NCBI GenBank assembly: GCA_013166835.1
Contig: JABLTI010000015.1
Span: 1 to 64,000, forward strand
DNA length: 64,000 nucleotides
Origin: Promethearchaeati archaeon
GTDB taxonomy: Archaea > Asgardarchaeota > Heimdallarchaeia > JABLTI01
Direction of reading: 5' to 3'
Shown here: positions 1 through 64,000 of the stretch, in pieces
Layout: each line of letters begins with the position of its first letter
How positions within the stretch are numbered: position 1 is the stretch's first letter
Notes under the pieces: model-generated
Databases searched by the model: none
Told to the model about the DNA's origin: nothing
Seen by the model: the letters and a program-made list of their open reading frames with translations, nothing else
Translations under genes and position numbers: made by a program

Positions 1-132
1 CAAATAATCCTCGAGAGCATGCTCTGCCATTTGTTCAGGAGTTAATGGATCATAAGTATATTTTCCTGGGAAAATTTGATCTGTGTTAATGTTCTGTTCT
101 GGGAAAATCCACATTTTACCTTTAAATTTCAT
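1..132 (-). CDS. leuD: 3-isopropylmalate dehydratase / homoaconitase small subunit (LeuD-like), truncated by window edge
   Basis: Reverse complement reads MKFKGKMWIFPEQNINTDQIFPGKYTYDPLTPEQMAEHALEDYL, typical LeuD N-terminus (NTDQIxPGKY); ATGA overlap with the upstream LeuC-like stop. Confidence 0.85.
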   Translation of the reverse strand, partial: MKFKGKMWIFPEQNINTDQIFPGKYTYDPLTPEQMAEHALEDYL

Positions 133-1394
133 GAGTAAACCTCCTTAGGTGGTTCCACGATTTTACCTTCAATGACTGAAGCTGCAACAGTAGCTGGACT
201 ACTTAGATAGATGCTTGTATCTTCTTTGCATCCCATTCGTCCTTTGAAGTTTCTATTTGCTGATGAGATAGCTGTTTCTCCAGGGGCAAGACACCCGCCA
301 TAAGCTCCTAAACAAGGTCCGCAACCCGGAATTGCTAATTCTCCGCCTGCTTCTATTAGGGTTTGAATTATGCCTTTACTCATTCCCTCAAGCAAAATTG
401 TTTGTGAAGCAGGATAAATGAGAAGTCTAACATTTTTCTTGATCTTTTTCCCTTTCAAGATTTTAGCTGCTGCTTCTAAATCATCAATTCGTCCATTTGT
501 GCAAGTTCCTAATAATCCGACATCTACCTCAATCTCTGGAAGTTCGGATATAGGAGATACATTATCTACATTATGTGGTTCTGAAACTACTGGAACGATT
601 TGATCTAAATCATAATCTTTCTCGAGTATATAAGGAGCATCTTTATCTGGTTGAATTTTCTTATAAGCATCTATTGCTCTATTTCTCAAATAATTATCAG
701 TAACTTCATCAGCTGGGAACATTCCAGCCTTCCCATCCATTTCAGCCACCATATTGCAAAGAGTAAGTCGCTCACTTATACTGAAATCTTTAGCTGCTTC
801 TCCATGGAATTCCACTGCTTTGTAACTTGCACCGTCGGATCTCATATCACCAATTATATGTAAAATTACATCTTTAGCGAATACGTTTTTCTTCAGTTTC
901 CCTTCAAGATTGAGTTTAATAGATTCCGGTATCTTTAACCATGTTTGACCAATAGCCCAAATACTGGCTGCTTCTGTTCTTCCTATTGGTATACCAGCTG
1001 CTCCAAGAGCTCCATGAGAAGTAGTATGAGAATCAGAACCAAGAATAATAACTCCCGGAATCACATGCCCCTCTTGTGGCAATACTTGATGGCAAATGCC
1101 AATACCGCAGTCATAAAAATGCTTGATTTTTTGCTCTTCAACAAATCCTCTGATTGCTTTATGATTTGCTGCTTTTTTCTCATCTGGTGGAGGAACTGCA
1201 TGATCTAAAGCTATGAAGATTTTTTCTGGATTCCAAACTTTTTTAGCTCCCATTGAATAGAATTTCTTCATTATAGCTGCAGAATTATCATGCGTTAAAA
1301 TTCTATGTGGTTCAACAAAGACTATTGAACCTTCTTCTGGTTCCTCTATTCCTGTTACGTTGCTAATTATTTTTTGAAATAGTGTTTGACCCAT
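129..1394 (-). CDS. leuC: 3-isopropylmalate dehydratase / homoaconitase large subunit (LeuC-like, aconitase superfamily)
   Basis: GSDSHTTSHGALGA, GTCTNGRIDDLEAAA and GCGPCLGAYGG aconitase-family motifs; 421 aa as in archaeal LeuC; followed by LeuD. Confidence 0.93.
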   Translation of the reverse strand: MGQTLFQKIISNVTGIEEPEEGSIVFVEPHRILTHDNSAAIMKKFYSMGAKKVWNPEKIFIALDHAVPPPDEKKAANHKAIRGFVEEQKIKHFYDCGIGICHQVLPQEGHVIPGVIILGSDSHTTSHGALGAAGIPIGRTEAASIWAIGQTWLKIPESIKLNLEGKLKKNVFAKDVILHIIGDMRSDGASYKAVEFHGEAAKDFSISERLTLCNMVAEMDGKAGMFPADEVTDNYLRNRAIDAYKKIQPDKDAPYILEKDYDLDQIVPVVSEPHNVDNVSPISELPEIEVDVGLLGTCTNGRIDDLEAAAKILKGKKIKKNVRLLIYPASQTILLEGMSKGIIQTLIEAGGELAIPGCGPCLGAYGGCLAPGETAISSANRNFKGRMGCKEDTSIYLSSPATVAASVIEGKIVEPPKEVYS

Positions 1395-1609
1395 CGTATA
1401 CCAACCACTGAACCAAAGATTGAAAACATCTTTGCTTGTTTGTCGTTGATAAATGTATTGTTGAGCTTTGCCTTTTCATTTTTCCCTAAATAATTTTTTA
1501 ATTTCCATATACATAGTCTTAAATATGTCGGCGTATGTATAATAAATGTAATTGTATGTATTTAGTCAGCTGTGCATTTGACTAAAAACAAACAAAGAGG
1601 TGAAAAAAA

Positions 1610-1834
1610 GTGAAAAATACTGTCAATGCATCTAATCTGGAAGCTGTAAAATCTTTAACTGAAATGGAATTAAATCTTCAATATGCAATAGATGATTTGA
1701 TTGATGAAGCAGAAGATCAATCAAAGATTGTCACTCAACATGTCTCCATGATAATTACTCAATTGGCTATGGTTGCTGCTTCACTTAGAGTCAAGAAGCA
1801 ACAAAAAATCAAGAAAATAAATAGTCCAATTTAA
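1610..1834 (+). CDS. small hypothetical protein (74 aa, helical)
   Basis: Intact ORF after an RBS-like gaggtgaaaaaa; no recognised family. Confidence 0.5.
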   Translation: MKNTVNASNLEAVKSLTEMELNLQYAIDDLIDEAEDQSKIVTQHVSMIITQLAMVAASLRVKKQQKIKKINSPI

Positions 1835-1888
1835 GTTTAGAAAATATTGAACGAGAAATTCCCATTTTTTTCTTCTAATTTTCTTTCA

Positions 1889-3298
1889 TTATTTATCACG
1901 AGGTGAGATGAAAGTCTTTCCACCTATAAAAACGATTTGGGCAGCAATTTCTTGTTTGTTAATTAATTCATAGATAATTTGAATGGTTCTATTATCATCA
2001 TCATTGAAAAACGAGCTTAAAATGTCTATGGGAAGAATTGACACCTGAGCTAGAACATCATTAATTTGTAGTTTAATCATCTTTTGGATTATCTGATTGG
2101 AAAATTGATAGCCTAATTTAGGATCCACAATATCAGATATTTCTTTTATGTTTCCACTATTAAATTGCTTGAGTATTTTTGCTATTGATTCAATGAATGG
2201 TTTCTCAAAGGTATTCTCTAGCTGCGGGGAATCTAAAAACGCTTTCCATTCTGATTGCTTAAATGCTGTAAGCAAAGAATAAGAAATTATTATGGCATTA
2301 TAATTTTTCAAAAATTGAGCAAATTCTTGAGCATCTTCTTTCTTCTTAATTATACTCTTCAAATAATAATAGATTAAAATATCTTGTACGTGGAAATTGT
2401 TTACGAAAATTTTCAAGTTAAGATTATGTATTCTATTCCTTGTGATATTTTTACAGATTTTGCGTTTAATTATTAGTTTGTCAAAAAAGCTTTGGAAGTT
2501 TACTTGTAATATGTTACTATTTGCATTTGTTGCTGTTCTTGTCAAGTAGCTTGTGATCAATTGTTCTACATCTTTACTAGGCTCATTATACAATGATTCT
2601 AAACCTTCCCGAAAGTAAGGAACTAATAATAGATGGCTACTTTCTGAGAGATAATTAAGAATTGTTGCTGTTATATTTCTTATAATCAGATCTGCTTCAG
2701 CCATATTAGCTACAAGTAATTGTACAGCTTTTTTCGCAAAACTCTTGTTTACCGTTAACGTTTTCACAAATTCTACAATACGAACATTTCGAATTTGTGT
2801 ATCCGTTTCTTCAAGAATAGATTGAAAGGAATCATTAAATTGCTCTATATGTTGACTTTTTGCTTTTTTCCCAGATTTTGTTGAGGTTTTCTTACTAGCT
2901 TTCTTAATTACTTCTTGTTTCTCAGTAATAGTTACTTGCTCAACAGGAACTGCTTCTATTATCTCTCCATGCTTTCCAATTTCGGAACTATCCGTAATTT
3001 CATCCGGTATTTCAAAAGTAACTATATCTTCTATAGCTATTGGTTGAATTTCAAACAATTTTTTTAATAAAATTACTTCTCCAATGTTTTTGATCAATTG
3101 TATTGGTATAGTTTCCTTAACAACAAAATCACTATCAAGTTTTGTTTTGATAGCAATTTTCATTCGCAGTTTCTTTTTATCATCCTCAAAAACACCTACA
3201 CATTTTGCTAGTATGTGGCCATTTGGATCCACAATAGATTTTCCAATGAGATTCTCTTCAGAAATTTCCTCATCTTTTGGTGTTTTTGAACGAATCAT
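1889..3298 (-). CDS. hypothetical protein with possible N-terminal PRC-barrel-like segment and helical C-terminal region
   Basis: 469-aa ORF; N-terminus GKSIVDPNGHILAKCVGVFEDDKKKLRMKIAIK is PRC-barrel-like; Lys-rich linker KKASKKTSTKSGKKAKS. Confidence 0.7.
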   Translation of the reverse strand: MIRSKTPKDEEISEENLIGKSIVDPNGHILAKCVGVFEDDKKKLRMKIAIKTKLDSDFVVKETIPIQLIKNIGEVILLKKLFEIQPIAIEDIVTFEIPDEITDSSEIGKHGEIIEAVPVEQVTITEKQEVIKKASKKTSTKSGKKAKSQHIEQFNDSFQSILEETDTQIRNVRIVEFVKTLTVNKSFAKKAVQLLVANMAEADLIIRNITATILNYLSESSHLLLVPYFREGLESLYNEPSKDVEQLITSYLTRTATNANSNILQVNFQSFFDKLIIKRKICKNITRNRIHNLNLKIFVNNFHVQDILIYYYLKSIIKKKEDAQEFAQFLKNYNAIIISYSLLTAFKQSEWKAFLDSPQLENTFEKPFIESIAKILKQFNSGNIKEISDIVDPKLGYQFSNQIIQKMIKLQINDVLAQVSILPIDILSSFFNDDDNRTIQIIYELINKQEIAAQIVFIGGKTFISPRDK

Positions 3299-3506
3299 TC
3301 ACATTCACATTTTAATGAATCTTTTTTCAATGAGTGACTAAAGAATTTCAAACAAAGATGCATCTTATAAAATCTATAATTGCTATAAAATCCTTTATTC
3401 CCAACTTTAAATTTGGGAAATTATGATTATTTAATGTATTGACTCGAGATAATTTACTAGAATAATGGAGATTCCCTCTAAAATTTATATACTGAAATCG
3501 TAACAT

Positions 3507-5018
3507 ATGTTTAGAATGTTAGAACTGTCTCCTTATCTAATTGTTGCTGTTTTCAACCAGATAAAAAATAATAGAGGTATTTCTGAAAGTGAAATAATTA
3601 CACATTTGCTGAAAAAGACAGGTTTGGAATCTGAGAGAATTAAGGAGTCAATAATCAAGTCCATTAAATTTTTACTGGAATCAAAACTTATTTCTGTATT
3701 ACCAGGAGAAAAAAAGAAATACAAAAAAGTGGATCGTGCAAAATTATCCATTTCCGATTCTATAACAAATGGGTTCACAAGAAAAGCAAAGGAAATTGCT
3801 AGAAGAACTGTCTCTTCAGTTCCTGGCGATAAGATCCGAGCAGCTTTACTTGGAAAGAAAGTATCGGATTGCATTTTAGCTGATAATCCTTTTGCAATAA
3901 AATGCTACTCACCAATAGGTTCCATTGAATACCAATTCGAGTTAAGAGATTTGGATTCTGAAAAAGAAATTACTGAACTTATTAAAAAACTGGATAAACT
4001 ACCAAATTTCCAAATTATATACGATTCACCTATCATAGAAAACCTTGATTTGAAATTTACTTTTCCAAAGGATAAACTTATTTCTGCTTCTGATGCAAGT
4101 CGATATACTGTCCCTGTAAAGAGTCCAATAGCAACAAATGATCTTTCTCGTAGTCGGCAATTAATATTCACTGTAGCATCAGCAAGTCGTTGGGTAGGAA
4201 AATTTTCGTCAGAGGGTCCGGAAGGCGAATTCATCAGTATTCCTGATTTGGTAGATATTGATGACAGTTTTGGATATGGTGCTGTAGAAGAAATCACTAC
4301 TTTACAACAACAAGATTTTGTTGCTGATCAGAATTTTGCTCAATCATATTTCCAAATGGAACGAATGCATAATGAAATAGATTTGTTAGGTTTCGATGAA
4401 CAACCAACCCATTATCATATACGCGATGGTCCAATTGTACCTCATAGTTATCGTGATCCAAAATTCTATGAAGCCTTAAGCCAGTCCAAGCGATTAGTAG
4501 ATATTGCCTTACATAGAAATATTCTGTATTTTGGTTTTGTAAAATATTCAGCAGATAAAGCCCTAACATCTTTCATAAATAGTGTAATTTTTAGCAATAT
4601 TCTCAAAGGATCAGTTCCAGAGAATTTCTGGAGTGATTTTGGATTATTAAGTCAAATTCTGGAAGACAAAGATGTAACTGTACCAATTATTAGACTTGAT
4701 AGAGGATTCGATGATCAACAAAGAAAGTGTTTAGTTCCCTACATGAGCTTCTATTTAAAAATATTTGATTGGGTGTCGCGAATTGATATTCCTTGGATGA
4801 TTTGCAAAACAGATCCGATTGGCTATAGAAACCGTGTTGCACAACTTGTATACTCTTTATCATCAATTGAGTATTCCAAACCAGGAACCCCTCAAATTGT
4901 TCCTTTTCCGATAGCTATGGTAGATGAAATGGCAAGAATTGTGGCTCGGAATTTTATAGATATATCAATAAAACAATTCTATGAGGAGCTAGGTCATCTA
5001 ATAGATGATTCCAAATGA
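3507..5018 (+). CDS. hypothetical protein, N-terminal winged-helix-like
   Basis: 503-aa ORF; predicted HTH-like N-terminus (ISESEIITHLLKKTGLESERIKESIIKSIKFLLESKLISV). Confidence 0.75.
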   Translation: MFRMLELSPYLIVAVFNQIKNNRGISESEIITHLLKKTGLESERIKESIIKSIKFLLESKLISVLPGEKKKYKKVDRAKLSISDSITNGFTRKAKEIARRTVSSVPGDKIRAALLGKKVSDCILADNPFAIKCYSPIGSIEYQFELRDLDSEKEITELIKKLDKLPNFQIIYDSPIIENLDLKFTFPKDKLISASDASRYTVPVKSPIATNDLSRSRQLIFTVASASRWVGKFSSEGPEGEFISIPDLVDIDDSFGYGAVEEITTLQQQDFVADQNFAQSYFQMERMHNEIDLLGFDEQPTHYHIRDGPIVPHSYRDPKFYEALSQSKRLVDIALHRNILYFGFVKYSADKALTSFINSVIFSNILKGSVPENFWSDFGLLSQILEDKDVTVPIIRLDRGFDDQQRKCLVPYMSFYLKIFDWVSRIDIPWMICKTDPIGYRNRVAQLVYSLSSIEYSKPGTPQIVPFPIAMVDEMARIVARNFIDISIKQFYEELGHLIDDSK

Positions 5019-5045
5019 TTATTCATTTAATAAAATTCGGTTGTT

Positions 5046-5420
5046 TTAAGTAGCAGTAAAAATCCACGCAATCCCAAGAAGTAGGAACAAAATAGCTGGA
5101 ATAACAATTGAGGTGATAATCATAAAGTCTCTTTTATCGCGTTTCTCTTTGAACTCTTGATAAGCATCATAATCAAGATAGAATTTATCCTCACTAGTGT
5201 CAATTTGGAGAATTATGTCGTTTTGGATTAAATGCTCAAATCTGCTTTCATAAAGATTTAAATCTAATCCTAAATGACCAAACTCTATTGATGTATCATT
5301 TGTCAATGCATCCATCATTACAAATTGTTCAATAATGTGTCTTGTTTTTGGTTTGATCTTTGTTTTGGAAAATTCCTCATCCAAAGAATCGGTGTCGTCA
5401 GTCATGGAACCGTTCACCAC
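5046..5420 (-). CDS. small protein with single C-terminal transmembrane helix (tail-anchored type)
   Basis: 124 aa; C-terminal hydrophobic DFMIITSIVIPAILFLLLGIAWIFTAT. Confidence 0.7.
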   Translation of the reverse strand: MVNGSMTDDTDSLDEEFSKTKIKPKTRHIIEQFVMMDALTNDTSIEFGHLGLDLNLYESRFEHLIQNDIILQIDTSEDKFYLDYDAYQEFKEKRDKRDFMIITSIVIPAILFLLLGIAWIFTAT

Positions 5421-5430
5421 TCATAAACAA

Positions 5431-6072
5431 TTACTTAGTAAAGCATTTGATCATTTCTTGATAAATCTCTGGATGCTCTCCAATATATGCAAGCCAACAA
5501 ACAGTATCTAAAATATATTTTGTTGCACGAACATCGAAAGTTGCTACAAGATCTAGGATTTCAGGATTACTAATATTATTGATTTTTTCTATATCAATAC
5601 GCTTCTTTTGTGTTGTTTCATCATAGAATTTTCTAAAGCAAGCTTCGTCAAATTTTTTGAAACTTAATAATTGACAAGTGATACGTCCAACTACTGTGAA
5701 ATAGTCATCTACCTTATCTTCCTCTTCATCACCAGATAAATCTAAAGCAATATAGAATACCTTTGCTGTTCGTGAATAGAGTGTCAAAGTTTTAATGTGA
5801 CTTTCAGAGTAAGTGATTATTCTTTTCCCAGCTTCCATTACTAAATGAGCTTTTTTCAATCGATTTAGGTAACCATAAATGGTTTTATCCGATTTCTGAG
5901 CATTAACTGTTTTGAATGCTTCTTTGATATCTTCAAAAGTCAATGGACCATTTAAGAGAAAGTTTAGAAGTAATTCACAATTTTTATCATCTTGTAAGCA
6001 TTTAACACTATCAAGATCATAGATAGTTTTCACAAGTTTTTCTTTATTTATGATGACATCTTGCGTTTCCAT
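5431..6072 (-). CDS. winged-HTH regulator-like protein (paralogue of 6212-6850)
   Basis: LLNFLLNGPLTFEDIKEAF...KSDKTIYGYLNRLKKAHLVMEAGKRI wHTH pattern shared with the neighbouring ORF. Confidence 0.75.
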   Translation of the reverse strand: METQDVIINKEKLVKTIYDLDSVKCLQDDKNCELLLNFLLNGPLTFEDIKEAFKTVNAQKSDKTIYGYLNRLKKAHLVMEAGKRIITYSESHIKTLTLYSRTAKVFYIALDLSGDEEEDKVDDYFTVVGRITCQLLSFKKFDEACFRKFYDETTQKKRIDIEKINNISNPEILDLVATFDVRATKYILDTVCWLAYIGEHPEIYQEMIKCFTK

Positions 6073-6211
6073 TTTGACACCGTGTAATATTTAGAATACT
6101 GTCTTATATTTTTTTCATATAAACTAGAATATACTGTAGTTTTTTTCAGAACGAATCTTGAAAAAAATAGACTGTTGTCCAATTACAAAGACTTGTTCTA
6201 TTGATAGATTG

Positions 6212-6850
6212 TTATCTAAAGCATTTACTCAATTCTTTGAAAAATTCAGGATGCTCTTCAAATAATAGGATCCATCCAGTAAAATCCAGAACAGGATACA
6301 ATTCGTGGATTTCAAAATCTTGAATTAAACTAAGAATTTTATCACTATTTACATTTTCAAAAAATTCTTTCATTATTTGATTCCTTTGCTTATAGATGAC
6401 ATCCATTTTACCTTTCAAGCAATCTAAATCTGCGGAATCTCTATGACCCAATCTTTCCTTCAAAATTTCATTTACAAGTTCAAGAGATCTTCTTTCAATC
6501 TTGTCTTGTTGTTCATAGAATTTTATAGGAGCGAAAATAATCTTGGATACTCGAGCAAATAGTGTTTGAGTTTTAATTTGGTTAGCTTGATCAGAAAAGA
6601 TCCTTTTACCCGCTTCAATTACTAAACCTGCTTTTTTGAGCTTGCCTAAATAACGATAAATGCTTTTATCGGATTTCTCATTGCCTGATTTTTCAAATGC
6701 AATCTCTAGCTCTTCTACAGTTAATGGTCCCTTAAACAAGAAATGTAATACTTGTCTGTGGTTTGTTTCAGATAAAAGCTCTTCAATCTCATCCCCAGTG
6801 AAAACTTGCACTACTTTTTGTTGATTAGTTATTATGTCTCTAAAAGTCAT
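6212..6850 (-). CDS. winged-HTH regulator-like protein (paralogue of 5431-6072)
   Basis: VLHFLFKGPLTVEELEIAF...KSDKSIYRYLGKLKKAGLVIEAGKRI, matches the adjacent ORF. Confidence 0.75.
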   Translation of the reverse strand: MTFRDIITNQQKVVQVFTGDEIEELLSETNHRQVLHFLFKGPLTVEELEIAFEKSGNEKSDKSIYRYLGKLKKAGLVIEAGKRIFSDQANQIKTQTLFARVSKIIFAPIKFYEQQDKIERRSLELVNEILKERLGHRDSADLDCLKGKMDVIYKQRNQIMKEFFENVNSDKILSLIQDFEIHELYPVLDFTGWILLFEEHPEFFKELSKCFR

Positions 6851-7096
6851 CTCTTTCCAACCATTAACTTTAGTTTTAACTTTTCACATCTTCTAATTTA
6901 TTTCATATATATAGTAAATTATTAGTCTAACTTTAACAAACAAATATCTTATTGATGCTTGAAAATCATTTTTTCCAAGTTAATCAACTTAATCCGCTAG
7001 ATTTGTCTGTTTTCTTGGTCTGAAATTTTTTCTTTGCTATAATATAAGGAAATCTAAGATTTATAAGAATATTTATAACCATAAATATAGACTATA

Positions 7097-7264
7097 CTCT
7101 CAAGGATTTGAGAATGGTGTTCACTTCATTCTCAAAAACGATCACCCTTTCCTCAAGAGGTTCGTTGAATAAGGTATGAATCACCAGGGAACCAATAACC
7201 GAAAAAGTAATGCTTAATCACCAACAATTCGGTTCTTCCTTCTGATTTGGTTCTCTTGTGATTC
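7097..7264 (+). ncRNA. candidate structured RNA (independent sRNA or 5' leader of the penicillin acylase gene)
   Basis: TTTGAGAATG(7107-7116)/CATTCTCAAA(7127-7136) perfect 10-bp stem; GAATCACCAGGGAACCAA(7178-7195)/TTGGTTCTCTTGTGATTC(7247-7264) 18-bp stem with one mismatch and one GU; inner AACCGAA(7197-7203)/TTCGGTT(7228-7234); AT-rich TATA-like atttataacc upstream. Confidence 0.5.
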
Positions 7265-7393
7265 CTAATTTTTATTTCTTAATTTCATCTTGCATATTAT
7301 AGCATAAGTAAAAACAAGGAACATTTTTATACACGACAAAAATAATCATAGTGTTTCTTAAATTTGTGAATAAATATTTTTGGAGATAGTTAT

Positions 7394-9991
7394 TTGGATA
7401 TAACTAAAAGAAATACTATAATTAGCCTAGCAGTTGTGGGCCTTATTTCTGTTGGGGTTCTTGTCGGGTTTTCAATTCCATTAGGTATTTTTCCACCTCT
7501 AGGAGAGTTACTTTTTCCAGGGAATGGTCTATGGAACATCGACGAAGAAGTACCAAAAATGGAAGTTATAACTTCCTCCTACCTTACAGAAGATGTAACT
7601 ATTTATCGTGACCAGTGGGGAATACCGCATATTTATGGTCATAGTGAAGAAGATCTTGGGTTTGCCATTGGTTATGTACATGCTCAAGATAGACTTTTAC
7701 AAATGGATCTGGCAAGAAGATCAATCAGAGGACAACTGTCAGAAATAATGGGTGAAAGTTATCTCGCTGATGATAGAAATAGTCTAAATAAATTAATGGA
7801 TTATTGGACTGATGAATCATTAAAGGTAATGGAAGCAAGCAGTCATCCTTCAGATGTAAAACTGATGGCTGTACTAGAAGATTATTGCAATGGAATAAAT
7901 TCTTACATTGATAAAATTAGAACTCTCCCATTAGAGTTTCAATTTCTAGGATATGAACCTGAACACTGGACACCATCAGACACTTTCGCTTTCATAAAAT
8001 ACATGTCTGAAATGTTAACTTGGGGGTACGAGGATTTCATAACAGTTCAGATACAAGATGCAATAGGTGCGGATGGTTTTGCTGAATTGTATGATTATCC
8101 AATACCATATCAAGTTCCTATTTGTACAGATTATGGAGAGTATAATGATTCTGCATTACTTACAGCAAGTTCTGAAAGCTCTATTGATCCGATACTTGTA
8201 GAGTTAAGTAATAGCTTTATTGAAAGTATAATGACGATTCCTAAGGAAAAACAATTCTTTGAGCAAACAGAAATTATAGGTTCAAATAATTGGGCAGTAA
8301 ATGGCAGTAAAACAGCATCTGGAAAACCAATTATAAGTAATGATATGCATCTTAGCTTTAACGTACCTGGTATTTGGTATGAAGCACATTTGGTTGACAT
8401 TTCTCCTGGTGCAGATTTCAATCTTTATGGTTTCTTTTTAGCAGGTGTTCCTTGGCCCATTGTCGGACATAATTCATATGTCGGATGGGGTCTAACTAAC
8501 GCAGCATTTGATGTCATTGATTGGTACTATTATGATGTAGTAAATGACACTCACTACATGTATAAAGGTGAACCAACTCCCTATGAAATCATTGAATATG
8601 ATATAAAAGTAAAGGGTAGAGCACCTGAACACTTTGAAATTAAAACAACAGTTCATGGACCTGTATTCGAAACTGTTGGAACAGATTATGATATGACTAA
8701 TTATACCAACAAAGTATTTGCATGTAAATGGATAGGGCAAAGTGTAACACTAGAAAGCAGAGCTATCTATGAATTTTCTCATGCGAAAAACCGGGCTGAA
8801 TTTGATACCGCTTCAAGCTTTTTCTCTACTCCTGCTCAGAACATCCATTATGGAGATATCTATGGAAATATTGGCATTCGTCCTACTGGTAAAGCACCGA
8901 TTAGAAATGATACTGGAATACCTGATTGGCATTTAGGTAATGGATCAATGATTTACAACGGTTCTGCTGGTCATGGTGAATGGATTGGGTTTATCCCCTT
9001 TGAGGATTTACCTCATACAGAAAATCCAGAAACAGGTTATGTATTATCTGCGAATCAGATCTCTGCAGGACCGGAATATTTAGCAAATTATACCATACAA
9101 AATCCAATTGATGTCTCAAATGGTTACAGAGCAAGAAGAATTAATACCTTATTGTCAACACATGATAATTTAACCGTTGAGGACATGATAGAAATTCAAC
9201 TGGATTGTTATTCTACAAAAGCAGGTAATTTCTCAACATATCTTCTTGATGTCATTGGTACCATGCCAAGTAAGACTACAGTACAACAAGAAGCTTATGA
9301 ATTACTCCAAGGTTGGAATTTCATGCAAGACAAAGATCTCGCAGCACCATCTATATTCAATGTATGGTTTGACATATATCAACAAGAAGTTTTTAATGAT
9401 GATGTCATCAATCTTGGAAGTCATAGATATCCATCACGCGCAGTCCTTGAATGGTTAACCAAGAATAATGCTACCTCAAAGTGGTTTGACAACATAGATA
9501 CTCCTGCAGTTGAAACAAGAGATGATATTATTTTACTTGCTTTTGAAAAAGCAATAACAGCATTGGCAACCCACTTTGAATCTCCTGTTGTATCAACATG
9601 GCTTTGGGGTGAAATTCATCGAGCATACTTCCCGCATCTAACAGGATTACCATTTTTAGGATATGGACCTGTATCTGTAGATGGAACAGGTGACACGGTT
9701 ACACCTTTTGGTTGGAGTACTCTCTACTTCAATGGTGAAATTCGTCCTGCTACCGCAACAAGTGGTGCTTCTGAAAGGATGATTCTTGATTTTGGGAATC
9801 TAAGCAATTCAATTTCAGTTATACCATCTGGACAAAGAGGTATTTCTAATTCGATACACTACATAGACCAATTGTTGTTATACTTAGATGGAGAATACCA
9901 TACTCAGTATTTTGCTGCTGACTCCATAGCGGAATTCAAGGAAAGCTGGATTGAATCAACTTTAATCCTAAAAGCTGAAGGAGGATTATAA
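7394..9991 (+). CDS. penicillin acylase (penicillin amidase) family Ntn-hydrolase with N-terminal membrane/signal segment; TTG start
   Basis: DQWGIPHIYGHSEEDLGFAIGYVHAQDRLLQMDLARR; autoprocessing region IIGSNNWAVNGSKTASGKPIISNDMHL. Confidence 0.93.
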   Translation: MDITKRNTIISLAVVGLISVGVLVGFSIPLGIFPPLGELLFPGNGLWNIDEEVPKMEVITSSYLTEDVTIYRDQWGIPHIYGHSEEDLGFAIGYVHAQDRLLQMDLARRSIRGQLSEIMGESYLADDRNSLNKLMDYWTDESLKVMEASSHPSDVKLMAVLEDYCNGINSYIDKIRTLPLEFQFLGYEPEHWTPSDTFAFIKYMSEMLTWGYEDFITVQIQDAIGADGFAELYDYPIPYQVPICTDYGEYNDSALLTASSESSIDPILVELSNSFIESIMTIPKEKQFFEQTEIIGSNNWAVNGSKTASGKPIISNDMHLSFNVPGIWYEAHLVDISPGADFNLYGFFLAGVPWPIVGHNSYVGWGLTNAAFDVIDWYYYDVVNDTHYMYKGEPTPYEIIEYDIKVKGRAPEHFEIKTTVHGPVFETVGTDYDMTNYTNKVFACKWIGQSVTLESRAIYEFSHAKNRAEFDTASSFFSTPAQNIHYGDIYGNIGIRPTGKAPIRNDTGIPDWHLGNGSMIYNGSAGHGEWIGFIPFEDLPHTENPETGYVLSANQISAGPEYLANYTIQNPIDVSNGYRARRINTLLSTHDNLTVEDMIEIQLDCYSTKAGNFSTYLLDVIGTMPSKTTVQQEAYELLQGWNFMQDKDLAAPSIFNVWFDIYQQEVFNDDVINLGSHRYPSRAVLEWLTKNNATSKWFDNIDTPAVETRDDIILLAFEKAITALATHFESPVVSTWLWGEIHRAYFPHLTGLPFLGYGPVSVDGTGDTVTPFGWSTLYFNGEIRPATATSGASERMILDFGNLSNSISVIPSGQRGISNSIHYIDQLLLYLDGEYHTQYFAADSIAEFKESWIESTLILKAEGGL

Positions 9992-9992
9992 A

Positions 9993-10439
9993 ATGTCAAG
10001 CAAAACAGTAGCAAAAGAGGAACAAAAAACCCGAAGCGAGAAAATAGAGCAATTCAACAAAATAATGTTTTATGCTGCTCCCGCTCTTGGTTTTGTCATA
10101 GCGTTTGCATTAGCATTCACACCTGTCTGGCATTTAGCTATACTTGCTGGAATAATTGCAGGAGCATTTTATAATAAAATGAAACAAGGTGTTGTTGCAG
10201 GACTCATTGGCATTGGGTTAGGTTGGACCCTCTACGTGATAATCAAAACTTCCACATCGAATATTGAGACATTGCTGAATCAAGTAGGCGGAATTATTTT
10301 TGATTCCTATGGACTGGGTTGGTTATTCAAAGTAGCCATAATCATTCTTGGGTTTGCATTCGGAGCTCTAGGCGGTACACTCGGAAGTGGAATAAGAAAA
10401 TTAATCTGTCTGCAAAAAGAAACAACACAGAACGAATAA
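9993..10439 (+). CDS. small multi-pass membrane protein, co-transcribed with the acylase
   Basis: 148 aa with several hydrophobic helices; starts 2 bp after the previous stop. Confidence 0.75.
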   Translation: MSSKTVAKEEQKTRSEKIEQFNKIMFYAAPALGFVIAFALAFTPVWHLAILAGIIAGAFYNKMKQGVVAGLIGIGLGWTLYVIIKTSTSNIETLLNQVGGIIFDSYGLGWLFKVAIIILGFAFGALGGTLGSGIRKLICLQKETTQNE

Positions 10440-10466
10440 GGAGAAACTAACTCCTTTCTTTTTTTC
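10438..10466 (+). terminator. hairpin plus poly-T terminator-like element
   Basis: AAGGAG(10438-43)/CTCCTT(10451-56) followed by TCTTTTTTTCTTTT. Confidence 0.55.
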
Positions 10467-10527
10467 TTTTAAGATTATTACTAAATTAAATAAGGACAAA
10501 ATACAACTTAACTCAAGGGTAAAGAAA

Positions 10528-10854
10528 ATGGCTCGTAAAAAATACAAAATCGAATTAGAGATTTACGAAAGTGGTTGTCCGTATCATAAAATTGGAGATA
10601 AATTTTCAATTCCTCAAGATAAAGGAAAAATCTGCTCGTGGCTCTATGACAGTGCTAATACAATGATTAGAATTCTCGAGTATGATGGAAAACTGCCTTG
10701 GGGATATCAAGGAACGCCATACGAGAAAATCATAAATAAAGATGGGGTAACTACAGAATTTGTTAGATGTCCAGATCCGACCTCAGCGGGAGTAGTTTTA
10801 AAAATAACAAGAACTAAACTACCGAAGGATCAAATAAAAACATTTGTACCATAA
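10528..10854 (+). CDS. TIGR04076-like family protein
   Basis: CPYHKIGDKFSI ... GKICSWLYDSANTMIRILEYDGKLPWGY ... VRCPDPTSAGVVLKI. Confidence 0.75.
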   Translation: MARKKYKIELEIYESGCPYHKIGDKFSIPQDKGKICSWLYDSANTMIRILEYDGKLPWGYQGTPYEKIINKDGVTTEFVRCPDPTSAGVVLKITRTKLPKDQIKTFVP

Positions 10855-10882
10855 CAGACGAATGATTTGTAGTTGAAGCAAA

Positions 10883-11656
10883 ATGGCTGAACCAGAAAAA
10901 GACTATGAAATGCTCAATATTGAAGGCGTGTACGCAATTCTTAATGGAGAACTAGAGAAAGCAATAAAGCTCTTTGAAGAAGCAATAAAAATGGAAGAGA
11001 ATTGCTTTGAAAGCTTATGCAATTTAGGAAAAACCTATCTCCTCAAGGAAGAATATGAGAAAGCTATTGAGTACTTTGGGAAGTCTCTGGAGAAGAATCC
11101 TCAATTCGTAGAAACACTTCATAATCTAGGAGTAACCTATTCGCGAATGAGGGATCTAGATAAAGCAATAAATTATTATCAAAAAGTGGTTGAGATAAAC
11201 GAAAAATACTTCGAGAGCTGGTACAACCTTGGAAATAGTTACTACGAAAAAGGGGAACTGCAAGAAGCAATAAAGTACTACAGAAAAGCAGTGAAAGCAA
11301 ATCCGAATTTCGCAGACGCATACTTCAATTTAGGAAATACCTACAGAGAATTGCAACAATACGACCTAGCGAAATCAGCCTATAGAGAGATCTTAAAACT
11401 AAGACAAGACGATGCCGCAGTATATTACAACCTAGGATATGTTTTGCAAATAACAGATGACCTTGAAGGAGCAATAAAGAATTACCTCTTAGCAATAAGA
11501 CTAGATGAAAAATACCTGAAAGCGATGATTAATCTAGGATTAGCCTACCAAAGCAAAGGAGACATAACAGAGGCAAAAGAGTGGTTTGAAAAAACATTGA
11601 AGATTCATCCAGAACTAGAAATAGCAAAAAACAAACTGCAAGAATTAAAAGAATAA
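10883..11656 (+). CDS. tetratricopeptide repeat (TPR) protein
   Basis: Repeated 34-aa units, e.g. VETLHNLGVTYSRMRDLDKAINYYQKVVEIN, FADAYFNLGNTYRELQQYDLAKSAYREILKL. Confidence 0.93.
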   Translation: MAEPEKDYEMLNIEGVYAILNGELEKAIKLFEEAIKMEENCFESLCNLGKTYLLKEEYEKAIEYFGKSLEKNPQFVETLHNLGVTYSRMRDLDKAINYYQKVVEINEKYFESWYNLGNSYYEKGELQEAIKYYRKAVKANPNFADAYFNLGNTYRELQQYDLAKSAYREILKLRQDDAAVYYNLGYVLQITDDLEGAIKNYLLAIRLDEKYLKAMINLGLAYQSKGDITEAKEWFEKTLKIHPELEIAKNKLQELKE

Positions 11657-11752
11657 ATTCGACTTTTAAACAAACAAAAATATCCAGAAAAAGAGTTTTC
11701 AATAGAGGTTTATCCAAACCTCAGTTCATTTATAAGTATTTAAATAAAATTT

Positions 11753-11861
11753 GGTGAGTTAGCATCGAATATATGAGCTACAACTCAAAAGACCTAGATT
11801 TATTACAGGGTGCAAAATCCAGATAAGAACACCGCTCATTTTTCTGCACCCTATAAATCTA
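11753..11861 (+). ncRNA. candidate small structured RNA with two hairpins
   Basis: GAGTTAGC(11756-63)/GCTACAACTC(11777-86) and TAGATTTAT-TAC-AGGGTGCA(11795-11814)/TGCACCCTATAAATCTA(11845-61); TATA-like tttataagtatttaaataaaa about 25 bp upstream; no ORF. Confidence 0.45.
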
Positions 11862-11950
11862 TATTTTAAATAAATAAACACTCAGTTTATCTGCCAAAAA
11901 AGTAAAAAGGAAAAAATAGATAGAATTCTTAGTTCTAAAAGGTGCAAATT

Positions 11951-12613
11951 ATGAAAGTAAATTGGATTGGTCACTCAGGAGTTATAATCGAAGATCAAGG
12001 AAAGACAATTTTGATAGATCCCTGGATAACAGGGAACCCTGTAGCAAAAATAAAAGTAGAGGATATTAAGAAAGCAGATGTGGTATTTGTTAGTCACGGT
12101 CACGGTGATCATGGCTTTGATGATGCTGTTCTTATCTGTAAGAATACTGGAGCTACTTTTGTTGGTATTTTTGAGCTTGCAAATGAAGCCAAAGGTAAAG
12201 GTGTTGAAACAGTCATTGGAGGAAATGTTGGCGGTACCGCTAAAGCTGCTGATATTGAATTTGTCTATACAACTGCTACCCATAGTACTACTGTTGGTGT
12301 AGCGGTAGGTTTCGTTATCAAGCTTCCTTCCTACACAATCTTCCATCCCGGGGATACAGGACTATTCATGGATATGAAGTTATTAGGTGAATTATACGAT
12401 ATCGATTTAGCTTTTCTTCCGATTGGTTCCTTATATACCATGGGTCCATTAGAAGCTGCTAAAGCTCTCGAGCTTCTTAGTTGTCAAAAAGTAGTTCCTA
12501 TTCATTACATGACTTTCCCAGTTTTAGTTCAAGATGCAGAAGAATTCAAGAAAATTGCGGGTCCAATGGTGGATGTTATTGCTCTTGAACCAGGCGAAGA
12601 AATAGAAATTTAA
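11951..12613 (+). CDS. UPF0173 metal-dependent hydrolase (metallo-beta-lactamase fold)
   Basis: MKVNWIGHSGVIIEDQGKTILIDPWITGNP; SHGHGDHGFD; FHPGDTGLFMDMKLLGE; start set at the internal Met with conventional N-terminus. Confidence 0.92.
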   Translation: MKVNWIGHSGVIIEDQGKTILIDPWITGNPVAKIKVEDIKKADVVFVSHGHGDHGFDDAVLICKNTGATFVGIFELANEAKGKGVETVIGGNVGGTAKAADIEFVYTTATHSTTVGVAVGFVIKLPSYTIFHPGDTGLFMDMKLLGELYDIDLAFLPIGSLYTMGPLEAAKALELLSCQKVVPIHYMTFPVLVQDAEEFKKIAGPMVDVIALEPGEEIEI

Positions 12614-12643
12614 TTGATTTCGCTTTCTTCCTTTTTCTTTTCT

Positions 12644-12832
12644 TTATTGGCCAGCGAATCCAACAATATATCCGCAATCTACACAATAAGCTATAGCATA
12701 TGGCGTTCGTAATAGTACTCTGCCAATTTTAGGGTCTTCTTTTCCTTTCCTTAAGTTTTCTTCACTCATGATGAATTTGTATGTAAACTCGTTTCCTCCG
12801 CACTCTGGGCATTTTGGTTCTGCAATTTTCAT
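12644..12832 (-). CDS. small zinc-ribbon protein
   Basis: CPECGGNEF ... AYCVDCGYIVGF two CxxC knuckles. Confidence 0.75.
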   Translation of the reverse strand: MKIAEPKCPECGGNEFTYKFIMSEENLRKGKEDPKIGRVLLRTPYAIAYCVDCGYIVGFAGQ

Positions 12833-12979
12833 TTTGTCACCTACTATTTTTCCTTCTATACTTTCTCTTCTCTTTCATTTTATTTTTTCTATCTTTACAT
12901 TGAGATAATAGTTAAAAAGGGTTAAGTTTAAAATTTCTACATCAGTTTTCCTTACTAATAGTTCAAAGAGGGACAATAA

Positions 12980-14236
12980 TTGAAGTGCTGTTACGATCCA
13001 GAAATTGAAGCTGATGGAGCATGTGTGAATTGCCGAGCTCCTTTATGCAAAACTTGTCATACAGAAGCTGATCTAGCTGACGGTCTTTGTATTGCTTGTA
13101 GTCGACAAAAGAAATCCTTTCGTTTCTATGGGTATTTCAGAATAGGTATGTGCAGTCTTGGTATGGTTTGGCTTGCGCTTGCCTTTTTGGTTGTATTCCC
13201 TGGGGACATGCAAAGCGGTTTTACTTATGGTCTCCTAGGTTTATTAGGTGCGTTCGCTCTTAACACCGTTGGAGCTCAAGTAATTCAACGTAGTACTTTG
13301 TGGGGTCTCAAACCGGAAACAAGAGTCTTTGTGAGTCTTCATCGTTATTCAATCACTGGAAATAAAATGTATTTCAATCAAGCATTAAGAGCTATGAAAA
13401 AAATTGAAGACATAACTCCATTTAAAGATGCACTTTTTGATCAAATAGTTTCCATTCTTATTAACTTGCCTTTTGATTTACCCTCTGATTGGGTTGAGTA
13501 TCTTTGCGAAAACTTCAACATGACTGAAGAGGAACTTCTCGGCGGTATCATGGAATTCGGGATAGATGTTTTTGAGGATAACATTTTCAATCATCATGTC
13601 TATCAAGCAATTGAACCTTACATCGAAATTCTTAAACGAACAGATAATGAGAAACTGTATCATGAATTGATTGATAAGATTCTTACTCGATTAAATACCA
13701 TTGATTTCAAAGCGGTTAATCGTCCTCCTGTTTATACTGTTCCCGGAATGCAACAACAGCAACCAGCTCAACAAGAAAATCCAAATGTTATTCGTGATCG
13801 TGCGTTTTTAACCGAACTAAAAATGATTGATGCTGAATTAGAAGATTTTTTGACAAGAACTAAGCGAAAAAGTGATTGGAAAGCAATTTCAGATATCATT
13901 GACAATTATCAGTTACCAAAAGTTCCCAAAAGCACCTTTGAAGCGGCTAAAGCAATGGCTGCTCAAACCCAACAACAACTCAAAGGACCTGATGGTGTTG
14001 CAGGAACTAAAGATGATTTAGGTGATCCGAGTAAAGTGAAAATTTGTGCGGAATGTGGTATTTCTTTCTCAGAGGTGCAACTCTCAACTTATGTTTTCAG
14101 AGACATTTCAGTTAATGTTTGCTCTGAGTGTTTATCTACTTTAGAGAAAGATGGTCATCGAGAGCCACGATTATTAGCTAGTATTCGTAAACCTAAAGAA
14201 TACAAGAAATTAGTAGATGAATCTGAAGAAGATTAA
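12980..14236 (+). CDS. membrane protein with N-terminal B-box-like zinc finger and C-terminal zinc knuckles
   Basis: CCYDPEIEADGACVNCRAPLCKTCHTEADLADGLCIACSRQ, two TM helices, then CAECGISF...VCSECLSTL. Confidence 0.75.
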   Translation: MKCCYDPEIEADGACVNCRAPLCKTCHTEADLADGLCIACSRQKKSFRFYGYFRIGMCSLGMVWLALAFLVVFPGDMQSGFTYGLLGLLGAFALNTVGAQVIQRSTLWGLKPETRVFVSLHRYSITGNKMYFNQALRAMKKIEDITPFKDALFDQIVSILINLPFDLPSDWVEYLCENFNMTEEELLGGIMEFGIDVFEDNIFNHHVYQAIEPYIEILKRTDNEKLYHELIDKILTRLNTIDFKAVNRPPVYTVPGMQQQQPAQQENPNVIRDRAFLTELKMIDAELEDFLTRTKRKSDWKAISDIIDNYQLPKVPKSTFEAAKAMAAQTQQQLKGPDGVAGTKDDLGDPSKVKICAECGISFSEVQLSTYVFRDISVNVCSECLSTLEKDGHREPRLLASIRKPKEYKKLVDESEED

Positions 14237-14499
14237 GACTAGTTCTTACTTTCCTTCTTTTTCTTTTCATTTTTCCTCTCCTATTTTTCCCATTTTTAAT
14301 TCGAGGTTCAGAGTTATTAGATTAATCGAATTTTGCATTAAAAATCGCAAAAAAACTGTGAATTTCGAAAATTACTTTACAAGTAAAATAAAAGAATCTT
14401 TTTTAATTGGTTTGACAATTAGAGTGTATCAGAAATATTTTTACATTAAAACCTAACATCTTATTGTTTAGCTACTAATTTATTTGTGAGTGGAAGATT

Positions 14500-17445
14500 A
14501 TGAAACGTGGAAAAATCCTCTCGATTTGTCTATTATCACTATTTATTTTCTCAGCTGCAATACCATTTGTATTATCAAAAGCGGATTTTACAAATGTTAC
14601 AGTTCCGGAAACGCTAATCTATAAAAAAACAACTTATGATTTAAATGGCGATAAAATTGATGATAAACTATTGAGAGATGTCAAAAGGAGTAGAAGTATG
14701 TTTATGGAAGCTATCTTGCTCTACGAACATGAGATATCTTCAAGAGATAGAAATCGATTAGATCAATTAGGCGTTATACATTCTGAAGAAACTTGGGATC
14801 TAGGAAGAAGAGTGGTAATCTCTGCAAATAAAGATAGACTTGACTTGATTGCTGGTCTACCAGGTGTTTCTTTAGTAACTACAGCTGAATTAAGATATAT
14901 TATGATTGCCATAAAGGGTGAGGATTTCTCCGATTTATCTGCTTTAGAAAAATATGACGGATCGGAAATTTTTTGGGGTGTTGGTTGCGCATTAGTTCCT
15001 CATTATTCTGGTGTTGAAACTGATATAGCGCGATTAGGAGATTATACTGTAATTTCTGATACAACAGATATCAAACTATATCCAGACGTAATAAAGGAAG
15101 ATAATATTATTTTAAACCCAGATTCACAAATATCAGCTGATGCAATTAATGCTTCAGTAATGTGGTCCTTAGGTTATGATGGGACTGGAATAAAAGTAGG
15201 TGTAATAGATACTGGGATTAATGCTGTTCATCCTGCTTTTGAAGGCAGAGTAGATGATGCTTTAAGTTTTGTTTCAACAATTTATGGTTATGATTATAAT
15301 GATCCAACAACAACAGATCCAAATGGTCATGGTTCTCATACTTCTGGAATTGTTGGTGCAGGTGATACAGCTGTTACCAGAGTTGGGATAGCTAAAAATT
15401 GTAGTATTTATCATGCAAAAATTGGTTCACCAGCTCCTTTACCATCAATAATAGCTGGCCTTGATTGGTTAGTAAACACAAGTAATGTAGATGTAATTAA
15501 TTTTAGTTTTGGTGGCGGTGATGGTGTAGGTCTTGATCCGCTTGAAATTGCATTTTACAACGCAGTTCATATTAAAGGAGTGGTCTGTGCAACTTCTGCA
15601 GGTAATGAGGGTAATCAAGGGTTCTATACAGTTGGTTCCCCAGCTACAGATGATATAATTCATGTTGGTGGGGTTGTTGCTACTGGTGGACCTCCAAGTA
15701 TTATATCTTATAGTTCACGTGGTCCTACTGCTGATGATCATATGAAACCCGATGTATTAGCACCAGGTTATTTGATTGATTCATGTGATAATATAGGTAC
15801 AGGTTATGTTACAATGAGTGGTACTTCTATGGCTTCACCTCACGTTGCAGGAGCAGCAGCGTTACTTATTGATGCTTGTATAGCAAATGGTTATGCAGTA
15901 AATCCTGGTTTGGTAAAAGCTGCTTTGATGAAGACCGCTACACCACTTGGTTCTGTTCACATATTAACTCAAGCTAGAGGTGTTATCAACGTTGGTGCTG
16001 CTTGGCATTATATTAAAACTGCTATCACTGATAATGGGATCAAAGTCGTTGGTGCTTGTAATCCAGTACAACAACCACTACCTTGGTGGTCAACAATGTT
16101 ACAAGGGCAAGTAACTGAACAATACTTAACTTGTATTTCTGCTCACAAAACTGATCTTTCTTTAGAATTGAGTGGAGATGTAGCATCTTTTGTCACAATT
16201 GGATCATTCAGTAATCAATGGACAAATGTTGTGAAGGTTACCTATGACGTTCCAATTGACGCAACTATAGGATCTTATACAGGGACATTGACTTTCAAAT
16301 ATTTGACAAACGTACTTGATACTGTAGATATTGTTCTGACGGTAACTGAGAGTAATGGTCACAATATGCTTCTAAACTTTAAAACTACAGATTATAGTAT
16401 TGATCACATGTATGGTCAATATGCGATTTTCACTCAAGATATCTTAACGAATGATTATGTAATAAGCGAACAACTTGCTGATTTAGATTCCGGAATAATA
16501 GAAAATTATGATTGTATCTGGTTACCAGATCCATTTGATTTAGTTTATCCGAATTCTTATGAAGGAGATTACAATATTGTTGAGACTTATAATGAATGGA
16601 CAGCGAGTGAAAAAACAGCTTTAACTAACTATGTAGCATTAGGGGGTTCTGTTTTCCTTTGTTTCCTTGGTTATAGTGAAACAGATGTTGATGGGTGGGG
16701 ACCAGTTTTACATGGTACAAATGTCTCTGCTATCAATGACTGGACTAACCAATATGGAATAAATATTAGCGATTCCTTATGGACAGGTTCTTATCCAATT
16801 ACAGTGGATACAACAGAATCACATGCATTATCAATTGGAGTTGAAAGCATTGATCATTGGGGTACTTCAATTGAAGTATCAGGTAATGCTGTTCAAATTA
16901 CAGAATTAACTCCTGGTTCACAATATGCTACTTGCGCTACTTACCAACATGAAAGCGGTGGAAGAGTTATTGTCTTGACTACAAACTTCTGTCTAGATAC
17001 TTCTGGCTATATAAACGATTATAATACTGGTACACAAAACGATCAATTTGGTCAAAATCTAGTTAGATGGGCAACAGCTCACTCAAGGATGTCTAGAAAC
17101 ACTATATCATTTACTGACCAATATGCAATATTACGCTACGATTTTATTTCAGGAACTGAAACTTTTGGTGGATATGTTATAGACCCAGATGATAATCAAG
17201 AGGATTTGGTTTGGACAGAAATTGCTCCTGATACTTGGGAAGTAAATTACGAAATGACTAGCGAAGGAATTTATGAATTCTATCCCGAGTGTGGTGAAGT
17301 TGGTTTAGATGATTACGACTACATTAAATACCTAAACGGAGAACTCCTCTCATCAACAAATGGAATTTCAATTATCGTTGTAGCAATAATCTCTGGTTTT
17401 GGTTTAGCTGCATGGACACTTATTCAAAAATTCAGACGAAAATAG
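14500..17445 (+). CDS. secreted subtilisin-like (S8) serine protease with C-terminal membrane anchor
   Basis: Catalytic motifs VGVIDTGINAVHP, GHGSHTSGIVG, GTSMASPHVAGAAAL; signal peptide; C-terminal TM followed by KFRRK. Confidence 0.95.
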   Translation: MKRGKILSICLLSLFIFSAAIPFVLSKADFTNVTVPETLIYKKTTYDLNGDKIDDKLLRDVKRSRSMFMEAILLYEHEISSRDRNRLDQLGVIHSEETWDLGRRVVISANKDRLDLIAGLPGVSLVTTAELRYIMIAIKGEDFSDLSALEKYDGSEIFWGVGCALVPHYSGVETDIARLGDYTVISDTTDIKLYPDVIKEDNIILNPDSQISADAINASVMWSLGYDGTGIKVGVIDTGINAVHPAFEGRVDDALSFVSTIYGYDYNDPTTTDPNGHGSHTSGIVGAGDTAVTRVGIAKNCSIYHAKIGSPAPLPSIIAGLDWLVNTSNVDVINFSFGGGDGVGLDPLEIAFYNAVHIKGVVCATSAGNEGNQGFYTVGSPATDDIIHVGGVVATGGPPSIISYSSRGPTADDHMKPDVLAPGYLIDSCDNIGTGYVTMSGTSMASPHVAGAAALLIDACIANGYAVNPGLVKAALMKTATPLGSVHILTQARGVINVGAAWHYIKTAITDNGIKVVGACNPVQQPLPWWSTMLQGQVTEQYLTCISAHKTDLSLELSGDVASFVTIGSFSNQWTNVVKVTYDVPIDATIGSYTGTLTFKYLTNVLDTVDIVLTVTESNGHNMLLNFKTTDYSIDHMYGQYAIFTQDILTNDYVISEQLADLDSGIIENYDCIWLPDPFDLVYPNSYEGDYNIVETYNEWTASEKTALTNYVALGGSVFLCFLGYSETDVDGWGPVLHGTNVSAINDWTNQYGINISDSLWTGSYPITVDTTESHALSIGVESIDHWGTSIEVSGNAVQITELTPGSQYATCATYQHESGGRVIVLTTNFCLDTSGYINDYNTGTQNDQFGQNLVRWATAHSRMSRNTISFTDQYAILRYDFISGTETFGGYVIDPDDNQEDLVWTEIAPDTWEVNYEMTSEGIYEFYPECGEVGLDDYDYIKYLNGELLSSTNGISIIVVAIISGFGLAAWTLIQKFRRK

Positions 17446-17464
17446 TTTAATTTAAAACTCGAGG

Positions 17465-17509
17465 ACGAAGAATTTACATGATTCTTCGTAAATATTTTCT
17501 TTTTTTTAA
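17465..17509 (+). terminator. hairpin plus poly-T terminator-like element
   Basis: ACGAAGAAT(17465-73)/ATTCTTCGT(17481-89) perfect 9-bp stem followed by TTTTCTTTTTTTT. Confidence 0.6.
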
Positions 17510-17644
17510 TTCCTTGATTTTCTTTCAATTTATTTGGAAAATTGCCACAAAAAAAAGCTTTTTACATCAACCGTAGCACTTAATAAAGTTGTATAATAAC
17601 TTTATTCGAATACTATTTAACAAATAATAAGGAGAAAAAAAACG

Positions 17645-18007
17645 ATGTCATTTGAAAACGAAGCTGCACGGTTACAGAAAAATGGGGTTATTGGAGCGCT
17701 TGCTTTAGTTGGAGCTGATGGAAAGGTCTATTGGACAACACAGAACTGGCAAGTTGATGGGGTAACAATAATTGAAGCATGGACTAAAAAAGCTCCCTGG
17801 ATAGTGGTTCAAGGAGTCAAATATTCTACAATTGACATTACAAGTAGTCGTTTGGTTTGTACCAATGTTCAGCAACAAGGTCATATAGTAATCGCAAAAA
17901 CTCCTTTCTGGCAAGGATTTATCATGGCTTGGTGTTCTCCAGCGAATCCTGTACGAATGGCCTATGTTGACATAGCAAAATTAGCTGGTACAGTTAAACC
18001 AGGGTAG
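17645..18007 (+). CDS. profilin-like protein (Asgard profilin)
   Basis: 120 aa; N-terminal GVIGALALVGADGKVYWTT, then GVKYSTIDITSSRLVCTNVQQQGHIVIAKTPFWQGFIMAWCSPANPVRMAYVDIAKLAG, which follows the profilin pattern GxKYxxI...xGKKGxGGIxIxKTxxALIIGIYxxPxxPxQxNxxVExLGDYL. Confidence 0.75.
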   Translation: MSFENEAARLQKNGVIGALALVGADGKVYWTTQNWQVDGVTIIEAWTKKAPWIVVQGVKYSTIDITSSRLVCTNVQQQGHIVIAKTPFWQGFIMAWCSPANPVRMAYVDIAKLAGTVKPG

Positions 18008-18020
18008 TATTATTTGAAAT

Positions 18021-18039
18021 GATTCTCTCACTGAGAATC
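18021..18039 (+). terminator. hairpin downstream of the profilin-like gene
   Basis: GATTCTC(18021-27)/GAGAATC(18033-39), then T-rich tract. Confidence 0.45.
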
Positions 18040-18081
18040 TTAAAATCTCTTTATTCTTATTAAACAGAATTAGTTGTAAGG

Positions 18082-21000
18082 TTAGTCCGAGAACATATTT
18101 TGAGCTGGGGCATCATGAGTTTTAGTAAAAATCGTTCCCTTTTCTACTACTTGAATAGTTGAGAGATCAAAACCAGTCACATTCATTCTTGAGAGGAGTT
18201 TGCCATAATCAGCAAGTGATTGAACTTTTCTACCAACAATTAATGTTTTCAATATGTTGTGCGAACATAATGAATCCTTGAGATCAACTCCTATTGTTCC
18301 CATAACTGATTGAGAAATATCAGACATTATCTCTTTTTCTACAGTTGCATTTGAAAATAGAACCACAATCTCTCTTGAGAGTTTTTCGCTAACTAATATA
18401 ACTGGGTGATCAGATAAAGATAATCCAAGACAGGTTCCTATATGTCTTCCACTTAAAGTTCTAACTCTTAAACACTCTAAAGGAAATATTTCTGATGGAC
18501 GGAATGTCCGGGAAGAATTTCTAAGTATAACTTTATTTTTAGTTATTTTATCAATGGATCCTCCTGATATAAATATCCTAAATGAATTCAAAATCTCATT
18601 AGGTAAGATGGGGAATCCTCGATTTAAAGAGTAATTAATTAATGTTTTAGGCTTTAATGCTTCGCCTTCAGGAATCTTCAATTGTTTAGCAATTAAGTAC
18701 TTTACCAGCCACATTTTCTCTTTTGTCTTTTCTTCTGTAATATTTAGTCTATTTACTAAGTAATCGATAAGAGTATTATCTGGTTCTTCTTTATCTAAAA
18801 GAAGTAGTTTACCCATTAATGGATGTAAAACAGCTGCAATGACTTTTCCAATTTTAACTCCATGACTCAAATAACAGTATTTTCCTACTGGAGATTTATC
18901 TGCTGTTCCGATTTGCCCATCCCATGGTGCAGTTCTATATGGCTGAGAAGCTAGTATGCTATCTGGACTACAGATAATAGATCCTCTTTTGATTCGAATT
19001 TTATCTACTGGTATGATACCTATTATTTCAGGAACTGGTCTTACCTCACCTTTTGGAAAGTTAACATTTCTGAAGTTTGCAAATTCTTGCAGTCTTGTTA
19101 TATGTAATGCTACATCTTTTTGAACTTGAAGTGATTCCATAACTTCTCGAATAACATAGTTTTTGCGTTTTTCTGCTGATTCAGTTAATTCCTCTGTTAT
19201 CCAGAGGGGTTTTATTTGATCAAATATTTTATCAATTATACTTTGATTTGCTTCTGTTTCTGTTACTAATATGAAACCAAGACGATTATTTCCATAAACG
19301 ACAACTTCTTGTAGATATCCTAAGAATTCTCTTTTGGTATCTTCGAGTAAATTGAAAAGTGCTTTACCAGATAATTTCCACGCTTCTGATGCTGCTTCTA
19401 ACAGTTTAGGAGATACCATTGTTTCCTTCGTTGGTTTAATTAATTGTTCTTCTTCTTTTTCTGGAATTTTTATTTCTTCTTCTACTGCTGCTTCTTGTTG
19501 AACAATTTCGGGAATCGGTTCTGTTTCAGATATAATTTCGTCTGATACAGACAATTCAGGTGGAGGAGGTGGTGGTGGTAGAGTTTGTTGGGGGGGTGGT
19601 GGTGGGGGAAGAACATCTGGTTCTGTAGGAATGGATGGTATTTCAATTACTTGAGCTTCCTTTATCTCAGGAATAATCTCTATATTATCTGTATCTATTT
19701 TAATAAGCTCTTCAGGAGCCATTGGTTCAATTTCAGAAACAATAGTTAGATCTTTAGTTAGTTCAGATAAGCTACCTGAATCATCAATTTGATCTTCAGC
19801 GGAACCGCGACTTGTATCTACTGTTTTTTTGAGATCAGATGATAAACTACTAAACTGAGCTTTTGTTTTGGGAGTTTCTTTCTCGACTTCAACTGATTTT
19901 ACTGTGCTTGTTTCTACTTCGTCTTCTCCGATTAATTTTGATAATAAACCCTCAAAAGATTGAAAGATAATTTGTTCTGTTAAATTATTTAATCTTGCTT
20001 TAGAACCATTTATTTCAAAAGGTAAAGTAAAGTCTTCCATCCCAATAATTTCAAGTTCAACTACTGGTTCATAGACTGGTTGAGGAGTCTCGGGAATTAT
20101 TAATGAATCCGACGGTTGGACCATTTCTTCATCAACAAGCTCAAACTCCTCAATTAAAGAGGAATCTGTTGTGTCTATTAAGAAATAACTGATAGGATCA
20201 TCTATCTGTCTCTCAAATTCTATTGTTTCAATTAAGGAATCAATCGCTTTTTTCTTCTCAACTAATTCTTTAGTTTCTTCCGGAGCAATTTCCAAACCAA
20301 ATTGTTCTGGCATAAATAAATCATGAGAATCATCAATCACTAGTATGTCTTTCTGTAAGAGGTTTAAACAGTTGCAATAATCCTTAATATCTTCTGATAG
20401 AATTTTGATATAATCTTTTAATTCATTAACTGATTGTTGAAAATCTAGTAATGATTTAAAATCAGGCAAACCATTTCTAGCAGTTGAAGTACTAATTTCT
20501 AACTGAGTTGTTTTCACAGTGGCCAACAATTCAGCAATTGCTTTGCGATATTCTTTACGTATCTCAATTTCATGAGTGAGTTCACGTGAGAGTTGCTTCA
20601 ATTCAGCTTCGGTTTCCACTCCATGTCCGTAAGAAAACTTTAGATAATTCTCCAGTGTAAATTTCACTAATTCACCCTTTGATGGGTTTCTCTTCAGATA
20701 TTTTTCTCGAGCACCAAATCTATTTTGTGCTAACCGAAGATCAAATTCAAGTGTTTCAATTTTTATGTTTGCAGTATCCGGATTCACTTTTTTCTCAGCA
20801 ATCAGAATATTTAATTTCTGCATGTTGTGATTTAGATTTCTTATGTTTCTTGCAAGTTCTTGAATTTCTCTTCTTATTTTAAGATGTCTAAAGAATGTTC
20901 GAGGGACATTAAATGTTGGTAATAAATCCTCAATAGAGATTTTGCCAACCAAACTATTTGCACTCAAAGGAATTTCTCTTGCATTTATTGCATCCTTTAA

Positions 21001-21147
21001 TTCATCATCAGTTGGAGCACTTACTGCGAATAGTTGTTTTTCTAGGATTTGCATTTTATTTTCAAAAATTTCAGAATCAATTTCCTCAAGAGCGTATTGC
21101 TTTTCAATTTCCATTATCTCTTTAAGGATATCAATTCTAGTTCGCAT
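18082..21147 (-). CDS. 1021-aa coiled-coil protein with polyproline tracts and possible PRC-barrel-like C-terminal segments
   Basis: Long heptad-like N-terminal region; DVLPPPPPPQQTLPPPPPPPELS (DNA about 19558-19612); C-terminal GRHIGTCLGLSLSDHPVILVSE resembles PRC-barrel strands. Confidence 0.8.
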   Translation of the reverse strand: MRTRIDILKEIMEIEKQYALEEIDSEIFENKMQILEKQLFAVSAPTDDELKDAINAREIPLSANSLVGKISIEDLLPTFNVPRTFFRHLKIRREIQELARNIRNLNHNMQKLNILIAEKKVNPDTANIKIETLEFDLRLAQNRFGAREKYLKRNPSKGELVKFTLENYLKFSYGHGVETEAELKQLSRELTHEIEIRKEYRKAIAELLATVKTTQLEISTSTARNGLPDFKSLLDFQQSVNELKDYIKILSEDIKDYCNCLNLLQKDILVIDDSHDLFMPEQFGLEIAPEETKELVEKKKAIDSLIETIEFERQIDDPISYFLIDTTDSSLIEEFELVDEEMVQPSDSLIIPETPQPVYEPVVELEIIGMEDFTLPFEINGSKARLNNLTEQIIFQSFEGLLSKLIGEDEVETSTVKSVEVEKETPKTKAQFSSLSSDLKKTVDTSRGSAEDQIDDSGSLSELTKDLTIVSEIEPMAPEELIKIDTDNIEIIPEIKEAQVIEIPSIPTEPDVLPPPPPPQQTLPPPPPPPELSVSDEIISETEPIPEIVQQEAAVEEEIKIPEKEEEQLIKPTKETMVSPKLLEAASEAWKLSGKALFNLLEDTKREFLGYLQEVVVYGNNRLGFILVTETEANQSIIDKIFDQIKPLWITEELTESAEKRKNYVIREVMESLQVQKDVALHITRLQEFANFRNVNFPKGEVRPVPEIIGIIPVDKIRIKRGSIICSPDSILASQPYRTAPWDGQIGTADKSPVGKYCYLSHGVKIGKVIAAVLHPLMGKLLLLDKEEPDNTLIDYLVNRLNITEEKTKEKMWLVKYLIAKQLKIPEGEALKPKTLINYSLNRGFPILPNEILNSFRIFISGGSIDKITKNKVILRNSSRTFRPSEIFPLECLRVRTLSGRHIGTCLGLSLSDHPVILVSEKLSREIVVLFSNATVEKEIMSDISQSVMGTIGVDLKDSLCSHNILKTLIVGRKVQSLADYGKLLSRMNVTGFDLSTIQVVEKGTIFTKTHDAPAQNMFSD

Positions 21148-21340
21148 AGCTGTCCCACAATATTTTATCTACATATAACTTTACTTCATTCTAATTTAAA
21201 AAAGCTAACATATAATAACTGAGCTATTTCTGCATTCTCACTTTAGGACCTTTCAATTTACACAGAAAATTCTTAAATAAGTTTAAGTTTTCTTGATTGC
21301 AGTTTATGTTTGGATAGAGAGCAAATAGGTCAGATAATAA

Positions 21341-22105
21341 ATGACGTTCGTTGAATGGTATCACAACAACCAGAATTGGTTAATGTTAGTATGTATGTTT
21401 ATTACGCTTGCAGTTATTTTGTCTATATTTTATCTTTTAAGTAAAAAAGGGATGGATGTTTTTTACACTCGAAAAGGTGTTCACATAACTGCTGGATGTT
21501 ATATCTTCTTCTGGCTCATGGCATCTGATATTGGTTGGGCTAGATATGTTGCTATGATACCTGCTGCGTTGACTGCTATCGTTTTCTTATTAATTGGTCT
21601 AAAAGTAATTCCTGGTGGATTTATGGTAAGAAGTATGTCTAGAACTGGAGAACCATTTGATCTCATCAAAGGAACCATGATTTATGCTATTGTTATGACT
21701 TTAATTTGTGTTTTTGTTTGGAGAGACACTCCATGGGGATTAATTATTATCATGACCATCGCCTGGGGTGATGGTATTGCCCCTATTGCTGGAAGGTTTT
21801 TTGGAAAACACAAATATAGAACAATTGGCGGTGGAGAGAAGACAGTGGAAGGAAGTATTGCAATGTTCATTTTTTCTGTTGCATTTAGTTACTTTATTGT
21901 CTATCTTTTTGGTATAGTCTTAACAGGACAAAACTGGCTATGGGGAAATCTTGAGTGGCCTTGGTTATGGGGAAAAATACTGATACTTGTAGCAATAGGA
22001 ACAATAGCAGAGGGTTTAAGTCCAACAGATATAGATAATTTGGTAGTACCTATTGTTATGTTCTTAATCTCTGTTGCTTTTGGATTAAGACCAACAGTCT
22101 ACTAA
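21341..22105 (+). CDS. dolichol kinase / phytol kinase / CDP-diglyceride synthetase-like integral membrane protein
   Basis: TRKGVHITAG ... IAWGDGIAPIAGRFFGKHKYRTIGGGEKTVEGSIAMF. Confidence 0.85.
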   Translation: MTFVEWYHNNQNWLMLVCMFITLAVILSIFYLLSKKGMDVFYTRKGVHITAGCYIFFWLMASDIGWARYVAMIPAALTAIVFLLIGLKVIPGGFMVRSMSRTGEPFDLIKGTMIYAIVMTLICVFVWRDTPWGLIIIMTIAWGDGIAPIAGRFFGKHKYRTIGGGEKTVEGSIAMFIFSVAFSYFIVYLFGIVLTGQNWLWGNLEWPWLWGKILILVAIGTIAEGLSPTDIDNLVVPIVMFLISVAFGLRPTVY

Positions 22106-22117
22106 AAAGAAAGGAAA

Positions 22118-22606
22118 TTATCCTTGAGCATTATCAAGGATAAATAATAATTCTTCTTCAAGAGTTGGTTTGTGTTCTGGATTTTCTAACATTTCACCAA
22201 CAAGTTTACCATTTGAATCAACAATATAGATGGTAGGAATCTTTCGTAAATCAAAATCATTAACTTCGAGTGGGGAAGGAGGAACTCTCCAACGAATATC
22301 AGGATCTTTGGGGGCAGTTTTTATTCCCTTATAGAAGACACCATTTATGCCTGGTTTTAATTTAATCATTTTTGCGAAAGCAGCAACATTTGTTTTACAG
22401 TCTCTGCACCAATCAGCACAAAAAACGACAAATAAGTACCCCTTTGCTTTCTCCTCTAATTCTGATAATACATCCATTTTTGGTTCATATTTCTCGAAAT
22501 TTTCCCTAAGAATTTCTCCATCAGTTCCTTTGAGATTCTTGATCATCTCATCTACCTGCATACCTGCTTTTTCTAAATGTTTAACATCATGAATTTCTTT
22601 AACCAT
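22118..22606 (-). CDS. thioredoxin-like protein (WCRDC active site)
   Basis: GYLFVVFCADWCRDCKTNVAAFAKM ... IPTIYIVDSNGKLVGEMLENP; start set at internal MVKEIHDVK. Confidence 0.8.
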   Translation of the reverse strand: MVKEIHDVKHLEKAGMQVDEMIKNLKGTDGEILRENFEKYEPKMDVLSELEEKAKGYLFVVFCADWCRDCKTNVAAFAKMIKLKPGINGVFYKGIKTAPKDPDIRWRVPPSPLEVNDFDLRKIPTIYIVDSNGKLVGEMLENPEHKPTLEEELLFILDNAQG

Positions 22607-22828
22607 TTGAATCACTTCATTTAATTTGCCATGCAATCTTGGTTTGTTAATTATTAATTCTTTGCTTTTATATTCTAAGATAATAAAATAGTAAATTTTC
22701 ATAATGTAAATTTGTCGGAAATTATTTTTCCGTTTATTCACGGAATTCTTATAAGTCTTTTTCACCAGATATTACTAGAATTGGGATTATTATTTTGATT
22801 CAAGAAAATCAAATGAAGGTAAATAGGA

Positions 22829-23779
22829 ATGTCTAGGAGTACGTATTCTGAAAGTGAAATTGAGAAATTTCTGCGTGAAGTGTTGAGATCAGAACTTGCC
22901 ATAAACGTCTATAAGCAACTAGCAGAAGATGGAGGAAATACTGCACTGGGAATTTCAGAAAACTTGAAAACTAAAGGAAAGAAAGCATCAAAAACTCGAG
23001 TCTATGAAGAAATTTCTTCACTTCAAAAACTGGGTTTAATAAAACGAGTATCAAATAGGCCACCAATTTATACTACAGTTCCTTCCCACGAAAATTTTGA
23101 ACGTTTAGCTAGATTGTTTTTTATGGATACTCGAGAGGAATTAATGAGACGTTGGGCAGTGACTTATCCGTTTCTTTCTGAAGAAATGAGACTTTCTCCT
23201 GCTACTAAAAATATGAAATTAACAACAGGGCCATTAGTTAATTTCAGTCCTTATCCTGTAGTTGATGTTTTCAATCTTACTAACATTGAAGATCTAAGAA
23301 GATATATGCTCCGTGTTTTTGAATCCAGTACAACTTGTGTTTCCCAAGCAATTGTTGATACAAGTTTTGGTTCTGATCAATTCATCTATGCATTCGAAGA
23401 ATTGAATTTTGTTCCCTTAATTAAACAAATGAAAGAGAACTACGAAAGGTTTGGACGAAATACAACTAGAACTCTTACAAGTTATTACACAGATGAAATC
23501 AAAGATATACTGAAAACAGGTAAATTAAGCAAATTACAAAACCAATTTTTCAGTATAATGGACTATGAAATAAGGGAACCAAAAGAAAAACTATCCAGCT
23601 TTATTCTAGGAAAAAATAATCTATTATATCCAATTGGAATTGGAGGAGTGAATTCAAAAACATTTGTTATTATCGAGATTAGGGATCCTAATATCATCGA
23701 AATAGCACAAGATGCTTTTGAATCCGCTTGGGGATCTGCGAAAATTATTTTAGAAATTAAAGATGGCAAAATTCTCTGA
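22829..23779 (+). CDS. TrmB-like HTH transcriptional regulator
   Basis: wHTH ELAINVYKQLAEDGGNTALGISENLKTKGKKASKTRVYEEISSLQKLGLIKRVSNRPPIYTTV. Confidence 0.75.
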   Translation: MSRSTYSESEIEKFLREVLRSELAINVYKQLAEDGGNTALGISENLKTKGKKASKTRVYEEISSLQKLGLIKRVSNRPPIYTTVPSHENFERLARLFFMDTREELMRRWAVTYPFLSEEMRLSPATKNMKLTTGPLVNFSPYPVVDVFNLTNIEDLRRYMLRVFESSTTCVSQAIVDTSFGSDQFIYAFEELNFVPLIKQMKENYERFGRNTTRTLTSYYTDEIKDILKTGKLSKLQNQFFSIMDYEIREPKEKLSSFILGKNNLLYPIGIGGVNSKTFVIIEIRDPNIIEIAQDAFESAWGSAKIILEIKDGKIL

Positions 23780-23922
23780 TTTTAATTAGAATTGAGGGGA
23801 GTTGTTCTCCCCATTTATTGCCGAGGTTTATGTTAGATCCTTCATTAAGGTGGATAAAGAAAATAAAAATTTATGAAGGTTCTACTAAAGAGTGAAAACT
23901 GCAGTATTTAAAACCCACAAAA

Positions 23923-25659
23923 TTAGATTACAATATAGAATTCAGCTAGTAGTCTCTCTTTAGTAGTACTTTCCATTAATTGTTTTAGTTGTCTAGATTT
24001 ATCTCGTTCTTTCTTCATTTCCTGTAATTGCATTTTCGCTTTTTCTCGAACTACTGGATCCTTTGAGTTTAACAATTTTTTGAGTTTAATACGCTCTTTC
24101 CTTTTTGACTCAACTTCATCTGGTTTTTCAGATCTCTTAGATTCGGTTAATAATTGAGTAGAGGCATCTCTGAGAGATTCTTCAAGTTGTTGCTCATCCA
24201 TTGAGTCAATTATACTTTCATAATCTTGTAAAACAATTCTGGTCTTAGGGAATTCTTCTCCTCTTCTTAATCTGCCAAAAGCTTTGCTTTTACTATCACA
24301 GAAGTAATGGAATTGAAAATTAGTTAATTCTTTTGCATTCATTTTCTTGTATTCCATTAACCATTGAACCTCATCAATAGTCAAAGTTACTTCATCAAGT
24401 AAAGTGATTTTTTTCAATTCAGTAGTAAAATAGGAATCTCTAATTTGTAAGGGAATAGGTCTCCCCCATTCCTGCATTTCATCTGTGAGTACTAGCAAGA
24501 ATGCTAAAGGATTATTATCAAATATATAATCTGGTAGTTGATCCTTGAAATTGTGTAGCGCTATTGCTTGAGCCGCTTTAATATATCCCTCAAGTTCATC
24601 TCTGTTTTCTTTAATTTCTTCTGGAGTGCCTAAGCTTTTGAGTAAACTTAATGCTCCAACTACTCCATGATCAAGTTCTACTTCACTTTTAAATTTAAAT
24701 TCAGGATGACCTTTTTCACTGCTTTGGAAATGTTGTACTGGTGGTATTGGTATTGAATCCAAATTAGTTCGTAATCCTAACTTGATCAGTTTTTGAGCTT
24801 CCTTTGATAATCCATCTGTTATGAAATCTAAATACGGTTTTGTATTCTTACTCGAGATATTTATCTCAAAAGGAACAACATCTAAATCCAACATGGGATA
24901 GCATTTGAGTATCTGGTTTAATAAGGAGTAATTAATTGATGTACTCATTTTTTGTAATGGATAACCAATATCATGAATTAATCCCATGACCCACCAAACT
25001 TTTTCTTTGATTAAATCCTTATCAATTTCAACTAAATCTGAAATATGATTAAGTAATGTTCCTCTCCCAAGATCTTGTTCAAGTAAGAAATCACCTAAGA
25101 CTGCTACTCTCAATTGATGCTCAGTATGATCTCGGTAGTATTTACCTGCACTAGTACTATAGAGAAAACTCTCAAGATCTGGCAAGGATTGAATTAAGTA
25201 TAAAATGCCTTCTGAATCAATACCTCTCTCAATTGCTACATCATATAATGCTGAAGAGAGATTTTTCCTTTTTCCTTTTATAAAATCAATATTAATATCA
25301 GGGACTCCTGATTGAGACAGCTCTTTTTGTAATTTGTCTGTAATACTACTGTGAATATTGGAAGTTAAATTAGAAATATAACTACCCAATGAACCTAAAC
25401 CTTCAAGTTTTTTTTGGGCTCCTTCTATATGTTTCTCAGCTTTCTTGAGCGATTCTTCCATATGGACCATATCTGGAAGGTCATGTTTAGCTTTTTCAAT
25501 ATCTTGAGCGATCTCAGGTCGTTTCTCTTCTAAGGCTTTCGAAACAGTTGCGACCAGATTTTTCGCCCATTCACTGAAACTAGAGCTTTCTTTAGTAATC
25601 CTTTGAAGAACCCAATCATCATTGATAATAAATTCAGGCATCTTAAAACACTTAAACAA
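23923..25659 (-). CDS. HD-domain-like protein with coiled-coil N-terminus
   Basis: DHTEHQLRVAVLGDFLL ... VWWVMGLIHDIGYPLQKMS ... AIALHNFKDQ ... LTDEMQEWGRP consistent with H...HD...D metal ligands. Confidence 0.7.
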   Translation of the reverse strand: MFKCFKMPEFIINDDWVLQRITKESSSFSEWAKNLVATVSKALEEKRPEIAQDIEKAKHDLPDMVHMEESLKKAEKHIEGAQKKLEGLGSLGSYISNLTSNIHSSITDKLQKELSQSGVPDINIDFIKGKRKNLSSALYDVAIERGIDSEGILYLIQSLPDLESFLYSTSAGKYYRDHTEHQLRVAVLGDFLLEQDLGRGTLLNHISDLVEIDKDLIKEKVWWVMGLIHDIGYPLQKMSTSINYSLLNQILKCYPMLDLDVVPFEINISSKNTKPYLDFITDGLSKEAQKLIKLGLRTNLDSIPIPPVQHFQSSEKGHPEFKFKSEVELDHGVVGALSLLKSLGTPEEIKENRDELEGYIKAAQAIALHNFKDQLPDYIFDNNPLAFLLVLTDEMQEWGRPIPLQIRDSYFTTELKKITLLDEVTLTIDEVQWLMEYKKMNAKELTNFQFHYFCDSKSKAFGRLRRGEEFPKTRIVLQDYESIIDSMDEQQLEESLRDASTQLLTESKRSEKPDEVESKRKERIKLKKLLNSKDPVVREKAKMQLQEMKKERDKSRQLKQLMESTTKERLLAEFYIVI

Positions 25660-25751
25660 AATATGAATTACTCAATAAAAACTATTCCTAGTTATTTCTT
25701 AACATCTAAGAAAAAAATCGGAATATAAAAAAAGAAAAAAAGGAAATTAGT

Positions 25752-26051
25752 CTATTTGACTAATTTGTTTAATTCTGTTTGAATTATAAAGTATCCATAA
25801 TATACAAAGCACAAGAGAAAAACTATCATAGCTTCTTGTTCTTTATATTTCACGATTCGATGCCATTCTTCTGTATATTTATATATGTAGTAAATATTAA
25901 CACCGGGTATAAATATAAACCAAATTGTTGGTAGTTCTGCACCCAATTCTGTTAATTCTTTACTTGTTTCATAAAGCCAGTATAACATATAAAGTCCGCA
26001 TGATATGATCATGAAGACGATTGTCATCATTGGATCTCTTTCTTTAACCAT
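25752..26051 (-). CDS. DUF4234-like small membrane protein
   Basis: MVKERDPMMTIVFMIISCGLYMLYWLYETSKELTELGAELPTIWFIFIPGVNIYYIYKYTEEW. Confidence 0.8.
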   Translation of the reverse strand: MVKERDPMMTIVFMIISCGLYMLYWLYETSKELTELGAELPTIWFIFIPGVNIYYIYKYTEEWHRIVKYKEQEAMIVFLLCFVYYGYFIIQTELNKLVK

Positions 26052-26161
26052 TTTGTATCAACTACCTTGATATAGTGAAAAATTACAACTCTATTACTTA
26101 TTAAAATTTAGGAACGAGAAAATTCATACAATTATAAAAAAAGAATATATAATTAGCCTTA

Positions 26162-26464
26162 TTAGGCTAATTTGTTTAATTCACTTTGTATTACATAGAT
26201 TCCAATTGGGAAGACGAGCCACATTAATAGAAATGCAATTAATGCACTTGTATCAGATTTTGTTACTTTTTCCCAACCTTCAGAGTACTTGTAGAACCAG
26301 AAAATAGTTCCAACATAAGGTATGAGCCACATCCAAGCAGTTGGAATACCAGCTCCTTTTTCATTCATTTCATTTTTGGTGGATACACACCAGAAGAGCC
26401 ATGAAATACCTAAAGTACATAGACCCCATATAATTACCATTACTGGATTTCTTTCTTTAACCAT
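26162..26464 (-). CDS. DUF4234-like small membrane protein (paralogue of 25752-26051)
   Basis: MVKERNPVMVIIWGLCTLGISWLFWCVSTKNEMNEKGAGIPTAWMWLIPYVGTIFWFYKYSEGW. Confidence 0.8.
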   Translation of the reverse strand: MVKERNPVMVIIWGLCTLGISWLFWCVSTKNEMNEKGAGIPTAWMWLIPYVGTIFWFYKYSEGWEKVTKSDTSALIAFLLMWLVFPIGIYVIQSELNKLA

Positions 26465-26651
26465 TTTGTATCAACTACCTTGATATTGCAGAAAATAAAC
26501 ATTAACTAGTTTATTAAAATTTAGGAACGAGCATTGAAAATGATAAATGATGAAATTTAACAAAAACTCCATTAGGAAAAGATTGATAAATAATAAATTA
26601 CAAAAATAAAGAATGTTGACGTTATAGTCAATATTAATAGAGGCGAAAAAA

Positions 26652-26846
26652 ATGGCAGGAGAAACAGACAAAATCATAATGATTTTAGTAACATTTTTCT
26701 TGGGTTATTTAGGAATTCATAGATTCATAAAGGGACATTGGCTATCAGGCATTGTTTACTTATGCACTGGTGGATTATTAACTATCGGTGTTTGGATAGA
26801 CCTTATTTGGATTATTATGGATAAGCCATTAATGTGGCAAAGTTAA
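26652..26846 (+). CDS. TM2-domain protein
   Basis: ILVTFFLGYLGIHRFIKGHWLSGIVYLCTGGLLTIGVWIDLIWIIMDKP. Confidence 0.85.
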   Translation: MAGETDKIIMILVTFFLGYLGIHRFIKGHWLSGIVYLCTGGLLTIGVWIDLIWIIMDKPLMWQS

Positions 26847-26862
26847 TTCAATAACCCAATTT

Positions 26863-26899
26863 CAATGAAATTATTTTCATTGATCTCTCTTTTTTTTTC
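26863..26899 (+). terminator. hairpin plus poly-T terminator-like element
   Basis: CAATGAAA/TTTCATTG perfect stem (26863-26882), then TCTCTTTTTTTTTCT. Confidence 0.6.
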
Positions 26900-27038
26900 T
26901 AAAAATGATCAGAAATTTCTTATGTTATTATTTTTGATAACTATTTGTTTGTTTTGCAATTTCTAAAGAGAAAAAATTATATTTAAAATAACTAATACAA
27001 AATTTGATTATAATTTTGTAATATATAAGGAAATTAAA

Positions 27039-27233
27039 ATGGCAAGTGATAGCAAAATAGTAGATTTTCTCCTAGCCTTCTTTCTTGGCTTTGGAGTCTT
27101 TAGATTCATAAAAGGGTATAAGACATCAGCGATAGTCAAACTAATTTTATGGCTAGTTGGTGTTAGCTTTATCTGGTGGGTAATTGACTGGGTTTTTGTC
27201 TTACTTGACAAAAAACTACTCTGGCCAGAATAA
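27039..27233 (+). CDS. TM2-like small membrane protein
   Basis: FLLAFFLGFGVFRFIKGYKTSAIVKLILWLVGVSFIWWVIDWVFVLLDKK, paralogous to 26652-26846. Confidence 0.75.
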   Translation: MASDSKIVDFLLAFFLGFGVFRFIKGYKTSAIVKLILWLVGVSFIWWVIDWVFVLLDKKLLWPE

Positions 27234-27235
27234 AA

Positions 27236-27271
27236 ATCATTGAATTTTTTTCAATGATATTCTTTTTTTTT
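27236..27271 (+). terminator. hairpin plus poly-T terminator-like element
   Basis: ATCATTGAA/TTCAATGAT (27236-27258) followed by TTCTTTTTTTTT. Confidence 0.6.
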
Positions 27272-27514
27272 CCCCTTTTTCTAATGCAAGTAATCGCTGT
27301 GATTTTTTCTGTTGTTATTGTAAATTTAAATTACAATCAGCATTAAATATTAATTATCAAAAGATAAAAGTCATATCAATGAATGATGTAAAAATAAATA
27401 AGAAAAGTATATATTTAAATAAAGTTAATTTCGTTATTGGTTGGTTTTTGAATAGATATATTAAAAGAAGATACTGTTTATTAAAAAATAGGATAACTAT
27501 AAGGAGAAAAAAAA

Positions 27515-27952
27515 ATGTCTCAAAATGTTCAAGGAACAAGATCATATTTCTTGTGGGTATTTCTAGGAATTATTACATTAGGTATATGTTTTATTGTATA
27601 CAATTTGTTGAATTTCTTGGATTTGGATGAGCACCATAACAGATATGCAACAAAAGAAAATGCTCCTTCAACGAATTCACAAGCTTGGTTAATGGTTCTA
27701 CTGTGTATTTTTGTACCAGTAGTAGGAGGATTAATTGCTTTATACATCAAATATTCAAAACTACATGATCACTTAGCAGTATATCAAGGAGCCCCAAATA
27801 TCCCTGATGGTTTGAGTATTGTATTGATAAGCTTGTTATTGTCTTTGTTAAGTGCTGGAATTGTATTCTTCTATTTTGAATGGAAATGGCAACATGTATT
27901 TAATGAGCACAATCGCTGGCATGCTCGCCAAGAAACACAAGGAACAAGATAA
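27515..27952 (+). CDS. DUF4234-like membrane protein
   Basis: SYFLWVFLGIITLGICFIVYNLLNFLDLDEHHNRYA ... FYFEWKWQHVFNEHNRWH. Confidence 0.75.
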   Translation: MSQNVQGTRSYFLWVFLGIITLGICFIVYNLLNFLDLDEHHNRYATKENAPSTNSQAWLMVLLCIFVPVVGGLIALYIKYSKLHDHLAVYQGAPNIPDGLSIVLISLLLSLLSAGIVFFYFEWKWQHVFNEHNRWHARQETQGTR

Positions 27953-27962
27953 AAAATTTTGA

Positions 27963-27991
27963 GAAGGAAAAATATCCTTCATTTTTTTTTT
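27963..27991 (+). terminator. hairpin plus poly-T terminator-like element
   Basis: GAAGGA/TCCTTC (27963-27980) followed by ATTTTTTTTT. Confidence 0.55.
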
Positions 27992-28496
27992 AAAAATTTA
28001 GATAGATAATTTAACTTCTAAAAGCAATAAATATTAATACACATGTTCGTTTTATTTAAATGAAATTCCTAATGGAGGATATGATGTGAAAAACTGGAGG
28101 CGATGTTGGGTCTTCGCCTTGGCTAATACTACTTTCTAGTTTTCTTTCCCAAATTATTCTAGATTTTAAGAAAATTCTTTCTTTTGATAATAATGGATCT
28201 ATAAATTATCGAAGAAATCAGAAAATCATTGAATTGAAAACTAATTCTATTCTTTGTTGCATTAGTCAAGCTTTAACTTTTGGTTATCCAGAACCATTAT
28301 CATCTGGAAATTATAATAAGAGAATAACTGGTAAGATAGACTATCATAGAACCAGCAAAAAAGCTTTTAATGTCTTTTGTGCGACAAAACAAAGAAAAAA
28401 GCGAATAATTCAGAATGAAAATCGCTGCAAGTATTTGCTGAGAAGGATAGATGATATCCTTTGCATTACTAAGGAGAAATGGAAGGAGCAAATAAG

Positions 28497-30989
28497 ATGA
28501 ACAAGAAAAATGATAAAACAAAAGAGCAAGGACCACAGCCCAAATTAGATAAGCACTATAACATAACTGAAACAGAAAGAAAGTTACAGGATCTATGGGC
28601 ATCAGAAGAACACTACAAAGAAATCTATAGCTTTGACTTTGAAGATACAGATAAACCATTATTTGCTATTGATACTCCCCCACCATTTACTAGTGGGATA
28701 TTACATATGGGGCACGCTTATTGGACTTCCATATCAGATCTGATTGGTAGATACAAGCGAATGCAAGGATTCAATGTTATTCTTCCACAAGGCTGGGATT
28801 GTCAAGGATTACCTACTGAATTAAAGGTTCAATATAAGTGGAATATTCCTCGTTCAAATCGTGAGTTGTTCAGAGCAAAATGCAAAGAATGGACTCAAGA
28901 AATGATTGATGATATGAAAGATTCCATGAAACAAATTGGTTACCGTCCAGATTGGGAGGAATTCGAGTATAAAACAATGGATCCGGAATATCAAGCTACC
29001 GTTCAAAAAACATTGATACAAATGCATCAAGTTGGTGATGTTTATGTTGATAATTTTCCCAATATGTGGTGTACCTATTGTGGAACCAGTATAGCTCAAG
29101 CAGAGACTGGTTATCTCGAGAAGAAAGGTTTCATGAATTGGGTTAAATTCCCTATTGCAGGTGAGAAAGATCAATTTATTGAAATTGCTACTTCCAGACC
29201 TGAACTTATTCCTGCTTGTCAAGCAATTCTCATTCATCCGAGTGATAAGCGATTCAAGAAATTCCAAGGGAAGAAAGCTCTCATACCTTTACTTGAAAAA
29301 GAGATTCCTATTATTATTGACAAAGATGTTGACATGGAGTTTGGTACTGGAGCTGTAATGAATTGTACCTTTGGTGATGAACAAGACATCAAGTGGCAAC
29401 AAAGACATAGTTTACCTATCTCAAGTATTGTTTCCCCAGACGGTCTTCTGCAAAATACCGGGTTACAGTATGATGGAATGCTAATTAAAGATGCTCAAAG
29501 AGAAATATCCATTGATTTGAATAAAAAAGGCTTTATGATAAAACAAGAACGAATCAAGCATCGTGTTTTATGTCATACAGAGCGAGGTGACTGTGAGACT
29601 CCAATGGAGTTTCTTACAACAAAACAATATATGATCAAAATCAAAGATTTCGCTCCTGATTTGATAAAAGCTGCAAAGAAGATGAAGTGGTACCCAAGTT
29701 TCTATCTAAGAAGAGCAACTGATTGGATAGGTGCTTTAGAATGGGATTGGATAATTTCGCGTCAAAGATTGTTTGGAACTCCTATTCCTTTCTGGAGTTG
29801 CAGTGATTGCAATGAAGTTATTGCTCCCTCAGAAGATTCAGAATTTCCTATAGATACTTCGTTTACTCCCTCACCAATTAAGAAATGTCCAAAATGTGGG
29901 TCCTCAAGCATAAAAGGAACACAAGATATTTGTGATGTATGGGTTGACTCGAGTCTAACAGCATTAATTATCACAAGATGGTTTGAGGATCCTGAATTTG
30001 CTAAGAAATGGATTACAAAGGATTCACCAGCAATTCTTAGATTACAAGGACATGATATTATTCGAACTTGGTATACTTATACAACTTTTCGAACATTGAA
30101 GCTTACTGATGGACTGTTTCCATATGGTAATGTTTTGATTAATGGTCATGTTCTCGGACCAGATTCTATGAAGATGTCAAAATCTCGTGATAATGTTGTT
30201 GACCCTCGAGATGGTATTGAGAAATTTGGAGCAGATGCTATTAGGCAAACAATATTAGGTAAGAAAGTTGGTTCAGACTTTCCTTTCCAATGGGATAAAG
30301 CACAGTATGGTAAATCTTTCCTACAAAAACTGTGGTCTGTTTCAAGATATCTCAGCATTTTCATTGATGATATTCCTGAGAGTAAACCAAAGTATTCTCC
30401 GATAGATATTTGGCTGCTTTCTGAGCTCGAATCAGCAAGAAAAGAAATCACAAGAACAATGGATATTTATGAATTTCATACAAGCTTGAAGATTATTCAT
30501 GAATTCACTTGGAGTAAACTCTGTGATAATTACTTGGAAAGTGTAAAACCCATTTTTAGATCTGAAGATTTAGCTCGTTCATCAACTGTTAAACAAATAC
30601 TCAAAGACACTTTATGGTCAGTTTTACGTTTGCTAGCACCATTCTGTCCACATGTTTCAGAAGAAATTTACCTAAACATGTTCAAGGACGAAATCGGAAA
30701 AATATCCATTCATGCGACTGATTGGCCAGCTAAAGATAAGAAAAATTATGATCCGAAAGAAATCGAGCTCGGAGCATTACTCATAGAAATCATAGCACTT
30801 GGGAGACAACAAAAAGCAAATATGAGATTAGCTTTGAATGAACCAATTAAACTAGCTACAATCACCATTTCAAAAGAATATCATTCAAAGATTAAAGAAC
30901 ATCAAGAATTACTCAAATTACCTCTACACATTTCCGAGATAAAATTGACTTCCGGAGAAGAATTAACCATTAAGATAGATAAAGAATAG
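28497..30989 (+). CDS. valS: class I aminoacyl-tRNA synthetase, probably valyl-tRNA synthetase
   Basis: DTPPPFTSGILHMGHAYWTSISDLIGRYKRMQGFNVILPQGWDCQGLPTE; DVWVDSSLTALIITRWF; KMSKSRDNVVDPRDGIEKFGADAIRQ; start at internal ATG preceded by aaggag. Confidence 0.88.
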   Translation: MNKKNDKTKEQGPQPKLDKHYNITETERKLQDLWASEEHYKEIYSFDFEDTDKPLFAIDTPPPFTSGILHMGHAYWTSISDLIGRYKRMQGFNVILPQGWDCQGLPTELKVQYKWNIPRSNRELFRAKCKEWTQEMIDDMKDSMKQIGYRPDWEEFEYKTMDPEYQATVQKTLIQMHQVGDVYVDNFPNMWCTYCGTSIAQAETGYLEKKGFMNWVKFPIAGEKDQFIEIATSRPELIPACQAILIHPSDKRFKKFQGKKALIPLLEKEIPIIIDKDVDMEFGTGAVMNCTFGDEQDIKWQQRHSLPISSIVSPDGLLQNTGLQYDGMLIKDAQREISIDLNKKGFMIKQERIKHRVLCHTERGDCETPMEFLTTKQYMIKIKDFAPDLIKAAKKMKWYPSFYLRRATDWIGALEWDWIISRQRLFGTPIPFWSCSDCNEVIAPSEDSEFPIDTSFTPSPIKKCPKCGSSSIKGTQDICDVWVDSSLTALIITRWFEDPEFAKKWITKDSPAILRLQGHDIIRTWYTYTTFRTLKLTDGLFPYGNVLINGHVLGPDSMKMSKSRDNVVDPRDGIEKFGADAIRQTILGKKVGSDFPFQWDKAQYGKSFLQKLWSVSRYLSIFIDDIPESKPKYSPIDIWLLSELESARKEITRTMDIYEFHTSLKIIHEFTWSKLCDNYLESVKPIFRSEDLARSSTVKQILKDTLWSVLRLLAPFCPHVSEEIYLNMFKDEIGKISIHATDWPAKDKKNYDPKEIELGALLIEIIALGRQQKANMRLALNEPIKLATITISKEYHSKIKEHQELLKLPLHISEIKLTSGEELTIKIDKE

Positions 30990-31133
30990 AAGAATTATTC
31001 TTCTTTTTCTTAATTTTTTTTCAAATAACCATCTGTTTCTATTTCTTTACCATTTAATAGAAACCCTTTTGAATTATTTTTATTCCCTTTAGTCGGTCCA
31101 GATGTACCAAAAAATTGGTGTGGTTTAAAAGAA

Positions 31134-32036
31134 ATGATAGGTGAAATATGGTTTTCACAAGTTTTCGGTCAATGGGGATGGTTAATTGCTTTATCTATCG
31201 CTATTGGAGTAAACGTTCCAATTTTTGTTTGGGTCAGGATAAAAAGACATCTAACACCCTTTGCTTGTCTGCTTGCAGGTTTTTTCGGGATAGCTTATTG
31301 GATGATTCATCCGATTTTTTATGCGCTCCTGTTTGCATTTTTCATTTCCAGTAGTATATTGACTAATTATCGTAAAAAGGATAAGAAAGATATCCAGGAT
31401 AAATTCGAGAAAGGTGGAGAAAGGGACACATCTCAAGTTTTGGCAAATGGTTTAGGCGGATTCATTTTCGCTGTAGGTTATTTGTTAACCTTTCTTTTAT
31501 CTACAAATATCATTATTTCAAATGCTTTTATTTTTGCATTTATAGCAACAATTGGAACAGTTAACGCAGATACTTGGGGAACAGAAATTGGAATTTTATC
31601 TAATGATCAACCATATTGGATTCTTAATCTCAGTAAAAAAGTGGATAGAGGAACTTCCGGAGGAGTATCACTAAAAGGTACTGCTGCTTCGTTTATAGGA
31701 GCCTTAATTATCACATTAGTTGCGTTATTAATTGAGATATTTTGGAAAAGTCCCGTACCAGATGTTTCAACTTGGCAAATTTATCTCTTTATCCCCTTGA
31801 CAAGTATTTTTGGTTTTATCGGGGGGATAATTGACAGCATGTTCGGAGCTTCCATACAAGGATTCTTTGAGTGTACAGTATGTGGGAAAGGAACGGAAAA
31901 AAGAGAACACTGTGGCGAACCTACAAAATTGTTGCGAGGAAATGAGTGGTTTAGAAATGATCATGTTAATTACTGGGCATCCTTTTTAGCTGGATTGCTT
32001 ATGTTTGGTGTTAGTTGTTTAGCATTTCTAATATAA
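31134..32036 (+). CDS. DUF92 / TMEM19-like integral membrane protein
   Basis: QVLANGLGGFIFAVGYLL ... GTVNADTWGTEIGILS ... VDRGTSGGVSLKGTAASFIGALI ... GGIIDSMFGASIQGFFEC. Confidence 0.88.
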   Translation: MIGEIWFSQVFGQWGWLIALSIAIGVNVPIFVWVRIKRHLTPFACLLAGFFGIAYWMIHPIFYALLFAFFISSSILTNYRKKDKKDIQDKFEKGGERDTSQVLANGLGGFIFAVGYLLTFLLSTNIIISNAFIFAFIATIGTVNADTWGTEIGILSNDQPYWILNLSKKVDRGTSGGVSLKGTAASFIGALIITLVALLIEIFWKSPVPDVSTWQIYLFIPLTSIFGFIGGIIDSMFGASIQGFFECTVCGKGTEKREHCGEPTKLLRGNEWFRNDHVNYWASFLAGLLMFGVSCLAFLI

Positions 32037-32043
32037 GATTGAA

Positions 32044-33213
32044 TCAATCTGCGAAAATCTCAACTATATCGCCATCTGCCAAAATATGGTTTAAACCAAC
32101 GGTTTGTCCCTCAAATTTCGCACTTGGACCATATATTTTTGCTAGCTTAAAATGATCAAAGAATCTTGTGTGAATTATTTTGGCAACATCAGAAACTGTA
32201 GCTCCTTTCTTCAAAACAATAGGTTTAGGAGCGATTCCACCATTTGGTTCTTTACTCTTAATCCTTATAAGTTCTAATTGTTGAAAAATTGTTTCTTGTA
32301 AAAGAACCAACCCTTCGTCTTCGGTTGCACTAACTGGAACAATAATGAATTGCTTCTCAAAAAATTCTTTCAGTTTCTGATAACTTTCTTTAGAACCTGT
32401 CGTGTCTCCTTTGTTTGCAACAATAATTCCTTTACTATAAGCCAAGCTGTAATCAAGTGCTTCAACTACATCTGATAAAGACATAGGTTTGAAGAATTTT
32501 AATGAGAAATTATAGATCCCGAGATCATGTAGTATTTCAATGATTTCTTCTCGAGACGCATCTACTTTGCTTTCACCAATTAGAATTGCTCCTCCAGAAC
32601 CTGTTTTCCGAAGTTCAATCGGTGGTTTTTCTTTATTTACACGAATGCTACCATTATAGAGCTCTTCTATTAAAATATCCATTTGTTTTTTCGGGTCCTC
32701 AGAGAGATCTATCACGAAAACTATCAAGTCAGAGGCTCGTATTTGTGATAAAAGCATAGCTCCATTTTTAGATTCAGTACGTATATTTGGGAAAATACTT
32801 GGTAAATCAATTAATTGAATGATCGCTCCATCACAATCTAGTACCCCAGGTTCAGGTTTTTCAGTAGTATAAGGGTAGTCACCTACTTTTGTATTAGAGC
32901 CTGTGAGTATTCTCATTAACTGTGACTTGCCAGAGTTTGCAACACCGATAAGAGAAACTTGGGCATCTCCTTCTTTTGGAATAACCCAGGTTGGACCTTT
33001 TGAGAGAGACTTTAGCCTTCTCTTATTCTCCTCTAAATCTGATTTTAACTTTACTAATCGGCTTCTTAATCGAGCAACCAATTTTTCAGTAGCTTTATGC
33101 TTAGGAACAAGGGATATGAATTTCTCTAGCTTGATGATTTTATCTTCTGTAGTATTTGCTTCATTATATTCCTGTTCCGCTAGTTTGGCTTCAGGACTAA
33201 GATTTGTCGACAT
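32044..33213 (-). CDS. DRG/Obg-related GTPase with C-terminal TGS domain
   Basis: GVANSGKSQLMRILTGSNTKVGDYPYTTEKPEPGVL, LIDLPSIFPN, ANKGD, and TGS-like C-terminus PKPIVLKKGATVSDVAKIIHTRFFDHF...LADGDIVEIF. Confidence 0.88.
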   Translation of the reverse strand: MSTNLSPEAKLAEQEYNEANTTEDKIIKLEKFISLVPKHKATEKLVARLRSRLVKLKSDLEENKRRLKSLSKGPTWVIPKEGDAQVSLIGVANSGKSQLMRILTGSNTKVGDYPYTTEKPEPGVLDCDGAIIQLIDLPSIFPNIRTESKNGAMLLSQIRASDLIVFVIDLSEDPKKQMDILIEELYNGSIRVNKEKPPIELRKTGSGGAILIGESKVDASREEIIEILHDLGIYNFSLKFFKPMSLSDVVEALDYSLAYSKGIIVANKGDTTGSKESYQKLKEFFEKQFIIVPVSATEDEGLVLLQETIFQQLELIRIKSKEPNGGIAPKPIVLKKGATVSDVAKIIHTRFFDHFKLAKIYGPSAKFEGQTVGLNHILADGDIVEIFAD

Positions 33214-33322
33214 AGTTAAGACGTATGCTCCTAAACATTAAATATTCTACAAGGAAGAAATGTAGTTATAACTTTTTAATTCTTACCTCTTGCGAGATAA
33301 ATCAATAAAAAAAAGAGAGTAG

Positions 33323-33342
33323 AGTGCGAAGTAAATCGCACT
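33323..33342 (-). terminator. hairpin plus poly-T terminator-like element for 33354-34931
   Basis: AGTGCGA/TCGCACT; minus strand then reads ctactctcTTTTTTTTattg. Confidence 0.55.
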
Positions 33343-33353
33343 AAATAGACTAA

Positions 33354-34931
33354 TTATCTTCGTCTTCTAATGATTGCACCTAATGCTGCTAAACCAATGA
33401 TTGTTGGTATGGCAATAAACCAGGTGAAACCAGGAAGAATGTTGTTATTAATGATTTCAGGGGGATTATAAAGAGGATTTCTGATTTTGAAGTCAACTTC
33501 ACCATGTATGGTACCAGTATCGAAAGAAGTGGAAGAATCATAAACTTCAATATCAATAACTGCTCTAATGTAAATGGCTGCTCCAATACCTGTGTCTGTG
33601 TAGCATATGTATCCATTTTCTTCTAGTGTATAAGTAGCTCCAGTATCATAAGCAACTTCTGGCATGATTGTACCGATAGTAAGATTATTTTCAACTTGAA
33701 CATTTACTGCTTCTTGGAAGTAATAGAAACTACCTTTTTGTTTTAGTGCAAATCCGCCTTCGATTGCGTGGAAGATAAGTTCATCAGCTGGAGGATTGAT
33801 GAAATCCATAAGTTCATCTATGTAAACTCCAACAACGGTGTCGCCAAGGATCATATAGCCTTCGTAGATTGTCCAATCAGGAGTTATTGCAGGTGCAATT
33901 CCTTCTGAGAATCCATGTGATGGTTCATCATAGAATGGTTCATCACCAGTAGTTATGGAACCAAAGAATCCATTGAAAACAACTGGTTCGGAACTTTTTT
34001 CGAGCATACCAGTTTCAAAATTACGGAAGTAAGTATCAGCCATATAATAACATCCTCTAACATCTGTAACAACAATACTCATTAGTGATTCTCCGACAAG
34101 AGCATCAGCTTCAGAAATAACATTGTTTAAATCTGTTTGATTAATGGCAGCATAGAGATCACCAGTACCAGTTACTGAAATATCAGCGATATCGACATCG
34201 AAAGCAATAACATCTCCGTTTGAGACTGGCAATGGATTGTATTCTTTAGAAGTAAATGAAATCTCAAAAGTATATCCTGAGAAATCAGTACCCATAAAGT
34301 AGATATCATCATAAATTAGATGAGTACAAATTCCATCAGATTTTCTCCAAGTACCAGAAATTTCTCCTGTACCATTTACAAAGGTTGCTGAGAAAGTATC
34401 CACAGTATCTGTTACTGTAAAGCCAATAGCACCTAATAATGTTGCATGTTCTGTATAGTCATCATTAATGAAGAACAACGATGGTCCACTACCATAAGTG
34501 TTATTCCAATGTGGAATACCTTCTACAACTGCACTTGGTGTAGCAGCACCAGCTGGTATGATATAATCTGTGGATATTAATCCATCACCAACTGTAATTG
34601 TTTCATCTTCTTCAAAAAGCAATCCTAAAGCATAGTTAATGAAATTACCTTCAACACCAGGTGCAAATTCATGATCATCTTCAACATACATGACCTTGAT
34701 ATAGAGAGTATTATCTGCAAAATTTGGTAAGGTAACATTTTCGGGCTCTGCTTCTGGTGGGAGTACTAGTTGATCAATGTTGTAATACAAAGTATCACCA
34801 GCGACTACTCCTATAGAAGAATCATAGTCTTGAGGAACTACTTGTGTTTGTTCTTGCACAGTTGTTCCCATCACAGATAATGCTGGGGAGAGCATTATCA
34901 TTATAATTAAAAGTATAAAGGACTTGTTCAT
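33354..34931 (-). CDS. secreted surface protein with PGF-CTERM-like C-terminal anchor
   Basis: Signal peptide MNKSFILLIIMIMLSPALSVMG; C-terminus PGFTWFIAIPTIIGLAALGAIIRRRR; paralogue of 35125-36771; start placed at internal ATG. Confidence 0.8.
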   Translation of the reverse strand: MNKSFILLIIMIMLSPALSVMGTTVQEQTQVVPQDYDSSIGVVAGDTLYYNIDQLVLPPEAEPENVTLPNFADNTLYIKVMYVEDDHEFAPGVEGNFINYALGLLFEEDETITVGDGLISTDYIIPAGAATPSAVVEGIPHWNNTYGSGPSLFFINDDYTEHATLLGAIGFTVTDTVDTFSATFVNGTGEISGTWRKSDGICTHLIYDDIYFMGTDFSGYTFEISFTSKEYNPLPVSNGDVIAFDVDIADISVTGTGDLYAAINQTDLNNVISEADALVGESLMSIVVTDVRGCYYMADTYFRNFETGMLEKSSEPVVFNGFFGSITTGDEPFYDEPSHGFSEGIAPAITPDWTIYEGYMILGDTVVGVYIDELMDFINPPADELIFHAIEGGFALKQKGSFYYFQEAVNVQVENNLTIGTIMPEVAYDTGATYTLEENGYICYTDTGIGAAIYIRAVIDIEVYDSSTSFDTGTIHGEVDFKIRNPLYNPPEIINNNILPGFTWFIAIPTIIGLAALGAIIRRRR

Positions 34932-35077
34932 CCTCAAAATTCTTTCACCAATTTTAATTTTAGATAAACTGGTAATCTGGTTATTGTTATAAAACACTAT
35001 GTATTGGGGTAAGGTCAAAAGTGAATTTTCCTTAAGTAATGAGTTAATTAAATTTTTACTTAAAAAAAGAAAAGAAT

Positions 35078-35097
35078 AATGCGATAAAAATCGCATT
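35078..35097 (-). terminator. hairpin plus T-rich terminator-like element for 35125-36771
   Basis: AATGCGAT-AAAA-ATCGCATT; minus strand continues attcttttcTTTTTTT. Confidence 0.55.
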
Positions 35098-35124
35098 AAA
35101 GTTAATTTTGGTTATATTCAGTTA

Positions 35125-36771
35125 CTATTTCTTCTTCTTTCTATATACGAAACCAGCTACTGCTACAGCAAATAATGATGGAATAGCTATTATCCATGTA
35201 AAGCCAGGGAAGATGCCACCTTGTATAAGCTCGGGGGGATTATAGAGAGGATTTCGTAATTTGAAGTCGACGTGTATCTCTAAAGCACCTGTTCCTGATG
35301 CTGGGGATGCAGAATCATAATATTCTAGTTCAACATCAGCTCTGACTGCAATTGCTGCTGGGATTCCTTCTTCGGTATAACAAACATATCCTTCTTCATT
35401 TACGGTTATTCTTGATCCATCATCATAAACCATCTGAGGATCGACACCGTCTAATAATGATATAGTGAAAGATGAAGAATAATCGTAATTATCTTCAACA
35501 TCGTAAGTAAGTGCTTGTTGCAAGTAGTAGAAATCTCTTTTCTGCACGAAATCAAAACTACCTCCAAGCGCATGATAAGTCATAGCATCAGTTGGAACTG
35601 AAAACAACTCAAGTATGTCAACAACATAAACACCAAGCATTGTATCATAGAGATTCATGTGACCTTCATAAATTTCCCAATCAGGGGTTACGAACGGAGC
35701 AAAATATGGGAAGTATGTATATGGTGATATTTCTGGCATTAGTGCTTCTGGAGAGGATGCTGCAACATAATAAAATGGCTGATTTGAAGTTAGAATTACT
35801 CCTAAGAATCCATTATAGACTATGTCTTCTGCAATTTTTTCCAATTGTTCAGTTTCAAAGTTATACATGTATACACTGCAGGAATAGTATAAACCAATGA
35901 CTTCATCAATGATGAGTTTTTGGAAAATTTTTCCTTCGAGGGCAGCCATATCATCTAGAAAACTGTTAAGACTTGTTTGGTTGATAGATGTATACAAGTC
36001 CCCTGTACCAGTTACTTCAATATTAGCAATATCCGCTTCAAACTCAACAAAGTCACCTACTGTAACAGGCAATGGTTTGTACTCTACTCTATCAAGTGAA
36101 AGTTCAATTGTTGTATCAGTGAGATTCATACCCATAAAGTAGATATCATCAAATAATACGTGAGTACAAACACCATCTGATTTTCTCCAAGCGGCATTGA
36201 TTAAACCAGTTCCATTGGTAACGGAAATTGAAAAAGTACTTGCTTCATTTGTAACTGTAAATCCAATTGCTTCCAACATTAATTCGTGAGTTGTCCATGC
36301 ATCATTTACCACAAAAACCATTGGGGGGGCGCTAGTTCCATTAAAGTGTGGTACACCTCTTACTCCTGCAGCAGGAGTTGCTGCGCCTGCAGGAATGATA
36401 AAATCAGTAGCTAATAATCCTTCTCCAACGGTAAAGGTTTCTTCTTCACCGAAAAGCAATCCAACTGCATAGAAAATCATTGTCCCTGTTGTATCTGGGA
36501 AAACATAATTTTCAAAAACAGCTTCGATTTTTAGAAAGATTTGATTACCAGCAAAATCTGGTAATGTAACACCTGGAGTATCGAATCCTGGAGGAAATAC
36601 AAGTTGGTCAATATCATAATAAATAGTATCGCCAGCTTGCACACCGACATCTGCATCCCAATAATTCGCAGAAACAGTAGTGTTATCATAAACTGTCATA
36701 CAGAAAACTGAAATTACTGGGGTTAATGTTAACATAACAACTAAGAGTATTATGTATTTTTTCACTCTCAA
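35125..36771 (-). CDS. secreted surface protein with PGF-CTERM-like C-terminal anchor
   Basis: Signal peptide; C-terminus NPLYNPPELIQGGIFPGFTWIIAIPSLFAVAVAGFVYRKKKK; full-length similarity to neighbouring ORF. Confidence 0.8.
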   Translation of the reverse strand: MRVKKYIILLVVMLTLTPVISVFCMTVYDNTTVSANYWDADVGVQAGDTIYYDIDQLVFPPGFDTPGVTLPDFAGNQIFLKIEAVFENYVFPDTTGTMIFYAVGLLFGEEETFTVGEGLLATDFIIPAGAATPAAGVRGVPHFNGTSAPPMVFVVNDAWTTHELMLEAIGFTVTNEASTFSISVTNGTGLINAAWRKSDGVCTHVLFDDIYFMGMNLTDTTIELSLDRVEYKPLPVTVGDFVEFEADIANIEVTGTGDLYTSINQTSLNSFLDDMAALEGKIFQKLIIDEVIGLYYSCSVYMYNFETEQLEKIAEDIVYNGFLGVILTSNQPFYYVAASSPEALMPEISPYTYFPYFAPFVTPDWEIYEGHMNLYDTMLGVYVVDILELFSVPTDAMTYHALGGSFDFVQKRDFYYLQQALTYDVEDNYDYSSSFTISLLDGVDPQMVYDDGSRITVNEEGYVCYTEEGIPAAIAVRADVELEYYDSASPASGTGALEIHVDFKLRNPLYNPPELIQGGIFPGFTWIIAIPSLFAVAVAGFVYRKKKK

Positions 36772-36990
36772 AATTGTTCACCTTTGATTTATTCTAAACT
36801 ATACCAAGAATTCTTGACATGTTTATAGCTAATAATTTGCATCCAACATTAATAAAGGGTTGCTCCTTTGACGTAAAGGACTTGAAGAAACAGAAAAATG
36901 ACTTCATTATCATTCCATACTCCTTCTATTTGAAGCATTAAAGCTACTAATCTGTAAATACTAATAAAGAAAGAGATGTAATGTAGAAAT

Positions 36991-37398
36991 ATGCCAAAGA
37001 AACTAACTATTAGACATCTAGAGAGATGTGTTGGATGTCTATGTTGTGTGATGGCTTGTGCTCGAGAGAGATTCAATACTCTATCTATAGATCAATCTGC
37101 CATTAGAGTAAAGGCCGCAGGTCAAACAGCGTATTATGCAGTAGTAGTTTGTAGAGGGTGTAAAGATCCAGTTTGTTTACGAGCTTGCCCTACAAATGCT
37201 CTCCGGAAAAGAAAAGGAGGAGGAGTAATTCTAGATCCATCAAAATGTGATGCTTGTGGGAGTTGCGAAAAAGCATGTATGATCGGAGCAATTAGGTTAG
37301 ATCAAAAACAAGGTATACCAATAGTTTGTATTCATTGTGGAAAATGCGTTCCTTTCTGTCCACATGGAATCTTAGAAATGGAGGAAGTTGAAGGATGA
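36991..37398 (+). CDS. 4Fe-4S ferredoxin-type electron transfer protein (AOR partner)
   Basis: CVGCLCCVMACARE, CKDPVCLRACPTNA, CDACGSCEKACMIGA, CIHCGKCVPFCPHG cysteine motifs. Confidence 0.92.
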   Translation: MPKKLTIRHLERCVGCLCCVMACARERFNTLSIDQSAIRVKAAGQTAYYAVVVCRGCKDPVCLRACPTNALRKRKGGGVILDPSKCDACGSCEKACMIGAIRLDQKQGIPIVCIHCGKCVPFCPHGILEMEEVEG

Positions 37399-39143
37399 AG
37401 ATCATTGATATTGATTTAACTAAAAGGAAAGTTAAAGCTACAGATGACGAAAAGCTCGTTAAATACTTGGGTGGAGTTATCTTAGCAACAGAGATCTTTA
37501 CTAAGAATTGTCCGCCTACAATAGACCCATTATCCAAGGAGAATATTATAGTAATAGCTAATGGCCCATTAACTGCTGCTTTTCCAACTGCATCTAAGGC
37601 AGTAGCAATGTTCAAATCACCATTAAATAATGAGTTGGGTGAAAGCTATGCAGGGGGAAGAATGGCCTCAGCTTTAAGGTTTGCAGGATATGATGCTCTT
37701 ATTATTAGAGGAAAAGCAACTCATCCTGTGTATATAGCAATCCATGATGATAGTATTACTATAAAAAATGCAGAATTATTATGGAATCTTCGAAGTGTAT
37801 TCGCTGTTGGAAGAATATTAAGAGATGCTGAACCTCAAGGTCCAGGACGACGAAGTTTCGTGAGATCAGGACGAGCTGGGGATAGATTAGTAAAGTACGC
37901 AAATATCAATGTTGACAATTATCGTCATTTTGGTAGATTGGGTTTAGGAGCTGTTTTCGGTTCGAAGAACCTAAAAGCACTTGTAGTAGAAGGAACACAA
38001 GACTTTGTTTTTCCAGACATGAAGGCTTACAAGAAAGCCTATCGAGAAATTTACGATCATCTTAGTAACAGCGACGATATGGATAAATATCATAGACTGG
38101 GCACCGCTGCTGGTATAAAAGCAATTAATGCTATGGGAGCACTACCTACAAGGAATTTTAGTAGTGGTAAATTTGAGCATGTAGACAAAATTTCTGGAGA
38201 ATATTTCGCTGATAATTTATTGTTAAGAAAAATCGCTTGTTCACAATGCCCTGTTGGGTGCATACATGTTGCATATCTTCGAGTACCCTACAAAAAAGAG
38301 GAGTACGACGTGGAAACTACTTTTGTTCCCTACGATTATGAGTTAATTTATGCGTTAGGGTCGAATTTAGGGATTGAATCTGGATCAGATGTATTGCGTT
38401 TGATCGAAATTGTTGACAGGAATGGTTTTGATATAATTTCATTGGGGGGAATTCTGGCATGGGCAACAGATGCATTTCAAGAAGGTTTAATCTCTGTAAC
38501 TGATACTATGGGTGTTAATTTTGAGTTTGGTGATACTATAAATTATCTTACTGCAATTAATCTAATTATTAGAAGAGCAAATGATTTCTATTACACTCTC
38601 GGAGAAGGGATAGATGCTTGCGTTGAAAAATACGGTGGAGAACAATTTGCAGTAAGAATAGGTGGGCAAAGCCCCGCAGGTTATATGACAGGACCTGCAA
38701 GTATAATTGGACATATGATTGGGCAAAGACATTCACACCTTTGTAATGCTGGCTATAGTTATGATCAGAAAGCCTTCGGAAAGGAAATGAAACCAACTGA
38801 AGTTGTTGATTCATTAATAAAAGAAGAGAAATGGCGTTTAATACTCAATTCATTGGTAGTCTGCTTATTTGCTAGAAAGGTTTTCAATATTGAACGAACG
38901 TTAAGCAGTTTGAATTCTATTGGTAAAAATTATACTGAAAAATCCTTACTCAAACTTGCGGATGATGCATATCAGAAAAAGAATCAATGGAAAAAGGAAG
39001 CCGGACAAACATTTTCTATGGATAAACTCGCTGAACGTATATTCAGTTTTAAAACTCCACACGGGTTCATAAAGAGAGAATTCATTCATGAAGCAATTGA
39101 ATATTATTCAAAGTTATCTAGTATTCCATTGAACTCTGAATAA
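37395..39143 (+). CDS. aldehyde ferredoxin oxidoreductase family (tungsten/molybdopterin)
   Basis: GPLTAAFPTASKAVAMFKSPLNNELGESYAGGRMASALRFAGYDALIIRGKA; GRLGLGAVFGSKNLKALVVEG; CSQCPVGCIH; ATGA overlap with ferredoxin. Confidence 0.93.
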   Translation: MKIIDIDLTKRKVKATDDEKLVKYLGGVILATEIFTKNCPPTIDPLSKENIIVIANGPLTAAFPTASKAVAMFKSPLNNELGESYAGGRMASALRFAGYDALIIRGKATHPVYIAIHDDSITIKNAELLWNLRSVFAVGRILRDAEPQGPGRRSFVRSGRAGDRLVKYANINVDNYRHFGRLGLGAVFGSKNLKALVVEGTQDFVFPDMKAYKKAYREIYDHLSNSDDMDKYHRLGTAAGIKAINAMGALPTRNFSSGKFEHVDKISGEYFADNLLLRKIACSQCPVGCIHVAYLRVPYKKEEYDVETTFVPYDYELIYALGSNLGIESGSDVLRLIEIVDRNGFDIISLGGILAWATDAFQEGLISVTDTMGVNFEFGDTINYLTAINLIIRRANDFYYTLGEGIDACVEKYGGEQFAVRIGGQSPAGYMTGPASIIGHMIGQRHSHLCNAGYSYDQKAFGKEMKPTEVVDSLIKEEKWRLILNSLVVCLFARKVFNIERTLSSLNSIGKNYTEKSLLKLADDAYQKKNQWKKEAGQTFSMDKLAERIFSFKTPHGFIKREFIHEAIEYYSKLSSIPLNSE

Positions 39144-39172
39144 AAAAGAAGAGAAAGGATATCCTAAATTTA

Positions 39173-39214
39173 GGAATTCCTATAATTTGTATTCATTGTG
39201 GAAATCATTTCTAG
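39173..39214 (+). pseudogene. remnant of a second ferredoxin gene
   Basis: Reads GIPIICIHCGNHF*, versus GIPIVCIHCGKCVPFC in the intact ferredoxin; 19-nt exact match TTTGTATTCATTGTGGAAA. Confidence 0.6.
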
Positions 39215-39380
39215 AAAAAAATCCAGCTTCTGACAATAAATTGCCAGTAGCAAATACTAATTTGTAAGTAATAAAATATTAAGTAATTTTTCACTTTTTT
39301 TACTAGTAGTAATCATAATTTGCTTATTTCCCAAACTAATTTATAATGAAATTGTACAAGAATCATAGGGGGAAATTATT

Positions 39381-41087
39381 GTGAAGAAAAAGACACAATT
39401 AACTTTCATTATAACTGTTCTAACGATAAGTTTGGTTTTTGGATTTAGTAATTTTCAATTACCAAATGCAATTCTACATCTTCGTTTTGATTATTTATTA
39501 CTCAATGAACCTAACATGGTTATGCAAGTGTATAATATCACTGCAGGAAATAATACTCAGATGTGGAGTGACTCTGAGATGTATTATACAATGAGATTTG
39601 AGTCAAATATTGATTTGAATATTACTGTAACATCAACAGATGATAATGACGTTTATCCTGCACTATTTAGATTAACTATTCATGTAAATGCAATTCCGTA
39701 TATTGTTGATCAAGATGATTATACATGGGAAGAAACACTCTATTATAGTGGTGATTATAATTATCTTATTTTCACCTATAATGAAATTACTTCAGTGAAT
39801 ATTCATACTGTATTAAACGAAACAGATAGAGAAGATACTAATTTCTGGGTTAAAGCAAGATACTTTGATACTTCAAGTTGGTTATATGAGGATTCTTCAA
39901 CAGAAGAAGAGACTTTTCTTTCATTCCAAGTAATGCCTGGAGAAATTTGGGAAATATATGTTGAAACAGTCGGTAATCCAACTATTTATCCACTAAATTT
40001 TACAATGAATATAGATATTTCAGATAAAACAAGTGTAAATACTAATCCTGCGGAATTTAGTAGTTTTCTAACTGAAGAGGATAGCTCCCACTTTTATGAA
40101 ATAGCCATTACTGAAGCTCCAATTAAAATGCGAGTATTTTATGTATCAAACTATACTCTAAACTTGTATATATTCAATACAACACATGAAATTTTCAACG
40201 AATGGGATCCAGGATGGGATTATACTTTCACTGAAAATGGTGATTATTTACTAAAAGTATCTTGGAATACTCCTATAGCTTTGACAAAGAACAACTATAC
40301 ACTAGAGATTCAAATCGGTGCATTAGAAGTAGATCTCGAACTGGATGAACTTTTAATTTTAGAAGATAATTTCTTCTCTACGAGTGATAATATACAATAT
40401 GATATCAATATACCTGCAGGCCATTATCAATTCAAAATTCTGGAATTAGGTTCCCGTCATAATTGGGTTCTTAACTTTACACAAGGCTACTCTGATGGTT
40501 GGGCTAATTTCTACTATACTGTAACATGGATTCCACCCGTTTTCTTTCTGAAAACTCATAATTTCAAAGATCCAGTTTACTCAAAACTAGTTGATCAATC
40601 TTGTAGTCTAACATTTAATCTGAGCCAACATAGTTCTGCGTTAGATTTCAAAGTAGGACTTCTTATACAAGAATATATTTTACCTGATGACTATGAGGAA
40701 GACATCCTAACAGGTGAATTTCTAAATGAAGCTGATTTTGATATGTATAGAGTAAATGTTACAGAAACAAAATTCCTTAATATTTCACTTGATACTTCTT
40801 TACCAAATTCCATTGAAAATGTTTCAATACAAATCTATAATAACGAATTTGAATCAATTTATTTGTTGGCATTGAATGATTCTTATATAATCGAATTTGA
40901 ACCACCTGCACCAGGAATCTATTATATTGTAATAAAATCTGATGGATCCTTAGGTGAATACTATCTATTAGTTAAAGTTCTGGAAGTAACAAAGAAAAGC
41001 TCAGGATTCGATTTTGCGATATCCATAATCAGTTTGCTAACAATAGAAATTGTCTGTTTAGTTTACTCGAGAAGAAGAAAGAAATGA
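39381..41087 (+). CDS. secreted protein with C-terminal transmembrane anchor, Asn/Asp/Tyr-rich ectodomain
   Basis: Signal peptide MKKKTQLTFIITVLTISLVFGFSN; C-terminal FAISIISLLTIEIVCLVYSRRRKK. Confidence 0.8.
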   Translation: MKKKTQLTFIITVLTISLVFGFSNFQLPNAILHLRFDYLLLNEPNMVMQVYNITAGNNTQMWSDSEMYYTMRFESNIDLNITVTSTDDNDVYPALFRLTIHVNAIPYIVDQDDYTWEETLYYSGDYNYLIFTYNEITSVNIHTVLNETDREDTNFWVKARYFDTSSWLYEDSSTEEETFLSFQVMPGEIWEIYVETVGNPTIYPLNFTMNIDISDKTSVNTNPAEFSSFLTEEDSSHFYEIAITEAPIKMRVFYVSNYTLNLYIFNTTHEIFNEWDPGWDYTFTENGDYLLKVSWNTPIALTKNNYTLEIQIGALEVDLELDELLILEDNFFSTSDNIQYDINIPAGHYQFKILELGSRHNWVLNFTQGYSDGWANFYYTVTWIPPVFFLKTHNFKDPVYSKLVDQSCSLTFNLSQHSSALDFKVGLLIQEYILPDDYEEDILTGEFLNEADFDMYRVNVTETKFLNISLDTSLPNSIENVSIQIYNNEFESIYLLALNDSYIIEFEPPAPGIYYIVIKSDGSLGEYYLLVKVLEVTKKSSGFDFAISIISLLTIEIVCLVYSRRRKK

Positions 41088-41137
41088 AGATTTATTCTTC
41101 AGCTTCTTCTATACCCTCTTTTTCTTGTTTTTCTTTT

Positions 41138-41260
41138 GATAAACTCACTGAATGTCTTTTTAGTTTTAAGACTCGACATGGTTTCACAAAGAAAGAATTC
41201 ATTCAAGAAGCAATTGAATATTATTCAAAAATCTCAAAGATCCCTATAACTTCTGAATAA
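41138..41260 (+). pseudogene. remnant C-terminus of a second AOR gene
   Basis: Reads DKLTECLFSFKTRHGFTKKEFIQEAIEYYSKISKIPITSE*, versus AOR C-terminus DKLAERIFSFKTPHGFIKREFIHEAIEYYSKLSSIPLNSE*; 3' flanks also match. Confidence 0.85.
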
Positions 41261-41309
41261 AAAAGAAGTGAAAGGATATCCTATATTTAGGATTTCCCAA
41301 ATATATTTT

Positions 41310-42209
41310 TCATTTTGTTTTTAACAGCCAGTCCGGATCAAATTTACCAATATAATCCACTGTTAAAAGTTTCCTGCCAGTAAAGAATGAAGTAAGAGGT
41401 CCAGTTTCTTGAACTATTATTTCCTTATTTTCTGGATTGTATTTTTCAATGTGTTTGAGTATCTCATCTGCTGCTTCTGGCCATCTGGTATGATTGATAA
41501 ATAATGTCTTATTGTCTGGATGCATGTTTCGTAAAGCTTCTACTCCAAGATTCTTCATTTGTTGAATTATTAGATTATCATCTGCTCGGAGTTGTCCATA
41601 AATGTGTACTTCGCCATCGACATATCCACAAACTGGTTTAAATTTCAAAATGTTTGCTAAAAATTTCTTTGTTTTTGAAATTCGTCCTGCTCGGGCAAGA
41701 TTATCCAGAGTATTCATTATTCCTTTTAAATGTAAATCAGGTAACCATTCTTCGACTTTCTTTACAACTTCCTCTTTTGATTTGCCATCAGATGCTAGTC
41801 TTGCTGCTTCAAGTGCTATTAATCCTAATGAAGAACAAGTAACTTGGGAATCATAGACACTGATATCTTTATCTTGTAAGTGTTGCTTAACAACACTTTG
41901 AGCTGTCCTGAATGTTCCAGACAGTTTTTCAGAGATAAAAAGACCAATGACTGTATCAGCAACTGTTAACGCTTCTTCAAAAGCCTTCAGAAAGACACCT
42001 GGACCCGGGATTGCTGTTGTTGGAATTTCTTCGTCAACAAGACTATAGTATTCATCCCAAGTAATGCCTTTCTCTATTCCCTCAACTTTGTATGTTTTAC
42101 TTTCAAAATTTATCAAAATTGGCAGAATAGTTATTTTATGTTTTTCAACAAACTCTGGTGGAAGATCCGATGAAGCATCTGTAATAATTGCTACTTTTCT
42201 TTTATTCAT
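41310..42209 (-). CDS. DegV family (fatty-acid-binding) protein
   Basis: VAIITDASSDLPPEFVEKHKITILPILINF ... IGLFISEKLSGTFRTAQ ... NTLDNLARAGRISKTKKFLANILKFKPV. Confidence 0.92.
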   Translation of the reverse strand: MNKRKVAIITDASSDLPPEFVEKHKITILPILINFESKTYKVEGIEKGITWDEYYSLVDEEIPTTAIPGPGVFLKAFEEALTVADTVIGLFISEKLSGTFRTAQSVVKQHLQDKDISVYDSQVTCSSLGLIALEAARLASDGKSKEEVVKKVEEWLPDLHLKGIMNTLDNLARAGRISKTKKFLANILKFKPVCGYVDGEVHIYGQLRADDNLIIQQMKNLGVEALRNMHPDNKTLFINHTRWPEAADEILKHIEKYNPENKEIIVQETGPLTSFFTGRKLLTVDYIGKFDPDWLLKTK

Positions 42210-42356
42210 AATTATAAATCTCCTGTTATTTAATCACACAATTAGGTGATTAGAATTTAAAATAATTATAAGTTTATAACTTTTTTTTACCGACAAATAC
42301 TTGCTTAATAAAAAAAGAAAAGGAGAAAAGCTCCAAAAAGAGCACAAAATTACTTT

Positions 42357-43256
42357 CTATTTTGTATCCATTAGCCAATTTGAATCGAATTTTCCTATGT
42401 AACCAAAAGCTAGCAATTTCTTTCCAGTATAGAAAGCATTTATTACACCAGTTTCTTGGATGATTATTTCTTTCTTCTCAGGATTTACTGTGTTAAGATA
42501 AGCAACTATTTCTTCTGCTGCTTTAGGCCACCGAGAGTGTGCAAGAAATAATGTATTGTTATCCTCAACCATGTTTTGTAATGCTTGCTCACCAAATTTC
42601 TTCATTTGTTTAATGATTAGGGCATCATCAGCTTTAATATTACCATACACATGTATTTCATCATCAACAAAACCTAAAACTGGTTTGTAATTCAGTATGT
42701 TAGCAAAGAATTTCTTAGTTTTTGATAGCCTTCCAGTTCGTACAAGATTATCGAGTTGGTTAATGATTCCAGCATAATTTACCTTCTTAATCCAATTTTC
42801 AACTTTCTTACAAACATCAGCTTTAGTATGTCCAGCAGCTGCAAGACGAGCTGCTTCTACGACAACAACTCCAACACCCACACTGTTAACACCAGCGTGA
42901 TAGATACTAATGTCATTATCTGGCATATGTTGTTTCGCTACCATTGTGGCAGTATTATATACTCCAGAAAGCTTATTTGAAATGAAAATTCCGATAACTG
43001 ATTCTGCAATTTCAAGTGCTTTGTTAAAAGTTTTCATAAACACTCCTGGACCAGGTATTCCTGTTGAAGGAACTTCCTTCTCAGCAATTTTGTAGAATTC
43101 ATCCCAAGTAAATCCTTTCTCAATACCCTCGGATTTAAAGGATTCTTCCTCAAAATTCATCAGAATTGGAAGTATTGTGATATTATATTTTTCCTCTAAT
43201 TTGGGTGGTATATCACCAGAGGCATCAGTTACAATCGCTACTTTTCTTTTATTCAA
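42357..43256 (-). CDS. DegV family (fatty-acid-binding) protein, tandem paralogue
   Basis: VAIVTDASGDIPPKLEEKYNITILPILMNF ... IGIFISNKLSGVYNTATM ... NQLDNLVRTGRLSKTKKFFANILNYKPV. Confidence 0.92.
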   Translation of the reverse strand: MNKRKVAIVTDASGDIPPKLEEKYNITILPILMNFEEESFKSEGIEKGFTWDEFYKIAEKEVPSTGIPGPGVFMKTFNKALEIAESVIGIFISNKLSGVYNTATMVAKQHMPDNDISIYHAGVNSVGVGVVVVEAARLAAAGHTKADVCKKVENWIKKVNYAGIINQLDNLVRTGRLSKTKKFFANILNYKPVLGFVDDEIHVYGNIKADDALIIKQMKKFGEQALQNMVEDNNTLFLAHSRWPKAAEEIVAYLNTVNPEKKEIIIQETGVINAFYTGKKLLAFGYIGKFDSNWLMDTK

Positions 43257-43501
43257 TGTTGGAAATCTCCGTAAAACAATAATTGCTTATTTTTATCGAT
43301 TAATATGTAAGAAAACTTGCATTTATTTAACTTTTATGTACATGGATTCATTAATTACTAAGAAATTTGTATTTACAAGATAAATTTGATTTACTTTCAT
43401 TATAGATAATTTTATTTAAGTTGAATATTTTTCTGTTGGAATATCTTCATTAGAATTTAAATTACAGTATTAGAGAGTATTTAACATATGGTGACAATAT
43501 A

Positions 43502-44803
43502 ATGAATTCATACGAAAAATTAACTCCTCCAACAAATGGTGAAAAAATTACAAAAGATAAAGATGGAAACCTTATCGTTCCTGATAAACCTATTATTCCT
43601 TATATAGCTGGGGATGGTATTGGACCAGAAGTAGTGGATGCAATGCGAACAGTAGTTGATGCTGCTGTAAAAACCGCCTATAAAGGTAAAAAAGAAATTA
43701 TTTGGTTTGAGATTTACGCGGGAGATAAAGCTCGAGTTATCTATGCTCCTGACGTTACTGAAAAGCAACTCAAGGATATGGACCTCAAAGATGTTAGAAA
43801 CCTCTTTCTACCTAAAGATACGTTGAAAGCGATAACTGATTATAGAGTTGCTATTAAAGGACCTCTCACTACACCTATAGGGGGAGGATTTAGAAGCTTA
43901 AACGTAGCAATTAGACAATTACTAGATCTTTATGCTTGTGTTAGACCAGTTTCTCATATTAAGGGTGTTCCTGCACCAGTAAAAGCACCTGAGAAAGTAA
44001 ATATGGTTATTTTCAGAGAAAATATAGAAGATGTTTACTCTGGAATAGAATTTGAACCAGAATCAGAAGACGCAAAGAAATTAATCAAATATATGAATGA
44101 TGAACTAGGAACCAAGATAATTATGGAATCTGGTATTGGAATAAAACCAATGTCTTGGGTAAATACTTCGAGATTAGTTAGAAAGGCTATTAGTTATGCT
44201 TTAGACAAAGGATATGATTCAGTTACCCTTGTACATAAAGGTAATATAATGAAGTTCACTGAAGGCAAGTTCAAGGAGTGGGGTTATAAATTAGCTGCTC
44301 AAGAATTTTCTGACACTGTTATTAGTGAAAATGATCTTTGGGCAAAGCATGATGGAAAACTACCGAAAGGTAAAATCTTGATTAAAGACAGAATTGCGGA
44401 TTCAATGTTTCAACAAATTCTACTTAGACCAGATGAATACGGTGTTCTTGCATTACCAAACCTAAATGGTGACTACATAAGTGATGCTTTAGCAGCTCAA
44501 GTTGGTGGCTTAGGTTTTGCTCCTGGAGCAAATATTGGTGATGAAGCTGCAGTATTTGAAGCAACTCATGGAACTGCACCAAAACATGCTGGTAAAAACA
44601 AAGTAAATCCTGGATCAGTTATCTTTTCTGCTGTAATGATGCTTGACTATATGGGTTGGACAGAAGCTTGTGATATCATTAACACTGCAATAGAGAAAAC
44701 TGTTCTGCAAAAGAAAGTTACCTATGATATTGCTAGACAATTGAAAGATGTGACACCTTTAGGAACATCCAATTTTGCAGATGCAATAATTGAAAATATG
44801 TAA
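43502..44803 (+). CDS. icd: isocitrate dehydrogenase (NADP-type)
   Basis: [100 protein letters not shown]. Confidence 0.96.
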
Positions 44804-44834
44804 AAAAAATCACTACAATCGAAGGTCCTTGATT

Positions 44835-46943
44835 ATGAGTGGTAAAAATATTGTTCAGAAAATCTTAGAAGCTCACAATATATCTGAGAAACCAATAAAT
44901 GAATTCAAACTTGGTGATCCAATATTCGTAACTATTGATCAATGTATAACACAAGATGCTACTGGAACTATGGCTTGGTTGGAATTTGAAGCAATTAATA
45001 TTCCAGAGGTAAAAGTTCCTTTAGTAATTTCTTATATTGATCATAATATGTTACAAACTGATTTTAGAAATGCTGATGATCACCAGTTTCTGCGAACCAT
45101 TGCAGCTAAGAAAGGGGCTATCTTATCAAAACCAGGAAATGGTATAATACATCAAGTTCATCTTGAGAATTTCGCTACACCCGGTAAAATTATGCTTGGA
45201 ACTGATTCTCACACACCAACGGGTGGTGGTGTAGGATCTCTTGCAATAGGTGTTGGAGGATTAGTAGTTGCCACTGTTATGGCAGGAGAACCCTTTGAGT
45301 TAAAATACCCGAATGTTGTAAAAGTGAATCTTAGTGGAAAACTAAATCGTCCATGGGTTACAGCTATGGATGTTATTCTTGAACTCCTAAAACTCCGTGG
45401 TGTCAAAGGTGGATTAAAATCAATCTTTGAATACTCAGGTCCGGGAGTAAAAGATCTCACAGCACCAGAGAGGGCGACAATAACAAATATGGGCGCAGAA
45501 TTGGGTGCAACAACTTCCATATTTCCAAGTGATGAGCTAACAAAACACTTCTTAAAAGCACAAAACCGAGAAGAGGATTATACTTTACTCGTTGCTGATG
45601 ATGATGCTGAATATGATGAAATTGTGGAAATTGACCTTTCTAAGCTAGAACCAAATGTTGCATTACCACATAGTCCAGGTTCTGTCGTAAAAATACGGGA
45701 ATTAGTAGAACGAGTACCAATTTCAAAGCTTCTCGAGCGATTCCCAAAGAAAGTTCATGTAGATATTAAAACACACGTAGGAAGATTGTATGAACGTAAT
45801 TTAGAAGTAGATCAAGTCTGTGTTGGTAGCTGTACTAATGCTTCTTATCTTGTCCTTGCTACTACAGCTTCAATTCTAAAAGATCAAACTGTCGCTTCAA
45901 ATATTAGTATGACTGTTTCCCCCGGTTCAAAAAATGTTTTCATGCAATTAGCAAAAGAAGGGCTTTTAACAGACATCATTGGTTCTGGTGTTAGAATACT
46001 AGAAAGTGGTTGTGGTCCTTGTATTGGGATGGGGCAAACTCCACCAACAAATGGGATTTCTGTAAGAACCTTCAACCGTAATTTCTATGGTCGAACTGGC
46101 GAAAAAACTGCTGGGGCATATTTGATGAGTCCGACATCTGCTTCGTTAATAGCACTTAAAGGAAAATTTGTCGATTCACTAAAAGAGAAAACAATTAAAC
46201 CAAAAATCTTTGATGAACCAGATGATTTCATTACCTCAAAAAACATGTTCATTTATCCCCCAAAAGATAAGTCAGCACGAGAAAAAATAGAAATCATTAA
46301 AGGACCTAATATTGCTGATTGCCCAATAAATGATCCCTTATCATCTGAAATAAAAGGTCTTGTTCTATTGAAAACTACAGATGATATTACTACAGATGAC
46401 ATAATGATGGCTGGCGCAAAAGTTTTACCATTACGATCAAACATTCCTGCCATTTCTCAATACGTCTTTAATCCTATAGATGAAAAGTTTGTTATTAAGG
46501 CTAAAAAATTAAATCCTAATAATAAGCGACGGGTTTTTATTGTAATTGCAGGGAACAATTACGGACAAGGTTCAAGTAGAGAACACGCAGCAATAGCTCC
46601 AATGTGGTTAGGATTAGGAGCAGTATTAGCAAAAAGCATAGCACGAATACATCGAGACAATTTAATTCAATGGGGAATGTTGCCACTCGAATTTGTTGAT
46701 CCGAAAGACTATGACAAAATAAATCAGGAAGATGTTTTGATTTTGAAAGGTTTAGATGCCCTTCGAGAGGGGATTTCTGAAATTGAAATAAAAAATGAAA
46801 CAAAAGAATTCACTTTTAAAGCAAAGTTAAACCTTTCATCAAAGGAAATTGAAATGTTGAGTAAAGGTGGAGCATTACCTTTAATTAAAACAAAAATCTC
46901 ACAAACAATTAATCTAGCTGTTCGCTCAGAGGATTTCCTCTAA
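44835..46943 (+). CDS. acn: aconitate hydratase
   Basis: GTDSHTPTGGGVGSLAIGVGG; VGSCTNASY; SGCGPCIGMGQTPP; GNNYGQGSSREHAA; start at internal ATG MSGKNIV. Confidence 0.95.
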   Translation: MSGKNIVQKILEAHNISEKPINEFKLGDPIFVTIDQCITQDATGTMAWLEFEAINIPEVKVPLVISYIDHNMLQTDFRNADDHQFLRTIAAKKGAILSKPGNGIIHQVHLENFATPGKIMLGTDSHTPTGGGVGSLAIGVGGLVVATVMAGEPFELKYPNVVKVNLSGKLNRPWVTAMDVILELLKLRGVKGGLKSIFEYSGPGVKDLTAPERATITNMGAELGATTSIFPSDELTKHFLKAQNREEDYTLLVADDDAEYDEIVEIDLSKLEPNVALPHSPGSVVKIRELVERVPISKLLERFPKKVHVDIKTHVGRLYERNLEVDQVCVGSCTNASYLVLATTASILKDQTVASNISMTVSPGSKNVFMQLAKEGLLTDIIGSGVRILESGCGPCIGMGQTPPTNGISVRTFNRNFYGRTGEKTAGAYLMSPTSASLIALKGKFVDSLKEKTIKPKIFDEPDDFITSKNMFIYPPKDKSAREKIEIIKGPNIADCPINDPLSSEIKGLVLLKTTDDITTDDIMMAGAKVLPLRSNIPAISQYVFNPIDEKFVIKAKKLNPNNKRRVFIVIAGNNYGQGSSREHAAIAPMWLGLGAVLAKSIARIHRDNLIQWGMLPLEFVDPKDYDKINQEDVLILKGLDALREGISEIEIKNETKEFTFKAKLNLSSKEIEMLSKGGALPLIKTKISQTINLAVRSEDFL

Positions 46944-47002
46944 GCATGTTATATTTAATTAAAAATGTAAAAGAAATTATAGAGAAATTTGAGGTAAGGA
47001 AA

Positions 47003-47293
47003 ATGAAAATTGTGAGAACTGCACAAGCTGGTACATTGGAATCACAAGATATACTCATTATGGTTCATAAGGGTAAACCAAATACGGGTTTAGTGATAGA
47101 ACTTGAGAGTCCATCTGTAGTTCAATATGGTAGGAAAATTCGAGAAGAAATTCAATCCATTGTAGAAAATTATGGTGTTGAAGACGTCATTATCAAAGCA
47201 ATCGATAAAGGAGCTCTAGGATTTACAATTAAAGCAAGAACAGAAGTTGCGATTATAAGAGCAATATCAAAAAAAGAATCAAGCAGGTTATAA
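47003..47293 (+). CDS. citD: citrate lyase acyl carrier protein (gamma subunit)
   Basis: AQAGTLESQDILIMV and KAIDKGALGFTIKARTEVAIIRA match the CitD pattern; start placed at internal ATG with aagga RBS; precedes citE. Confidence 0.9.
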   Translation: MKIVRTAQAGTLESQDILIMVHKGKPNTGLVIELESPSVVQYGRKIREEIQSIVENYGVEDVIIKAIDKGALGFTIKARTEVAIIRAISKKESSRL

Positions 47294-47294
47294 A

Positions 47295-48221
47295 ATGAGC
47301 ACAAAGAAAGATTCTTTCAAGTTTGCCAAAAGAACTATTGAAGATGTCACAAAAATACGTCGAACTAGACTATATATTCCAGGTAATAATCCTGCAATGA
47401 TTCGAAATTCACCTTTGTTTGGTGCTGATCAAATAATCTTTGATTTAGAAGATGGTGTTGCTGTAAATCAAAAAGATGCTGCAAGAGCTCTAGTACGTAA
47501 TGCTTTACAAGAGTTGGATTTTGGCGATACAGAAGTTACAGTAAGAGTGAATGCTCTCGATACTGAATTCTTTGAGAATGATATACATGAAATTGTACCT
47601 GTAAAACCATATGCTATAGTACTTCCAAAATCTGAAGATGAAAAACAAATGCTCGATGTAAATGATCATATAATGATCACTGAAGAGAAAAGTGATTTAT
47701 CAATAGGAACAATAAAATTAACACCTATTATTGAATCAGCTTGGGGCGTGCTAAGAGCTGAAAATATCGCTTTAGCTTGTGATAGAATTGTGGGAATAAG
47801 CCCAGGTGGGGAGGATTTAACAGCTGATTTGGGAGCAGAAAGAACAACTGAAGGAGAAGAACTCCTCTACATTAGATCAAAATTAGTTTTAGCAGCAAGA
47901 GCAGCTGGAATTCAGGTGTATGATACTGTTTATACAAATGTGAGAGATATTCAGGGGCTTTATCATCAAACTGAAAGAATTGTTCGTTTAGGTTTTGATG
48001 GAAAAGCTTGTATTCATCCCTGTCAGATAGAACCAATCCATAACGCCTTCAAACCTTCAGACAGTGATATTGAACGAGCTAAAAGAATTATTGATGCCTA
48101 TAATTTAGCTCAAGCAGAAGGTGTAGGAGTTATTTGTGTAGATAATAGAATGATTGATGTTCCTGTTGTAAAAAGATCGGAACGAATTTTGAAACGAGCA
48201 GAAGCTGCAAAGAACAGGTAA
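47295..48221 (+). CDS. citE: citrate lyase beta subunit
   Basis: RRTRLYIPGNNPAMIRNSPLFGADQIIFDLEDGVAVNQKDAAR ... FDGKACIHPCQIEPIHNAF. Confidence 0.94.
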   Translation: MSTKKDSFKFAKRTIEDVTKIRRTRLYIPGNNPAMIRNSPLFGADQIIFDLEDGVAVNQKDAARALVRNALQELDFGDTEVTVRVNALDTEFFENDIHEIVPVKPYAIVLPKSEDEKQMLDVNDHIMITEEKSDLSIGTIKLTPIIESAWGVLRAENIALACDRIVGISPGGEDLTADLGAERTTEGEELLYIRSKLVLAARAAGIQVYDTVYTNVRDIQGLYHQTERIVRLGFDGKACIHPCQIEPIHNAFKPSDSDIERAKRIIDAYNLAQAEGVGVICVDNRMIDVPVVKRSERILKRAEAAKNR

Positions 48222-48236
48222 GCAGAGGTAATTTGA

Positions 48237-49787
48237 ATGGATTACAAAGTAAACGTTGTGGGAAGAAAAATACCCACTGAAATCGTTGGAAAGAAAATAT
48301 TCCCTTTTATGGGCATAGGAAGAGCTCAATTGCCTGATAGAAAAGTTGCACCAAAAATTAGAAGACGATTACCTGGGGAAACAAAACTCTTAGCAACAAT
48401 TGAGGAAGCAATCACAAAATCTGGTTTAAAGAATGGGATGACCATAAGTTTTCATCATCACTTTCGAGGTGGTGATAAATTAATGAATATGGTGATTAAG
48501 AAAATTGCTGAGATGGGTATAAAAGACATAACACTTGCACCTTCATCGATTCATCCCATCCATGCACCTTTAATAAACTATATCGAACAAGGTGTGATTA
48601 TCAATATTCAATGTGGCGTTACTGGACCAGTTGGTGATGCAATCTCTCAAGGAAAATTGAAAGGATTATTAACAGTGAGAAGTCATGGTGGAAGAGCACG
48701 ATCAGTTGAAGATGGAGACTGCCATATTGATATAGCATTTATTGGTGCACCAACAGCTGATGAATTCGGAAATCTTAACGGTGTTGATGGAAAACAGGCA
48801 TGTGGACCACTGGGTTATATGGTTCCAGATGCACAATATGCTGATATGGTTATTGCAGTAACAAATAATCTTGTTCCTTTTCCTTGTAACAATATAAGCA
48901 TTAATCAAAATCATGTGGATTATGTAGTTCAAATAAAGGACCCAATTGGTGATCCAACAGGCATTGTTTCTGGAACAACTCGAATTACAAGAGATCCTGT
49001 TAGATTAAGAATTGCTAGAAACTGCGTAAGTGTTATCGAAGCATCTGGTTTGTTAAAAGATGGTTTTTCTTTCCAAAGTGGTGCTGGTGGGATATCATTA
49101 GCTGTTACACAATTTCTTGGTGAACGAATGCTCGAACTAGAAATTCAAGGTTCTTTTGGTATGGGTGGTTCAACTTCTGCTTTAGTACAATTATTAGAGA
49201 AAGGGCTTTTTAGGAGACTTCTCGATGTTCAAGCTTTCGATAAAGAGGCTATTCGTTCATTAAAAGAAAATCCAAATCACATAGAAATAGGTGCAAGTCA
49301 ATATGCAAATATTCATAGTAGTGGTGCAGCGGTTGATGTTCTTGATACAGTGGTTTTGGGTGCAACAGAAATTGATGTTAATTTTAATGTAAATGTAGTT
49401 ACTGAATCAGATGGTAGAATACTACATGGAATTGGTGGGCATCAAGATACCTCGGAAGGAGCAAAATTAGCAATCATTGCAATTCCATTACTTCGTGGTC
49501 GAAATCCAGTTGTTGTAGATAATGTTACTACTTTAACTACTCCAGGGATGAATATTGATGTAGTAGTAACTGATTATGGTATTGCTTTGAATCCCGAAAG
49601 CAAATATTATCGTAGAATCAAAAGAGCTGAAGATTTGAGGTTTAAAACAATTGAACAACTTCGAGATACAGCTTATACTCTTGTTGGCGGTCCACCTGAT
49701 CCAATACCTTTTGATGACCGGATAGTTGCTATAATTGAACATCGTGATGGAACAGTTTTAGATGTTATTAGAAAAATAAGTGACTGA
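48237..49787 (+). CDS. citF: citrate lyase alpha subunit
   Basis: SGLKNGMTISFHHHFRGGDKLMNMVI; LTVRSHGGRARSVEDGDCHIDIAFIGAPTADEFGN; GIGGHQDTSEGAKLAIIAIPLLRGRNP. Confidence 0.94.
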   Translation: MDYKVNVVGRKIPTEIVGKKIFPFMGIGRAQLPDRKVAPKIRRRLPGETKLLATIEEAITKSGLKNGMTISFHHHFRGGDKLMNMVIKKIAEMGIKDITLAPSSIHPIHAPLINYIEQGVIINIQCGVTGPVGDAISQGKLKGLLTVRSHGGRARSVEDGDCHIDIAFIGAPTADEFGNLNGVDGKQACGPLGYMVPDAQYADMVIAVTNNLVPFPCNNISINQNHVDYVVQIKDPIGDPTGIVSGTTRITRDPVRLRIARNCVSVIEASGLLKDGFSFQSGAGGISLAVTQFLGERMLELEIQGSFGMGGSTSALVQLLEKGLFRRLLDVQAFDKEAIRSLKENPNHIEIGASQYANIHSSGAAVDVLDTVVLGATEIDVNFNVNVVTESDGRILHGIGGHQDTSEGAKLAIIAIPLLRGRNPVVVDNVTTLTTPGMNIDVVVTDYGIALNPESKYYRRIKRAEDLRFKTIEQLRDTAYTLVGGPPDPIPFDDRIVAIIEHRDGTVLDVIRKISD

Positions 49788-50316
49788 ATTCTTTTGTGAT
49801 GGAATTTTGAGTGACCTAAATGATTTACGATGGCAAATACTTGATGCTAAAGAAGAAAGATGGTTAAAACAAAAAGCATTTGTAAATTTATACAAATCAA
49901 CCCTGATTGTTTTTAAAATGAATATACCTTCTTGGCCCAAAATTTCAACTGACATTTTAGTTGTCTTTCATAAATCTTTGGAAATTTTCAAGGAGAATTT
50001 GACCAGTTCCAAAATTGCTTTTCGATTAATTGAAATACAAGAAACTCTTCTAGGTCCTGAAGCATTTATTTCTACTAAAATGAATGCAAATGATATTAAA
50101 GATTTAGCAATTCATTTCGAAGAATATCATAATATTGGTCGATTTTTTGACGTTGATGTTATTGATAATACTGGTAAAATGATTGAAAGAAAAATTAAAC
50201 GAAAATGCTTCTTATGTTCAGAACAAGCAATAGATTGCATGAGAAACCAAAGACACAGCCCTGAAGAAATCAAAGAATATTTTGATGAGAAGATTGCTAA
50301 TTATTTAAAATCTTAA
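49780..50316 (+). CDS. citX: apo-citrate lyase phosphoribosyl-dephospho-CoA transferase-like
   Basis: EERWLKQKAFVNLYKSTLIVFKMNIPS; LLGPEAF; GRFFDVDVIDNTGKMIERKIKRKCFLCSEQAIDCMRNQRHSPEEI; overlaps citF stop. Confidence 0.83.
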   Translation: MTEFFCDGILSDLNDLRWQILDAKEERWLKQKAFVNLYKSTLIVFKMNIPSWPKISTDILVVFHKSLEIFKENLTSSKIAFRLIEIQETLLGPEAFISTKMNANDIKDLAIHFEEYHNIGRFFDVDVIDNTGKMIERKIKRKCFLCSEQAIDCMRNQRHSPEEIKEYFDEKIANYLKS

Positions 50317-51167
50317 ACCCCAATAATTACTTCTTCGAACTTTGATGGATCACTGACTATAAAATTAACTAATTCAATATACATGCTCAAAACCTCATAG
50401 GCTTTTTCTCTGGATCTAAATTTTGTAGAAAGAGTAAGTATATTGATCATGCTTAAACCTTCTAATTTTACTCCTCCTTCGATAGTAGAAACTAGAAACA
50501 TAACCCAAACAGGTTTGTTTTTTGCAAAGAGTGAATCTCTAGGATGCGTTCGAGCAAAAATTACTCGAGCTTTCCCTTTGTAGTTTTCCCCGAATTCATT
50601 TTCTAAACTATCGACTTCGATAACTCGTAAATTATGGAATCTTTTTTTGGCTATGATTTCATCAAGTCTAATAATCCAATCATACCTTAAAATAATAGAA
50701 CTACTACTATCTTGTTCCAAGAAAATCCAGATAGGACAGTATTGATGCCTTTTTTGCCCCATCATTTTTTCATTTAACATAACAGTCCAAAGTTTTTCTC
50801 GTAAGCTTTTCATGTCAATATTAACAGGTCCTTTTCTAAACTCTTCTCGATCAACGATTGCTTGTGCATCTTGCTGCATTTGTGCTAGTTTTCTTTCAGC
50901 TTTGGGTTTTGAATAAACAGTGCCTTCTAATACCACCATTCCAAGTTTCTGAATAACAACGCGAGAAATTGCTGCGACAGGTAATTGTGTAACAATTTTT
51001 ATCCACTCTAAGCTAACTTCATCTCGATTACCTATGAGCTCTTTAATTGAGCTAAGCATTTCTTCAGTAATCTTCTGTTCCTTATCCTTAGAGGTCAAAT
51101 TTCTTCTCTCCGGTATATTCCTTTCAATAAACCTTTGATGGGGCTTTATTTGAGGGTTTAAATACAA
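50313..51167 (-). CDS. hypothetical protein
   Basis: 284-aa intact ORF, convergent with citX; no recognised family. Confidence 0.7.
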   Translation of the reverse strand: MYLNPQIKPHQRFIERNIPERRNLTSKDKEQKITEEMLSSIKELIGNRDEVSLEWIKIVTQLPVAAISRVVIQKLGMVVLEGTVYSKPKAERKLAQMQQDAQAIVDREEFRKGPVNIDMKSLREKLWTVMLNEKMMGQKRHQYCPIWIFLEQDSSSSIILRYDWIIRLDEIIAKKRFHNLRVIEVDSLENEFGENYKGKARVIFARTHPRDSLFAKNKPVWVMFLVSTIEGGVKLEGLSMINILTLSTKFRSREKAYEVLSMYIELVNFIVSDPSKFEEVIIGV

Positions 51168-51177
51168 TTTTACTTAA

Positions 51178-51549
51178 TTATATTTTTTCTTGTTTTTCAA
51201 TTACTATTTCCTTGCCCTCTGTAAGCATTTTCATAATTTTCTCTCTCCCAGAATCTAATAATCTCCAAATAGTACCTCTTGAAACATTCATTAATAAACC
51301 GGCTTCTTCTTGATTTAGTCCCTTTAAATCAATTAATCTCATTGCTTCATATTCAGCAATAGTTAAATTCAGCTGATTTTCTGAAAGAGTTGGATGTGGA
51401 GTAATCTTTGTGATTTTAGGATAATCTTCTATTATAATTTCTTTTAATGGTCTTCCACGTATTTGTAGTTCACTATCAGAATCACCTAAAGATTTTCTTC
51501 TTCTACCTCCTCTTCCTCCTCTGCGTCGATACATTCTCATTTTCTGCAC
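51178..51549 (-). CDS. DUF134/UPF0251 HTH protein
   Basis: LTIAEYEAMRLIDLKGLNQEEAGLLMNVSRGTIWRLLDSGREKIMKMLTEGKEIVI. Confidence 0.88.
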   Translation of the reverse strand: MQKMRMYRRRGGRGGRRRKSLGDSDSELQIRGRPLKEIIIEDYPKITKITPHPTLSENQLNLTIAEYEAMRLIDLKGLNQEEAGLLMNVSRGTIWRLLDSGREKIMKMLTEGKEIVIEKQEKI

Positions 51550-51609
51550 CTTGTATCAATACTAACCTCTTGTTTTATAAGTTTTATATTTTATAAACTA
51601 AAATATTTT

Positions 51610-51671
51610 TGTGCATATGAACATAAAGATTTTTATAGTAAAAAACGTATTTATTTATGTGCTAATGCACA
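51610..51671. promoter_or_regulatory. two candidate operator palindromes in the divergent promoter
   Basis: TGTGCATATGAACA (51610-51623) and TGTGCTAATGCACA (51658-51671, perfect), same architecture TGTGC-N4-GNACA, 48 bp apart. Confidence 0.5.
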
Positions 51672-51691
51672 AAAATCAAAAAGTGATATTT

Positions 51692-52018
51692 ATGAGTAGT
51701 CGTGGAAGAAGATCCTCTGATAGAGGTAGACATAGAAGAATGTATGAATTAACGGGAGTACCAGGTTGGATAAGATTTGGTACCATGCAAGACGGAAGAA
51801 GTGGACGAGGATTAGGTCCTTGTGCAGAATATCTGCAAAGAATTGGTAAATTTGATGAATTTCTAAAAGATTTTGCTGCAAAAAATCCGGGTTTAGCAAA
51901 CACCTTTGGAGATTTTGATAAAAATCCTGATTATGAGAAAAATTTGATTTCCGATCAAATAAGGTTCCTTGAAGAAGAACTTAAAGATCTTAAAAGAAGA
52001 TCAAAAGAGTTAAGATAA
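51692..52018 (+). CDS. small DUF5320-like protein
   Basis: Arg/Gly-rich N-terminus, GRSGRGLGPCAEYL, C-terminal coiled coil IRFLEEELKDLKRRSKEL; start moved to ATG 51692. Confidence 0.65.
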   Translation: MSSRGRRSSDRGRHRRMYELTGVPGWIRFGTMQDGRSGRGLGPCAEYLQRIGKFDEFLKDFAAKNPGLANTFGDFDKNPDYEKNLISDQIRFLEEELKDLKRRSKELR

Positions 52019-52043
52019 AGTAGCTAAGATTTGGTGGTTCAAA

Positions 52044-52427
52044 ATGAAAATTGCAATATCTTCTAGTGGTGACAATTTACAATCCGAAGTTGACCCTCGT
52101 TTTGGTCGATGTAAGAATTTCATAATCATTGAGATTTCCGAAATGTCTTTAGCTGTTCATCAGAATAGTGCCCAATTTGTGGGGCATGGCGCTGGAACAA
52201 AAGCTGCTCAAGATCTATTAAAATTGGGTGTGTCTGCTATAATTTCTGGAAACATTGGTCCCAATGCTTTTCAAGTGTTAAGTGCTGCGAATATCAGAAT
52301 GTATACAAGTTCAGGAACAATAGAAAATGTAGTAGAAGCTTACAAGAAAGGACAATTAATAGAAGTGACACAACCATCCAATGCAGGTCATATGGGTAGA
52401 GGTTCTGGGCGTGGTAGACGTTCTTGA
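52044..52427 (+). CDS. NifX/NifB-type dinitrogenase iron-molybdenum cofactor biosynthesis family protein
   Basis: MKIAISSSGDNLQSEVDPRFGRCKNFIIIE ... GAGTKAAQDLLKLGVSAIISGNIGPNAFQVLSAANIRMY. Confidence 0.9.
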   Translation: MKIAISSSGDNLQSEVDPRFGRCKNFIIIEISEMSLAVHQNSAQFVGHGAGTKAAQDLLKLGVSAIISGNIGPNAFQVLSAANIRMYTSSGTIENVVEAYKKGQLIEVTQPSNAGHMGRGSGRGRRS

Positions 52428-52490
52428 CTGTGAAGGAGAATCTAGTCTAAAAAACTTCTATATATAAAATGTAAGTAATAATTAACATGA

Positions 52491-52862
52491 GTGATAAAAA
52501 TGAAAATAACTTTTCCAACAAATGATCTTAAAGGTTTAGAAAGTCAATTGGCAGACCATTTTGGTCGTGCACCAACATTTACAATAATTGATTCTGAGAC
52601 GGAAGAACTAAAAGTTATAGATAATTCTGGTGAGCATTTCGGTGGTCGTCAATCCGCTCCAGTTCTTATTGTTAATAATGGAACAAATGTACTAATATGC
52701 AAAGCTTTAGGACGTAAAGCAATAGCTAAATTTGTAGAATTTGGCATAGAAGTCTACATTACAGAAAAACTTACTGTTAAAAATGCACTTGAAGCCTATA
52801 ATAAGCAAGAACTAAGAAAGGCAACTGAAAGTGAAGCTTGTGCAGAAAGTAAACATCATTGA
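52491..52862 (+). CDS. NifX/NifB-type dinitrogenase iron-molybdenum cofactor biosynthesis family protein
   Basis: ITFPTNDLKGLESQLADHFGRAPTFTIID ... ICKALGRKAIAKFVEFGIEVYITEKLTVKNALEAY. Confidence 0.9.
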   Translation: MIKMKITFPTNDLKGLESQLADHFGRAPTFTIIDSETEELKVIDNSGEHFGGRQSAPVLIVNNGTNVLICKALGRKAIAKFVEFGIEVYITEKLTVKNALEAYNKQELRKATESEACAESKHH

Positions 52863-52938
52863 ATAAATTTCTACAGCGATGCTATTACTATTTCCTAATT
52901 CGTTTAAGGATGCAAGATAAAGAGATGACAAACTACTT

Positions 52939-53778
52939 ATGAAAATCAGTATAGCTAGTGGTAAAGGGGGAACAGGAAAAACAATTATAGCAACTAGCTT
53001 AGCACTTTCTCTCAGAAATTATCAATTTCTGGATTGTGATGTTGAGGAACCAAATGCCCACATTTTTCTGAAACCTAAGTTTCACACTACGAAAAAAGTA
53101 TTAGTTAATGTTCCATTAATTAATAATGCGAAATGTACAAACTGTGGTATTTGTTCTGATGCATGCGAATTTAATACCCTTGTTCAATTACCTGATCATG
53201 TTATTTTCTTCGCAGATTTATGCATGAGCTGTAATGCTTGCAAAGTATTGTGCCCAGAAAACGCCATTTCAATGGTCAAAAGAGAAATTGGTGAACTAAA
53301 AATCGGAGATGCGAAAGAAAACACTTTATTTGTCAATGGGTTACTAAAGATTGGCTCTCCAAGATCTATACCAATAATTTCTGCAGTGAAAGATTGCATT
53401 GATAATTCAAAGACCGTTATTTTGGATGCTCCTCCTGGTAATTCTTGTCCGGTAATTGAGACTATTTCCGATACCGATTTCTGTCTGCTTGTGACTGAAC
53501 CAACTCCTTTCGGTTTATGGGACCTAAAAATTGCAGCTGAAGTTACTAAAAAACTCGCACTTCCAACTGGAGTTATAATCAACAAATACGGCTTAGGATA
53601 TGAAGAACCAATAGAGGAATATTGTAAGGATGAGAACATCCCAATTCTCATGAAAGTTCCATTTGATCGTTCCATTGCTGAAGCGTATTCTGAAGGCATA
53701 CCATTAGCAGGTCATGATAAAGAATGGCAAAAGAAATTTAGAGATTTGTATGCAACAATTCAGGAGCTTGTAAAATAA
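52939..53778 (+). CDS. MinD/Mrp-type P-loop ATPase with inserted 4Fe-4S ferredoxin domain
   Basis: IASGKGGTGKTIIATSLA; CTNCGICSDACEF, CMSCNACKVLCPENA. Confidence 0.93.
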   Translation: MKISIASGKGGTGKTIIATSLALSLRNYQFLDCDVEEPNAHIFLKPKFHTTKKVLVNVPLINNAKCTNCGICSDACEFNTLVQLPDHVIFFADLCMSCNACKVLCPENAISMVKREIGELKIGDAKENTLFVNGLLKIGSPRSIPIISAVKDCIDNSKTVILDAPPGNSCPVIETISDTDFCLLVTEPTPFGLWDLKIAAEVTKKLALPTGVIINKYGLGYEEPIEEYCKDENIPILMKVPFDRSIAEAYSEGIPLAGHDKEWQKKFRDLYATIQELVK

Positions 53779-53779
53779 G

Positions 53780-54646
53780 ATGTTTAAACAAATAACAGTT
53801 ATTAGTGGTAAAGGTGGAACTGGAAAAACTACTCTTACTGCTAGTTTTGCGTATTTGACTCGAGGAAAAGCAATTTTTGCTGATGCCGATGTAGATGCCC
53901 CTGATTTACATTTAATATTACATCCGACGATTATTTCTGAAGAGGAACTATACATTTCTAAAAAAGTAAAAAGAGATGAAGAGAAATGCATTAAATGCAA
54001 TAAATGCGGTGAAGTATGTGAGTTCAAAGCAATAACTGCTGATGAAATAAATTATTTTAAATGCGAAGGCTGTGGGTTATGTGTTCATATATGTCCAGAA
54101 AAAGCCCTTTCAATGGAACCTATTCTGTCAGCAAAAATTTTCGAATCACAAACAAGATTCGGAGTATTTGTTCACGCAGAAATGACAATTGGAGAAGGAA
54201 CCTCAGGAAGAATTGTTGATCAAATTAGACAAAAAGCTAGAAAGATAGCTGGAACGAAAAAGCTAGATTACGTCGTTGTTGATGGTTCACCAGGGATAGG
54301 GTGTCCTGTTATAGCTTCGATCACAGGAGTTGATTTGGCTTGCATAATTGTTGAACCTACTTTAAGTGGAATTCATGATTTAGAGCGAATTTTTGGTGTA
54401 GCGCAACACTTCAAAGTAAAATCAGTTGTTTGTATTAACAAATTTGATTTAAACATAACAAATACAAATAATATCATTCAATTTTGCAGAAAAAACAACA
54501 TTACAGTTGTTGGAAAAATACCTTTTGACAAGATAGTTCCTAAAAGTATCATTCAAGGGAAAAGTACTTTTGAGTTAGAGGAAAATCCAGTTTCAAAGGA
54601 AATAACAAGTATTTGGAAAAACATTCAAACTGAATTATACGCTTAA
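53780..54646 (+). CDS. MinD/Mrp-type P-loop ATPase with inserted 4Fe-4S ferredoxin domain
   Basis: VISGKGGTGKTTLTASFA; CIKCNKCGEVCEF, CEGCGLCVHICPEKA; VVDGSPGIGCPVIASITGVD. Confidence 0.93.
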   Translation: MFKQITVISGKGGTGKTTLTASFAYLTRGKAIFADADVDAPDLHLILHPTIISEEELYISKKVKRDEEKCIKCNKCGEVCEFKAITADEINYFKCEGCGLCVHICPEKALSMEPILSAKIFESQTRFGVFVHAEMTIGEGTSGRIVDQIRQKARKIAGTKKLDYVVVDGSPGIGCPVIASITGVDLACIIVEPTLSGIHDLERIFGVAQHFKVKSVVCINKFDLNITNTNNIIQFCRKNNITVVGKIPFDKIVPKSIIQGKSTFELEENPVSKEITSIWKNIQTELYA

Positions 54647-54775
54647 ACTCTTGATTCCTCAAGAAAAAATGCATAAAGTGGAAATTTGGTTAAGCTTGCT
54701 CTAAACAAATAGTATTAAAATCACCTTTTATTTTCGTATGTTACAAAATTACAAATTGCTTTAGGTTATAGACAA

Positions 54776-56467
54776 ATGGCTTTTCAAAATATCACAAATA
54801 ACAAAAGTCAAATCATAAATATTTACTCAATTAATTGTGATACTTGCCAGAAGAATATCGAGGTTCCAATAAAGAAATCTGATAAAGAAAGTTCATCAGG
54901 AGGAATTTTTAGAATAGTGGCTATTCATCAATGCTTTGATGAACAAGTAGCTTATCTCTTGTTTTTTGATGATCATTTAGCCTTAAGACAGAAGGTCGTT
55001 ACTCCTGTAACAATTGCTGGAATTCAAGAAAGTGATATCTTCAATGAGTTTCAAAAAACTATTTTGAAGCAGTATGGTGGATTTAATTTTCTTAGAAAGA
55101 TGTTCAATAAGGATTTAGCTAAAGTAATTTATGGCATTATTTTAGGACAACAAGTAGTGATAGTAGGGAATAAGGTCGAAGTAGAAGCTTCAATATTTAG
55201 CTTAGAATTATTCGCTGGCCACAGAAATTTTATTTGTGATTCTTGGATCGAGGAAAAATCTCTTGCTGATATTATAGGAACAAAACCTGATTTAGTAAAA
55301 TTTTATCCAAATTCAATAATTGTTGATCTTTCTAAAAAAGAAATTATGCGGGGAGAGGAAAATAGCTATGCTTTAAGTTTACTTAATTTTCTCTACGGTG
55401 TTTCCGACATAGAAACCTTTGAGGAGATAATTAAGAATGAAATAAATGCTGTATTAGAAATCACAAAAGAGTTTATCCTAGTTGAGGAATTAAGTGAAAT
55501 AGAATCTTATCTTTCAACATTAACTTTGGAAGAAGTTCCTCAAGAGGTTATAGAATTAGTTGTTGCACTTTCTGCACAATTGAATCATATTATTGCCCAT
55601 TATTACAGAAGTAATTATGAAATTATTTCACCACAAAAAGCAGTGGAAATAATACCAAATAGAATATGGTTTTTTGATTTTATTCTGCCAGAAGTTTATT
55701 TCTATGAGATAAAAGATGATTTGCCTTATAATTTCAAAGAGGAAAAAATACTAAATAGAATAAAAAAATTAATTGCTACTGAAAGATACAATCTGTTATT
55801 GCATGAATATTTTACTCCAATGAATCATTATGTAATTGATTTACAATCCGAAAAATGTTTATTATTTTGTTTTCCAAGATTAGAAGAAGATACTGCTCAT
55901 ATCGCTTACATATTGAAATTCTTACAAAATGGCATTCAGAATAAACATTTCTTGGAACAAAACAACCAATATATAATTGATCAAATCAAAGACAATTGGT
56001 TAGATGATTTCGCATCTTTTAAACTTAAACCGGAATTACAAATACTCATAGATGTGCGCGAAAAATTGCCGGTATTTTTTGAAGATTCGATTCTTGATTC
56101 ATATTACTTTAGGACAAGAGTATGTGAACCTGATTTTAAGAAATTTATAACGGAAATAATAGATCTTATTCTAAAAGAATTTCATACTGAACCCAAAATG
56201 CATCATGTTGATGATCTCTACACTCTAAAGGGTGTAATAAGCGATTTGAAAGCTGATAACGCATCTGAGAATGAAAAAATCGAAATAAAGTATAACCTTC
56301 ATCATTACATAAATGAACGTGGTGAAACTAAAACAGTCAATCTTATTCTAGACCTCTATATAACAACAAAATACAATCAGTTCGGTCTTGAGACCTTTGC
56401 GTTGTATGATTCTCTCTATAAGAAATTTGCAGAACTCATTAAGAAAGCAATGAATAAATGTCTTTGA
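54776..56467 (+). CDS. hypothetical protein, Zn-binding-like N-terminus and possible DENN-like core
   Basis: 563-aa ORF; CDTCQKNIEVPI...IVAIHQCFDEQVAYLLFFDDHLALRQKV; LAKVIYGIILGQQVVIVGNKVEVEASIFSLELFAGHR. Confidence 0.65.
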   Translation: MAFQNITNNKSQIINIYSINCDTCQKNIEVPIKKSDKESSSGGIFRIVAIHQCFDEQVAYLLFFDDHLALRQKVVTPVTIAGIQESDIFNEFQKTILKQYGGFNFLRKMFNKDLAKVIYGIILGQQVVIVGNKVEVEASIFSLELFAGHRNFICDSWIEEKSLADIIGTKPDLVKFYPNSIIVDLSKKEIMRGEENSYALSLLNFLYGVSDIETFEEIIKNEINAVLEITKEFILVEELSEIESYLSTLTLEEVPQEVIELVVALSAQLNHIIAHYYRSNYEIISPQKAVEIIPNRIWFFDFILPEVYFYEIKDDLPYNFKEEKILNRIKKLIATERYNLLLHEYFTPMNHYVIDLQSEKCLLFCFPRLEEDTAHIAYILKFLQNGIQNKHFLEQNNQYIIDQIKDNWLDDFASFKLKPELQILIDVREKLPVFFEDSILDSYYFRTRVCEPDFKKFITEIIDLILKEFHTEPKMHHVDDLYTLKGVISDLKADNASENEKIEIKYNLHHYINERGETKTVNLILDLYITTKYNQFGLETFALYDSLYKKFAELIKKAMNKCL

Positions 56468-56470
56468 TAA

Positions 56471-57199
56471 TCATATGGATTTCTTGGTTGGCTTCTTAGT
56501 CGCTGTTTTAGTTGTTTTCTTTGTTGTCTTCTTCTTTTGTCGTCTTTTTTCAGCGCTTATTTGTTTGTAGTATTTATGAACTTCTTTGTTGACTATATTC
56601 CTACATAGAAATTCAAAAGTCTCACGAACGTTAATATTACTTTTTGATGAAGTCTCTATAAAACCAATTATGTTTAAATTATGGTCATCTCTTGAATTTA
56701 TAAACTCTTTAACCATTTCAGGTTCTATTTCTCTTTCATCCAAGAGATCATTCTTTGTAGAAACAATAACTATTGGAATGTTTTCATCGCAGTTCTCCCT
56801 AATTAAGGGGATCCATTCATGATACAAAGAAAAGAAAGTATCAATCCTAGTACAATCATAAGCGAGAATGATGCCTTTACTTCCAGAAAGAAACCTATCC
56901 ATAATTTGTCTAAATTGTGGTTGACCAGCAAGATCCCAAACAGACATTACTACTTTGCCAAAATCAGTATCAACGTTATGAGTGAAAAATTGAACTCCGA
57001 TAGTTATCCTGTAGTTATCAAAAAAATCATCCAAGATATAACCCATTGCTCTTTGACAGAGAGTAGTTTTTCCTACCCCCCCAACGCCTGCAATTGAAAT
57101 TTTAACCAAATGACTTTTGCTTCTTTCCAAGGGTAAGCCTGTTTCAAGTGTCTTTCTTGTAATGGTAGACTTAGCATTGTTGGTCTTAGCTGAAGGCAT
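56471..57199 (-). CDS. Ras-superfamily (Rab-like) small GTPase with Lys/Thr-rich C-terminal tail
   Basis: G1 GVGGVGKTT, switch I YRITIGVQFF, G3 WDLAGQPQFR, G4 STKNDLLD, G5 ETSSK; tail RRQKKKTTKKTTKTATKKPTKKSI. Confidence 0.94.
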   Translation of the reverse strand: MPSAKTNNAKSTITRKTLETGLPLERSKSHLVKISIAGVGGVGKTTLCQRAMGYILDDFFDNYRITIGVQFFTHNVDTDFGKVVMSVWDLAGQPQFRQIMDRFLSGSKGIILAYDCTRIDTFFSLYHEWIPLIRENCDENIPIVIVSTKNDLLDEREIEPEMVKEFINSRDDHNLNIIGFIETSSKSNINVRETFEFLCRNIVNKEVHKYYKQISAEKRRQKKKTTKKTTKTATKKPTKKSI

Positions 57200-57279
57200 A
57201 TTTTATTTTAGTAACTCTTTATTTTTAACTTCTTTGTCTGATAAGATGTTGGACAAAGATAGTGAAAATGGCATAAAAA

Positions 57280-57714
57280 TTAAAGTAGCAATGAAATATC
57301 TGAAGCAATTCTTTTCGCTTTTATGGTAATAAATGGTAATCTGCATTTTTTATCGCATTGTAGAAAGAGATAGATCTTCTCATTTGAAAAAGCAATATAA
57401 TTCGCATCTTCAGCTCTAATAATGAAATGATTAATTTCCTTTTTATTGGCTTTTTGTAATTGATTCTTAAGACTCTCAAGTAATTCTAAGGCATCATGTT
57501 CATTTAGAGTTTTAGTGGAATCCCCCCAGCGATTATAACAAAAAATCAATTCTCCTTGTATAGTAAGGATATCTAGTCTGAGAATTCCTCTCATGGAAAT
57601 AAGTTCAGAAACCATTTCACTAATTTCTTTGGGGAAATTTTCAGAAAGATGTGTATATGGTCCATTAGAATTGTGATTGTTATGACTGTTAGATTGTTTC
57701 CTTTTCCTGATCAA
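57280..57714 (-). CDS. roadblock/LC7- or longin-like domain protein
   Basis: MRGILRLDILTIQGELIFCYNRW ... HFIIRAEDANYIAFSNEKIYLFLQCDKKCRLPFITIKAKRIASDIS. Confidence 0.6.
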   Translation of the reverse strand: MIRKRKQSNSHNNHNSNGPYTHLSENFPKEISEMVSELISMRGILRLDILTIQGELIFCYNRWGDSTKTLNEHDALELLESLKNQLQKANKKEINHFIIRAEDANYIAFSNEKIYLFLQCDKKCRLPFITIKAKRIASDISLLL

Positions 57715-57746
57715 ATACTAGACCCTCAGTTATTAGTGGAACATTT

Positions 57747-57768
57747 TTGTCGAGGATTTATTCGACAA
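57747..57768. repeat. GTCG...CGAC hairpin, divergent member of the local repeat family
   Basis: TTGTCGA-ggatttat-TCGACAA. Confidence 0.5.
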
Positions 57769-57936
57769 TAATGTTTTATAGTAATTTACAGTTTAAAGTC
57801 TATTGAATAGTGTAAATTTGGATTATTTTTGTCCAATGATAGTTTTTGGTTTAATTTTTCTACATATATTGTTGATAAATTAGACATTTATTTATTATTA
57901 TAAAAAGTTAATTAATGATTTATACAACATCCATTC

Positions 57937-57954
57937 TCGTCGAAAAATCGACGA
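57937..57954. repeat. TCGTCG hairpin repeat, copy 1
   Basis: TCGTCG-AAAAAT-CGACGA. Confidence 0.75.
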
Positions 57955-58072
57955 ATAATTATCGTGTTTTCGAAAATATTTAATTAAACATTTGTTTTAT
58001 TAAATAGCCATTTATCTGAATATTTTTTAACGCTAACTATTTTAATAACTGATGTGCATTAGACACATATAG

Positions 58073-58594
58073 TTGATTTCTATGGGTCGACGTAAAATAA
58101 TCTCTATAATCGGTGGGAGCGCCCAAACATCTTTGGAAGAAGACAGAGCTATTGCCTTAACCATTGGTAAATTGCTAATCGATAATGGTTATAGAATTTT
58201 ATGTGGTGGGTATGGTGGAGTCATGGAAGCAGTTTGTAAAGGTGCTAAATCCTCAAAAAAGTATAGAGAAGGAGATACTATAGGAATCATCTCGACTCTT
58301 GAATCCGATGATGCGAATGAATTCTGTGACATAGTAATTGCAACAGGAATTCATTATGCTAGAAATCAAATTATTACAGCTTCTGGAGACGCAATTGTTG
58401 CAATTGGTGGAGGATCCGGAACACTGAGCGAAATTGCTTTTGCTTGGCAAATGGGGAAACCCATCTTCTCGTTTAAAAAAACTGGTTGGTCTGGGAAGTT
58501 ATCTGAAATGCAGTTAGATAATAAACGATCCGATACCATAATAGGATATGATACTGCACAACAATTAATAGAAAAACTAAACGCACTATTTTAG
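58073..58594 (+). CDS. SLOG/TIGR00725-like nucleotide-binding protein (LOG-related)
   Basis: IGGSAQTSLEEDRAIALTIGKLLIDNGYRILCGGYGGVMEAVCKGA ... ARNQIITASGDAIVAIGGGSGTLSEIAFAWQMGKPIF. Confidence 0.9.
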   Translation: MISMGRRKIISIIGGSAQTSLEEDRAIALTIGKLLIDNGYRILCGGYGGVMEAVCKGAKSSKKYREGDTIGIISTLESDDANEFCDIVIATGIHYARNQIITASGDAIVAIGGGSGTLSEIAFAWQMGKPIFSFKKTGWSGKLSEMQLDNKRSDTIIGYDTAQQLIEKLNALF

Positions 58595-58651
58595 TTAATC
58601 ATTTATTTTATTGTTTAATACTTCAACTAATGTTTTTCTCATTACTTATCT

Positions 58652-58669
58652 TCGTCGGAAAATCGACGA
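58652..58669. repeat. TCGTCG hairpin repeat, copy 2
   Basis: TCGTCG-GAAAAT-CGACGA. Confidence 0.75.
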
Positions 58670-58678
58670 GAAAATAAG

Positions 58679-58696
58679 GTCTCAAAAAAATGAGAC
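58679..58696. repeat. GTCTCA-A6-TGAGAC hairpin repeat
   Basis: GTCTCAAAAAAATGAGAC; related copies at 59763-59780 and 62981-62998 (inverted). Confidence 0.6.
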
Positions 58697-58721
58697 AAAA
58701 ACGAGTAAATATGATACAGTG

Positions 58722-59075
58722 CTACAATTTTATTTGAATATTGCAAACAGGACATACGGGATTATCTTTTAACCAATCTAGTAAATGATTGTGATGAAAA
58801 AGTGAAGTACATTTTGGACAAATTAGGATAACATGTCCTTCTTTCACAGTTTTATTGCATAAAGAATAAATTTGATTCTCAAGATCTCCTTGGAAAACTA
58901 TTGGTTCAAGAATTAATTTAATTTCTGCTTTAGATTCCTTTTGTACAACATCTTTTTCTATTAGAACATCCTGTTCTATTTTATGCTTTTTCACCAGAAT
59001 GCTGTAATAGCTATGATAATTATTGTAATTATATCCGCAAGTGTATAAAGTCCAAAAAACAATAATCGAAACCAA
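58722..59075 (-). CDS. RING-like zinc finger protein with N-terminal hydrophobic segment (degenerate first Cys pair)
   Basis: YSLCNKTVKEGHVILICPKCTSLFHHNHLLDWLKDNPVCPVCNIQIKL. Confidence 0.7.
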   Translation of the reverse strand: MVSIIVFWTLYTCGYNYNNYHSYYSILVKKHKIEQDVLIEKDVVQKESKAEIKLILEPIVFQGDLENQIYSLCNKTVKEGHVILICPKCTSLFHHNHLLDWLKDNPVCPVCNIQIKL

Positions 59076-59193
59076 AGACCTTCACGTTGTCGAATTTCCC
59101 AAATTTCTACCCTACATTTCAGTGATTTCACTGATTATTTAAAACTATAGAAATCTGAGTGATTAAACTTCAAAACAGTTATTCTTTTGTTAA

Positions 59194-59568
59194 TTATTTT
59201 AAGAAATCGAAATCACAAACAGGACAGGTTGTTTCAAGTTCAAACCAATCATCAAAATGATTTTCGTGATAATGAGTATTGCAGCTAGGACAAATATAGA
59301 TTATATCTCCCGAGCAAATTTCCAATTTACAAATCATGCAAATAAAATCTTCTTCACTTTCTTCAATAAATTTTGATTTATATTTTATTTTCTTTTGAAA
59401 TAATTTTAGTTCGTTTTTAATTCTCTTTCTCCTAAGAAATCCTAAAAGGAATCCAATTAAGATAACTGGGCATGGAAAAACAACTCCAAACATAATTACA
59501 AAAATATATGCAATTTCATCCACTATTTGCATTGATAATAAAATGCTAGAAGTAATGACGATAAGCAA
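59194..59568 (-). CDS. RING-like zinc finger membrane protein
   Basis: Two TM helices, then FICMICKLEICSGDIIYICPSCNTHYHENHFDDWFELETTCPVCDFDFLK. Confidence 0.8.
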   Translation of the reverse strand: MLIVITSSILLSMQIVDEIAYIFVIMFGVVFPCPVILIGFLLGFLRRKRIKNELKLFQKKIKYKSKFIEESEEDFICMICKLEICSGDIIYICPSCNTHYHENHFDDWFELETTCPVCDFDFLK

Positions 59569-59762
59569 AGAAATAACTGCACATAGATAACCAATATTAG
59601 GCGATTTTCTTTGTTCGTTGATTTTTAAGCCCCATATAATATTCCTTGTTCAAGTTATTTATTGTAAACTTCTATTTAAATCTAATATTTTCATCTCAAA
59701 ATACCACTACTGGACTACTAATTACTTTGAATTGTTTTTATTTAATATTGAATGAAATTGAG

Positions 59763-59780
59763 GTCTTAAAAAAATGAGAC
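59763..59780. repeat. GTCTTA-A6-TGAGAC hairpin repeat
   Basis: GTCTTAAAAAAATGAGAC, one substitution from the 58679 copy. Confidence 0.6.
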
Positions 59781-59787
59781 TTCTATT

Positions 59788-60258
59788 TCATTTCTTCTTA
59801 TTTCTGGTCTTTAAAGCATTTTGATAATAATCAAAACTGCAAACAGGGCATAAAGTATTGACTTGTAACCATTGAAATAGATGTTCTTCATGATAATAGG
59901 AGTGACAATTAGGGCAATTATGAACATCTTGGTTAATTTCGATATCCCTTTTGCAAACCATACAAATGTAGGTTTTAGATGTATCTTTCAACCTAAATGA
60001 CTTATATTGAGATTTAATAAATTCAATCTTTGTTTGAATGTCGGGTGGAGTTTTCCCTCTACGATAAACGATAAATAAGAAGATTAGTGAGATAGGACAA
60101 GTTATAACCAGAATTATTATGAAAACGAGCAATACTGTTGGAAACATACCTGATACAGTAGTTAAAATGATGATTGATGATATAGCTAATACTAAAAACA
60201 AGATTCCACAGTAAAGTAAGGATTTGCTTATTCTTTTAGTACTAATTATTATCCCCAA
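59788..60258 (-). CDS. RING-like zinc finger membrane protein
   Basis: Two TM helices, then YICMVCKRDIEINQDVHNCPNCHSYYHEEHLFQWLQVNTLCPVCSFDYYQN. Confidence 0.8.
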   Translation of the reverse strand: MGIIISTKRISKSLLYCGILFLVLAISSIIILTTVSGMFPTVLLVFIIILVITCPISLIFLFIVYRRGKTPPDIQTKIEFIKSQYKSFRLKDTSKTYICMVCKRDIEINQDVHNCPNCHSYYHEEHLFQWLQVNTLCPVCSFDYYQNALKTRNKKK

Positions 60259-60778
60259 CTGACTTATGTTAACAATAATGTTGATTGGTAGTTACACATA
60301 TTTATAGATATTTTATTCAAGAAAGGGATGTGTTCCAAGATTAAGAAAAATTCAAGATTTTCTGAAAAATAATTAAATGCTCTTCTCGTAAGAACTTGTG
60401 CTTAATTGGTCTATACTAATTGAACAAAGTTTATGCTTGCAGAGGCACTTTACTTAACCTTAATAGATCTAACCAAAGAATTTCTGGTCTAAAACAAACT
60501 TTCATGTGGTTATATGATAATGGTTAATATCATATATTCTCTATTTAAAGGCATATATAAATAAAGAAGACTAAAATACAATCAGTATTCAGGTAATTTG
60601 GAACAGAAAATTGGTAAAAAGGGTAAATAACATAATTTGTCCCGTTGTAGCTAATATTTTAGCTCAAAGTAGCTATTCTGTGCTAATTTGATACACTTGC
60701 TTATACCAAAAAAGACTATAAATAGTAAATAATTCCTTTTTTAAGCAGTTCTTAGTTAAAGAAACTGGAGGATAAAAG

Positions 60779-62941
60779 ATGAGTTTCGATCCAACAGATC
60801 TTATACCTATTGAATATCGATCATTATTTGCAATAATTTCTCCTATAGAAAAATCAGGTATATTAAAGATAATAAGAGAAAAATATGCTGAAATGGAAGA
60901 CAAATATGAAGCGTTATTCCTTGGTTTAAAGAATTATTTAACAAAGTTTCAAGGTGAGGATATCTCTTCTCTAGTCTTTATTATGTTTGGACAAATTTCT
61001 TTGGATCTAACTAAAGAAAAAGATATTTCAAACATGGCTGCAGTATATCCATTTTCACCGGAAATGCAATATTATAATATCCAATTGCAAGTAGATAAGG
61101 GAATATTTGACAATATAGAACAAGTAATTTCAAAATCAAGATTAACTGAAGAAGACAGAAATAGGATTTTCAATAGGTTAGTTGCAGCTGATAAATTAGC
61201 AAGCATTATTCTAGATCTTCAAAGCTTTTTACTAGAGATTATGTTTCATGGGATGAAACAAGAATTCGATAAGATAGAGGAATTATCTCAAAAAGCGGAA
61301 GCAATTTGGAAGCGAGCTGTGAAATGGGTAGAAGCGAAAGAAGTTGTTTTTGTACAAGAATTAGCGATTCGTATGGTTTTACAGAAAAGCCAGATATTAA
61401 TGTCTGCACAAAATCTCGATGCAGCTCTTGCTTATTATGAACGAGCTGATATCAAGCAGGTATTGGAATTGAGTAAAAGCACAGTTATGAAAGCTAATAT
61501 TCTGCACGTAAGTGCTATGCTTTATTATAATGCTGGACAACCAACTAAAGGTTTAGACTATCTTGAGAAAGCGGAGAAATTACTAAGAAAAGTTCATGGA
61601 CGTCACTCCTGGAAATCTACTTTCTATCATAATTTAGCTTATATGTATACATTAACAGATTCCGACAGATGTGTAGAAGCTTATGAAAAATGCCTTGATT
61701 TAGTAGAAGGAACAGGCGATTATCAATCAATAGCTACTACACTAAGTAATCTAATAGGACTTCACAATCAAGCAAATAGAAAAGGAGAAGCAAGAAAGTA
61801 TCTAAAACGATTAGTAGAAATTCTAGATACAAGTGAAGAATTAGTGACTCCTTTCAGAGCTTATGCTGTTGCTTCAAATGCTATGACTCTAGATGATTAC
61901 GAATTAGCAGCAAAATATCTTAAGATATTAGAGGAAAAAGTTGCTCAAGCACCAACACTAATGAATAAGGCTATACTCGCAAGCTCAAAATTTGTATATT
62001 ATCTTGATGCAGAGATAAATTCCGAATTGGCATACAAATACGGGGAAGAATCACTCTATTATTTCAATAAACAAAAAGATTATCTCAATGCTTTAGCTTC
62101 AGTATACAATCTAGTAAATACTGATTTACAATTTTACAAAATATCTGAAAAGGAACGATATCTTAGTTCTGCAAAGAAGAGATTAAATGAATTATTAACA
62201 CTTGTTGGAGCATTAGACTTACCAGAATGGGTGGCTACAAAGAATGTTACACTTGCTGGATTTGAGATTCTCTCACAAAATTTGGACGCAGCAGAGAGAT
62301 TCATCAATGAAATACCTGATAGTGAAGATTCGCAAATAACTGCAAACAAGAAAATGATTTCACAATTACTTGAATTCTCAAGAAGAAAGAAATCTGAAGA
62401 AGAAAAAGATGAAAAAGAGATCCTATTCACTGAACCGCTGTTAAATGAAATTGCCACCAATAAAGATGCTGCGAAAGTCATGGTAATGCATGTTCTTGAG
62501 TCAACAATGGAAGAATTAGTACAATTACCACAACAAATCGATCCGATAAAAGCTGATATAAAATTAATTCTTCTAATTAATAATGCAGGATTAACTATTT
62601 ACACAAAAATCTTTGATACTCAGAAGATGAATCAACAATTGATTTCAAATTTCATTTCTGCAATTGATTCATTTGGTAAACAATTATTTGGAACTACAGA
62701 ACCCTATTTCTCCATAAGTAGAGGGAATAATATTATTCTTTATCAAAATGTGACTGATGACTTGAACCTAGCTCTTATTGTTAGCCAAGAGAACTATGAT
62801 GCAGTTATGAAACTAAATACCCTCTCAAAGGAAATATCTGAATTTATGATCGATAAATCTCTAATTCTAAATAAAGAACTCGAAGAATCATCTCCACTAT
62901 ATAACTGGTTAGAAGAAAAAGTTGCTGAATTACTCAGTTAA
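60779..62941 (+). CDS. TPR-repeat protein with C-terminal roadblock/longin-like domain
   Basis: TPR-like units (ANILHVSAMLYYNAGQPTKGLDYLEKAEKLL; STFYHNLAYMYTLTDSDRCVEAYEKCLDLV); C-terminal IKLILLINNAGLTIYTKIFDTQKMNQQLISNFISAIDSFGKQLF...NIILYQNVTDDLNLALIVSQ. Confidence 0.78.
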   Translation: MSFDPTDLIPIEYRSLFAIISPIEKSGILKIIREKYAEMEDKYEALFLGLKNYLTKFQGEDISSLVFIMFGQISLDLTKEKDISNMAAVYPFSPEMQYYNIQLQVDKGIFDNIEQVISKSRLTEEDRNRIFNRLVAADKLASIILDLQSFLLEIMFHGMKQEFDKIEELSQKAEAIWKRAVKWVEAKEVVFVQELAIRMVLQKSQILMSAQNLDAALAYYERADIKQVLELSKSTVMKANILHVSAMLYYNAGQPTKGLDYLEKAEKLLRKVHGRHSWKSTFYHNLAYMYTLTDSDRCVEAYEKCLDLVEGTGDYQSIATTLSNLIGLHNQANRKGEARKYLKRLVEILDTSEELVTPFRAYAVASNAMTLDDYELAAKYLKILEEKVAQAPTLMNKAILASSKFVYYLDAEINSELAYKYGEESLYYFNKQKDYLNALASVYNLVNTDLQFYKISEKERYLSSAKKRLNELLTLVGALDLPEWVATKNVTLAGFEILSQNLDAAERFINEIPDSEDSQITANKKMISQLLEFSRRKKSEEEKDEKEILFTEPLLNEIATNKDAAKVMVMHVLESTMEELVQLPQQIDPIKADIKLILLINNAGLTIYTKIFDTQKMNQQLISNFISAIDSFGKQLFGTTEPYFSISRGNNIILYQNVTDDLNLALIVSQENYDAVMKLNTLSKEISEFMIDKSLILNKELEESSPLYNWLEEKVAELLS

Positions 62942-62980
62942 TTCAGCTTATCCATTATTTTTTTGAAGGCAATTAGGCAA

Positions 62981-62998
62981 GTCTCGTTTTTTTAAGAC
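62981..62998. repeat. GTCT...AGAC hairpin, inverted copy of the 58679/59763 element
   Basis: GTCTCGTTTTTTTAAGAC. Confidence 0.55.
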
Positions 62999-63006
62999 TT
63001 CACTCT

Positions 63007-63024
63007 TCGTCGATAAATCGACGA
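63007..63024. repeat. TCGTCG hairpin repeat, copy 3
   Basis: TCGTCG-ATAAAT-CGACGA. Confidence 0.75.
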
Positions 63025-63113
63025 GAATAACGACTCTTTAAACAAACATTTATATAAATACTCATCTAAGTAAAACGCTCTTTTTTATCAAAAAAAATAG
63101 CTAAAAAAGTGAT

Positions 63114-63599
63114 TTATTCATCACAATAGTCTCTGATATATTTAGAAGCGACTTCTAAAAGTGATGGAATGAAGATCTTTTCTTTACCAAGTAATTTTAA
63201 TGTAGATTTAGACATTTTTGATAAAAGGGAGTTTCTTTTGACAGCAAGTAAAATAAATCTATCATTGCAAGCAGGAAGATAAATTGATTTCATCCAAATC
63301 ATGTTAGTTTGAGTGACAAAATAGCTTAAGTCAACTCCTCCAACACCCAAATAATCTGATAATTTCTCTGCAGTATCAGTGATCAAACCAGAAGTTGCTG
63401 AAAAATTATCTCTATTATCCTGTGGATGCATTTCTTCAGCCATAAGTAAACCATTATTATCTGTTATAACACAAGACAGAAAATTACCCTTTTTCTTTAA
63501 TTCTAAGAGTATAATACTGAGAGCTGTGCTACGTGAAACATTAGACTTAGTTAACTTTTTCTTCAATATCTTATCAAATGCTGCTTCTGGGTTTCCCAT
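63114..63599 (-). CDS. roadblock/LC7-like domain protein
   Basis: ALSIILLELKKKGNFLSCVITDNNGLLMAEEMHPQDNRDNFSATSGLITDTAEKLSDYLGVGGVDLSYFVTQTNMIWMKSIYLPACNDRFILLAVKR. Confidence 0.72.
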   Translation of the reverse strand: MGNPEAAFDKILKKKLTKSNVSRSTALSIILLELKKKGNFLSCVITDNNGLLMAEEMHPQDNRDNFSATSGLITDTAEKLSDYLGVGGVDLSYFVTQTNMIWMKSIYLPACNDRFILLAVKRNSLLSKMSKSTLKLLGKEKIFIPSLLEVASKYIRDYCDE

Positions 63600-63764
63600 A
63601 ATTAATCACTATCAAGTTAATTTTACCTTAAAATAAAGGTAAGATTCACAGTGAATTTAGCGTATAATAATCTTATTCCATTTACATAAGATTGGCATTT
63701 TCGTGTAGATTCATAAGAAAATACTAATAGTAAATTTTCTAATTATTATTTTAGGTGTAAATTT

Positions 63765-64000
63765 TTGACAGATAAAAAACCGCTTGAGAAAATTGAAGGA
63801 ATGATTGCTACTTTAATGCAACAAATGAAAATCCCAGGATTAAGTTTGACAGTTGTAGATAAAGGTAAAGCAATTTATACTAGAGGAATTGGTGCGAGAT
63901 CATTAAAAGGAAATCTACCAGCAACACCAAATACTTTGTATGGTATTGGTTCTGTAACAAAATCGTTTACATGTGTAGCGTTACTGCAACTTGAAGAACA
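63765..64000 (+). CDS. serine beta-lactamase-family (class C / penicillin-binding) hydrolase, truncated by window edge
   Basis: IPGLSLTVVDKGKAIYTRGIGARSLKGNLPATPNTLYGIGSVTKSFTCVALLQLEE with SVTK (SxxK) nucleophile motif; probable TTG start. Confidence 0.88.
   Translation, partial: MTDKKPLEKIEGMIATLMQQMKIPGLSLTVVDKGKAIYTRGIGARSLKGNLPATPNTLYGIGSVTKSFTCVALLQLEE

Follow-up and report, generated by a model that had tools for sequence, protein, structure and literature searches.

A profilin gene and its adjacent partner, a protein with polyproline tracts and a predicted PRC-barrel-like module, in Heimdallarchaeia

A genuine profilin gene in a Heimdallarchaeia genome lies next to a gene for a 1021-residue protein, here called BIG, that carries two long polyproline tracts, and the two genes remain neighbours beyond the genus. 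We judge it somewhat probable that they are functionally linked. The window analyzed is a stretch of 64,000 nucleotides from contig JABLTI010000015.1 (assembly GCA_013166835.1; completeness 85%, contamination 6.8%). A sequence-only reading of it had described a profilin-like gene convergent with a polyproline coiled-coil protein, and had suggested that the pair might be a profilin and its native ligand, analogous to a formin/VASP arrangement.

It is disputed whether profilin came under polyproline control before eukaryotes existed, and a profilin with a binder-type tryptophan beside a protein with Pro6 and Pro7 tracts provides a native pair for a direct test of a pre-eukaryotic origin. Asgard profilins and their weak binding of polyproline were already known. 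A search limited to open-licence papers in PMC found neither a native archaeal polyproline ligand of profilin nor the PRC-barrel-like partner family.

Profilin and its polyproline face

Both open reading frames were present and convergent at the positions given by the sequence-only reading. The profilin gene (17645..18007, + strand) encodes 120 residues without an N-terminal extension. GGAG, a ribosome-binding-like motif, stands ten bases before its ATG (17631..17634, + strand), and only 8 further codons would be possible in the open frame upstream of the start. A spacer of 74 bp (18008..18081) separates its stop codon from that of the BIG gene (18082..21147, - strand), which is present in 9/9 genomes of the genus. 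A true actin (2.3e-134) is encoded in the same genome, together with a second protein related to actin. Across most of the genus profilin is adjoined by a subtilase gene (Peptidase_S8, 3e-44; 14500-17445 in the window, + strand), the product of which also matches, below threshold, the fourth GATase-like domain in the eukaryotic site-1 protease MBTPS1.

The small protein is a genuine Asgard profilin. Its best phmmer match among solved Asgard profilins was OdinProfilin (5zza_P, 6e-22). The Pfam Profilin score was 20.2 bits, under the cut-off of 25, which was derived mainly from eukaryotic sequences; we assign the protein to the profilins despite this score because fold and Asgard relatives decide the matter. 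The AlphaFold model, for which 27 Asgard sequences served as input, reached a pLDDT of 92.1 and has N- and C-terminal helices (residues 3-12 and 103-114) packed on a beta sheet. When the protein was compared with the PDB by Foldseek, ranks 1-42 were all profilins and the first roadblock protein was ranked 43, with OdinProfilin (5ZZA) matching at 3.9e-12, TM 0.87 and 42% identity as the closest solved relative. A roadblock or longin identity, named as the alternative by the earlier reading, was ruled out by sequence and fold.

Human profilin contacts polyproline through W31 and the C-terminal aromatics H133 and Y139. For heimProfilin (Heimdallarchaeota LC3, 6YRR), polyproline binding has been mapped to residues including G49, Y52 and W53, which shift upon binding (Survery et al., PMC8410842). 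These residues align with G26, Y29 and W30 of the window profilin (codons for GKVYW, 17720..17734, + strand). W30 is present in 9/9 genus profilins, and Y29 is replaced by H in three of them (G001, G007, G008). Among the solved profilins the position of W30 is occupied by W in heimProfilin and thorProfilin (7PBH), by Y in OdinProfilin and by T in LokiProfilin-1 and -2; OdinProfilin also has I in place of Y29 and L in place of F3. The first two are polyproline binders and the other three are reported non-binders; with a VASP peptide, binding was weak for the Heimdall LC3 and Thor profilins and was not seen for those of Loki and Odin (PMC8410842 and work cited therein).

Removal of the N-terminal extension improved the KD of heimProfilin for polyproline from 3.3 to 0.3 mM, and heimProfilin and thorProfilin without it bind VASP polyproline with a KD of about 0.2-0.5 mM (PMC8410842). 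The window profilin, which has the same fold as these two and is 26-27% identical to them in the fold alignment, lacks the extension and starts where their better-binding, extension-deleted forms start. Its last 12 residues (DIAKLAGTVKPG) contain no aromatic, as is also true of the aligned end of the binder thorProfilin, and its C-terminus has no equivalent of human H133/Y139; the corresponding contact of heimProfilin is F147. Judged by sequence at the aligned positions, the window profilin is of the type that would be expected to bind polyproline. Whereas the published ligand of heimProfilin and thorProfilin is a VASP peptide, a candidate native polyproline protein is encoded beside the window profilin.

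Conservation of the gene pair

Profilin and the partner module were located in Asgard genomes and the neighbourhoods were then inspected. Within Heimdallarchaeia, the pair was convergent in 9/9 genomes of the window's own genus (family f1), with a gap of 52-74 bp. In a second family, f2, which includes Ca. Heimdallarchaeum endolithica PR6, it was adjacent and divergent in 16 of the 21 decidable genomes (G009, G014, G018, G020, G025, G029, G031, G037, G040, G042, G044, G046, G047, G048, G056 and G059) and not adjacent in five (G033, G038, G039, G049, G058); three more (G021, G051, G054) were undecidable owing to a contig end or because no profilin was found. One f2 subclade (L119, L121, L176) has two small genes (~232 and 186-201 aa) directly after the partner, and these are the two genes that separate partner from profilin in G039.

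Outside the class, the module was detected at E<=1e-8 in G066 and G069 only, and in both it adjoins profilin, convergent in the former and co-directional in the latter. The search profile included G069, whose homologue is also recovered at 1.1e-29 with the window protein as the only query; the G066 homologue was found with a profile built without G066. Recent joint transfer was rejected as the origin of the G069 pair, as the G069 profilin is not nested in the genus, with both trees poorly resolved at depth. In family f3 a ~660-aa relative of the partner adjoins a YggU gene, away from profilin, and the module search returned no partner in families f4-f7, the genomes of which carry profilin (with Trp at position 30 in f4 and f6). 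A 934-1059-aa ORF beside the f3 profilin was considered as a diverged partner and rejected: the partner profile misses it, and by eye it is of methyltransferase type with NPPY-like motifs. The synteny that the sequence-only reading wished to see tested is thus borne out in f1 and, beyond the genus, in f2, G066 and G069, and does not extend to f3-f7.

Other genes also accompany profilin. YggU lies beside it in f2, f4, f9, f16, f18 and f20, which is more lineages than the partner, and an ATP-dependent DNA ligase is near it in many Asgard lineages. The name YggU/DUF167-like comes from reading the sequence by eye; profilin, this gene and DNA ligase form a conserved neighbourhood. A protein with an IFT52 GIFT domain is encoded near profilin and DNA ligase in f2 and G069 (L057:11280-12638 and L112:3891-4886; Pfam 5e-11 and 9e-14, above cut-off), so that G069 has profilin, ligase and GIFT together, like f2. 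The GIFT relative of the window genome is on another contig, beside a ligase-sized ORF, and carries IPPPPPPTT. In f1 and G066, YggU, DNA ligase and GIFT are absent beside profilin and the partner is still there.

Partner protein and its polyproline tracts

Searches of Pfam and NCBIfam assigned BIG to no curated family above cut-off, and Pox_A31, DUF4634 and CdvA were rejected as names since every score fell below cut-off (for the CdvA equivalog model, 9.4 bits against 350). FH2, WH1/EVH1 and WH2 domains were not found in BIG by Pfam, in keeping with the earlier statement that the protein has no recognisable FH2 or EVH domain. In the nine genus genomes FH2 stayed below the curated cut-off; FH2-like matches in four of them were sub-threshold, like the noise that the controls also gave, and were discarded. 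WW and WH1/EVH1 gave no matches across the genus, but the control genomes gave none either.

BIG proteins of the genus are 57-92% identical over their full length. Outside the genus, homology is confined to the first ~35 residues and to residues 579-1021. The former (residues 1-35; 21043..21147, - strand) comprise an N-terminal helix, its pattern R-I-x-x-L...G/E-x-I-D-x-x-x-Y/F being common to the f1, f2, G069 and G066 homologues. The latter form a C-terminal module of ~440 aa (18085..19413, - strand), which AlphaFold modelled with pLDDT 86 and pTM 0.83 as a repeated unit in which a helical bundle comes after a small beta-barrel, with three barrel-like units. Units 1 and 2 are repeats of each other (hhalign 1.2e-08), and unit 3 resembles unit 2 more weakly (0.0021). 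The best Foldseek matches of the module were CdpB1/CdpB2, followed by PRC1/PRC2, RimM and photosynthetic reaction-centre H, with CdvA lower; E-values ran from 0.02 to 5 (best 0.02-0.05), none reaching 0.001, and whole-module TM was low. Pfam PRC was matched sub-threshold in 3 of 15 family members (best E 0.28). We regard the PRC-barrel assignment as likely.

The description of the partner as a coiled coil was not upheld, as the heptad periodicity of hydrophobic residues in its N-terminal half (residues 75-270) did not exceed that of shuffled sequences, of which 80-268 per 1000 reached the observed power. BIG homologues have weak coiled-coil matches in Pfam. A ~536-aa paralogue of the C-terminal module, with a proline-rich linker of its own (KPPPPREEFVPPPHEEPIRPPP), is encoded in G005 (L125:4187-5791) and also in G006 and G008.

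Between the conserved parts lies a variable linker (residues 333-578, 246 residues; 19414..20151, - strand) with 12.2% Pro, against 3.9% elsewhere in BIG. It contains VLPPPPPPQQTLPPPPPPPELS, and the polyproline noted by the sequence-only reading is present there as Pro6 (residues 514-519, VLPPPPPPQQ; 19591..19608, - strand) and Pro7 (residues 524-530, TLPPPPPPPELS; 19558..19578, - strand). A run of seven prolines arose in 0/5000 shuffles of the linker, and the tracts are written in a mixture of CCA, CCC and CCT codons, with no pure trinucleotide repeat. Six consecutive CCN codons are found at just five places in the 3.56 Mb genome and yield four in-frame poly-Pro proteins, BIG being the sole one with two tracts.

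Proline runs of at least three residues vary greatly within the genus: G000 has 6 and 7, G006 4 and 7, G005 six runs (4, 6, 6, 5, 5, 6), G003 5, G001 4 and G004 3, with none in G007 and G008 (G002 was excluded, its sequence ending before the linker). Tracts of at least four prolines are therefore found in 5/8 members and in none outside the genus; there, two of the f2 homologues that were examined have a single PPP, and those of G066 and G069 have none. Runs exceeded linker shuffles in 5/8 members (reached by 0-47 of 5000). Because G005 groups in the partner tree with the G000/G006/G003/G004 clade, and because G000 and G005 have the arrangement L-P6-Q(Q)TL-P6/7 in common, the tracts are probably older than this clade and became weaker or disappeared in other members. 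That tract loss might be tied to the Y29H replacement in the profilins of G001, G007 and G008 was not counted as evidence, since these form one clade and represent a single event.

The conserved part of the partner is the N-terminal helix and the C-terminal module, not the polyproline. The idea that polyproline defines the pair is not supported: adjacency persists in G007, in G008 and outside the genus, where there are no such tracts, and polyproline cannot explain the older adjacency.

Role of the partner and other polyproline proteins

Retention of the pair through three orientations, and after other neighbours had left, favours a functional link. We tentatively propose, at somewhat less than even confidence, a docking model in which the scaffold is tied functionally to profilin and the linker of the genus has acquired profilin-binding tracts. 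Profilin would bind actin monomers, and the partner would be a cytoplasmic scaffold whose helical N-terminal part is joined by a long, flexible linker to an array of PRC-barrel-like units at the C-terminus. Both would serve the same actin-related process, which may be why the two genes have remained side by side while their relative orientation changed. In the genus, profilin would be held by its Y29/W30 face on the [L/I]PPPPP(P) tracts, with each contact weak and several made at once, and the scaffold would thereby gather profilin-actin at the site to which the PRC-barrel part is attached, the barrels providing anchoring or assembly. Multiple weak profilin sites could raise local profilin-actin in the manner of FH1 and VASP segments. 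The model is weakened by the many profilin-bearing families in which the partner is missing or unlinked, by the Trp at position 30 in f4 and f6 profilins from genomes without it, by the lack of counterparts to the C-terminal aromatics of human profilin and by the Foldseek E-values of 0.02-0.05 for the barrels.

BIG resembles the proline segments of formin FH1 and Ena/VASP proteins in having [L/I]PPPPP runs in a presumably disordered linker, but it differs from those proteins in being without FH2, EVH1 and WH2 and in its PRC-barrel-like C-terminal module. The proposed formin/VASP analogy stood as regards the missing FH2 and EVH1 domains and did not hold for the conserved part, the modelled fold of which resembles that of archaeal division proteins. 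A bolder version, in which FH1/VASP-like tracts are grafted on a division-protein-related PRC-barrel chassis and the partner recruits profilin so as to link the assembly of actin to the membrane or to sites of division, we regard as rather unlikely; were it true, an Asgard archaeon would regulate profilin through polyproline using components of its own. Whatever the tracts do, the BIG family adds a new candidate to the components of the actin system of Heimdallarchaeia, or of their division system.

It is quite possible, though we lean against it, that the two genes are old neighbours without shared function and that the tracts reflect composition drift of a fast-evolving linker. More lineages have YggU next to profilin than have the partner there, and neither YggU nor the ligase has an evident actin role, so the neighbourhood itself appears conservative and the adjacency of the pair may simply be inherited with it. 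The company of profilin, ligase and GIFT in G069 and the gain and loss of tracts within the genus agree with this explanation, which accounts less well for a pair that stays when those neighbours are gone, in the genus and in G066, and for proline runs that exceed linker shuffles in 5/8 members. A link through the PRC-barrel or helical parts, with the genus tracts binding a target other than profilin or merely stiffening the linker, would suit both the adjacency without tracts and the location of the conserved sequence; we think it unlikely, given a profilin with binder-type residues and a genus without a WW or WH1/EVH1 match, although the controls were silent too.

Division proteins offer a further explanation. 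CdpB1 and CdpB2, which stabilise the divisome (PMC12186497), and CdvA are archaeal division proteins with PRC barrels, and the BIG module is predicted to have a fold resembling theirs. CdvA was not detected in 39 genomes of the class, by a search in which the control matched in Sulfolobus. The partner might accordingly be a CdvA- or CdpB-like protein of cell division or the chromosome, unrelated to actin. This we consider improbable, as the fold likeness is weak (E 0.02) and BIG is far larger than these proteins, with three barrel-helix units behind a long proline-rich linker.

The other in-frame cases of six CCN codons in the genome are the GIFT-domain protein, a small Pro/Ala-rich protein and a TM2-like zinc-ribbon protein. 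The last belongs to a tandem pair (G000:C143:2596-3604, L114) with PPPP and PPPPPP before the ribbon, which is another possible polyproline ligand in the same genome.

Follow-up and report, generated by a model that had tools for sequence, protein, structure and literature searches.

The window, i.e. the whole stretch of 64,000 nucleotides that was analysed (contig C208 of the host genome, G000), carries an array of three consecutive open reading frames, all on the minus strand and each ending in a Cys/His finger according to the list of reading frames of the window (Table 1). We number the copies from high to low coordinate, the one at the 60258 end being copy 1 and the one at the 58722 end copy 3. 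A first-pass annotation had described them as three tandem RING-like membrane proteins. The reading frames and their C-terminal fingers were confirmed, but copy 3 is a pseudogene. The same annotation had assigned two transmembrane (TM) helices to two of these frames: both helices are predicted in copy 1 (residues 10-34 and 39-68) and the hydrophobic segments of copy 2 match them. The intergenic gaps of the array, 222 and 121 bp, give no evidence of an operon.

Table 1. Features of the RING array and of its flanks (positions in the window)
Feature	Coordinates	Strand	Description
SLOG cluster 4 (LOG-like) protein	58073..58594	+	Flanks the array on its other side; synteny shared with G006, G002 and G004
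Copy 3, finger ORF	58722..59075	-	117 aa; decaying pseudogene; first Cys ligand replaced by Tyr
Copy 3, out-of-frame TM segment	58991..59134	-	Ends in TGA; homologous to the TM segment of G002 copy 3
Copy 2	59194..59568	-	124-aa ORF; TM segments and RING finger; Asp at linchpin position
Copy 2, 5' extension of the frame	59569..59649	-	KINEQRKSPNIGYLCAVIS; homologous to the N-terminus of the G002 orthologue
Copy 1	59788..60258	-	156 aa; two TM helices and C-terminal RING finger; TTG start
Copy 1, RING finger	59839..59964	-	Ligands C99, C102, C115, C118, H123, H126, C137, C140
Copy 1, RING finger, other positions	59839..59964	-	E2-contact residues V101, W130, P138; linchpin position S141
TPR solenoid protein	60779..62938	+	720 aa; C-terminal alpha/beta module; conserved neighbour of the array

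Each of the nine genomes of the genus has the TPR neighbour, and the protein was not detected in other members of the class. Its C-terminal module (beta-beta-alpha-beta-beta-beta-alpha) looks roadblock/longin-like by secondary structure alone. This protein was discarded as a clue to function since its model matches TPR solenoids generically and so defines no partner. The gene of a Ras-like GTPase and roadblock-like genes surround the array (56471-57714 and 63114-63599); this arrangement is maintained in G006 and in part also in G002. A PADLOC search for anti-phage systems returned nothing for the RING or TPR proteins; a role in anti-phage defence was dropped, the weak match of the SLOG neighbour to ShosA being all that this search gave.

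Two of the three copies raise questions of integrity. The ORF of copy 2 as called begins at an internal TTG, and the homologous frame continues upstream to 59649. The extended frame contains no ATG, GTG or TTG, and an upstream ATG lies out of frame across a short A run. The length of an A run in the start region of the copy 2 orthologues varies among three species, being 5, 6 or 7 (window, 59569-59649, minus strand; L063, near 5856; L064:401), and the 7-A version alone is in frame with the ATG. This variation in length could result from decay, sequencing error or slippage. As for copy 3, the loss of one of its first pair of Cys had already been noticed and is real (IYSLC, vs VCSLC in G002), but the gene is also frameshifted: its TM segment, which ends in RLLFFGLYTLADIITIIIIAITAFW followed by a stop (58991-59134, minus strand), is in a frame other than that of the finger. 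In G006, three of the eight ligands of copy 3 are missing; in G002, its finger is intact but the corresponding TM segment is out of frame with it. Copy 3 had been counted as part of a diversifying family; its frameshift and lost Cys mark it instead as a decaying pseudogene. The idea of a neofunctionalised RING was ruled out by the frameshift and by the decay in a sister species.

The fingers of copies 1 and 2 follow the pattern C-x2-C-x12-CPxC-x4-H-x2-H-x3-W-x6-CPVC. The first-pass annotation gave 8-9 residues between ligands 2 and 3 and five between ligand 6 and the Trp, which were miscounts for 12 and three. The eight ligands are invariant in relatives, and copies 1 and 2 retain all of them in all three species compared. 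Their order is C-C-C-C-H-H-C-C (C4H2C2), vs C-C-C-H-H-C-C-C (C3H2C3) in canonical RING-H2 fingers. The closeness to RING-H2 spacing that had been proposed is thus not borne out, the ligand set being that of an archaeal variant. The canonical RING-H2 order was found in none of the loci fetched. In copy 1, C99, C102, H123 and H126 would form zinc site 1 and C115, C118, C137 and C140 zinc site 2.

Homology searches lead to RING domains. The best Pfam model for all three copies is PF13639 (zf-RING_2), with E-values of 6.9e-5, 3.3e-6 and 1.3e-5 for the frames starting at 58722, 59194 and 59788, respectively; copy 2 is the sole copy above the cut-off of this model (27.7 bits vs 27.3). No match above this cut-off was obtained in 14 control genomes. 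These control genomes, together with the orthologous arrays in sister species, indicate that the resemblance to RINGs exceeds chance. The second commonest model among the relatives, Prok-RING_1 (PF14446), covers the first half of the finger and falls under its curated cut-off in the window proteins. Furthermore, a single-sequence phmmer search with copy 1 retrieved the RING of RNF24 from the PDB (E 1.9e-7). A profile of 17 family members, all 17 of which are recognised by zf-RING_2, gave Arkadia as its best PDB match (E 2.3e-10), and nearly all its significant matches are RINGs of E3 ligases. The AlphaFold model of copy 1 (pLDDT 85.8 overall, 92-97 in the finger) combines the two helices with a RING-like finger. 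With this model, the top 32 Foldseek matches are all RING-H2 E3 domains, some of them in complexes with E2~Ub, with target-normalised TM-scores of up to 0.83. Hence, the predicted fold agrees with the RING superfamily, whose cross-brace binds two zinc ions through eight Cys/His ligands, copy 3 being one ligand short.

The first-pass annotation had named a zinc ribbon or a treble clef devoid of cross-brace topology as the outcome that would overturn it; the predicted fold matches RING-H2 E3 domains instead. That the fingers are zinc ribbons or unrelated treble clefs whose likeness to RINGs arose by chance or convergence is most improbable: there are weak matches to zinc-ribbon and HypA models, but the top scores go to RING models, and RING E3s lead both the profile and the fold searches. 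The zinc-ribbon or HypA-like reading, raised by weak Pfam and NCBIfam matches, was dropped after these searches. The window fingers resemble those of eukaryotic RING-H2 E3s (Arkadia, RNF38, RNF165, RNF24) in predicted fold, E2-contact residues and overall ligand order. However, the eukaryotic domains are C3H2C3 with a basic linchpin, whereas the window fingers are C4H2C2 without it.

The archaeal ubiquitin operon of Caldiarchaeum subterraneum and of Asgard archaea includes an E3 known as small RING finger protein (srfp). Ligand spacing identical to that of the window fingers is found in Asgard srfp whose genes lie near E2. RINGs of about 80 aa from such positions share the C4H2C2 pattern in several Asgard genomes, one of these RINGs being 35% identical to copy 1. 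The srfp of Caldiarchaeum was reconstituted in vitro as an E3 by James et al. 2017, with I30, W58 and R69 being important; in this protein, C3/H4 is displaced and there is one additional Cys, and its activity is impaired by substitution R69A, R69 being the linchpin (PMC5654768). The window fingers share with it the I/V before C2 and the W but lack its basic linchpin. Moreover, srfp are short, soluble and encoded with ubiquitin, E1 and E2, whereas the window proteins have TM helices, occur in tandem and are encoded away from ubiquitin genes. The window proteins therefore have the ligand pattern and E2-contact residues of srfp, but neither their operon nor their short soluble form.

The E2-contact positions are strongly conserved. 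Among 97 distinct fingers, collected with a pattern that fixed the zinc ligands and left the equivalents of I30 and W58 free, the W is present in 97, I, V or L precedes C2 in 97 and CPxC is found in 96. The window RINGs thus possess the hydrophobic residue before C2, the Trp after ligand 6 and the Pro in CPxC that are expected of active RINGs. In contrast, the basic linchpin expected just after C8 is replaced by S, D and N in copies 1, 2 and 3, respectively, the equivalent of R69 having been identified by counting 11 residues from the Trp. A basic linchpin is found in 4 of the 25 membrane fingers of the genus vs 45 of the 61 fingers from outside the genus (p = 1.7e-6). Some RINGs of the genus retain K or R at this position, and some srfp encoded near E2 carry G or N. 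In RNF38, most non-basic substitutions of the linchpin leave minimal activity, and several of these mutants keep measurable binding to E2~Ub and transfer poorly (PMC12326332).

The window itself had been reported to hold no visible ubiquitin, E1 or E2 gene, and it had been advised to look for these and for JAMM genes elsewhere in the genome; a genome devoid of any ubiquitin-like system would have spoken against the E3-like reading. All four are encoded by this genome outside the window, and it thus possesses, at the gene level, the cognate ubiquitin, E1 and E2 that a RING E3 needs in the same cell. Ubiquitin (77 aa, contig C194) ends in EGG, with a Gly-Gly terminus. In the E2 (C197:31661-32023), the HPN motif is accompanied by the catalytic Cys, within ICIG, and by two loops that dock RINGs, FPFKPP and WTPA. 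The genome also encodes a JAMM protein and an E1-like protein. The array on C208 is linked to neither the E2 nor the ubiquitin gene, and the whole genome gives about 15-16 RING-like matches. The JAMM protein L082:2247-3044 (G000:C5; HTHPGMGLFLSGTD motif) has a C-terminal TM helix, from which this candidate deubiquitinase may also be located at the membrane.

The distribution of RINGs and E2s in 119 Asgard genomes was compared, with a profile E-value of 1e-6 or less as the threshold for the presence of a RING. Both were found in 82 genomes, a RING without E2 in one (G098), an E2 without RING in none and neither in 36; in other words, the RING profile is present in 83 genomes and an E2-type domain, whose model may also pick up UEV proteins, in 82. 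This association has a Fisher p of about 1e-29, as calculated on genomes that share ancestry and are not phylogenetically independent. Inside families f9 and f21, RING and E2 are also either jointly present or jointly absent. Hence, the presence of the RING family, taken as a whole, tracks that of the ubiquitin system. Since the RING profile also picks up the operon-encoded srfp, this count covers the whole family and speaks for it rather than for the membrane subfamily specifically.

These data also bear on whether the fingers might be structural zinc domains of RING fold with no role in ubiquitin transfer, as has been put forward for certain RINGs in large assemblies, GATOR2 among them. One Asgard srfp matches the RINGs of WDR24 and WDR59 in the PDB with aligned ligands (E 0.004-0.006), and these GATOR2 RINGs have the C-x2-C-x4-H-x2-H-x3-W register in common with the window fingers. 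However, the match score is weak and, unlike the window proteins, WDR24 and WDR59 are subunits of a large soluble complex. A structural role is improbable given the near-perfect phyletic co-occurrence of RING with E2, the invariance of the E2-contact residues and the better scores obtained with RINGs of E3s. Some large proteins (frames of ~600-1000 aa) carry the same RING near their C-terminus after an extra CxxC (L096:9790-12807 in G005:C60; L048, L051 and L056 in G000:C142, C60 and C215), a layout that recalls GATOR2 or IFT coat subunits; those that were scanned gave no further Pfam domain.

Comparison of the locus between species points to turnover. Copy 1 is 90% identical to its G006 orthologue, with a dN/dS of 0.10-0.25, and is therefore under purifying selection, whereas copy 2 evolves under looser constraint (0.30-0.49). 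While the identity between the window and G006 or G002 is 86-97% for the flanking genes, it is about 90% for RING copy 1 and about 50-64% for copies 2 and 3. G006 carries a fourth RING gene that is not in the window, and G002 a remnant of it; eroded copies are found in four genomes (window, G002, G004 and G006) and copy number at the locus ranges from 0 to 4 across the genus. RING genes adjoin the TPR gene in seven of the eight genomes that could be examined (window, G006, G004, G007, G008, G003 and G001) and are absent from this place in G005; G002 was left out as its locus is broken by contig ends. In a tree of the fingers, copies 1 and 2 cluster with RINGs from the same locus of other species (support of about 0.8). 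On these comparisons, the array is best viewed as undergoing birth and death of genes at one conserved locus, where copies are duplicated locally, diverge and are lost; the diversifying family proposed at first is better described in these terms. That the array in its entirety is debris devoid of function is very unlikely. It is true that copy 3 is broken in both the window and G006, that RING remnants occur in G002, G004 and G006 and that the extended frame of copy 2 has no standard start codon, but two species have copy 1 at full length with its low dN/dS, and no ligand has been lost from copies 1 and 2 in the three species.

Taken together, these results make it reasonably probable that the window encodes archaeal RING proteins of srfp type, anchored in the membrane and acting in the cell's own ubiquitin pathway, which recruit E2 and are weak alone or depend on a partner. 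The two N-terminal TM helices would form a hairpin with both ends in the cytosol, the C-terminal RING of copy 1 being predicted to fold round two zinc ions. This RING could dock E2 through V101, W130 and P138 and thereby bring E2~ubiquitin to the membrane, where nearby proteins might be tagged for ESCRT-dependent sorting or turnover. Since the linchpin that closes E2~Ub is replaced by Ser, Asp or Asn, each copy is probably a weak ligase by itself or teams up with another RING of the cell that has a linchpin. Thus, the "membrane-anchored E3-like" label given at first agrees with the fold, the E2-contact residues, the co-occurrence of the RING family with E2 and the ligand identity with srfp, but E3 activity cannot be taken as given in proteins that lack the basic linchpin. 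Whether the window RINGs transfer ubiquitin is a matter that a match of fold or sequence cannot decide.

Two further readings deal with this missing linchpin. In the first, which we regard as rather unlikely, the RINGs bind E2 and are catalytically weak, serving as membrane recruiters or as heterodimer partners of a linchpin-bearing RING of the same cell, as BMI1 and BARD1 do beside an active RING. Intact E2 contacts combined with the depletion of the linchpin in the genus, the K or R of some other RINGs of the genus and the behaviour of RNF38 mutants, which bind E2~Ub measurably and transfer poorly (PMC12326332), are consistent with it; however, G or N also occupies the linchpin position in some srfp near E2. 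The second, a tentative and broader proposal, is that Asgard archaea evolved a repertoire of membrane-embedded RING ligases with birth and death like that of plant ATL genes, which would ubiquitylate membrane cargo for the archaeal ESCRT machinery, the linchpin-poor subfamily of the genus activating E2~ubiquitin otherwise, for instance as heterodimers.

The plant ATL family includes tandem arrays, mostly of 2-3 genes, and evolves by birth and death (PMC3161093), as the window array does. ATL proteins (e.g. EL5) and other TM-RING E3s (RNF13, RNF24) also combine N-terminal TM segments with a RING in which the W lies three residues after ligand 6. However, ATL fingers have C3H2C3 ligands and a spacing of their own vs C4H2C2 in the window, and we take the resemblance to ATL and other TM-RING E3s as an analogy and not as descent.

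RING domains in Asgard genomes have been mentioned earlier (PMC11291895) and are already known, as is the E3 function of srfp (PMC5654768). A full-text search of open-licence papers returned neither tandem arrays of membrane-anchored archaeal RINGs nor an account of linchpin depletion, either of which subscription papers and preprints may hold. The coupling of ubiquitin to ESCRT in Asgard archaea has been demonstrated from the side of the ubiquitin reader (PMC9192718); membrane-anchored RINGs bear on which ligases would mark their membrane proteins. The host is a Heimdallarchaeote, judging from the closest relatives that bear a name: an alignment of the family led to three named loci, all of them in 'Candidatus Heimdallarchaeota' MAGs. 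It is a relative of the archaea that gave rise to complex cells, and such archaea may have evolved membrane-based ubiquitin tagging. If true, diversification of E3s and their targeting to membranes would not be exclusive to eukaryotes, and the genus would have a lineage-specific set of membrane RINGs. The array supplies defined proteins that can be assayed with ubiquitin, E1 and E2 from their own genome, and the depletion of the linchpin is a natural experiment on the activation of E2~ubiquitin by RING ligases. RING-like genes number about 15 in the genome of the window and up to 28 in another Asgard genome. In G080, from another Asgard family, the 28 RING matches include tandem RINGs with TM helices and K or R at the linchpin position (L142, L141).
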